A program made the translations under genes and the position numbers. This document shows, piece by piece, positions 1 through 35,083 of a DNA stretch of 35,083 nt (positions are counted from its first letter, which is position 1; each line of letters starts with the position of its first letter). The notes beneath the pieces are model-generated. The model saw only the letters and a program-made list of their open reading frames with translations, was not told where the DNA came from and did no database searches. The DNA is from Planctomycetota bacterium (lineage in GTDB: Bacteria > Planctomycetota > Phycisphaerae > Sedimentisphaerales > Anaerobacaceae), in the NCBI GenBank assembly GCA_012517265.1, contig JAAYVJ010000633.1, positions 1 to 35,083 on the forward strand, written 5' to 3'.

Positions 1-968
1 ATGTTCCGCTCGGGCGTTCCCGGGGGGACCTCGCAGCCCGGCTGGACGATGAACCGTTGGCCGCCCTCGCGGATGCACTGGGCGGCGGCGTTCGCCACGT
101 CTTGCGGCGTGCCCTGGAGCAGGACGGCTGCGGGATCGAAGTTGCCGCAGAGCGTCACATTGGAGCCGGCCACGGCTCGCGACTCCTTCAGTGGGACCAT
201 CCAGTCGAGGTCGATGACGTCGCAGCCGGTTTTGGCCATCAGGCCGACGCTGTTCGTGACGTCGCCGCAGATGTGCAGCTTCACCGCGGCTCCCGCCTTG
301 TGAATGGCGTCGAAGAGCCTCTTCTCGAACGGCAGCACGTACTGCTCGTACATCTTGGGACTGACCAGGCTGGCGACCGCGTCCCCGACGCCGATCATGT
401 CCGCGCCGGCCTTCACCTGGGCCAGCGCGAAGCGGATCTGATTGTCGATGATCGTCTCGGCCGCCTGAAGGTACATCTGGGGAGTGTCGATCAGGTCCAT
501 GAACATGCTCTCGACTCCGCGGAGGTCGGCGTACAGGGCCAGGGGGCCTTCGCACCATCCGAGCACGCTGTGCGTCCGGCCGACCGCCTCGGCCATCTTC
601 CGCACGCTCTCGATCCGTTGGCGGCAACGCTCGGCCTTCTCGATCTCCAGCGGCCGGATGCGGGCCAGGTCCGCCGGGGATCGGATCAGCATTTCTCTGG
701 GCCTGCCCACGCCTTCTTCGGGGTAGTCCAGGACCATGCCATAGGCGGAGGCCTCGCGCCAGGGATCGCTGATCGCGCTGACCTGATCGAGGTTGAAGGC
801 CCTCGTCACGGCCAGTTGCGATTCGACGAGCACGTCGCCATCGAGGTAGTAGTCGCGGTAGGTCCGTCCGATGTAGTGGGCCGACCAGGCCATGAAGATG
901 GGCGTCACGGGCGGACGGTCGTGGGATTGGCCCCGGATCGTGGCGTAGAGTCGTTCTTTCGGCGTCAT
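1..968 (-). CDS. Uroporphyrinogen decarboxylase (URO-D)-family protein, possibly corrinoid/methyltransferase-type (MtaA/CmuA-like); 3' end truncated by window edge
   Basis: Reverse-strand translation from ATG at 968 reads MTPKERLYATIRGQSHDRPPVTPIFMAWSAHYIGRTYRDYYLDGDVLVESQLAV...GADMIGVGDAVASLVSP...KLHICGDVTNSVGLMAKTGCDVIDLDWMVPL...; open to position 1; absent from the ORF track because it has no stop in the window. SD-like GGGGA upstream. Confidence 0.85.
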   Translation of the reverse strand, partial: MTPKERLYATIRGQSHDRPPVTPIFMAWSAHYIGRTYRDYYLDGDVLVESQLAVTRAFNLDQVSAISDPWREASAYGMVLDYPEEGVGRPREMLIRSPADLARIRPLEIEKAERCRQRIESVRKMAEAVGRTHSVLGWCEGPLALYADLRGVESMFMDLIDTPQMYLQAAETIIDNQIRFALAQVKAGADMIGVGDAVASLVSPKMYEQYVLPFEKRLFDAIHKAGAAVKLHICGDVTNSVGLMAKTGCDVIDLDWMVPLKESRAVAGSNVTLCGNFDPAAVLLQGTPQDVANAAAQCIREGGQRFIVQPGCEVPPGTPERN

Positions 969-1219
969 TGCTATCCCCTGTGTCACGAGGTCGTCGCACC
1001 CGCGGCCGTTTGTCGCGGGACTGTCCTGAGCATCATACGACGCTCGGCCGGCGGATTCACGCTTTTTTCGGCTGGGGCATTCTCCTGACGCGGGCGAGGC
1101 GCATTCGCGTCAACGGATCGGGGCACGAGTGCCGGCGGCGAACTTATCGGACTCGCAGGGATAGTCATGAGGCTTGTCACGATTCTCGTTTTTTGAGGGG
1201 CGCCTGGAGAGAAATCCTT

Positions 1220-1248
1220 TTGCGGGGCGAAGGCTCGTCTGGTAGAAT
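1220..1248 (+). promoter_or_regulatory. Sigma70-type promoter, TTGCGG-17-TAGAAT, upstream of Gfo/Idh operon
   Basis: -35 TTGCGG (1220-1225), 17 nt spacer, -10 TAGAAT (1243-1248). Confidence 0.5.
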
Positions 1249-1361
1249 CGCTGCCCACTGGAACGAAGGTAGTAGGTCATGACAAGTCGGATCGTACCAC
1301 ATCGGGAGTCATCGGGGGCGGGTCTTGAGAGCCGCGATATGCGCGGCAAGGAGGTACCGGA

Positions 1362-2390
1362 ATGTTGCGAATAGGGATTGCCGGGTTCGGGTTCATGGGG
1401 CGAATGCACTTCCGGCAGTGGAAGGCCCTCAAAGGCGCGAAAGTCGTCGCGATTTGCGACGCCAATCCGAATATCAAGGAAGACACCAAGCGGGCCGTCG
1501 GCAACATCGCGGGGGCCGAGAGCGACATCGACTTCACGGGCATCGAGGTCTACCAGGATTTCGTGCAGATGCTCGACAAGGGCAAGTTGGACGCCATCTC
1601 GCTGACCCTGCCGACGTACCTGCACGCGACGTGTTCCGAGCAGGCCCTGTCTCGCGGGGTCAACGTGCTGTGCGAGAAGCCCATGGCGCTGACGACGGCC
1701 GACTGCGACCGGATGGTGAAGGCCGCCGGCAAGAGCGGCAAGATCCTCCAGATCGGCCACTGCGTGCGATTCTGGCCGGAATACGCCAAGGCCAAGGAGA
1801 TCGTCGACAGCGGCAAATACGGCAAGGTGGTCGCAGCCATGTTCCAGCGGCTCGGCTCGCCTCCGGGCTGGAGCATCGACAACTGGTTCGTCGACGAGAC
1901 CCGCAGCGGCGGCGTGGCGCTGGATCTGCACATCCACGACACGGACTATGTCCAGTACCTTTTCGGCATGCCCAAGGCGGTGTGCAGCCACGGCGCCAAG
2001 AGCCCCAAGAGCCCCAAGGGACACCTGATCCACATCGTCACGCAGTACGAGTACGGCCCGGACAAGGTGGTCACGGCCGAGGGCGGCTGGGGAATGAGCC
2101 CGACCTTCGGATTCGAGATGAGCTTCAATCTGATCCTGGAAAAAGCCACCATCGTCTACGACCTGACGCGCAAGCCCATGTTCCGCGTCTGCCCGGCCGA
2201 GGGCAAGGAATTCTCGCCCGAGGTCGCCAAGGGCGACGGGTATTCCCTCGAAATCGAACATTTCGCCAAGAGCGTCCGGGGCGAGCCGGTGCCGGAGGTG
2301 TTGACGCTGGAGCAGTCGCGCGACTCGGTCCGGATCGTCGAGGCGGAGAAGAAGTCCATCAACAGCAATGAGAGGATCGTGATCAAGTGA
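1362..2390 (+). CDS. Gfo/Idh/MocA family NAD(P)-dependent oxidoreductase
   Basis: N-terminal Rossmann GIAGFGFMGRMH, CEKPMALTTADCDRM motif; SD AAGGAGG upstream. Confidence 0.92.
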   Translation: MLRIGIAGFGFMGRMHFRQWKALKGAKVVAICDANPNIKEDTKRAVGNIAGAESDIDFTGIEVYQDFVQMLDKGKLDAISLTLPTYLHATCSEQALSRGVNVLCEKPMALTTADCDRMVKAAGKSGKILQIGHCVRFWPEYAKAKEIVDSGKYGKVVAAMFQRLGSPPGWSIDNWFVDETRSGGVALDLHIHDTDYVQYLFGMPKAVCSHGAKSPKSPKGHLIHIVTQYEYGPDKVVTAEGGWGMSPTFGFEMSFNLILEKATIVYDLTRKPMFRVCPAEGKEFSPEVAKGDGYSLEIEHFAKSVRGEPVPEVLTLEQSRDSVRIVEAEKKSINSNERIVIK

Positions 2391-2419
2391 ACGACTTGTC
2401 ACGCAAGGGAGATTGAACG

Positions 2420-3238
2420 ATGAAATGCAAGAACTGGCCTGTCGCGGTGTGTAGCTGGTCTCTTCGGACGGATGTGCCCGGCGTCGCCAAGGCGATGAAG
2501 GAAGTGGGCATCGAGCACGTGCACCTGGGGATTCGGGCCGCGGTGGAAGACGCCTCCGGCAAGGTCTTCGACACGATGAAGGCCCAGAAATGGACCATCA
2601 CCAGCACGATGATCGATTTCCCGCAGGAAGACTACTCCACGCTCGACACGATCAAGGTCACCGGCGGCGTGGTCCCCGACCAGCATTGGGAGAGCAACCG
2701 CAAGCTCTTCGAAGGCGCCGCCAGGGCGACCGCCAGGCTCGGCGTCAAGTTCCTGTCGATGCATGCCGGGTTCATCGATGAGAGCGACAAGGCCATGGCC
2801 AAGAAGGTGCAGACCCGCATCCGGACCCTGGCGGACATCGCCAAAGCCAACGGCCTGACGCTCCTGCTGGAAACCGGCCAGGAGGCCGCCAAGGATCTGC
2901 GGCACTTCCTGGAGACGCTCAAGCACGAGTCGGTCGGCGTCAACTTCGACCCGGCCAACATGATTCTTTACGACAAGGGCGACCCGATCGAGGCGGTGCG
3001 AACGCTCTCGCCGTGGATTCGCCACCTGCACGTCAAGGACGCCGTCCGCACGGCCAAGCCGGGCACGTGGGGCAGCGAAGTCCCCTGGGGCGACGGCCAG
3101 GTCGGCATCGATCGCTTCCTCGCGGTGCTGGGCGAGGTGGGCTTCAAGGGCGCCATGGCCATCGAGCGCGAGGCCGGCGACAACCGTCTCGGCGACATCA
3201 AGCTGGCCGCCCAGCGGCTCCAGGCGGCCTGCAAATAG
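2420..3238 (+). CDS. Sugar phosphate isomerase/epimerase (xylose isomerase-like TIM barrel)
   Basis: LLLETGQEAAKDLRHFLETL, GVNFDPANMILY, HLHVKDA, PWGDGQVGIDRFL motifs; SD AGGGAG. Confidence 0.88.
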   Translation: MKCKNWPVAVCSWSLRTDVPGVAKAMKEVGIEHVHLGIRAAVEDASGKVFDTMKAQKWTITSTMIDFPQEDYSTLDTIKVTGGVVPDQHWESNRKLFEGAARATARLGVKFLSMHAGFIDESDKAMAKKVQTRIRTLADIAKANGLTLLLETGQEAAKDLRHFLETLKHESVGVNFDPANMILYDKGDPIEAVRTLSPWIRHLHVKDAVRTAKPGTWGSEVPWGDGQVGIDRFLAVLGEVGFKGAMAIEREAGDNRLGDIKLAAQRLQAACK

Positions 3239-3265
3239 GGCGTCCGCACAATCAAGGAGAACCCC

Positions 3266-4453
3266 ATGTTCGGAATGGACTCGGTCCTGTATCTGAAACT
3301 CAGTGCGATGATGTTCCTGGAGTTCGCCATCTGGGGGGCCTGGTACCCCGTGCTGGCGGCCAGGCTTCTGGGCCCTCTGGGATTCAGCGGCAAGCAGACC
3401 GGCTGGATCTACGCGACGATTCCTCTGGGCTGCATCTTCATGCCGATGCTGGCCGGACAGGTGGCCGATCGCTGGATCAACACGGAACTCATCCTGGCCG
3501 GGGCCCATCTGGTCGGCACGCTGCTGCTGTTCATCGCGGCCTGGAAGCGGAAGTTCAGTTCTCTTTTCGTGACGCTCCTGGTGTACGCGCTCTTCTACGC
3601 CGCAACGCTTCCCTTGGTGAACTCCCTGATGTTCTACCACCTGAAGCTGCACGAAGCCAGCGGCAAGTCGCCGTACATCTTCATGTGGGCTCCCATCGCC
3701 TGGGCCCTGGCAGGCTATTTCCTGACGGGGTGGCGGTGGGTCTTCAAGACGGGCGAAGAAGGCCGGGATTGCCTGATCCTGGGAGGCGTCCTGTCCGTCG
3801 TGATGGCCGTCGTCTGCGGCGCTTTGCTGCCCAACACGCCTCCGTCGGCAACCGCCGGGGCAAGCGCCCTGGGCATGCTCAAGGACGCCAGCTTCCTGAT
3901 CTTCGTCCTCATCTCGATGGCCGCTCCCGGCATGATGCAGTTCTACTTCCTGGGCACCGCCCAGTTCATGCAGGACAACGGGATCTCGGCCAAGAACGTC
4001 CCGGCGGCCATGGCGATCGCCCAGGCGACACAAGCGGCCGCGACCCTGTTTCTGCTCGGCTGGATTGTTCAGCACGCCGGCTACAAATGGACCCTGACGC
4101 TGGGGGCCGGCTCCTGGCTGGTCCTCTTCGCGATCTATGTGATTTCCAAGCCTGCCGCACTGATCGTTGCGGGCCAGGCGTTCCACGGCGTCGCGTACGT
4201 CTTTTTCATCATCGCCGGGCAGATGTATGCCGGAGCGGTGGCGCCGGAGGGGGCCGGCGCGTCGATGCAGGCTCTGATCTTCACGGCGCAGAGCGGCATC
4301 GCGCTGTTCCTGGGGACTCAACTGGCCGGAGTGGTCATGGACAAGTGTCGGAGCGAGGGACGTTTCCAGTGGGGCAAGCTGTGGGCCGTGCCCGGCGCGA
4401 TCATGGCGGTCTGCGTCCTGGCGCTGGTCTTGTTCTTCAAAGGAACCGTCTGA
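3266..4453 (+). CDS. MFS transporter, nucleoside:H+ symporter (NupG/XapB-like) family
   Basis: MFLEFAIWGAWYPVLAARL...GWIYATIPLGCIFMPMLAGQVADRW; multiple hydrophobic TM segments; SD AAGGAG. Confidence 0.85.
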   Translation: MFGMDSVLYLKLSAMMFLEFAIWGAWYPVLAARLLGPLGFSGKQTGWIYATIPLGCIFMPMLAGQVADRWINTELILAGAHLVGTLLLFIAAWKRKFSSLFVTLLVYALFYAATLPLVNSLMFYHLKLHEASGKSPYIFMWAPIAWALAGYFLTGWRWVFKTGEEGRDCLILGGVLSVVMAVVCGALLPNTPPSATAGASALGMLKDASFLIFVLISMAAPGMMQFYFLGTAQFMQDNGISAKNVPAAMAIAQATQAAATLFLLGWIVQHAGYKWTLTLGAGSWLVLFAIYVISKPAALIVAGQAFHGVAYVFFIIAGQMYAGAVAPEGAGASMQALIFTAQSGIALFLGTQLAGVVMDKCRSEGRFQWGKLWAVPGAIMAVCVLALVLFFKGTV

Positions 4454-4531
4454 GGCATCGGGCCTTGGGCGGCAGTCTGGGCGCTCATGACGACAGCATG
4501 ATGTTTTCCGGTGGGCGAGAAACGCCGTCCG

Positions 4532-5365
4532 TTAGACGGTGAACTTCAGGAACTCCGTCATGAGCGCCTTGACCCAGCGGCCGGGTTTGCCGTTGCCGAT
4601 GGGTTTGTCGTCGAACTTCACAATCGGGACGACGTCCTTGGTCGTCACGGCCAGGAACAGTTCGTCCGCGGCGGCGGCCTCGGCCGGCGTCAAGCACTTC
4701 TCCGTAATCTTCATCCCCAGATTCGTCGCGGCTTTCACGATGAAATGACGAGTGATCGAGGGCAGGATGTTGGCCGCCAGGGGGGCGGTGTGCAGGGCGT
4801 CGTGGAGGATCGCGAAGAAGGCGGAACCCGCGCCCTCGGTGATCAGACCGGCCTCGTCGACCAGGATCGCCTCCTCACAGCCTTTCTCCATCGCTTCCTG
4901 ACGGGCCAGGACGTTGGGCAACAGATTGAGGGACTTGATGTCGCACCGTTTCCATCGCAGGTCGGGGCAGGTGCAGACCGCGATCCCATTGGCCTTTTCC
5001 TTGGCCGCGTCGCCCACCTGGCTGATCGTCAGGAAGAAGTTCGGCTTGATGTCCTTGGCCCAGGTGTGATTTCTGGGGGCCGAGCCGCGGGTCACGTGAA
5101 AGTAGATTTTGGCGTTGGCCAGCTTAGCGGCCTGGAAGGCCCTCAGGACCCGTTCGCGGATCGTCCCGATGTCGATGCCGGTGATGCGGATGGCCGCCAT
5201 GCTCGCGGCGAACCGCTCCAGGTGCTCGTCCAGGGCGAAGATCTTGCCGTTGTAGCTGCGGAGAACCTCATACACACCGTCGCCAAAATAGAGGCCGCGG
5301 TCGAAGTAGATCGGGTCCAGATCCTCTTGCGGGAAGAGCTGATCGTTGACGATGGCCAGTTTCAT
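4532..5365 (-). CDS. Aminotransferase class IV (D-amino acid / branched-chain aminotransferase-like)
   Basis: MKLAIVNDQLFPQEDLDPIYFDRGLYFGDGVYEVLRSYNGKIFALDEHLERF...; start trimmed from track (5458) to 5365 because of SD AAAGGAG 8 nt upstream. Confidence 0.9.
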   Translation of the reverse strand: MKLAIVNDQLFPQEDLDPIYFDRGLYFGDGVYEVLRSYNGKIFALDEHLERFAASMAAIRITGIDIGTIRERVLRAFQAAKLANAKIYFHVTRGSAPRNHTWAKDIKPNFFLTISQVGDAAKEKANGIAVCTCPDLRWKRCDIKSLNLLPNVLARQEAMEKGCEEAILVDEAGLITEGAGSAFFAILHDALHTAPLAANILPSITRHFIVKAATNLGMKITEKCLTPAEAAAADELFLAVTTKDVVPIVKFDDKPIGNGKPGRWVKALMTEFLKFTV

Positions 5366-5514
5366 ATCACACACTCCTTTGAAGGTGAACGTCGTTGTTC
5401 TTGCCCGGCGGCTGGGTCGGACGGCCGTCCTGCGGAAGTCAGTCCCGGACGCATCCATCTCCCCTCGGGCGGGCGTCCGTAGGGGCCAGGATACAAAATT
5501 CCTTTAGAAAAGTC

Positions 5515-5543
5515 TTTACAATCTTATCGGCATGCGCTATGCT
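5515..5543 (+). promoter_or_regulatory. Sigma70-type promoter of rplU, TTTACA-17-TATGCT
   Basis: TTTACA 5515-5520, 17 nt spacer, TATGCT 5538-5543; A/T-rich upstream segment. Confidence 0.6.
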
Positions 5544-5587
5544 TTTAGTTTTACCAGGATTTGGATATTTAGACTGGGAGTTTCCCA

Positions 5588-5920
5588 ATGTACGCGATTG
5601 TTGAGCAAGGCAGCAAGCAATACAAAGTGGCCGTGGGCGACAAGCTGGAGATCGAGCTGACCGACGTGGCCCCCGACGCCACCACGATCGAACTGGACAA
5701 GGTTTTGTTCATCGGCGGCGGCGACGGCGCCAGCAAGATCGGTCAGCCCTACATCCAGGGCGCCAAGGTCATCGCTTCGCTCAAGCCCAACGCGGCCGAA
5801 GCGGTGGTCAAGGGACCCAAGCTGTTCGTCACGACGTTCCGCCGTCGCAAGAACAGCCAGAAGCGAATCGGCCACCGGCAGAAGCACCTGCAGATAACGA
5901 TCGATAAGATCGAGGGTTAA
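5588..5920 (+). CDS. rplU: 50S ribosomal protein L21
   Basis: MYAIVEQGSKQYKVAVGDKLEIE...GAKVIASLKPNAAEAVVKGPKLFVTTFRRRKNSQKRIGHRQKHLQITIDKI. Confidence 0.97.
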   Translation: MYAIVEQGSKQYKVAVGDKLEIELTDVAPDATTIELDKVLFIGGGDGASKIGQPYIQGAKVIASLKPNAAEAVVKGPKLFVTTFRRRKNSQKRIGHRQKHLQITIDKIEG

Positions 5921-5933
5921 CTCTCGATTGGGA

Positions 5934-5987
5934 CGGCAATGCAGTCGCGCCTTCTGCGAGCGGGGCTCGCTGCATTGCCGCCTTTTG
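5934..5987 (+). terminator. Rho-independent terminator after rplU
   Basis: CGGCAATGCAG (5934-5944) pairs with CTGCATTGCCG (5970-5980), followed by CCTTTT; 11 bp perfect stem. Confidence 0.85.
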
Positions 5988-6030
5988 TCATTCTGTTCCC
6001 GTACGCCGTAAGTCCCCCATCCGCGAAGCT

Positions 6031-8625
6031 CTATGCGTCCACGAAGTAGCAGACGACCTTCTGCTTGAAGGCGTCGGCATTGAGGAAGACGCCGCCGCAG
6101 GGCAGTTCGCAGGCGTCGACGACCTTGACCGCATCGACCCATCGGCCCGCCTTGGGCACCAGTTGCAGCAGCCGGTTGGGTGAGTTCTCGAACAGGTCGG
6201 TCCGCAGATAGTTGTTTCCCCGGTCGGGAAAGAGGGCCAGGTACAGCATGTCCGTCTCCACCAGTTCGTTGAGGAAGTGCGTTCCCAGGGAGACGTCGGG
6301 GACGAGGTTCTCGTGCATTTGGACGATTTCGCAGAGCACGGCGGCCCGATTGACCTCCACGAAAGCGACGGGGATGCCCAGGAAGGGGTCGCTCGTGCCC
6401 CAGCGTCCCGGCCCGAGGAACATCAGGGACCCGTCCATGAGCGATTCACACGCCTGATTGATCTTGCCCAGCAGGCGGGCCACTTCGTAGCGGTCCTGGA
6501 GGGACAGCCGGCTGTAGACCTGCGGCGCCACGTACACGAATCGGCTGATCTTGGCGTGCCGGCTGTGTCCGACGACGGCCCCGCTGGCCTCGATGATGGC
6601 GCGGGCCCGGGGGATCTCGACCTCCGGCGGCCGGGGGGTATCCGTGCCCTTGACGGGCAGCGGCCTGCACTGGACCAGGTGGATTCGGTAGGAGCGGTCG
6701 TCCAGGAAGTTCAGCGTGAACTCGACGTCGACGGGGTACTCGTACGCCTGCTCCAGCGTCGCAAGGGCCTCGCGCATGTCCCGGACGAACTCGGTTCCAG
6801 TCAGCAGGTTGTCGAACGTGGGGACCCAGACCTTGCCGCCCGCTTCGCTGACCAGCGACTCGTCGGCCGAAGCGAACATCTCTATGGGCACGTCCGTGCT
6901 CTCTCTGACCACGTCGAGGAAATGGCCCGACACGACGCGGTTGGCCTGGAGGTCGATGTAGTCCACCCGCCTCTGGGTGTACTGGCGGACCTCCTCGAAG
7001 TTGGCTTCGGGCCGCTTCTCCGGAACGTTCAGAGCGACCAGACGCGTGTAGTCGTCGTCGGAGCGGTCGACCGCGCGGGTGCCCAGCCCGAAGACCAGCC
7101 GCAGCACGCCGGCCTTGGGATCGATGCTCTCGTTCCAGACATACGGATTGAAGGAGAAGCCCACGCCGGCCGCCTGGGGGTAGTAGTACCGCCCATGCAT
7201 CGCGCCGGAGACCCGCATCACCAGCAGCGCCATCTGCTCGTCGTGGTGGAGCAGGCCCCGCTGTTCGCGGTAGCGCAGGGCCTTCTCGCTCATCGTGCTG
7301 GCGTAGACGGTTCGCACGGCGGAGAGGAAGTCCTCCAGTCGCCGCTCGCGCGGCCCCTGGTTCGGGCAGAAGACGCTCTCGTACTTGCCCGCAAAGGAGT
7401 TGCCGTAGTTGTCTTCCAGGAGCGAGCTGGAACGCACGATGATCGGCGACTGGCCGAAGTAATCGAGCATCTGTTCGAATTGCTCCAGGATGTAGTCGGG
7501 GAAGTGCCCCTGGAGGATCCGCTGGCGGGCCTGCACGGCGCCCTCGAGGAACGTCGCGGGGTTGCGCTGCTTCTGCCGCAGCCACCAGACGCCGTTGCGG
7601 ACCAGGTAGGTGTAGAACACGTCGGAGCCGACGTAGAACGAGTCGTGCTCCTCGAGCAACTCGGCGAAGCGCGGCGAATGCTTTTCCAGAATGCTCCGAG
7701 CGACCAGCATGCCGACCGTCTTGCCGCCGATCAGGCCGGACCCGATCATGCGTTTCCAGATGTTCAGCACATCGTCGAGCGTCAGGCAGCGCGACACGAG
7801 CTGGAGCATGCCGGGATCGCGGGAGATGATCATTCGGATCAGGCGCTCGAAGGTCTCCTGAAGTCTCTTGGGCGGACACACGCCGGCCTCGGACGCGTCG
7901 AGAATCCGCTGGGCCTCCAGAAACGTCCGGTCCCAGTATCCCGGCCGCGTGTCGGCGTTCAGGTCGGACCAGTTGACCGACGAGAGGATCGAGGAGATCA
8001 GCACGCTCGATGTCACGGGCTGCAACCGGTCGCCGTCCCACTTGTGGAGCATGTTCATCGTGGGGGAGTAGCGGAACTGCACCTTGATGGGATGGACATA
8101 CAGGTCCCCGGCATGGCGGTAGAGTTCCAGGAACAACTGCGTCGTCTCCATGATCGGGCGAATGGCCTTGGCGCTGTGCGAGTTGCGGAAGATCGCGAAA
8201 TAGGCGATCGTCTCGAGGTCGTACAGATAGGGACAGGTGAGCATGAAGAAGTTGCCCAGCATGGAGTCCGAGTACCAGTCGGCGGCCAGCTCGGAGAGGC
8301 AATCGAAGACGTACAGGGCTCCGCGGCCGGCGGCTTCAATGACGGCGTGGATCCTGGCGATGAACGTCTCGAAGCCTTCGGCGGGGTCCAACTCGTGCAC
8401 GTCCACCGACCGGCCCTGGAAGACGACGGGGGGGTGACTGGCGAATCGAAAGTAGATGACCTTTCGGCCGGACTGGAGACCTGCGTTGACGTAGGGGGCC
8501 GCCACGGCCATGTAGTCTTCCACGGCGTCGACCTGCCAGACGATGTTGTCGCCGGGCAGGATGCCCTTGAGCGCCTGGTCCAGACCCGAAACGCCCGTCG
8601 TCAGCTCCGCCACGTGGTCGCTCAT
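6031..8625 (-). CDS. Fusion protein: N-terminal RecA/KaiC-like domain lacking a Walker A motif, PEP synthase/PPDK-type PEP/pyruvate-binding (ATP-grasp) domain, and a C-terminal GPGRWGTSDPFLGIPV domain
   Basis: TGVSGLDQALKGILPGDNIVWQVDAVEDY (KaiC-like without GxGKT); SPIIVRSSSLLEDNYGNSFAGKYESVF and HLVQCRPLPVKG (PPDK_N-type); MFLGPGRWGTSDPFLGIPVAFVEV...GTHFLNELVE. Start trimmed to 8625 with SD AAAGAGGTG. Confidence 0.82.
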   Translation of the reverse strand: MSDHVAELTTGVSGLDQALKGILPGDNIVWQVDAVEDYMAVAAPYVNAGLQSGRKVIYFRFASHPPVVFQGRSVDVHELDPAEGFETFIARIHAVIEAAGRGALYVFDCLSELAADWYSDSMLGNFFMLTCPYLYDLETIAYFAIFRNSHSAKAIRPIMETTQLFLELYRHAGDLYVHPIKVQFRYSPTMNMLHKWDGDRLQPVTSSVLISSILSSVNWSDLNADTRPGYWDRTFLEAQRILDASEAGVCPPKRLQETFERLIRMIISRDPGMLQLVSRCLTLDDVLNIWKRMIGSGLIGGKTVGMLVARSILEKHSPRFAELLEEHDSFYVGSDVFYTYLVRNGVWWLRQKQRNPATFLEGAVQARQRILQGHFPDYILEQFEQMLDYFGQSPIIVRSSSLLEDNYGNSFAGKYESVFCPNQGPRERRLEDFLSAVRTVYASTMSEKALRYREQRGLLHHDEQMALLVMRVSGAMHGRYYYPQAAGVGFSFNPYVWNESIDPKAGVLRLVFGLGTRAVDRSDDDYTRLVALNVPEKRPEANFEEVRQYTQRRVDYIDLQANRVVSGHFLDVVRESTDVPIEMFASADESLVSEAGGKVWVPTFDNLLTGTEFVRDMREALATLEQAYEYPVDVEFTLNFLDDRSYRIHLVQCRPLPVKGTDTPRPPEVEIPRARAIIEASGAVVGHSRHAKISRFVYVAPQVYSRLSLQDRYEVARLLGKINQACESLMDGSLMFLGPGRWGTSDPFLGIPVAFVEVNRAAVLCEIVQMHENLVPDVSLGTHFLNELVETDMLYLALFPDRGNNYLRTDLFENSPNRLLQLVPKAGRWVDAVKVVDACELPCGGVFLNADAFKQKVVCYFVDA

Positions 8626-8630
8626 TCGCT

Positions 8631-10451
8631 TCACCTCTTTTCCAGGAGTATCTCCATTCCGCACGGGCCGCAGCGAAACCGGACCGGGTATCGGCGGCCG
8701 TCTTCGTCAATGAGGATCATCGACTCGCCAGGGGTCTTGGCTCCATGCCCGTTGCACAAGCCCAGCTCTCTTCGCAAGCAGAGTCTGGTCGTCATGACGA
8801 CCTGCCCGGACAGGTCCACGCCGGTCTCCGCGGCCGGCTCGATCGTCTCGACGCCGTGACGCCGGTAGAAAACCTTGGCCTTCTCGTTGAGAGCGTTGCC
8901 CAGGTAGGTCAGGTGTTTCTCGGGATAGGGCGCGTGGTTGCGTTGGATCCCTCCCGCGACGCGGGGCCGATTCTCCCGGCGCGTCAGAAGGAGTCGTTCC
9001 ACCAGTTCGCGTTTGGCCGCGTTCAGACGCGACGCGGGTACGAAGTACACGTCGTGCGTCTCCAGTTGCACGTTCGAGCACTCGAAGATCGTGTTGCCCA
9101 GCCGCGTCAGTTGGGCGACGAGGGTCTGCCTGGCGGCGTCCTTCTTCTCGGCCGGTTGCGGATCGGGGATCGTCGTTTCGGCCCGGTTCCCGTCCTCGTC
9201 GACGCCGGAGACGATCAGGCCGTCCGACGTGTCTCGCAGGGACATTGTCAGGCCGATCTTGCGTTCGGCCGCTCGGCCGTCGAACTTGCGGCAGAAGGCG
9301 TAGTCGAAGTTCCGGTAGATCTCCCGGCCGGGGTGTATGCCTTGCATCTTCTGGGGATAGACCTTGCGGCCCTCGACGCGGTTGACGATGGTGCCGTCGA
9401 GTCGTCGCTGGGCATCGAAGAAGCACAGCCCGTCTGCGTTGTGCAGGTCGCAGTCGCGATCGAGCAGGAAGCAGGCCCCCTCGACCCGGACGACGATCCC
9501 GACGAATTCGCCGAGGGACTTGGGCGTGTCCATCGATGCGATCGAGCCGCTTCGGCCGGTCAGTCCGTAGTCGGTGAAGCCTCGGTTGAAGGTCTTCTTC
9601 AGGTTGGGCTCGAATCCCAGGTGGACGGCGCCGGACGAGCTGCGGCGCAGGCCCTTGGCCGCCAGGATTCCGTCGAGCCTGCGACGGTAGAAACCGACCG
9701 TGTTGGCGACGTAGGGGAGGTCCTTGAGCCGGCCCTCGATCTTGAAGGACGTGACGCCGGCGTCGATCAGCTCCTCCAGGTGATCGGCGAGGCAGAGGTC
9801 CTTGAGGGACAACAGGTGCCGGTCGCGGGCGATCTCGTTGCCCGCCTGGTCCGTCAGGCTGTACAGCCGCCGACAGGGTTGGGCGCACTGGCCGCGATTG
9901 CCGCTGCGGCCGCCGAGGGCGTAGCTCAGATAGCACTGGCCGCTGACCCCGACGCAGAGGGCTCCATGGATGAAGCACTCCAGCTCGATCTGCGTGCGGT
10001 TGCGGATCTCGCGGATCTGTTCGAGCGTCAGCTCGCGGGCCAGGATCACGCGGGAGAAGCCGACCTGTTCGAGGAATTGCACCTTCTCCGGCGTCGCGTT
10101 ATGCATCTGCGTGCTGGCGATCAGCGGCACGGGCGGCAGATCCAGCTCCAGCAGGCCGAGATCCTGAATGATCAGACCGTCGATGGCCGCATCGTGGAGC
10201 TGATGGATCATCCTCTCTGCCGCCGGCAGTTCCTCGTCGCGCAACAGCGTATTGAGGGCGGCATAAACGCGGACATAGTACTCGTGGGCGAACTCGACCA
10301 CCTGGCGAATCGTGGAAACCGCGTTCCCGGCGGCTTCCCTGGCGCCAAATCGCGGGGCGCCGATATAGACGGCGTCCGCGCCGCACAGAATCGCGGCCTG
10401 TGCCGTGGGACCGTCTTTCGCGGGAGCGAGCAATTCGACAGTTCTGTTCAT
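8631..10451 (-). CDS. Peptidase U32 family protein (RlhA-like, long form)
   Basis: LLAPAKDGPTAQAAILCGADAVYIGAPRFGAR; ELECFIHGALCVGVSGQCYLSYALGGRSGNRGQCAQPCRRLY hallmark Cys motif. Confidence 0.92.
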   Translation of the reverse strand: MNRTVELLAPAKDGPTAQAAILCGADAVYIGAPRFGAREAAGNAVSTIRQVVEFAHEYYVRVYAALNTLLRDEELPAAERMIHQLHDAAIDGLIIQDLGLLELDLPPVPLIASTQMHNATPEKVQFLEQVGFSRVILARELTLEQIREIRNRTQIELECFIHGALCVGVSGQCYLSYALGGRSGNRGQCAQPCRRLYSLTDQAGNEIARDRHLLSLKDLCLADHLEELIDAGVTSFKIEGRLKDLPYVANTVGFYRRRLDGILAAKGLRRSSSGAVHLGFEPNLKKTFNRGFTDYGLTGRSGSIASMDTPKSLGEFVGIVVRVEGACFLLDRDCDLHNADGLCFFDAQRRLDGTIVNRVEGRKVYPQKMQGIHPGREIYRNFDYAFCRKFDGRAAERKIGLTMSLRDTSDGLIVSGVDEDGNRAETTIPDPQPAEKKDAARQTLVAQLTRLGNTIFECSNVQLETHDVYFVPASRLNAAKRELVERLLLTRRENRPRVAGGIQRNHAPYPEKHLTYLGNALNEKAKVFYRRHGVETIEPAAETGVDLSGQVVMTTRLCLRRELGLCNGHGAKTPGESMILIDEDGRRYPVRFRCGPCGMEILLEKR

Positions 10452-10459
10452 CGGCAGGG

Positions 10460-10465
10460 ATTATA
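10460..10465 (-). promoter_or_regulatory. Perfect -10 element (TATAAT) 8 nt upstream of the U32 start codon
   Basis: Plus-strand ATTATA at 10460-10465; no convincing -35; no SD before ATG at 10451. Confidence 0.45.
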
Positions 10466-10520
10466 CCGCATGGGCCGGATCTTTGCGCCGCCGTTGTGAA
10501 GTACGGGAAATCCGATGCGG

Positions 10521-11165
10521 TCAGGCCTTTGTCGCGCGGGATCGGATTCTCTCGCGGGCCCGTTGCCGCCACGCCTGGGGGCCGTGTGCACGGAAATACT
10601 CGAAAGACTCTTCGTCCACAAGCTCGCCCAGCAGGGACTTGCGGTCGCCCGGACTGCCGAGCCCGTCGATGATGTCCCGCCGAATGCTCTCGAGCTCCGC
10701 CAGGAACCGGCCGTGGTCTTCAGTGAACTGGAGTTCAAGCTTCTGCCTGAGGTGTCCGGCGTAGGAAGGACAGTACCCCCCGGTTCCGATCGCGATCTGG
10801 AGGTCCCCCCGCTTGACGAGGGCCGGGACGAAGAAATCGCAGTGCTCGGGATCGTCCACGACGTTGCAGAGAATCTCCAACTCCTGGCAATCGTGATAGA
10901 CCTGCGCGTTGACCTCGGCGTTGTCGGTCGCCGCGACGACAAGGATCGCTTGCCCTATGTACTGCTTGGCGTATCGGTCGCGGATCAGCTCGCCGCCGTG
11001 ATTGTTGCACAGGACGGTCATCGCGTCGCTGGGCTTGTGTGCGACGACCACCAGGCGGGCGCCGGCTTCCAGGAACGAAGTGGCCTTGCGGACCGCCACG
11101 GCGCCGCCCCCGACGACCACCACCCGTCGTCCTCCGAGCTCTACGAATATCGGGTACTTGGCCAT
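10521..11165 (-). CDS. Bifunctional precorrin-2 dehydrogenase/sirohydrochlorin ferrochelatase (Met8p/CysG N-terminal-like)
   Basis: MAKYPIFVELGGRRVVVVGGGAVAVRKATSFLEAGARLVVVA...NVVDDPEHCDFFVPALVKRGDLQIAIGTGGYCPSYAGHLRQKLE; start could also be 11174. Confidence 0.92.
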   Translation of the reverse strand: MAKYPIFVELGGRRVVVVGGGAVAVRKATSFLEAGARLVVVAHKPSDAMTVLCNNHGGELIRDRYAKQYIGQAILVVAATDNAEVNAQVYHDCQELEILCNVVDDPEHCDFFVPALVKRGDLQIAIGTGGYCPSYAGHLRQKLELQFTEDHGRFLAELESIRRDIIDGLGSPGDRKSLLGELVDEESFEYFRAHGPQAWRQRARERIRSRATKA

Positions 11166-11172
11166 AGAGTCC

Positions 11173-11178
11173 ATTCTA
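11173..11178 (-). promoter_or_regulatory. -10 element (TAGAAT) 7 nt upstream of ATG at 11165
   Basis: Plus-strand ATTCTA 11173-11178; no SD between it and ATG. Confidence 0.35.
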
Positions 11179-11290
11179 CCAAAGCAGTTCTCGAAACAAC
11201 ATCACTTTTGCGACGATCGCACCGAATTCTCGACACAAGCGTCCTACGCCTGCGGCCCATTCTCGTTCACGCGCGGCCGGGTTGCGAGAT

Positions 11291-11319
11291 TTGGCTTCGT
11301 GAAATCGCGTATTTATTGT
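11291..11319 (+). promoter_or_regulatory. Possible promoter TTGGCT-17-TATTGT upstream of the fumarase beta gene
   Basis: Positions 11291-11296 and 11314-11319 in a locally A/T-richer intergenic segment. Confidence 0.35.
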
Positions 11320-11365
11320 ACACTCCGAAAGGCAAGGTGGATTCAGAAATCTTCGGAGATCCGAT

Positions 11366-11917
11366 GTGATTCGATTGCATGCGCCGTTGACGGAGCCCGA
11401 TGTGCGTCGGCTCAAGGCGGGGGACGAGGTCGTCCTCGACGGGGTCATCTACACGGCTCGCGACATGGCCCACAAACGCCTGTGCGAGGCTTTGGATCGG
11501 GGCGAGGAACTGCCTCTTCCGCTCGACGGCGCGGTCCTGTACTTCGTGGGGCCGACGCCGGCACGTCCCGGCAGGGCGATCGGTTCGGCCGGTCCGACCA
11601 CGTCGGCCCGCATGGACGCCTTCAGTCCGAGGCTCATCGCCCACGGTCTGCGGGCCATGATCGGCAAGGGCTATCGCAGCGACGAGGTTCGCCAGGCCCT
11701 CAAGCAGCACGGCGCGGTCCATCTGGCGACTCTGGGCGGCGCGGGCGCGCTGCTCAGTCGCCACATCGTCGGAGCCACGGTCGTGGCCTACGAGGACCTG
11801 GGCACCGAGGCCATTCGCCGGCTGGAGGTTGTTGATTTCCCCGCCGTGGTGGCTTATGATGCCTCCGGCGACAGCGTTTACGACAGGATAACGACGAAAT
11901 CTCAGTCTGGAGCATGA
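11366..11917 (+). CDS. Class I (Fe-S) fumarate hydratase C-terminal/beta-type subunit (GTG start)
   Basis: MIRLHAPLTEPDVRRLKAGDEVVLDGVIYTARDMAHKRL...YFVGPTPARPGRAIGSAGPTTSARMD...HLATLGGAGALLSRHI...DLGTEAIRRLEVVDFPAVV. Confidence 0.92.
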   Translation: MIRLHAPLTEPDVRRLKAGDEVVLDGVIYTARDMAHKRLCEALDRGEELPLPLDGAVLYFVGPTPARPGRAIGSAGPTTSARMDAFSPRLIAHGLRAMIGKGYRSDEVRQALKQHGAVHLATLGGAGALLSRHIVGATVVAYEDLGTEAIRRLEVVDFPAVVAYDASGDSVYDRITTKSQSGA

Positions 11918-11918
11918 C

Positions 11919-12989
11919 ATGAAGACCGCGTTGCTCGGGCTCGCGCAGTCCGGCAAGAGCACGATTTTTTCCGCCATCAGCGGCAAGGCCATCCCGCCGA
12001 TGGGGCTCAACAACATCGAAGAGGCCATCGTGCCGGTCCCGGATGAACGGCTGGTGTGGCTGGAAGGCCTGTACAAACCTCAGAAGGTTGTCCGAGCGAC
12101 GATGGATGTACTGGATCTGCCGGGCTTCAGTTTCACGGATGAGCACGGCCGGACCGCGGCCCGCCGGCTGATCGGGCAGATCCGCACCGTGGATATGCTG
12201 GTCATGGTGATCCGCGCGTTCGACGACCCCTCCGTGCCGCCGTATCGCAACAAGGTCGATCCGAAACGCGATTTGGTGGAATTGCAGACGGAATTGCTCC
12301 TTTCCGACCTGGAGCTGGTCACGACCCGGATTGAGAAGCTCGAAACGCAGGTGAAAAAGCCCACCAAGACTCAGGCTCAGGACAAGGCCGAATTGGCCTT
12401 GCAGAAGCGGCTCCAGGCCGCGATCGAGGCGGAAAAGCCCATCAGCTCGGCCGTCGAAAACGACGATGAACTGGCGATCATCAAGTCGCTGGGTTTCCTC
12501 ACGCTCAAGCCGATGGCTCTGGTCATCAACGTGGGGGAGGGCCAGCTCGACAAGACCTTCGATCTCGGCGAGGTCATGGGCGGTGCGGTGCCTGTCGTGA
12601 CGATGTGCGCCAAGCTGGAGCACGAATTGGCCCAGTTGGACGAGGAGAGCCGGGCGGTATTCAAAGCCGATCTGGGGATTACCAATTCCGCCGCGGAGAA
12701 GTTCGTCAAGATTTGCTACTCGGCCTTGGGGCTGATCAGTTTCCTGACGGTCGGCCCCGACGAGGTTCGAGCCTGGCCCATCCGCAAGGGCACCAGCGCC
12801 CTGGACGCAGCGGGCAAGATTCACTCGGACATCAAGCGGGGATTCATTCGTGCCGAGACGATGGCCTACGACGACCTCAAGACGCTCGGTGAGGAGAAGG
12901 CGGTGAAGGCCGCCGGCAAGATGAGGCTCGAAGGCAAGGAATACACCGTCAAGGACGGCGACATCATCAACTTCCGGTTCAACGTGTAG
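11919..12989 (+). CDS. YchF-like GTP/ATP-binding protein (DUF933/TGS C-terminal domain)
   Basis: G1 GLAQSGKST; DLPGF; NVGE; C-terminal EVRAWPIRKGTSALDAAGKIHSDIKRGFIRAETMAYDDL...AGKMRLEGKEYTVKDGDIINFRFNV. Confidence 0.85.
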   Translation: MKTALLGLAQSGKSTIFSAISGKAIPPMGLNNIEEAIVPVPDERLVWLEGLYKPQKVVRATMDVLDLPGFSFTDEHGRTAARRLIGQIRTVDMLVMVIRAFDDPSVPPYRNKVDPKRDLVELQTELLLSDLELVTTRIEKLETQVKKPTKTQAQDKAELALQKRLQAAIEAEKPISSAVENDDELAIIKSLGFLTLKPMALVINVGEGQLDKTFDLGEVMGGAVPVVTMCAKLEHELAQLDEESRAVFKADLGITNSAAEKFVKICYSALGLISFLTVGPDEVRAWPIRKGTSALDAAGKIHSDIKRGFIRAETMAYDDLKTLGEEKAVKAAGKMRLEGKEYTVKDGDIINFRFNV

Positions 12990-13010
12990 TCACAGGAGAT
13001 CGGTGAATTC

Positions 13011-14045
13011 ATGAAAGCGGCTGTGTTGACGGGGATCCGTCGGATGGAGGTCCGGGATGTACCCGACCCGAAGATCGAGAAGGACACCGACGTCCTGCTC
13101 AAGATCGACATGGTGGGGATTTGCGGATCGGACGTGCACTACTTCGAGACCGGTCGAATCGGTTCGCAGGTAGTGCAGTTCCCCTATATCGTCGGTCACG
13201 AGTGCGCCGCCACAGTTGCCGCGGTGGGCAAGGGCACCCGGCACGTCAAGGTGGGCCAGAAGGTGGTGGTCGAACCCGCCATTTCGTGCCACGAGTGCGA
13301 TCAATGCCGGCGGGGCCGCGAGAACACCTGTTTCAAGCTGAGATTTCTGGGCACCCCCGGCCAGGGCAACGGCTGCCTGAGCGAATTCATCGTGATGCCG
13401 GAGGAGTGCTGCTTCCCGATCGACGGCAAGATCACCGTCCAGCAGGGCGTGCTGTGCGAGCCGCTGGCGATCGGGGCGTATGCGGTCAAGCAGGCGAAGG
13501 TCGCCCCGACAATGGATCTGGCGATCTTCGGCGCCGGGCCCATCGGTTTGAGTTGCCTGGTTTGCGCCCAGGCCGAGGGCGTGCGGTCCTGCTGCATGAC
13601 CGAGAAGATCGACAGCCGCAGGGAGACCGCTCGAAAAGGCGGCGCCGCCTGGGTCGGCAATCCTCTCAAAGAGGACGTCGTGGCTGCGATTCTCAAGCAG
13701 CGGCCGCTGGGAATGGACGTGGCCTTTGAGTGCGCCGGCCAGCAAGAGACGATCGACCAGGCCGTGGATGTGCTCAGGGCCGGCGGCAAGCTCATGCTGG
13801 TCGGAATCCCGCGAGAGGACCGGGTTTCCTTCGCGATCGACAAGATCCGCCGCAAGGAGATCACGATCGTCAACATCCGGCGTCAGAACGGCTGCACCGG
13901 CAGGGCGATCGAGCTGGTGGCGTCGGGGAAGGTCAAGCCCGACTTCATGGTGACCCACCATTTCGGCTTGGACCGGATCCAGGAGGCCTTCGAGCTGGTC
14001 GCCGGCTACCGGGACGGGGTCGTCAAGGCGATGATCGACATGTGA
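13011..14045 (+). CDS. Zinc-dependent medium-chain dehydrogenase (sorbitol/L-iditol dehydrogenase-like)
   Basis: GICGSDVHYFETGRIG, GHECAATVAAVGKG, structural-zinc CHECDQCRRGRENTC, FGAGPIGLSCL. Confidence 0.9.
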   Translation: MKAAVLTGIRRMEVRDVPDPKIEKDTDVLLKIDMVGICGSDVHYFETGRIGSQVVQFPYIVGHECAATVAAVGKGTRHVKVGQKVVVEPAISCHECDQCRRGRENTCFKLRFLGTPGQGNGCLSEFIVMPEECCFPIDGKITVQQGVLCEPLAIGAYAVKQAKVAPTMDLAIFGAGPIGLSCLVCAQAEGVRSCCMTEKIDSRRETARKGGAAWVGNPLKEDVVAAILKQRPLGMDVAFECAGQQETIDQAVDVLRAGGKLMLVGIPREDRVSFAIDKIRRKEITIVNIRRQNGCTGRAIELVASGKVKPDFMVTHHFGLDRIQEAFELVAGYRDGVVKAMIDM

Positions 14046-14156
14046 TTTGCGTTTGCAGGTGAAGGGGGCAACCGCCCGCCTCGGTCCGGCGGGTCGCTCA
14101 ATGTGGTCGGCAGGTGAGTATGGGCGGGGATGGAGATACGAGGTGATGATCGCGTC

Positions 14157-15407
14157 ATGAACAGGGGACAGAAGAAGGCCTGTATCCTCAGCATCGGCAA
14201 CGAGTTGCTCAGCGGCAAGACTGTCGATGCGAACGCCGCGTATGTCGCGGCCCAACTGCGGACGCTGGGGATCCCGGTGGTCGGAATCTACAGCGTCGGC
14301 GACGAGGAGCCGGCGATCCGCCGCAAGGTGGCTCTGGCGGCCCAGGAAGCGGATATCCTCATGATCACCGGCGGGCTCGGTCCCACCGACGACGACCTGA
14401 CGCGGCAGGCGATAGCCGGTTTCATGGGAGTTGACCTGGTGCTTCAGGAGGACCTGCTCGCGGCCCTTCGACAGTTCTTCGAACGCCGGGGCATCGAGAT
14501 GGTCCGTCGCAACGCCATCCAGGCCTACATCCCGCGCGGTGCGACGGCCATTGAGAACCAGAAGGGGACCGCACCCGGCATCCGGGCCGAGTTCGACGGC
14601 AAGGTCCTGTACGCGACCCCCGGCGTGCCCAGCGAGATGCGGCACATGGTCGACACTTTCATCCTGCCGGAATTGAGGGCTCTGGCGACGGGGCAGGCGA
14701 TCGTGGTCAAGAGGCTTCGCTGCTTCGGAGCGGGGGAGTCCAAGATCGCCGAGATGATCGGCGACGCCATGGAGCGAGGCCGCAATCCCCTGGTCAACTG
14801 CACCGTGCATGAGGGAGTGGTCACGCTGGAGGTCGTGGCGACCGCCCCCGATGCGAGCCAGGCCGAAGCCATGGCCGTTCGTCAGGAGGAATCGCTGAGG
14901 GTTGCGGTGGGACACCTGGCGTTCGGGACAGGGAGCCAGACCCTGGCAGAGGTCGTGGGGGAACGCCTGGTCGAAAGGGGCCGGACGCTCGCGACCGCGG
15001 AGTCCTGCACGGGGGGCCTGCTGGCCGCGATGATCACCGACGTACCGGGTTCGAGCCGGTATTTCACTCACGGCTGGGTGACATACAGCAACGCCGCCAA
15101 ACAGAGTGAATTAATGGTGCCCCCCGAAATGATCGACCAATATGGTGCGGTCAGTGAACACGTAGCGAGGGCCATGGCCCAGGGCGCCCGGCGATGTTCC
15201 GGCGCCGATTACGCGATCGGAATCACGGGAATTGCCGGTCCCGACGGCGGCAGCGAACAAAAGCCGGTCGGACTGGTGTATATAGCTTTGGACAGCCGCG
15301 ACGGTGCGGAGGCCTCGCGTTATGTGTTCTCCTGGGACCGCAGCTCAGTGCGTTTGCGGGCCGCCCAGACTGCCCTGAACCTGCTGAGACTGAAGCTGAT
15401 AGGTTGA
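14157..15407 (+). CDS. cinA: CinA family protein (competence/damage-inducible; MoCF plus nicotinamide-nucleotide amidase domains)
   Basis: ACILSIGNELLSGKTVDANAAYVAAQL..., ITGGLGPTDDDLTRQAIA, C-terminal TAESCTGGLLAAMITDVPGSSRYF...GITGIAGPDGGSEQKPVGLVYIAL; start trimmed from 14130 to 14157. Confidence 0.93.
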   Translation: MNRGQKKACILSIGNELLSGKTVDANAAYVAAQLRTLGIPVVGIYSVGDEEPAIRRKVALAAQEADILMITGGLGPTDDDLTRQAIAGFMGVDLVLQEDLLAALRQFFERRGIEMVRRNAIQAYIPRGATAIENQKGTAPGIRAEFDGKVLYATPGVPSEMRHMVDTFILPELRALATGQAIVVKRLRCFGAGESKIAEMIGDAMERGRNPLVNCTVHEGVVTLEVVATAPDASQAEAMAVRQEESLRVAVGHLAFGTGSQTLAEVVGERLVERGRTLATAESCTGGLLAAMITDVPGSSRYFTHGWVTYSNAAKQSELMVPPEMIDQYGAVSEHVARAMAQGARRCSGADYAIGITGIAGPDGGSEQKPVGLVYIALDSRDGAEASRYVFSWDRSSVRLRAAQTALNLLRLKLIG

Positions 15408-15432
15408 CAGACTGAGCCCCGAGTGCTATAAT
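15404..15432 (+). promoter_or_regulatory. Exact sigma70 consensus promoter TTGACA-17-TATAAT upstream of gspE1
   Basis: TTGACA 15404-15409, 17 nt spacer, TATAAT 15427-15432; -35 overlaps the cinA TGA stop (15405-15407). Confidence 0.8.
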
Positions 15433-15466
15433 AACACGACTGGCGGCAGCAGCACATGAGGTTTGT

Positions 15467-17236
15467 ATGACCAAACAACGCATGCACTTAGGGGAAATCC
15501 TCTATAAGGCAGGCTTGGTAGAAAAACAAGCTCTGATCAATGCGATCAAGACGGCCAAGACCAGCAATAAGAGGTTGGGGCAGGTTCTGATCGATCTGGG
15601 ACTGATCAATGAAGATGTCCTGGCCAAGGCGATTGCCAAGCAGTTCGGCCTCAAGTACGTGGATGTCGATCAGATCCCCATCCCCCCGGACGCGACCACG
15701 ATTGTGCCGGAGGATCTCATCAAGCGGCACAACATCCTGCCGCTGAGCGTCGCCAACGGTCGCCTGAAGCTCATCATCGGCGACCCGATGGACCTCGACA
15801 TGATGGATTCGGTCCGGCTCCGACTTAACAAGGAGCTGGAGTGTTATGTGGCCAACCCGAAAAAAATCCGGGCCTACATCGACGAATCTCTGGTCTCCAA
15901 GCCCGCCGTGGCCAGCGAGAGCGGCGGGGCGGCCGCTGCGGTGGAAGACGACCGGCTCAAGCACAGTATCGACGCCACCGCGGCCGAGTTGGCCGCGGAA
16001 GGTCAGGCTCTCCAGGCCGAAGTCCTTCGAATCCAGGCCGGCGACAGCGCCGACGAAGGTCCGATCATCAAGCTGGTGAACCTGATCATCGATACGGCCT
16101 ATCACATGAGGGCCAGCGACATTCACATTGAGCCCATGGCGGACCGCGTCCGCATCCGCTACCGCATCGACGGGGTTTGCCTCGAAAAGGACAACATCCC
16201 CAAGAACATGCAAAACCCCCTGGTCACGCGTTTCAAGATTCTCTCCGGCATGGATATTGCCGAGAAGCGGCTGCCCCAGGACGGTCGTATCAAGCGAAAC
16301 ATCGGCGGCACGGACATCGACTTCCGTGTCTCCTCCCTGCCCGGCGTGCACGGTCCCAGCATTGTGCTTCGTATCTTGCGGCCCGACGCCGTCAATATCG
16401 GTATCGAGTCGCTCGGTTTTGCGCCCGATAACTACCAGACCTTCCAGCAAATCATCAAGCGGCCCAACGGGATCTTTCTGGTGACCGGTCCGACCGGCAG
16501 CGGCAAGACGACGACCCTGTACGCCGCACTCCAGGAGCTGAACAAGCCCGACAAGAAGATCATCACGGCCGAGGACCCGGTCGAGTACAACTTCGCCGGC
16601 ATGAACCAGTGCCAGGTCCGCCACGAGATCGGCCTGTCGTTCGACAAGATTCTTCGTGCCATGCTGCGTCAGGCGCCGAACATCATTCTGGTCGGTGAAA
16701 TCCGCGACGGCGAGGTGGCGAACATCGCCATCCAGGCCGCTCTGACAGGCCACCTGGTCTTCAGCACGCTGCACACCAACGACGCCTGCGGCGCCATCAC
16801 CCGCCTAATCGACATGGGGGTCAAGCCGTTCCTTGTGGCCAGCTCCATTCAGGCCATCATGGCCCAGCGTTTGGTCCGCGTGATCTGCAAGAAATGCAAG
16901 GTCGTGGACGAGAACCCAAATCCCAAGTATTTGCGTTTGCTGGGGATCGACCCGGCGGAGATCAAGAAGCGGCCTGTCTACAAGGGGGCCGGCTGTCCCG
17001 CATGTCAAAATACGGGCTATAAGGGTCGTAAGGGCATCTTTGAGATGATCGAAATGAATCCCGAAATCCGGGAACTCGCCTTCAAGAGGGCCACGACCAG
17101 CGAATTGCGGGCGGCCGCTCGGGCCAGCGGCATGAGAACGCTGGCGGAGGACGGAGTGCTGAAAGTATTCAGCGGGATCACCACGGCCGAAGAGGTCTCG
17201 CGCAACGCGCAGGTCGAAGGCATCGTGGCGGAGTAG
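15467..17236 (+). CDS. gspE: Type II secretion/type IV pilus assembly ATPase (GspE/PilB), copy 1
   Basis: N-terminal MshEN-like LGEILYKAGLV...RLGQVLIDLGLINEDVLAKAIAKQ; Walker A GPTGSGKTTT; VGEIRDGEVANIAIQAALTGHLVFSTLHTNDA; CxxC...CxxC (CKKC / CPAC). Confidence 0.95.
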   Translation: MTKQRMHLGEILYKAGLVEKQALINAIKTAKTSNKRLGQVLIDLGLINEDVLAKAIAKQFGLKYVDVDQIPIPPDATTIVPEDLIKRHNILPLSVANGRLKLIIGDPMDLDMMDSVRLRLNKELECYVANPKKIRAYIDESLVSKPAVASESGGAAAAVEDDRLKHSIDATAAELAAEGQALQAEVLRIQAGDSADEGPIIKLVNLIIDTAYHMRASDIHIEPMADRVRIRYRIDGVCLEKDNIPKNMQNPLVTRFKILSGMDIAEKRLPQDGRIKRNIGGTDIDFRVSSLPGVHGPSIVLRILRPDAVNIGIESLGFAPDNYQTFQQIIKRPNGIFLVTGPTGSGKTTTLYAALQELNKPDKKIITAEDPVEYNFAGMNQCQVRHEIGLSFDKILRAMLRQAPNIILVGEIRDGEVANIAIQAALTGHLVFSTLHTNDACGAITRLIDMGVKPFLVASSIQAIMAQRLVRVICKKCKVVDENPNPKYLRLLGIDPAEIKKRPVYKGAGCPACQNTGYKGRKGIFEMIEMNPEIRELAFKRATTSELRAAARASGMRTLAEDGVLKVFSGITTAEEVSRNAQVEGIVAE

Positions 17237-17262
17237 AACGATATCTTGTCGAAGGAACACTC

Positions 17263-18414
17263 ATGGCAACACTGAACATGGACCGAATCCTCCAGGCGTG
17301 CGTAACCCAGGGGGGATCCGATATTCACATCTCCGTCGGCCGGCCGCCCGTCATGCGTATTGACGGGCACCTGAGGTCGCTCGAAACCAAGGTGCTCGAG
17401 CCGGATGACACGGCCGCTTTGATGAAGAGCATTACGCCGGAACGGTGTCAGCAGGAACTCCAGGAGGAAGGGGGAACCGACTTTGGCTTTGCGTTTGGCA
17501 CCGCTGCCCGTTTCCGCGTGTCCGTCTTCAAACAGAAGGGCACGCTCGCCATGGTGCTCCGGCAAATCCCCTACAAGATCCTTACCTTTGAGGAGTTGGG
17601 TCTGCCGAAGATCTGCGCGGCTCTGTGCCGGCGACCCCGCGGCCTGTTTCTGGTCACCGGACCTACCGGTAGCGGCAAGACGACCACGCTGGCGACGATG
17701 ATCAACTACATCAACGAGAACTTCGACCGGCACATCGTGACGATCGAGGACCCCATCGAGTATTATCACCCCCACAAGAAGTCGGTGATCAACCAGCGAG
17801 AGGTGGGTGTGGACGTTCCGAGCTTCGCCGAGGCTCTACGCCGCGTGTTGCGTCAGGACCCCGACGTCATCCTGGTCGGCGAGTTGCGAGACCTGGAGAC
17901 GATTGAGGCTGCCGTGCGTGCCGCCGAGACTGGACACTTGGTGTTCAGTACGGTCCATACGACGAGCGCCGCCGGCACGGTCAACCGTATCATCGACGTG
18001 TTCCCGACGGACCAGCAGGAGCAGATCCGCATTCAGTTGAGCGGCAACCTGATCGCCGTGCTGAGCCAGGCTTTGTGCCCTCTGGCAACCGGGCGGGGGC
18101 GTATCGCGGCCTATGAATTCATGGTCGTCACCCCCGCTATCGCCAACCTGATCCGCGAGAACAAAACCTACCGCATCGATTCGAGTATCCAGACCGGCAA
18201 GAAGCTGGGTATGCAGCTGCTGGACGAGCACCTGTGGAACCTCTACGACATCGGCAAGATCACGCTGGAGGAGATGTTGGACAAGGGGCGAGCCCCGGGT
18301 GCCCTCCAGGAGAAGGCACTGGCCAAGATCGCCGGTGCCAAGGGCAAGATGAAGAAACACGCGGAAGAGGCAAAGAAGGAACTCGAGGACCTCGGACCGA
18401 TCCTGAAGACCTGA
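17263..18414 (+). CDS. pilT: Type IV pilus retraction-type ATPase PilT
   Basis: GSDIHISVGRPPVMRIDGHL; GPTGSGKTTTLATMINYIN; VGELRDLETIEAAVRAAETGHLVFSTVHTTSAAGTVNRIIDVFP; ANLIRENKTYRIDSSIQTGKKLGMQLLDEHL. Confidence 0.93.
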   Translation: MATLNMDRILQACVTQGGSDIHISVGRPPVMRIDGHLRSLETKVLEPDDTAALMKSITPERCQQELQEEGGTDFGFAFGTAARFRVSVFKQKGTLAMVLRQIPYKILTFEELGLPKICAALCRRPRGLFLVTGPTGSGKTTTLATMINYINENFDRHIVTIEDPIEYYHPHKKSVINQREVGVDVPSFAEALRRVLRQDPDVILVGELRDLETIEAAVRAAETGHLVFSTVHTTSAAGTVNRIIDVFPTDQQEQIRIQLSGNLIAVLSQALCPLATGRGRIAAYEFMVVTPAIANLIRENKTYRIDSSIQTGKKLGMQLLDEHLWNLYDIGKITLEEMLDKGRAPGALQEKALAKIAGAKGKMKKHAEEAKKELEDLGPILKT

Positions 18415-18562
18415 CGGTCCGTGCGTTTCTTCAGGCCAAGGCGGGGGACCCAGGCGACGGGGCATGGATGGAAGATATCCCGTTGCAATACCCTAGGACA
18501 CCTGTATGCTATCGGGTCACTTGCCGGTGTCCCATTAACCAGATGTCCGATCCGTAATTTTC

Positions 18563-18591
18563 TTCAAAATAACTGTTTACTTCGCTACAAT
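18563..18591 (+). promoter_or_regulatory. Promoter TTCAAA-17-TACAAT upstream of gspE2
   Basis: TTCAAA 18563-18568, 17 nt, TACAAT 18586-18591 in an A/T-rich intergenic patch. Confidence 0.5.
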
Positions 18592-18625
18592 AGAGTCGTA
18601 CTGGATTATAGGGTCTTTAAGGGCT

Positions 18626-20398
18626 ATGGCGATGGGTAACGGAAAGGCAGTCGAAAAGCTCCCTCCAGTCGAGCAGCTCCGCGGCCGACCGATCGGCAGG
18701 ATCCTGATGAAGATGGGCCTGCTCAGCCGGGAGAAGGTCCATGAGTGCCTTGAGGTCCAGAAGAAGCGAGGGGGTGGCATCCGTCTGGGCCAGATCCTCG
18801 TGGAACTGGGGTTGGTGGATGAAGCCAAACTCCAGATCGCGCTGGCCGCGCAGCGGGGCATCGAGTACATCAGCATCGACGGCTTGGACATCGCGGCCGA
18901 GGTGATCGAGAAGGTCCCGGCCCAGATGGCCAAGACCTTCCACATCCTTCCGATCGCGTACAACAAGGACAAGAAGGAACTGACGGTCGTCTTGGACAAC
19001 GTGGACAACTTCCGGGCGACGGACGATCTGCGGACGCTCATGGGGTTCGCCATCGTCGCCAAGATGACCGACCACAGCAGTCTGGAGGCTGCGATCAACA
19101 AATATTATGAGACCAAGCAGGACGACAACATCACCGAGCTGATCGACGAGATCCAGTCGGATTCCTTCCTCCAGGAGTTCCAGGGGCGAAACGCCAGCAT
19201 CGACCTGGACGAGCTCAAGGAGTTGTCCGAGTCGAACCCCGTGAAGAAGCTGCTGAACCTGGTTCTGCTCCAGGCGATCCGCGACAAGGCGTCCGACATC
19301 CATTTCGAGCCGTTCGAGTCGGAGTACAAGATGCGGTACCGCATCGACGGGGTGCTCTACGAGATGATCCCGCCTCCGAAGTATATCGCCGCGGCTTTGA
19401 GTTCTCGTATCAAGGTTATGGCCAACCTGGACATCGCCGAGCGCCGTCTGCCCCAAGACGGTCGTATCTCCTTGACCGTTCAGGGCAACCCGGTCGACCT
19501 CCGCGTCAGCGTGCTGCCCACCATGTTCGGCGAGAGCGTGGTGCTTCGTATCCTCGACCGGAGCCAGGTGAGCTTCGACATCAACAAATTGGGCCTTCGC
19601 CCGGCGGACATCAAGACCTTCCGGCAGTTGATCGACAAGCCCAACGGCATCGTCATCGTGACCGGGCCAACCGGCTGCGGCAAAACGACGACGCTCTATG
19701 CGGCACTCAGCGAGCTGAACACCATCGACACCAAGATCATCACCACCGAGGACCCGGTGGAGTACGATATGGACGGGATGATCCAGTGCCAGATGAAGCC
19801 TGAGATCGGGCTGACGTTCGCCCGCTGCCTCCGCGCCATTCTGCGTCAAGACCCGGACATCATCCTGGTCGGCGAAATCCGCGACCTGGAGACCGCGGAA
19901 ATCGCGGCCCAGTCGTCCCTGACCGGCCACCTGGTCTTCACGACCCTGCACACCAACGACGCCCCGAGCTCGATCGCCCGTCTGCTGGACCTGGGCGTCG
20001 AGCCGTTCCTCTTGACGGCGACGATCGAAGGGATCGTCGCCCAGCGACTCGTTCGGAAGATCTGCCCGGGCTGCAAGACGGAGTTCGAACCCAGCGAGGC
20101 GCAGCTCAAGGATCTCCGCCTGACTGAGGAGGACATCAAGGGCAAGAAGTTCTATTACGGCCGGGGTTGCAGCCGCTGCAACGGCACCGGGTACAAGGGC
20201 CGGCTCGGCGTGTTCGAAATCATGGTGTTCAACGAGGAAATCCGGGAACTGATCATGAACCGCGCCTCGACGAACGTGCTTCGCGTGGCGTCGCTCAAGG
20301 CGGGGATGCGTCCCCTGCGCGAGAACGGTCTGGCCGCGATCTATGACGGCCTGACGACGATCGACGAGATCGCGCGGGAGACGATGATTGAAGGATAA
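18626..20398 (+). CDS. gspE: Type II secretion/type IV pilus assembly ATPase (GspE/PilB), copy 2
   Basis: MshEN-like IGRILMKMGLLSREKVHECLEVQ and RLGQILVELGLVDEAKLQIALAAQ; Walker A GPTGCGKTTT; CPGC / CSRC zinc motif. Confidence 0.95.
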   Translation: MAMGNGKAVEKLPPVEQLRGRPIGRILMKMGLLSREKVHECLEVQKKRGGGIRLGQILVELGLVDEAKLQIALAAQRGIEYISIDGLDIAAEVIEKVPAQMAKTFHILPIAYNKDKKELTVVLDNVDNFRATDDLRTLMGFAIVAKMTDHSSLEAAINKYYETKQDDNITELIDEIQSDSFLQEFQGRNASIDLDELKELSESNPVKKLLNLVLLQAIRDKASDIHFEPFESEYKMRYRIDGVLYEMIPPPKYIAAALSSRIKVMANLDIAERRLPQDGRISLTVQGNPVDLRVSVLPTMFGESVVLRILDRSQVSFDINKLGLRPADIKTFRQLIDKPNGIVIVTGPTGCGKTTTLYAALSELNTIDTKIITTEDPVEYDMDGMIQCQMKPEIGLTFARCLRAILRQDPDIILVGEIRDLETAEIAAQSSLTGHLVFTTLHTNDAPSSIARLLDLGVEPFLLTATIEGIVAQRLVRKICPGCKTEFEPSEAQLKDLRLTEEDIKGKKFYYGRGCSRCNGTGYKGRLGVFEIMVFNEEIRELIMNRASTNVLRVASLKAGMRPLRENGLAAIYDGLTTIDEIARETMIEG

Positions 20399-20454
20399 TC
20401 CGATCGCTCGAATTGCTGGTTACGCTAACGGACAAGGGAAAGTGAGGTAAGAGT

Positions 20455-21717
20455 ATGCCGGTCTTCCAGTATGTGGCGCTGGATTCCCAGGGCGTCGAGA
20501 TCAAGGACGAGATCGAGGCCCTCAGCGAAAAGGAAGCGATCAGCAAGATCCGCAACATGGGGTACTTCCCCACGAAGGTGCGGTCCAAGGCCGCCACGGC
20601 CGCCAAGGCGGGGGGCAAAGGGGCCGCGGCCAAGGCCAAGAAGAGGCGGGGGGCCGGAGCCAAAGTCAAGGTCAAGAACGTCACGCAGTTCGCCCGGCAG
20701 CTCTCCACCCTTCAGGACGCGGGTTTGCCGGTGTTGCGGTCGTTGCGCATTCTCGAAGAGCAGCAGAAGAAGGGGAACTTCAAGCGGATCATCGGGTACG
20801 TCGCCGACGACATCGAGGGCGGCTCGACGCTGTCGGAGGCCTTCGCCAAGTACCCCCGTTGCTTCGACCGGCTGTTCGTGAACATGATCGCGGCGGGCGA
20901 GGCGGGCGGCGTGCTCGACCTGATTCTGTCCCGCGTCGCCGACTTCAAGGAAAAGGCCGAGCGATTGAAGGCCCGCGTCAAGGGCGCCATGATCTACCCG
21001 ATCGTCGTGCTGTGCGCGGCGTTCGGCATTCTGATGGGCCTGATGCTCTTTGTGATTCCCCAGTTCGAGTCGGTGCTGACGGAAATGGTGGGCGGCAAGT
21101 TGAACCCCATCACGACCACCGTGCTGGGCATCAGCGCCTGGATCGCCAAGGACTTCGGATGGGCCTGGCTGGCCGGCGTGCCCATCTGCTTGATCTTCAC
21201 CGTGAAATTCCTCAAGCGGTTCCGGCCGGTCCGCCTCGTGACCGACTCGATCCAGTTGCGGCTCCCGGTGCTCGGGCAGTTGACCAGCAAGGTCTCGATC
21301 ACGCGGTGGACGCGAACCCTGGGCACTCTGATCAGCGCCGGTGTGCCCATTCTCGACGCGATCAACGTGACGCGAGAGACGGCCGGCAACGAAGTGTACG
21401 CGAACATGCTCACGGCGGTGCACAACTCGATCCGCCAGGGCGACACGTTCGCGGGCCCCTTGCGGCTGTCCAAGACGGTCGACCTGCTCGTGGCGAACAT
21501 GGTCGCCGTCGGCGAGGAAACCGGCGACCTCGACAAAATGCTCTTGAAAGTGGCCGACCAGTACGACGAGCAGGTCGACGTGCTCGTCGGCGGCCTGATG
21601 TCCATGCTCGAACCGATCATGATCATCGGTCTGGGCAGCATCGTGATGATTATCGTGTTGGCGGTGTTCTTGCCGATGATCCAGGTCATCACCAGCCTGG
21701 GCTCCGCCGGCAGTTGA
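20455..21717 (+). CDS. gspF: Type II secretion system inner-membrane protein GspF (PilC family)
   Basis: MPVFQYVALDSQGVEIKDEIEALSEKEAISKIRNMGYFPTKV...FARQLSTLQDAGLPVLRSLRILEEQ...EPIMIIGLGSIVMIIVLAVFLPMIQ. Confidence 0.95.
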   Translation: MPVFQYVALDSQGVEIKDEIEALSEKEAISKIRNMGYFPTKVRSKAATAAKAGGKGAAAKAKKRRGAGAKVKVKNVTQFARQLSTLQDAGLPVLRSLRILEEQQKKGNFKRIIGYVADDIEGGSTLSEAFAKYPRCFDRLFVNMIAAGEAGGVLDLILSRVADFKEKAERLKARVKGAMIYPIVVLCAAFGILMGLMLFVIPQFESVLTEMVGGKLNPITTTVLGISAWIAKDFGWAWLAGVPICLIFTVKFLKRFRPVRLVTDSIQLRLPVLGQLTSKVSITRWTRTLGTLISAGVPILDAINVTRETAGNEVYANMLTAVHNSIRQGDTFAGPLRLSKTVDLLVANMVAVGEETGDLDKMLLKVADQYDEQVDVLVGGLMSMLEPIMIIGLGSIVMIIVLAVFLPMIQVITSLGSAGS

Positions 21718-21779
21718 CCGGGAATTCCGCGAAGACCGAAGATCCAAGTTGTCGTGCACCAGTTGTAAAGGAGAAGACC

Positions 21780-22691
21780 ATGAAACCGACCACCAACCAG
21801 GCCAGAAGGAAACGGGCGTTCACCATCGTCGAACTGCTGACCGTCATGAGCATCATCGTGATCCTCATCGGTCTGCTGGTTCCGGCGTTGAACAAGGCCC
21901 GGCGCTACGCGACGCTCGTGCGGCAGAAGGCGCAGCTTCACAGCATGGACGCCGCCATCGAGCTGTTCAACAACGAGTACGGCAGCTATCCGCCTTCCAC
22001 GGCGCTGGACCCGGACGGACTGCCCTATTGCGGCGCGATGAAGCTGTGCGAAGCCCTCATGGGACAGGATCTGCTGGGCTTCCACTCCAACTCGTCTTTC
22101 CGTCGCAACGGGCTCAGCGACAGCGGCGCCGTGCTGTTTCCGCCGAACATCGACGCGATGACCGAGGTCGAACGGGCTGCGACGTTGACGGCCCGCATGG
22201 GGCCCTATCTGGCGGCTGAAAACGCCAACGCCTGGCAGTTGCGGGACATCTACGACAACAGCAAGATCAGCGCTCAATCCTTCCTACCGACCTCCCGGGT
22301 GCTCTGCGACGTCTACGAGCGGCAGATGCCGGGCGGCCAGAAGGTGGGCATGCCCATCCTCTACTACAAGGCCGATACGACCAGCACGCAGCATGACGCG
22401 AGCCTGCCGATGTCGGCAACCAGCAACGGCGGCAACATCTACAACTACATGGACAACCAGTCTCTGGTCCTGATGGGCAAGCCGTGGATTTCCTCCACAG
22501 ACACGTCGTCGTCGTCGTCGCATAGTCTGGCAACCCCGGCTCGGTTCTACATGAACACCAAGAGCGACAAGATCACGACGGCCTCGCGGCCTTTCCGTCC
22601 CGACCAGTACATCCTGATCTCGGCCGGATGGGACAACGAGTACGGCACGGCCGACGATGTCTGCAACTTCGAGTGGAAGTATCAGAAGTAG
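21780..22691 (+). CDS. Type II secretion pseudopilin, GspG-like, large form (copy 1)
   Basis: RRKRAFTIVELLTVMSIIVILIGLLVPAL prepilin signal; C-terminal ILISAGWDNEYGTADDVCNFEW. True start at 21780 with AAGGAG SD; the track ORF begins much further upstream out of context. Confidence 0.88.
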   Translation: MKPTTNQARRKRAFTIVELLTVMSIIVILIGLLVPALNKARRYATLVRQKAQLHSMDAAIELFNNEYGSYPPSTALDPDGLPYCGAMKLCEALMGQDLLGFHSNSSFRRNGLSDSGAVLFPPNIDAMTEVERAATLTARMGPYLAAENANAWQLRDIYDNSKISAQSFLPTSRVLCDVYERQMPGGQKVGMPILYYKADTTSTQHDASLPMSATSNGGNIYNYMDNQSLVLMGKPWISSTDTSSSSSHSLATPARFYMNTKSDKITTASRPFRPDQYILISAGWDNEYGTADDVCNFEWKYQK

Positions 22692-22760
22692 CGGCGGGCC
22701 CGTCGAGCCGCGGGGCTTGCAGCAACTGGATCGTGACATCGCTATGGAAAGAGGATAGCC

Positions 22761-23681
22761 GTGAAAACGACAAGATCAGGCCTGACGATGATCGAAATCA
22801 TGGTGGTGGTCGGTATCATCGCCATACTCATCGGGCTGTTGATTCCGGCCGTGCACACCGTGCAGCGGATGGCCAAGGAGACCAAGCAGAAGGCGCAGTT
22901 CACGGCCATCGAGCTGGGTCTGGCGGCCTTCAAGAGCGACTACGGGGATTACCCCCCCTCGTTCTGGTTCGATCCTTCCGCCACGGGAACGACCGCCGCG
23001 CTGCGGAACTATTGCGGCGCCCAGAAGCTGGCCGAGGCGATGGTCGGCTGGGACCTGATGGGATTCCATCCGGACTCCGCCTGGCGGGCCGACGGCCTGG
23101 ACAAGAGCGGAACGGCCAACACGGTGTACCTGGAGACCGACACCCTCAAGAAACGCAGGGGCCGGTACGTGGAGTTGGATGTCGCCAATCCGTTCCTGCT
23201 CGGGGGCGGTACGGACAGTCTGTTCCCGGGGGGGGTCGTTGATCTGGCGCCGCGGACCTACGTGCTGTGCGACGTGTTCACCCGCCCGGAGCGCAAGATC
23301 CAGCAGATCGACGGCAAGCTGGTGGCCGCGGGCACGCCGATCCTCTACTACAAGGCCAACCCGGCCAGCCTGATCCACCATCCGGTTTCGTGGAGCCAAA
23401 CGAGCGTGTGTATCTACGATGCCCGCGACAACGCGCCGATCCTGAACCAGGGTCTGCTTGCTGACAGCGCCAAGTTGCCGACCTTGCGCCGTCAACACGA
23501 CCTAGCGCCGGGCATCCGTCCGGGAACGACGAGCTTCGAGTACTTCTACGATTTCTACATCCGCGATATGCGGATTCAGGGTCGGCAGTGGCCGGTCCGG
23601 CCGGACTCGTACCTGCTGATCTCGGCGGGCATGGACGGCATCTACGGCACCGAGGACGACATCCGGAACTTCGGACAGTGA
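22761..23681 (+). CDS. Type II secretion pseudopilin, GspG-like, large form (copy 2; GTG start)
   Basis: MKTTRSGLTMIEIMVVVGIIAILIGLLIPAV; C-terminal LLISAGMDGIYGTEDDIRNF. Confidence 0.88.
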   Translation: MKTTRSGLTMIEIMVVVGIIAILIGLLIPAVHTVQRMAKETKQKAQFTAIELGLAAFKSDYGDYPPSFWFDPSATGTTAALRNYCGAQKLAEAMVGWDLMGFHPDSAWRADGLDKSGTANTVYLETDTLKKRRGRYVELDVANPFLLGGGTDSLFPGGVVDLAPRTYVLCDVFTRPERKIQQIDGKLVAAGTPILYYKANPASLIHHPVSWSQTSVCIYDARDNAPILNQGLLADSAKLPTLRRQHDLAPGIRPGTTSFEYFYDFYIRDMRIQGRQWPVRPDSYLLISAGMDGIYGTEDDIRNFGQ

Positions 23682-23695
23682 CAAAAGAGGATCGC

Positions 23696-24202
23696 ATGAG
23701 GCGGCCTATGACGGTGGGGCATCACAACCAGGCGGTGACGCTGATCGAGATGCTGGTCGTGTTGGGCATCATCGCGGTGCTGGCCAGTCTCGTGGTTACG
23801 CTGACGCTCCGGGTCGACAGCCAGTCGAAGGAGCGGGCGCTGGACAGCGTCTTCGGGCTGTTGAACACCTCGCTCCGGGAGTACTACGATGTTCGGGGCA
23901 AGTTCCCCGAGCAGCCCGTGCGGGATGCCCGCAACCTGGCCTTGGACCACATCGAGCTGGCGGTCAAGGAACTGCGGTCCGTGCCGGATTCGCGGGCCGT
24001 GCTCGAACAGCTCGACGCTTCTCTGGTCAAAAGCCAGGCAGGCGACCCCGACATCGCGGAGATCCGCGACCCGTGGGGGACCGTGCTCGACTACGTCTAC
24101 GAGCACGCTGACGGCAAGGGCGACACGTTCCCCGAGCTGATCTCCGCCGGGCCGGACAAGACGTTCGGGACCGGAGACGACATCAGCAGCAAGGCCCGTT
24201 AG
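23696..24202 (+). CDS. Type II secretion pseudopilin, GspG-like, short form (copy 3)
   Basis: MRRPMTVGHHNQAVTLIEMLVVLGIIAVLASLVVTLTL; C-terminal PWGTVLDYVYEHADGKGDTFPELISAGPDKTFGTGDDI. Confidence 0.87.
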   Translation: MRRPMTVGHHNQAVTLIEMLVVLGIIAVLASLVVTLTLRVDSQSKERALDSVFGLLNTSLREYYDVRGKFPEQPVRDARNLALDHIELAVKELRSVPDSRAVLEQLDASLVKSQAGDPDIAEIRDPWGTVLDYVYEHADGKGDTFPELISAGPDKTFGTGDDISSKAR

Positions 24203-24295
24203 GAAGTGGAGTTCTGCACAATGGGAATTAGGCCTGCTTTGCAGAACTTCGATAGAGTGGCTGCGACACGACAACTGAATGAAAGATCGGAACCC

Positions 24296-25171
24296 ATGAG
24301 CCTGCAAGCGCGCAAGACAACCGGATTGACGCTGGTCGAGATGACCCTGGTCATCGCGACGATCGCCATCATGGCGGGCCTGGCGGTGCCGGCCATGCGG
24401 GCGCTGGTCCGATCGTTCCAGTCCGAGGGCGGCGCGATCAGCATGATCAACGCGGCGCTGAACTCGGCCCGAACGATGGCGGTCAGCCGCCAGCGATACG
24501 TGGGGATTCGCTTCCAGAAGCTGTGCACCTCGACCGACCCGGCCGATCCCCTCAAGGGGCTGATGGACGCCCCGCAGTACATGATCTTCATCGAGCACGT
24601 GCAGACGACCAGCACTTTCGATCTGGAGGACGGCTTCCAGGCGGTCGAGGGCCTCGAACCGGTCAAGTTGCCCAGCCCGATGGGCGTCATGGAACTCAAC
24701 TGGATCGCCAAGGACGCGGACATCGACGAACCTTTCGAATTGTCGGATGCGACGACGTTCTCCATCGTGTTCTCGCCGGCGGGCAAGTTGGTCACCCACG
24801 ACGTGCGGGTCCGCAACCGCGACGGGGTGTACCGGCCGGACAATACCGCAGGAAGTAACAAGGAGTCTCGGGACGACGTGTTCAATTCGGCGGCGAACAT
24901 CTGCAAGCCCAAGGTGGGGACGTTCGTGCCGCGGGGCATGTTCCTCCAGGACGACTACTTCCCGAGGAAGAACGGCTCGGCCGGCCAGACGGACGGCCTC
25001 AACTACGGCCTGGGCGAAGAGCCCGGCTGCACGAGCTTCGTGATCTATCAGACGCCGCAACTGCGGGTCGTGTACGACAAGAAGATTGCGTGGACCGGCT
25101 ATCTGAGCGGGCTGGCGACCAAGGCTTTCTACGTCAGTCCGTACACGGGCAACCTGATCTCGGCGAAATGA
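24296..25171 (+). CDS. Type II secretion pseudopilin, GspH-like
   Basis: MSLQARKTTGLTLVEMTLVIATIAIMAGLAVPAMRALV prepilin signal; positional match to GspH in G-H-I-J-K order. Confidence 0.8.
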   Translation: MSLQARKTTGLTLVEMTLVIATIAIMAGLAVPAMRALVRSFQSEGGAISMINAALNSARTMAVSRQRYVGIRFQKLCTSTDPADPLKGLMDAPQYMIFIEHVQTTSTFDLEDGFQAVEGLEPVKLPSPMGVMELNWIAKDADIDEPFELSDATTFSIVFSPAGKLVTHDVRVRNRDGVYRPDNTAGSNKESRDDVFNSAANICKPKVGTFVPRGMFLQDDYFPRKNGSAGQTDGLNYGLGEEPGCTSFVIYQTPQLRVVYDKKIAWTGYLSGLATKAFYVSPYTGNLISAK

Positions 25172-26001
25172 CGGGCGCTATGACAAAAAAACGGCAACAG
25201 CACGGATTCTCGTTGACGGAGACGCTGATGGCCGTCGGGACGTTGGCCATCGGCATGACGTTCATCGGCGGCACCTTTCTGACGGGGATCTACTTCGCGA
25301 CCCTCTCGACGGAACGGACGGTCGCGGCGGTGGCGTCGGAGGAGGCGTTTGCCAAGATGCAGATCTTCGGCCTCGACGTCGACGATCCCAATCTAAAGAC
25401 CAGCGAGTTCGTCCCGTATGAGGATCTGACGACGCTGCCGGCGAAAGAGACGTTCTATCCGTCCACGAGCGGGGATTCGGACCGGCAGTACTCCTGGTCG
25501 GCGCTCTGCCGGCGGGTGGTCGACGTCAACGACGGACCCGACGGCGCCGCGACCAAACGCGGCGAACTCATCCAGTGCGTCGTTTTCATCAGCCGGGAGA
25601 CGGGCGCCCATTCTTCCTACCGCAAACGCCAGAGCGGCTCGATCTGGCCGCAGTTGGCGCAGACCGACCTGCCATGTCCCGTGCGGGTGAACATCGCTCA
25701 GAACTCCGGAATGACCGACCAGGTCCTCGTCAAGGACGCCGTCTCCGGCGACGCGGTCGACGAGCGGACGTTCGTCGCCCAGGGCTCGATCCTGGTGGAC
25801 AACGCGACCGGCGGGATCTATCGCGTGCTGGAGCGGGACAAGACGCAGCCGGAGAAGGTCACGCTGGACCGCGCCTGGGACGGCGGCGACCTGACCGCCT
25901 CCGACGGCGGCTGGGTCTGGGTGGTTCCGCCGCCGGTGGCGGGGGGGCGGATTCCCTGCATCGCCGTGTATCAGAAGATCATCAGATTCCCGAGGCCGTA
26001 A
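25168..26001 (+). CDS. Type II secretion minor pseudopilin, GspI-like
   Basis: MTGAMTKKRQQHGFSLTETLMAVGTLAIGMTFIGGTFLTGIYFA; ATGA overlap with the preceding stop (alternative start 25180). Confidence 0.78.
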   Translation: MTGAMTKKRQQHGFSLTETLMAVGTLAIGMTFIGGTFLTGIYFATLSTERTVAAVASEEAFAKMQIFGLDVDDPNLKTSEFVPYEDLTTLPAKETFYPSTSGDSDRQYSWSALCRRVVDVNDGPDGAATKRGELIQCVVFISRETGAHSSYRKRQSGSIWPQLAQTDLPCPVRVNIAQNSGMTDQVLVKDAVSGDAVDERTFVAQGSILVDNATGGIYRVLERDKTQPEKVTLDRAWDGGDLTASDGGWVWVVPPPVAGGRIPCIAVYQKIIRFPRP

Positions 26002-26002
26002 G

Positions 26003-27121
26003 ATGCGAAAAGCCTTCACGCTCATGGAGTTGGTGGTGGCCCTGGCGATCCTGGCGGTGGTGTTGGCCATCGCCGGAGTGATCTTCCGCGTCAGCATTGA
26101 TTCGCACCGGCTGGCCCTGGCCAACGCCGAGATCATGCAGAAGCTCCGCGTCCTGACGGACCAGTTGGACGCCGACTTCCGCAGCCTCCGCAAGGACGCG
26201 GAGATCTTCGTGGTCTGGAACGCGGTGCCCAAGCTCAACTACGTCGCACCCGAGCCCAACGGGACCGGGAGCCAGGCGGGGACCAATTTCCTGGGCACCC
26301 GGGGCTACGAGCGGTTCGACCGGATCATGTTCTTCTCCACGGGCGATTTCCAAGCCTACGGCCGTTCGGAGCGGGGCAACGTGGCCCGCATCTGCTACAC
26401 GATGGCCCGCGGCCCGTCGGACAACGCCAGTGAACCCAACTGGGCGCCGGATCAGAAGCCCTGGAAACGGATGCTGGCCAGGACCCAGCACATCCTGATC
26501 CCGCCGGCGCCGAACAGCAGCGACAAGCCGCTGGATGTGAACGACTTCACCACCGAGCAGTGGCTTGCATGGAACAGCCAGGAGGAGATCGACCGGATCT
26601 CGCTGGAAGGGTGGAAACGCATCCCGTGGGAGCAGAAGATCAACATGCTCTCGGTGATCGGGGACATCACGATTACCGCGGCCAGCGGCGGCGGCCAGTT
26701 CGAGAGCGACACGGCCAAGGAGGCCCGCGGCGTGCTGATCGATCCCGCCCAGCCGGACTCGATCCATTCGCTCTTCTGCCAAGGCGTGGGCCAATTCATG
26801 GTCCAGGGCTGGAACGACCAGTTGGATCGCTGGATTCCGGCGGTCGATCCGAACGAGGACGGCGACCTGGCGGATTCGGACTTCATCCTGACGTCGGACA
26901 AGAAGCGGCTCGATCCCGAGAACGATCCCGGCCTGTGGTATCCGCGAGGCGGGTCCAGCCTGCGGGATCCGAATTTCCCGGTGAACCAGATCGACCAGGA
27001 CCACTTCAACCTGATTCCCGGGCTGGGCCGGGCCTTGAAGTTCACGTTCACGCTGTATGACTCGCGGAACCTGATCAAGAACGGCAGGACGTTCACGCAC
27101 ATTGTCTACCTGGACAATTGA
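26003..27121 (+). CDS. Type II secretion minor pseudopilin, GspJ-like
   Basis: MRKAFTLMELVVALAILAVVLAIAGVIFRVSIDSHRLALANAEIMQKLRVLTDQLDADFRSL. Confidence 0.82.
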   Translation: MRKAFTLMELVVALAILAVVLAIAGVIFRVSIDSHRLALANAEIMQKLRVLTDQLDADFRSLRKDAEIFVVWNAVPKLNYVAPEPNGTGSQAGTNFLGTRGYERFDRIMFFSTGDFQAYGRSERGNVARICYTMARGPSDNASEPNWAPDQKPWKRMLARTQHILIPPAPNSSDKPLDVNDFTTEQWLAWNSQEEIDRISLEGWKRIPWEQKINMLSVIGDITITAASGGGQFESDTAKEARGVLIDPAQPDSIHSLFCQGVGQFMVQGWNDQLDRWIPAVDPNEDGDLADSDFILTSDKKRLDPENDPGLWYPRGGSSLRDPNFPVNQIDQDHFNLIPGLGRALKFTFTLYDSRNLIKNGRTFTHIVYLDN

Positions 27122-27131
27122 TGGAGCAGCC

Positions 27132-29765
27132 ATGAAGGAATCGAGCGGACATATTGCGGCAGGCCGGCCCCGAGGCTCGGCCCTGATCCTGACGGTCGTG
27201 CTCACGAGCCTGCTGGCCATCGTCGGCGTGCTGTTCGTGATGGCCACGCGGATCGACAAGATGGCGACCACCGCGGCCACGGAGAGCCGCGAGCTGACCT
27301 GCGCCATCGACACCGTGGTGGCGCAGATCGGTCAGGCCCTGGCCGACGACGTCCCCGGCGTCACCAAGAGCCAGGAGTACTATGACTACCCCGACGACGC
27401 CAACCCCTGGCTGGCAGACCTGGAGCCCTATGAGTCCGGCGGCAAGTACTACTGGCGGCAGATCAGCAATTTCGGCGTCCTGACCAGCGGCGTAAGGAAC
27501 ATCCTCATCAACAAGATCATCGGAGAGCGGGATGCGATCGTCAATCCCGGCAAGGTCGCCGACCCGGACGCTCTGGCCGACGCCGACGGCGACGGCGTGG
27601 CGGACGCCAAATGGTTCCAGGTGCCCGACGTCATGACGAGCAAAGGCAAGCGGTTCTACGCCGCGGTGCGCGTCATCGACAATGGCGGCATGCTCAACCT
27701 GAACACGGGCTTTCGCTTCGACCCGACCGATTCGACCGATTCCGGCGTCGAGATGACCAGTCCGCTGCGGGTGAACGTCCTTTCCCTGGCGGCAGGGCCC
27801 GCTGCGGCGCCTTCCGTGCAGGATGAGGAGACCCTCCTGGGCGTCCGGGCCAACGGCGCGACGGGTTCCAGCGCCGCCCTGAACCTGCCGGCCTACGAGC
27901 GGAGCGTGATCTGGCAATATCTCGACGTGAAGAACCCCAGCGACTATACGCCCTTCGACATGTCGGACGAGCTGGAGCTTCGCAATCGCTACGTGGTTGA
28001 TCAGACCGAGATCGACACCCGTGCGGAGACCTGCGGGCGGTTCACCGGGATGTCGGTGCCGCTCAGCAGGGATCTGGACAAGTGGTATCCGCGAGTGACG
28101 CGAGGGAACAACTTCTCCTCCTATGCGTATCGCCACATCGCCACGACGTACAACATGGACCGGATCCTCGCGCCGGAGCCGACGGATTCGAGTCTCGCGA
28201 TGCCGCTGGGGAAGATGGTGAACGTCAACACGGCGGACGTGCAGACCCTGCGCAAGGCGGTGGTCGCGGCGCTGTTGGACTCGCAGCCGAATCTGAATCA
28301 CGAGATGGCAGCGCAGGAGGCCGCCCAGATCAGCGCCAACCTCATCGACTATATCGACGACGACGACGAGGTCACCGTGATCAACGAACTGTCGTCGGCC
28401 TACTACGGCTTCGAACGGCCGTGCGTCTACATCTCCGAGATCGCCTGCCGGCTGGTGGAGGATTCGACCGGCAAGCACTGGTCCTACGCGGTCGAGCTGT
28501 TCAAGCCGTACTTCGAGGACAAGGACCCCAAGGCCGACGAGTGGCAGCTCGTGATCGATAGGCCGAACACCAACGCCGATCCCAGGCTGTCGCTGGTCTG
28601 GAGCGGGTCCCGGCGGTTCCACGTCGTCCTGGCCGACGATCCGCGGGCGACGCTGAGCGGCTACGTGACCTTCACGGACGCCAACGAGCCCGCCGATTCG
28701 ATGCCGCTGTACGCGTACAACCGCGCCGATTACGCCAGACAGGTCCAGACGACCAGTCCCGACAATTTCCAGTTCGAGGCCGGCGCGACCATCTCGCTGG
28801 AGCGGAACGTGCCCGGCGCATCGAGGCCGTTGACGGTCGATATGATCCGAGTGCCCGAGGGGTGGATGCCGACCGCCAGCGGCGCCTACAGCATCCGGCG
28901 GGATATCCAACCGTACCGAAGCGTCCGGCGGCTCTGGGCCTCCGCGGCGGAGCGATCGACGCCCACGCTCGGCAACGACGTGGGGCCCTATGTGGACAGG
29001 CAGCGTCCCGGCCTGATCCAGGCCCACCCGGCCAACCGGCCCCTGACCAACATCGGAGAACTGGGCAAGATCTTCCGGCAGAACGGATACGTCATGATTC
29101 CGGAAGGGCAGCTCGCGACCGCCGTGCTGATCAACCTGGTCGATCCGAACAACGCCGGGCTCTTCAGATATCTGACGGTGATCGATCCGGCCAACAAGCC
29201 CAGAGTCGCCAACAGCGAAACGCGCATCATGGGGCGGATCAACATCAACACCGCGCCGGCGTTTGTTCTGGCTCAGTTGCCCTGGATGTCCTACAAGGGG
29301 GTGGCGGCTGCCGGCACAGCCGGGTCGGTGACGGGGACCGGCGCGACGAACTCGTCCTCCAACCCTGTTTTCGATCTTCAGACCGCCTATGGTCGAGGCG
29401 AGGAGATCGTCAAGTACCGGGACGCCCACGGCGCGTATCGAAGCACGGCCGGTCTGATGCAGGTGCCTGCTCTGTATGCTCTGGCCTCCGATCTGGGCGG
29501 AAATGGACACAACGACACGCCGCGGGGGCCGGATCTGACGCCGGACACCGCTCTGAACGATCTCGAAGAACGGGATCTCCTGTTCACCCGGCTCAGCGAC
29601 CTGGTCACCGTGCGAAGCGACGTCTTCACGGCGTACATCCTGATCCGGATCGGAGAGTCCGGCCCGCAGAAACGCCTGATCGCGATCTTCGACCGCAGCC
29701 GGGTCAACTCGCCCGGTGACAAGGTCCGACTGGTCGCGTTGCACCCCGTTCCCGACCCTCGCTAG
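27132..29765 (+). CDS. Type II secretion minor pseudopilin, GspK-like (large)
   Basis: RPRGSALILTVVLTSLLAIVGVLFVMATR N-terminal segment lacking Glu5 as in GspK; NVNTADVQTLRKAVVAALLDSQ and ININTAPAFVLAQLPW (GspK/HhH-like NxNTA motifs). Confidence 0.8.
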   Translation: MKESSGHIAAGRPRGSALILTVVLTSLLAIVGVLFVMATRIDKMATTAATESRELTCAIDTVVAQIGQALADDVPGVTKSQEYYDYPDDANPWLADLEPYESGGKYYWRQISNFGVLTSGVRNILINKIIGERDAIVNPGKVADPDALADADGDGVADAKWFQVPDVMTSKGKRFYAAVRVIDNGGMLNLNTGFRFDPTDSTDSGVEMTSPLRVNVLSLAAGPAAAPSVQDEETLLGVRANGATGSSAALNLPAYERSVIWQYLDVKNPSDYTPFDMSDELELRNRYVVDQTEIDTRAETCGRFTGMSVPLSRDLDKWYPRVTRGNNFSSYAYRHIATTYNMDRILAPEPTDSSLAMPLGKMVNVNTADVQTLRKAVVAALLDSQPNLNHEMAAQEAAQISANLIDYIDDDDEVTVINELSSAYYGFERPCVYISEIACRLVEDSTGKHWSYAVELFKPYFEDKDPKADEWQLVIDRPNTNADPRLSLVWSGSRRFHVVLADDPRATLSGYVTFTDANEPADSMPLYAYNRADYARQVQTTSPDNFQFEAGATISLERNVPGASRPLTVDMIRVPEGWMPTASGAYSIRRDIQPYRSVRRLWASAAERSTPTLGNDVGPYVDRQRPGLIQAHPANRPLTNIGELGKIFRQNGYVMIPEGQLATAVLINLVDPNNAGLFRYLTVIDPANKPRVANSETRIMGRININTAPAFVLAQLPWMSYKGVAAAGTAGSVTGTGATNSSSNPVFDLQTAYGRGEEIVKYRDAHGAYRSTAGLMQVPALYALASDLGGNGHNDTPRGPDLTPDTALNDLEERDLLFTRLSDLVTVRSDVFTAYILIRIGESGPQKRLIAIFDRSRVNSPGDKVRLVALHPVPDPR

Positions 29766-29807
29766 ACGGTCGTCCCTGCTTTCCCGATTGACGATTCCCA
29801 CTCCCTG

Positions 29808-29836
29808 TTGAGAACGCGGGCAATCCGTCGTATAAT
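29808..29836 (+). promoter_or_regulatory. Promoter TTGAGA-17-TATAAT upstream of xseA
   Basis: TTGAGA 29808-29813, 17 nt, TATAAT 29831-29836. Confidence 0.7.
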
Positions 29837-29914
29837 CGCATCGAGCCGCAAGACGCGGCTGGATGGCGGTCTCTCGCATGGCCGGGGGCGGCCTCAGAAG
29901 GGATTTTCGAGCCC

Positions 29915-31291
29915 ATGCAGACGCAGACACAGGCACAGACGCGAACGAAGGTATACACGGTCACCCAGGTGAACTCGCTGGTCAAGGACGTCCTGGCGGC
30001 CAATCTTCCGTCCTGGCTCACGATCAAGGGCGAGATCACCGACTGGAAGCAGCACCAGAGCGGCCATTGCTATTTCTCTCTCAAGGACGAGGAGTCGATC
30101 CTGCCTTGCGCCATGTGGCGGGGCAACTTCTCGAAGGTGAAGTTCAAGCCGGGCAACGGGCTGGCCGTGCTGGTGACCGGATCGATCGATTTGTACGTGC
30201 CGCAGGGGCGGTACAAGCTGATCGTCGACGAGATGATCCCCGCGGGCATGGGCGCTCTGCAACTGGCCTTCGAGCAGATGGTCCGCAAGCTCGAAGCCGA
30301 GGGGCTCTTTGCCGAGTCCCACAAGAAGCCGCTGCCCAAATACCCGCAGCGGATCGGCATTCTCACGAGCGAGTCGGGCGCCGCGCTGCACGACATCGCC
30401 GACAGCATCCACAACCGCTGGCCCTGCACCCGGCTGGCCCTGTACCCGGTGCCCGTCCAGGGGCCGGGGGCCGCCGAGGCGATCGCAGCCGCCATTGCCG
30501 ACGTGAACCGGCGCAACGACAGGCTCAAACTCGACGTCCTGATCGTCGGCCGCGGCGGCGGGTCCCTGGAGGACCTCTGGGCCTTCAATGAAGAGGTCCT
30601 GGCCCGGGCCATCTTCGCATCGCGAATTCCCATCATCAGCGCCGTAGGCCATGAGGTCGATGTCACGGTGGCCGATCTGGTGGCCGACGCCCGCGCCTCG
30701 ACGCCCACCAAGGCCGGGGTCGCCGCGGTGCCCGACAGGGAGGACGTGCTCTCGGATCTGTCGCACCAGGAGCGAAGGCTGGCAGGGGCGGTGCGCTCCC
30801 GCTTCGGTCTGTGTCGCGAGTACCTCCGCACCATTCTGGCCAGTTCCGCGTTCCGCAATCCGCTGCTGTCGGTTCGCAACCGCGAGCAGCATCTGGACGA
30901 CCTGAGCTGGGGCCTGGGCGACGCGATGCGCAAGATCTTCTTGCGGGCCCACAAGCGGATCCAGGATTGCCAAGAGCAGGTGGCCCGGATCGAGCCGCAC
31001 CGGCTGCTCGGGCGGATGACGGTGGAATTGAACGATCTGGCGGGTCGCGGCCTGGCCGCGGTGACGCAGGCCCTGCACCGCAAGACCCTGCAGATCACCG
31101 CGCAGGAGAACCGCCTGGCCGGACTGAACCCCAAGTCCGTGCTCAATCGCGGTTACAGCATCACGCTCAACAAGCAGACCGGGCGGGTCGTCCGCGTCGT
31201 CGGCGACGTGAAGACAGGGGACGTGCTCCTGACCGAACTGGCAGGGGAGAACCGGATTGAAAGCCGGGTCATTGAAGCTGATAATGGATGA
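29915..31291 (+). CDS. xseA: Exodeoxyribonuclease VII large subunit
   Basis: YTVTQVNSLVKDVLAANLPSWLTIKGEITDWKQHQSGHCYFSLKDEESILPCAMWR...LIVGRGGGSLEDLWAFNEEVLARAIFASRIPIISAVGHEVDVTVADLVADARASTPT. Confidence 0.97.
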   Translation: MQTQTQAQTRTKVYTVTQVNSLVKDVLAANLPSWLTIKGEITDWKQHQSGHCYFSLKDEESILPCAMWRGNFSKVKFKPGNGLAVLVTGSIDLYVPQGRYKLIVDEMIPAGMGALQLAFEQMVRKLEAEGLFAESHKKPLPKYPQRIGILTSESGAALHDIADSIHNRWPCTRLALYPVPVQGPGAAEAIAAAIADVNRRNDRLKLDVLIVGRGGGSLEDLWAFNEEVLARAIFASRIPIISAVGHEVDVTVADLVADARASTPTKAGVAAVPDREDVLSDLSHQERRLAGAVRSRFGLCREYLRTILASSAFRNPLLSVRNREQHLDDLSWGLGDAMRKIFLRAHKRIQDCQEQVARIEPHRLLGRMTVELNDLAGRGLAAVTQALHRKTLQITAQENRLAGLNPKSVLNRGYSITLNKQTGRVVRVVGDVKTGDVLLTELAGENRIESRVIEADNG

Positions 31292-31294
31292 CGG

Positions 31295-31567
31295 ATGATG
31301 ACGGAACGAAAAAACAAAGACGAGCTGACGAAGCTGACTTTCGAGGAGGCGATCGGGCAACTCAAGGAAATCGTCGGGAAGATTGAGCAGGGCGAGATCC
31401 CCCTCCAGGACAGTCTCGAACAGTACGAGAAGGGCATGTCGCTGATCAAGCACTGCCGCGGCATCCTCCAGAAGGCCGAGAAACGTATCGAGAAGATCTC
31501 GAAGGAAGAGCCGGCCGAGCCCGAACCCGAGCAGGCCGACGACGCCGAGCCGCTTCTGCGAGGCTAG
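31295..31567 (+). CDS. xseB: Exodeoxyribonuclease VII small subunit
   Basis: LTFEEAIGQLKEIVGKIEQGEIPLQDSLEQYEKGMSLIKHCRGILQKAEKRIEKI; 3 nt after xseA. Confidence 0.95.
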   Translation: MMTERKNKDELTKLTFEEAIGQLKEIVGKIEQGEIPLQDSLEQYEKGMSLIKHCRGILQKAEKRIEKISKEEPAEPEPEQADDAEPLLRG

Positions 31568-31595
31568 CTCGTCCCGGCCCCTTGGCGGATTTGGG

Positions 31596-31624
31596 TTGCC
31601 ACGGGTTGGCCGGCGGGGCATAAT
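31596..31624 (+). promoter_or_regulatory. Promoter TTGCCA-17-CATAAT upstream of tRNA-Leu
   Basis: TTGCCA 31596-31601, 17 nt, CATAAT 31619-31624; 24 nt before the tRNA. Confidence 0.5.
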
Positions 31625-31648
31625 GGCCCGGGCCACGGGAATCTCGAC

Positions 31649-31732
31649 GCGAGCGTGGCGGAACTGGCATACGCGCCAGGTTTAGGTCCTGGTGTCCGGA
31701 AGGACGTGGAGGTTCGACTCCTCTCGCTCGCA
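31649..31732 (+). tRNA. tRNA-Leu, anticodon UAG (CCA not encoded)
   Basis: Acceptor GCGAGCG/CGCTCGC, anticodon arm CCAGG-TTTAGGT-CCTGG, long class II variable arm TGTCCGGAAGGACGT, T arm GGAGG-TTCGACT-CCTCT. Confidence 0.95.
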
Positions 31733-31772
31733 CTGGAACGTCAATGGATTGCAGGTTGGAGCAGGAGAAGTC

Positions 31773-32618
31773 ATGGTCGGGCGTCTTCTCGCAACGGTCG
31801 TTTGTCTGGCACTCCCCGCGATGATCGCTTCCTGCACCTCCGTCTGGCCGCCCCCCGAGGCTTCCATCCGTCCCGCGGCTGTACTGGGCGTGACCGATCA
31901 GGACGTGGCCTCGCTCGAACAGGCGTTGACCGAGGCTGTGTCGCTGGAGATCGAGGGCATCAGGTTCACCTCCGGCCGGATCGCCGGCCGGCCTGTCGTG
32001 GTCGCCTGGACCGGGGTCGGCAAGGTCAACGCGGCCATGGTCGCCACGCTTTTGATCGAGCACTTCGAGCCGACGCAGGTCCTGCTCACAGGGATCGCCG
32101 GCGGCGTCGATCCGAATCTGGAGCCCGGCGACATCGTCATCGCCAGACGGACCGCCCATCACGACATGGGGTATTGGGGGCCCGTCGGCATGGAGCCCGG
32201 CGGCGTGCGAAACCGCCTGACCGAAGAGACCAACCCCACCTTCTTTCCCGCCGATCCCGGCCTGCTGGCCTGCGCTCAGCACGCCGCGAACGCCACGAAG
32301 CTTGACCCGATCGCCCACCACAACGGCGAACGGCCGCCGCGGGTCGTCGTCGGGACCGTCGTCACGGGGGACACGTTCGTGGCCTCCAGGACCAAGTGCC
32401 AGGAACTGGCCGAGACGCTCCAGGCCGGCGCGGTCGACATGGAAGCCGCGGCCGTGGCGCAGATCTGCCACCAGCGGTCGATTCCGCACCTGGCTCTTCG
32501 CAGCATCGCCGACAAGGCCGATCAGAGCGCGGTCGTGGACAAGCAGAAGTTCTATTCGCTGGCCGCGCAGAACGCGTCGCGGCTGGTCATCGCGATCCTG
32601 AAAAACATGGGGGCATGA
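31773..32618 (+). CDS. 5'-methylthioadenosine/S-adenosylhomocysteine nucleosidase-family protein with predicted lipoprotein signal peptide
   Basis: MVGRLLATVVCLALPAMIASC (lipobox IASC); GVGKVNAAMVATLLIEHF, LLTGIAGGVDPNLEPGDIVIA, GDTFVAS, AVDMEAAAVAQIC, LRSIADKAD. Start trimmed from 31692 (inside the tRNA) to 31773 with AGGAG SD. Confidence 0.88.
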   Translation: MVGRLLATVVCLALPAMIASCTSVWPPPEASIRPAAVLGVTDQDVASLEQALTEAVSLEIEGIRFTSGRIAGRPVVVAWTGVGKVNAAMVATLLIEHFEPTQVLLTGIAGGVDPNLEPGDIVIARRTAHHDMGYWGPVGMEPGGVRNRLTEETNPTFFPADPGLLACAQHAANATKLDPIAHHNGERPPRVVVGTVVTGDTFVASRTKCQELAETLQAGAVDMEAAAVAQICHQRSIPHLALRSIADKADQSAVVDKQKFYSLAAQNASRLVIAILKNMGA

Positions 32619-32627
32619 GGGCGCAGA

Positions 32628-33968
32628 ATGCTCAAAGACCACTTCGACTTCGAGACGCACCAGACGAACCTGCGAATTGAGACCGTCGCCGGGGTCACGA
32701 CGTTCCTGACCATGGCCTACATCATCTTCGTGAACCCGAACATCCTGGGCGACGCGGGGATGGACAAGAACGCCCAGATCGCGGTGACGTGCCTGGTCAG
32801 CGCGATCTCTACGATCGCAGCCGGGCTCTTCGGCAAAGCGCCCATCGCCATGGCCCCCGGCATGGGGCTCAACAGCTTCTTCGCGTACACGCTTGTCGCA
32901 CGCGAGCAGGTCAGTTGGCAGACGGCGTTGGGGGCGGTCTTCCTCTCGGGTCTGGTGTTCCTCGTCCTGACGCTGGTCGGCCTGCGCAAGAAGCTCGTCG
33001 AGGCGATTCCGCCGGGCCTGATTGCGGCCATCGCCGTGGGGATCGGCCTGTTCATCGCGTTCATCGGGCTGGGCAATCTGGGCATCGTGCTGCGCGATGA
33101 GAAGACGCTGTTCGCATTCGGCGACTTGACGAAGGCGACAGTCTGGATCGGTCTGTTCGGGCTGGCTGTGATGATCGTGTTGGGGGCGCTGCGGGTCAAA
33201 GGTTCGCTGCTGATCGGAATCCTCGCGGCGACGATCGCGGCGGCCCTCCTGGGTTACGTGAGCAAGCCCGCCGGATGGGTATCGCTCGACTGGCCTATCG
33301 GGAAGGTCGCTCTGAGACTGGATATCCTCGGAGCGATGAAAATCAGCCTCTGGGGCAGCATCTTCACCTTGATGTTCATCGACCTGTTCGACAGCATCGG
33401 CACGCTCGTCGCCTGTTGCGAAAAGGCCGGCATGCGGGATGAACGCGGCCAGATCCGTGGGTTGGATCGCCTGCTCGGAATCGATGCCATCGCGACGGCG
33501 GTCGGTGCTCTGCTGGGGACCTCGACGACCACGTCCTACGTGGAGTCCGCCGCCGGGATCGAGCAGGGCGGTCGGACCGGCCTGACCTCCGTCGTCACCG
33601 GGGCGTTCTTTCTCCTGGCCATGTTCTTCGTCCCGGTCATCGCGGTCGTGCCGGGGTACGCCACCGCTCCGGCGCTGATCGTCGTCGGGTACTTCATGAT
33701 GAAGGAGGCCCGCAGGATCAACTTCCGCAAGGCCGACGAATTCATCCCTTCGCTGATCATCGTGGTGATGATCGCGGTGAGTTATCAGATCAGCATGGGC
33801 CTGGCCCTGGGATTCGTGTCGTTCGTGATTTTGAAGGCTGTGCTGGGTCGATTCAGGGAAGTTCGCGCCGCGATGTGGCTGATCGCCGGCCTGTCGGTGG
33901 CGTTCCTGGCCATTCGCTGGTGGCCCGCCGTGGCGGCGATGTTCCAGAGCGGCGCTGAGGCGGTCTGA
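32628..33968 (+). CDS. NCS2 family permease, AzgA-type (adenine/guanine/hypoxanthine)
   Basis: ETVAGVTTFLTMAYIIFVNPNIL, APGMGLNSFFAYTLV, LFDSIGTLVACCEKAG, LLGTSTTTSYVESAAGIEQGGRTGLTSVVTG. Confidence 0.93.
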   Translation: MLKDHFDFETHQTNLRIETVAGVTTFLTMAYIIFVNPNILGDAGMDKNAQIAVTCLVSAISTIAAGLFGKAPIAMAPGMGLNSFFAYTLVAREQVSWQTALGAVFLSGLVFLVLTLVGLRKKLVEAIPPGLIAAIAVGIGLFIAFIGLGNLGIVLRDEKTLFAFGDLTKATVWIGLFGLAVMIVLGALRVKGSLLIGILAATIAAALLGYVSKPAGWVSLDWPIGKVALRLDILGAMKISLWGSIFTLMFIDLFDSIGTLVACCEKAGMRDERGQIRGLDRLLGIDAIATAVGALLGTSTTTSYVESAAGIEQGGRTGLTSVVTGAFFLLAMFFVPVIAVVPGYATAPALIVVGYFMMKEARRINFRKADEFIPSLIIVVMIAVSYQISMGLALGFVSFVILKAVLGRFREVRAAMWLIAGLSVAFLAIRWWPAVAAMFQSGAEAV

Positions 33969-33975
33969 GATGCAG

Positions 33976-34038
33976 GGTGGGGCTTGCCCCGCCAATCCTC
34001 GTCACCGCTGGATAGGAGACGGTGGGGCAAGCTCCGCC
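33976..34038 (+). repeat. Pair of REP-like palindromic units in inverted arrangement
   Basis: GGTGGGGCTTGCCCCGCC (33976-33993) and GGTGGGGCAAGCTCCGCC (34021-34038), each near-palindromic and near reverse complements of one another, in the intergenic gap. Confidence 0.6.
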
Positions 34039-34083
34039 CTACGCGAAATGAGAAGGGATTGCATATTCTGAAGGAGTGACGAG

Positions 34084-34908
34084 ATGGGCAAGATCGGGAT
34101 CGGGGTGAACATGGAGTTCGTCCGCCATGCGGACAAGTCCTTCGAGTGGGGCGTCGAGAAGGCGGCCGAGCTGGGCTACGAGTACGTCGAGCCCATGGTG
34201 CACTGGGGCCGCGAGCTGCTCAGCGAGGCGGGATACTTCCACAGCGTCTCGATGCTGGACGACCCGTATCGCGTCAAGCGTGCCTGCGAGAAGGCCGGCA
34301 TCAAGCTCTCGGGTCTCTCGGCCCACACGCCGCTGTGCAAGCCGGAGATCGGCACGGAGTACCTCAAGCAGGCGATCCGCTTCGCCGCCGAGTGCGGCGC
34401 GCCGGTGATCAACACGGACGAAGGTCCCAAGCCCAAGTGGACCACGGAGGACGAGGACCACGTCCTCATGCGGTACACGCTGCACGAGGCCGCCGCGCTG
34501 GCGGAGCCGCGCGGGATTCTCATCGGGATCGAGCCGCACCAGCAGTACAGCAAGACACCGGAGGGCCTGGACCGCATCCAGAAGCTCGTGAAATCCAAGG
34601 CCATCGGCATCAATTTCGACACCGGCAACAGCTACCTGGGCGGCCAGGACCCGATCAAGTGGCTCAAGCACGTCAAGACCCGCCTGGTCCACTTGCACGC
34701 CAAGGATATCTCGATCCAGCAGTCGACCGCCGAGCGGGGCAAGGTCACCGGCACCCCGGTCGGCTGCGCCTGCGGCGACGGCGTTATCGACTGGAAGAAA
34801 GTGGTCGAGGTCTGCAAGGCGATCCCTCAAGACATCGTCTTCAGCGTCGAGTGCGGCACGATCGACCAGGCCGAACGCAGTATCCAGCACCTCAGGCAGT
34901 TCGTTTAG
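34084..34908 (+). CDS. Sugar phosphate isomerase/epimerase (xylose isomerase-like TIM barrel)
   Basis: ILIGIEPHQQYSKTPEGLDRI, IGINFDTGNSYLGGQDPIKWLKHVKTRLVHLHAKDI, CGDGVIDWKKVVEVCK; SD AAGGAG. Confidence 0.88.
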   Translation: MGKIGIGVNMEFVRHADKSFEWGVEKAAELGYEYVEPMVHWGRELLSEAGYFHSVSMLDDPYRVKRACEKAGIKLSGLSAHTPLCKPEIGTEYLKQAIRFAAECGAPVINTDEGPKPKWTTEDEDHVLMRYTLHEAAALAEPRGILIGIEPHQQYSKTPEGLDRIQKLVKSKAIGINFDTGNSYLGGQDPIKWLKHVKTRLVHLHAKDISIQQSTAERGKVTGTPVGCACGDGVIDWKKVVEVCKAIPQDIVFSVECGTIDQAERSIQHLRQFV

Positions 34909-34918
34909 GAGGAGGCCC

Positions 34919-35083
34919 ATGAATCGGATGAACTTGCTGTTGGTTGCGGCGGTCATCGCGGTTGTCTGGTTACAGCCTGCGCGAGCTGAGCAATCGCCAC
35001 AGATCACGATCGATGCCAACAACATTTGGATGCACGTGGGCAAGTCGCCTGTACTTCAATATCGTTATGGCGACGTCCCGTTC
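34919..35083 (+). CDS. Secreted protein, 5' fragment; possibly DUF6807 (PmoA-annotated) family
   Basis: MNRMNLLLVAAVIAVVWLQPARAEQSPQITIDANNIWMHVGKSPVLQYRYGDVPF...; signal peptide; SD AGGAGG; runs off window. Confidence 0.65.
   Translation, partial: MNRMNLLLVAAVIAVVWLQPARAEQSPQITIDANNIWMHVGKSPVLQYRYGDVPF

Follow-up and report, generated by a model that had tools for sequence, protein, structure and literature searches.

Three consecutive prepilin genes on one strand of this planctomycete DNA raise the question of which of their products builds a filament, and whether that filament belongs to a pilus or to a secretion piston. The window, by which we mean the whole 35,083-nt stretch that was analyzed, carries these genes (G1, G2, and G3) on the + strand between the ATG start codon of G1 at 21780 and the stop codon of G3 at 24202 (Table 1). 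The initial annotation had described them as three tandem GspG-like pseudopilins ending in a shared motif, two of them about 300 residues long and with a large insertion in common. The coordinates proved exact, and all three C-termini have the form SAGxDxx[YF]GTxDD[IV] (G1, ISAGWDNEYGTADDVCNF; G2, ISAGMDGIYGTEDDIRNF; G3, ISAGPDKTFGTGDDI). A six-frame scan of the 35-kb window with the pattern [STA]AGxDxx[YFW]GTxDD[IVLM] matched at 22620, 23622, and 24143 only, and the motif was absent from 200 base-shuffled versions of the window scanned in the same way. Each protein begins with a class III prepilin N-terminus (N_methyl), with predicted prepilin cleavage at A13|F14 in G1, G7|L8 in G2, and A13|V14 in G3. 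Mature G1 and G2 have both Glu5 and Pro22; G3 has Glu5 and lacks Pro22.

G1 and G2 align over their full length at 40% identity, including the YCGAxKLxEAxxGxDLxGFH block that had been singled out as common to them. Between G3 and the pair, similarity is confined to the pilin N-terminus and the C-terminal loop (24 columns, 46% identity). Because G3 has no insertion and is of normal GspG size, the "three tandem" copies resolve into one paralogous pair and one separate GspG-like gene. When the AF2 model of G3 (pLDDT 89.8, pTM 0.77) was compared with known structures by Foldseek, the matches were EHEC GspG (3g20, probability 1.00), Ca-bound PulG (5o2y, 0.99), and EpsG (4lw9), with E values of 0.01 to 0.09 overall and 0.013 to 0.019 for 3g20 and 5o2y. 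With a predicted fold that matches GspG/PulG, G3 does not count as another copy of G1/G2.

Table 1. Features of the prepilin cluster in the window, and predicted secreted-protein genes in the arrays of related loci
Feature	Position	Strand	Basis or remark
CinA	from 14130		same direction, upstream end of array
PilB/GspE-type extension ATPase 1, MshEN + T2SSE	15467..17236	+	domain search
PilT-family ATPase	17263..18414	+	TIGR01420, 465 bits against a cut-off of 319
PilB/GspE-type extension ATPase 2	18626..20398	+	domain search
PilC/GspF inner-membrane platform protein	20455..21717	+	domain search
G1, large decorated prepilin, 303 aa	21780..22691	+	translation, N_methyl and TIGR01710 N-terminal matches, own tree clade
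G1 Ca-loop-like motif ISAGWDNEYGTADDVCNF, Asp285, 292, 293	22617..22670	+	motif scan, homology to GspG loop
G2, large decorated prepilin, 306 aa, GTG start	22761..23681	+	translation, predicted structure, class-wide homologues
G2 first decoration, residues 66-165, helix 1 to first core strand	22956..23255	+	model, alignment
G2 second decoration, residues 199-282, ILYYK strand to last strand	23355..23606	+	model, alignment
G2 Ca-loop-like motif ISAGMDGIYGTEDDIRNF, Asp292, 299, 300	23619..23672	+	conservation, hhalign to GspG
G3, GspG-like prepilin, standard size, 168 aa	23696..24202	+	translation, Foldseek, PulG alignment
G3 Ca-loop-like motif, Asp154, 161, 162	24140..24184	+	motif scan, PulG alignment
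GspH-like minor prepilin	24296..25171	+	domain search, conserved position
GspI-position minor prepilin	25168..26001	+	N_methyl, conserved position
GspJ-position minor prepilin	26003..27121	+	domain search, conserved position
GspK-like protein, 887 aa, helix-hairpin-helix, without Glu5	27102..29765	+	HHH_3 E 1.4e-6; T2SSK E 0.04
XseA			downstream of GspK-like gene
Predicted secreted-protein gene inside array, usually between G1 and G2 (relatives)	L044:4907-5875, L070:1589-2455; also L046, L050, L067, L068 (two), L069, L071, L072
Predicted secreted-protein gene elsewhere in array (relatives)	L052:4157-6019, L062:6171-6884

The GspG relationship proposed for the C-terminal loop was borne out by profile and structure comparisons. 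A profile of the G1/G2 head aligned with the C-terminal region of one of the genome's ordinary GspG proteins (PDGYDLSSYGPDYRMGGDDDITNW; hhalign, E 6.5e-5, 41%, 29 columns), a clear T2SSG member (E 1e-34) encoded in another cluster; a second same-genome GspG (contig C402) gave no significant hhalign alignment with the head profile. The best Foldseek match of the G2 model was likewise GspG 3g20, over about 22 columns (45% identity, 1.6 A, E 0.27), which we infer from the sequence alignments to be the C-terminal loop. The C-terminal region of G3 contains DPWG followed by SAGPDKTFGTGDDI and aligns with DPWG...SLGPDGVPESNDDIGN of PulG, in a weak second domain of the alignment. All three proteins share the class III signal and Glu5 with GspG/PulG/EpsG (TIGR01710, PF08334) and resemble them in the calcium-loop sequence, SxGxDG...DDIxN[WF]; G1 and G2 are also alike in Pro22, and G3 in overall predicted fold. 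In contrast to these proteins, G1 and G2 are twice as long, contain two insertions, and match in structure over only the 22 or so columns. Family scores lie below the cut-offs: TIGR01710 gave 30.6 bits for G1, 42.4 for G2, and 30.5 for G3 against 88.85, and PF08334 had no match in G1 or G2 and scored 14.6 in G3 against 21.

The loop itself is strongly conserved: Asp292, Asp299, and Asp300 of G2 do not vary in any of 80 sequences, and 109 of 110 sequences from across the class retain its pattern. The calcium site of GspG reportedly goes back to work by Korotkov in 2009 and Lopez-Castilla in 2017. For PulG, calcium is reported to be critical in folding and assembly (PMC6692295). From its sequence, the GspG-type loop of G1 and G2 most likely binds Ca2+ and stabilizes the folded head.

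The additional length of G1 and G2 lies in two insertions, here called the decoration. With an 80-sequence alignment as input, AF2 modeled G2 at a pLDDT of 91.9 and a pTM of 0.89, and both decorations were mostly modeled with confidence. Across the 80 sequences, G96, D98, G101, and R132 are invariant in the first decoration, and Y219, D223, N224, F262, and P278 are nearly invariant in the second. Because both insertions hold fixed or nearly fixed residues and are mostly modeled with confidence, the decoration is likely an ordered domain rather than disordered loops. The view of the initial annotation that the shared insertion is novel was supported: the G1/G2 insertions matched no Pfam or NCBIfam domain, and the G2 model had no PDB match at E<0.1 (Foldseek) and nothing significant among viral structure models. 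Cys85 (23013-23015) and Cys170 (23268-23270) of G2 are both present in 41 of the 80 sequences, both absent from 20, and present singly in 19; this co-occurrence suggests a possible optional disulfide in the decoration, in a subset of the family only. Modular pilins of the Streptococcus sanguinis PilB type (PMC8179133) likewise display an extra module, but the extras of G1 and G2 lie inside the head, before the C-terminal loop, rather than being fused to an end, and they match no known domain. A literature search found no paper describing the decorated family, which is a real, class-conserved, and apparently undescribed variant of type IV pilins.

The three genes belong to a single co-directional array with the order PilB-PilT-PilB-PilC-G1-G2-G3-H-I-J-K. 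Loci of 40 species of the order, some of them truncated at contig ends, have this array with its gene order unchanged, and the order E-F-G-G-G3-H-I-J-K recurs in several other families of the class. No secretin, PilM/N/O, or GspC/D/L/M was found among the genes searched around the pilins or in the conserved order of the 40 loci. The cluster is a type IV pilus-like machine with T2SS-type minor pilins. The presence of PilT and the absence of a secretin and of PilMNO from the cluster resemble the organization of a type IVa pilus. Also alike are the PilB-like ATPases, the PilC/GspF homologue, the PilT score above its cut-off, and the separation of the assembly ATPases from a PilM locus. The cluster differs from that of a type IVa pilus in its two PilB-like ATPases, its GspG-loop pilins, and its H-I-J-K genes with a GspK-like protein. 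T2SS-like features are the GspG loop and the H-I-J-K set; the cluster differs from a T2SS in having PilT and no secretin. The two PilB/GspE-type ATPases flank PilT, as they do in most of the order's loci that have enough flanking sequence.

Elsewhere in the genome there are 12 secretin matches, all on other contigs, and nine PilM-like matches. Together with several further clusters, this gives a single bacterium a large number of type IV filament machines. Separate GspE/GspF/GspG-like clusters lie on contigs C338, C402, C219, C231, and C609, among others. At L217:2827-8685 (contig C201), a stand-alone PilM gene (746 aa) is followed by two large genes of 445 and 732 aa; neither of the latter matches Pfam, and there is no ATPase nearby. 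The 732-aa gene was found in 20 of 21 genomes searched. This order-conserved PilM locus may complete the machine of the window and is a candidate partner for it.

We favor the interpretation that G1 and G2 are the large body subunits of a type IV filament machine in this Phycisphaerae bacterium, either co-assembled or alternative, and we give this interpretation as a whole a probability of roughly 0.55. Gene content, conservation, loop homology, predicted fold, and duplication age are its computed parts, from which it extrapolates to calcium binding, assembly, surface display, and function. Prepilin peptidase would cleave the N-termini of G1 and G2, and the helices bearing Glu5 and Pro22 would pack in the filament core. 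The head, retaining the GspG C-terminal loop, would bind Ca2+ and be stabilized, and the two insertions would form an additional domain on the surface, exposed along the length of the filament. Both proteins would polymerize, together in one filament or separately in alternative ones, with H-I-J-K as the tip primer, PilB and PilC driving assembly, and PilT permitting disassembly. G3 would be a standard-size GspG-like subunit of the same machine, and the outer parts (secretin, PilM/N/O) would be encoded outside the cluster. Streptococcus sanguinis offers a precedent for more than one main pilin per machine, its type 4 pilus being a heteropolymer of two pilins (PMC10628169); the host there is monoderm, and copolymerization of G1 and G2 is putative.

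Alternatively, the cluster might encode a T2SS-like secretion piston in which G1 and G2 are alternative pseudopilins matched to different cargo, a possibility that we consider less likely. The GspG-type loop and the H-I-J-K genes with their GspK-like HHH protein would fit a piston, as would a predicted secreted-protein gene inside the pilin array of relatives. In the same family, at least nine relatives carry this gene between G1 and G2, and two other families have a similar gene elsewhere in the pilin array; the arrangement hints at a role in secretion or display. Against a piston stand the PilT gene in the cluster, the absence of GspC, D, L, and M from it, and the other clusters of the same genome, which have ordinary GspG, GspE, and GspF and a secretin nearby. 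The predicted secreted proteins of the relatives start with approximately VxNGSFExDG and end in EF-hand/dockerin-like repeats; they are absent from the genus of the window. "Dockerin-like" is a reading of the sequence only, because Pfam returned no match at E<0.05 and the PDB returned a weak EF-hand match (E 0.59).

A different assignment of roles would make G3 the major subunit and G1 and G2 large minor pilins, tip or adhesin-like, that decorate a GspG-like filament. Only G3 combines standard size with a GspG-like overall predicted fold, a big head would burden the body of a fiber, and in other systems pilins with large decorations are believed to sit exposed at the tip (PMC8179133). G2, whose model matched no major pilin in overall fold, could itself be a minor or tip subunit. 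The residues of the N-terminal helix point in the other direction. Among G1/G2 sequences of the order, Glu5 is present in 82/82 and Pro22 in 77/82, and Pro22 is found in 27 of 28 class-outgroup G1/G2 sequences. In G3, Glu5 is present in 35/35 sequences, Pro is not among the commoner residues at position 22, and the G3 of the window has Thr there. Pro22 is only suggestive for G1/G2, because H also has it. Position also favors G1 and G2, which come after PilC/GspF; nearly all loci of four families retain two to three copies of them, and the H-I-J-K minor set is complete without them. Codon adaptation relative to the ribosomal-protein cluster in eight genomes gave no contrast among G1, G2, and G3, pointed to high expression of none of them, and follows GC3. 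We consider a G3 body with accessory G1 and G2 less likely, and we give the most weight to G1 and G2 as body subunits.

The distribution and age of the pair bear on the tandem duplication that the initial annotation had proposed for all three genes. We relied on whole-genome searches with a full profile and with a head-only profile, because most of the matches listed in a scan of named organisms fell on the generic N-terminus of pilins. Of the 61 genomes searched, 53 (its own genome counted) had a G2 homologue; among them are all 30 genomes with completeness of at least 90% and contamination of at most 5%. G1 orthologues were found order-wide. The family profile matched 118 of 248 class genomes at E<=1e-25, and the matches listed were mostly full length. 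Outside the class, within a phylum sample, full-profile matches covered the pilin N-terminus only, and head-only matches covered the C-terminal 30 to 90 residues only. The loop module is phylum-wide, and within this sample the decoration is seen only in Phycisphaerae. Verrucomicrobia "Verru_Chthon cassette" pilins (TIGR02596, TIGR02599) also form pilin arrays in the PVC group and give weak N-terminal matches, but the likeness is limited to the N-terminal helix and all scores are below the cut-offs. A second G2-like C-terminus (63% identity, contig C497, 9716-9799) ends at a contig end and adjoins another ATPase-PilT-PilC-like set.

In a maximum-likelihood tree of 110 sequences, the copies of the order, family f5 excepted, form a single clade split into a c1 and a c2 lineage; families f23 and f19 each have first-copy and second-copy groups of their own. 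Each of the c1 and c2 lineages spans several families, which dates the duplication to before the families of the order diverged and makes it ancient; pairs also occur in other families of the class. Tandem duplication thus stands for G1 and G2, as an old event, and not for G3, which is not a product of it. A recent duplication without functional meaning, like other expanded planctomycete pilin arrays, is very improbable: the genome is rich in pilin-like genes (30 matches, mostly N-terminal), but the tree disfavors it, the c1 and c2 lineages are older than the families of the order and each has constrained residues, and the pairs are maintained across tens of genera.

Taking G1 and G2 as body subunits further, one may picture a two-subunit filament of paired double-size pseudopilins that carries a new fold along the fiber and that, in some relatives, delivers or displays a cotranscribed secreted protein with calcium-repeat-like sequences. 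We consider it unlikely that this fuller picture holds in all its parts.

The filaments of Planctomycetota are little studied. A class-conserved pilin pair with the GspG calcium loop on a far bigger head would show how far a pseudopilin head can expand. In a group whose genomes hold many secretins, the locus also offers a defined cluster for telling a retractable pilus from a secretion piston.
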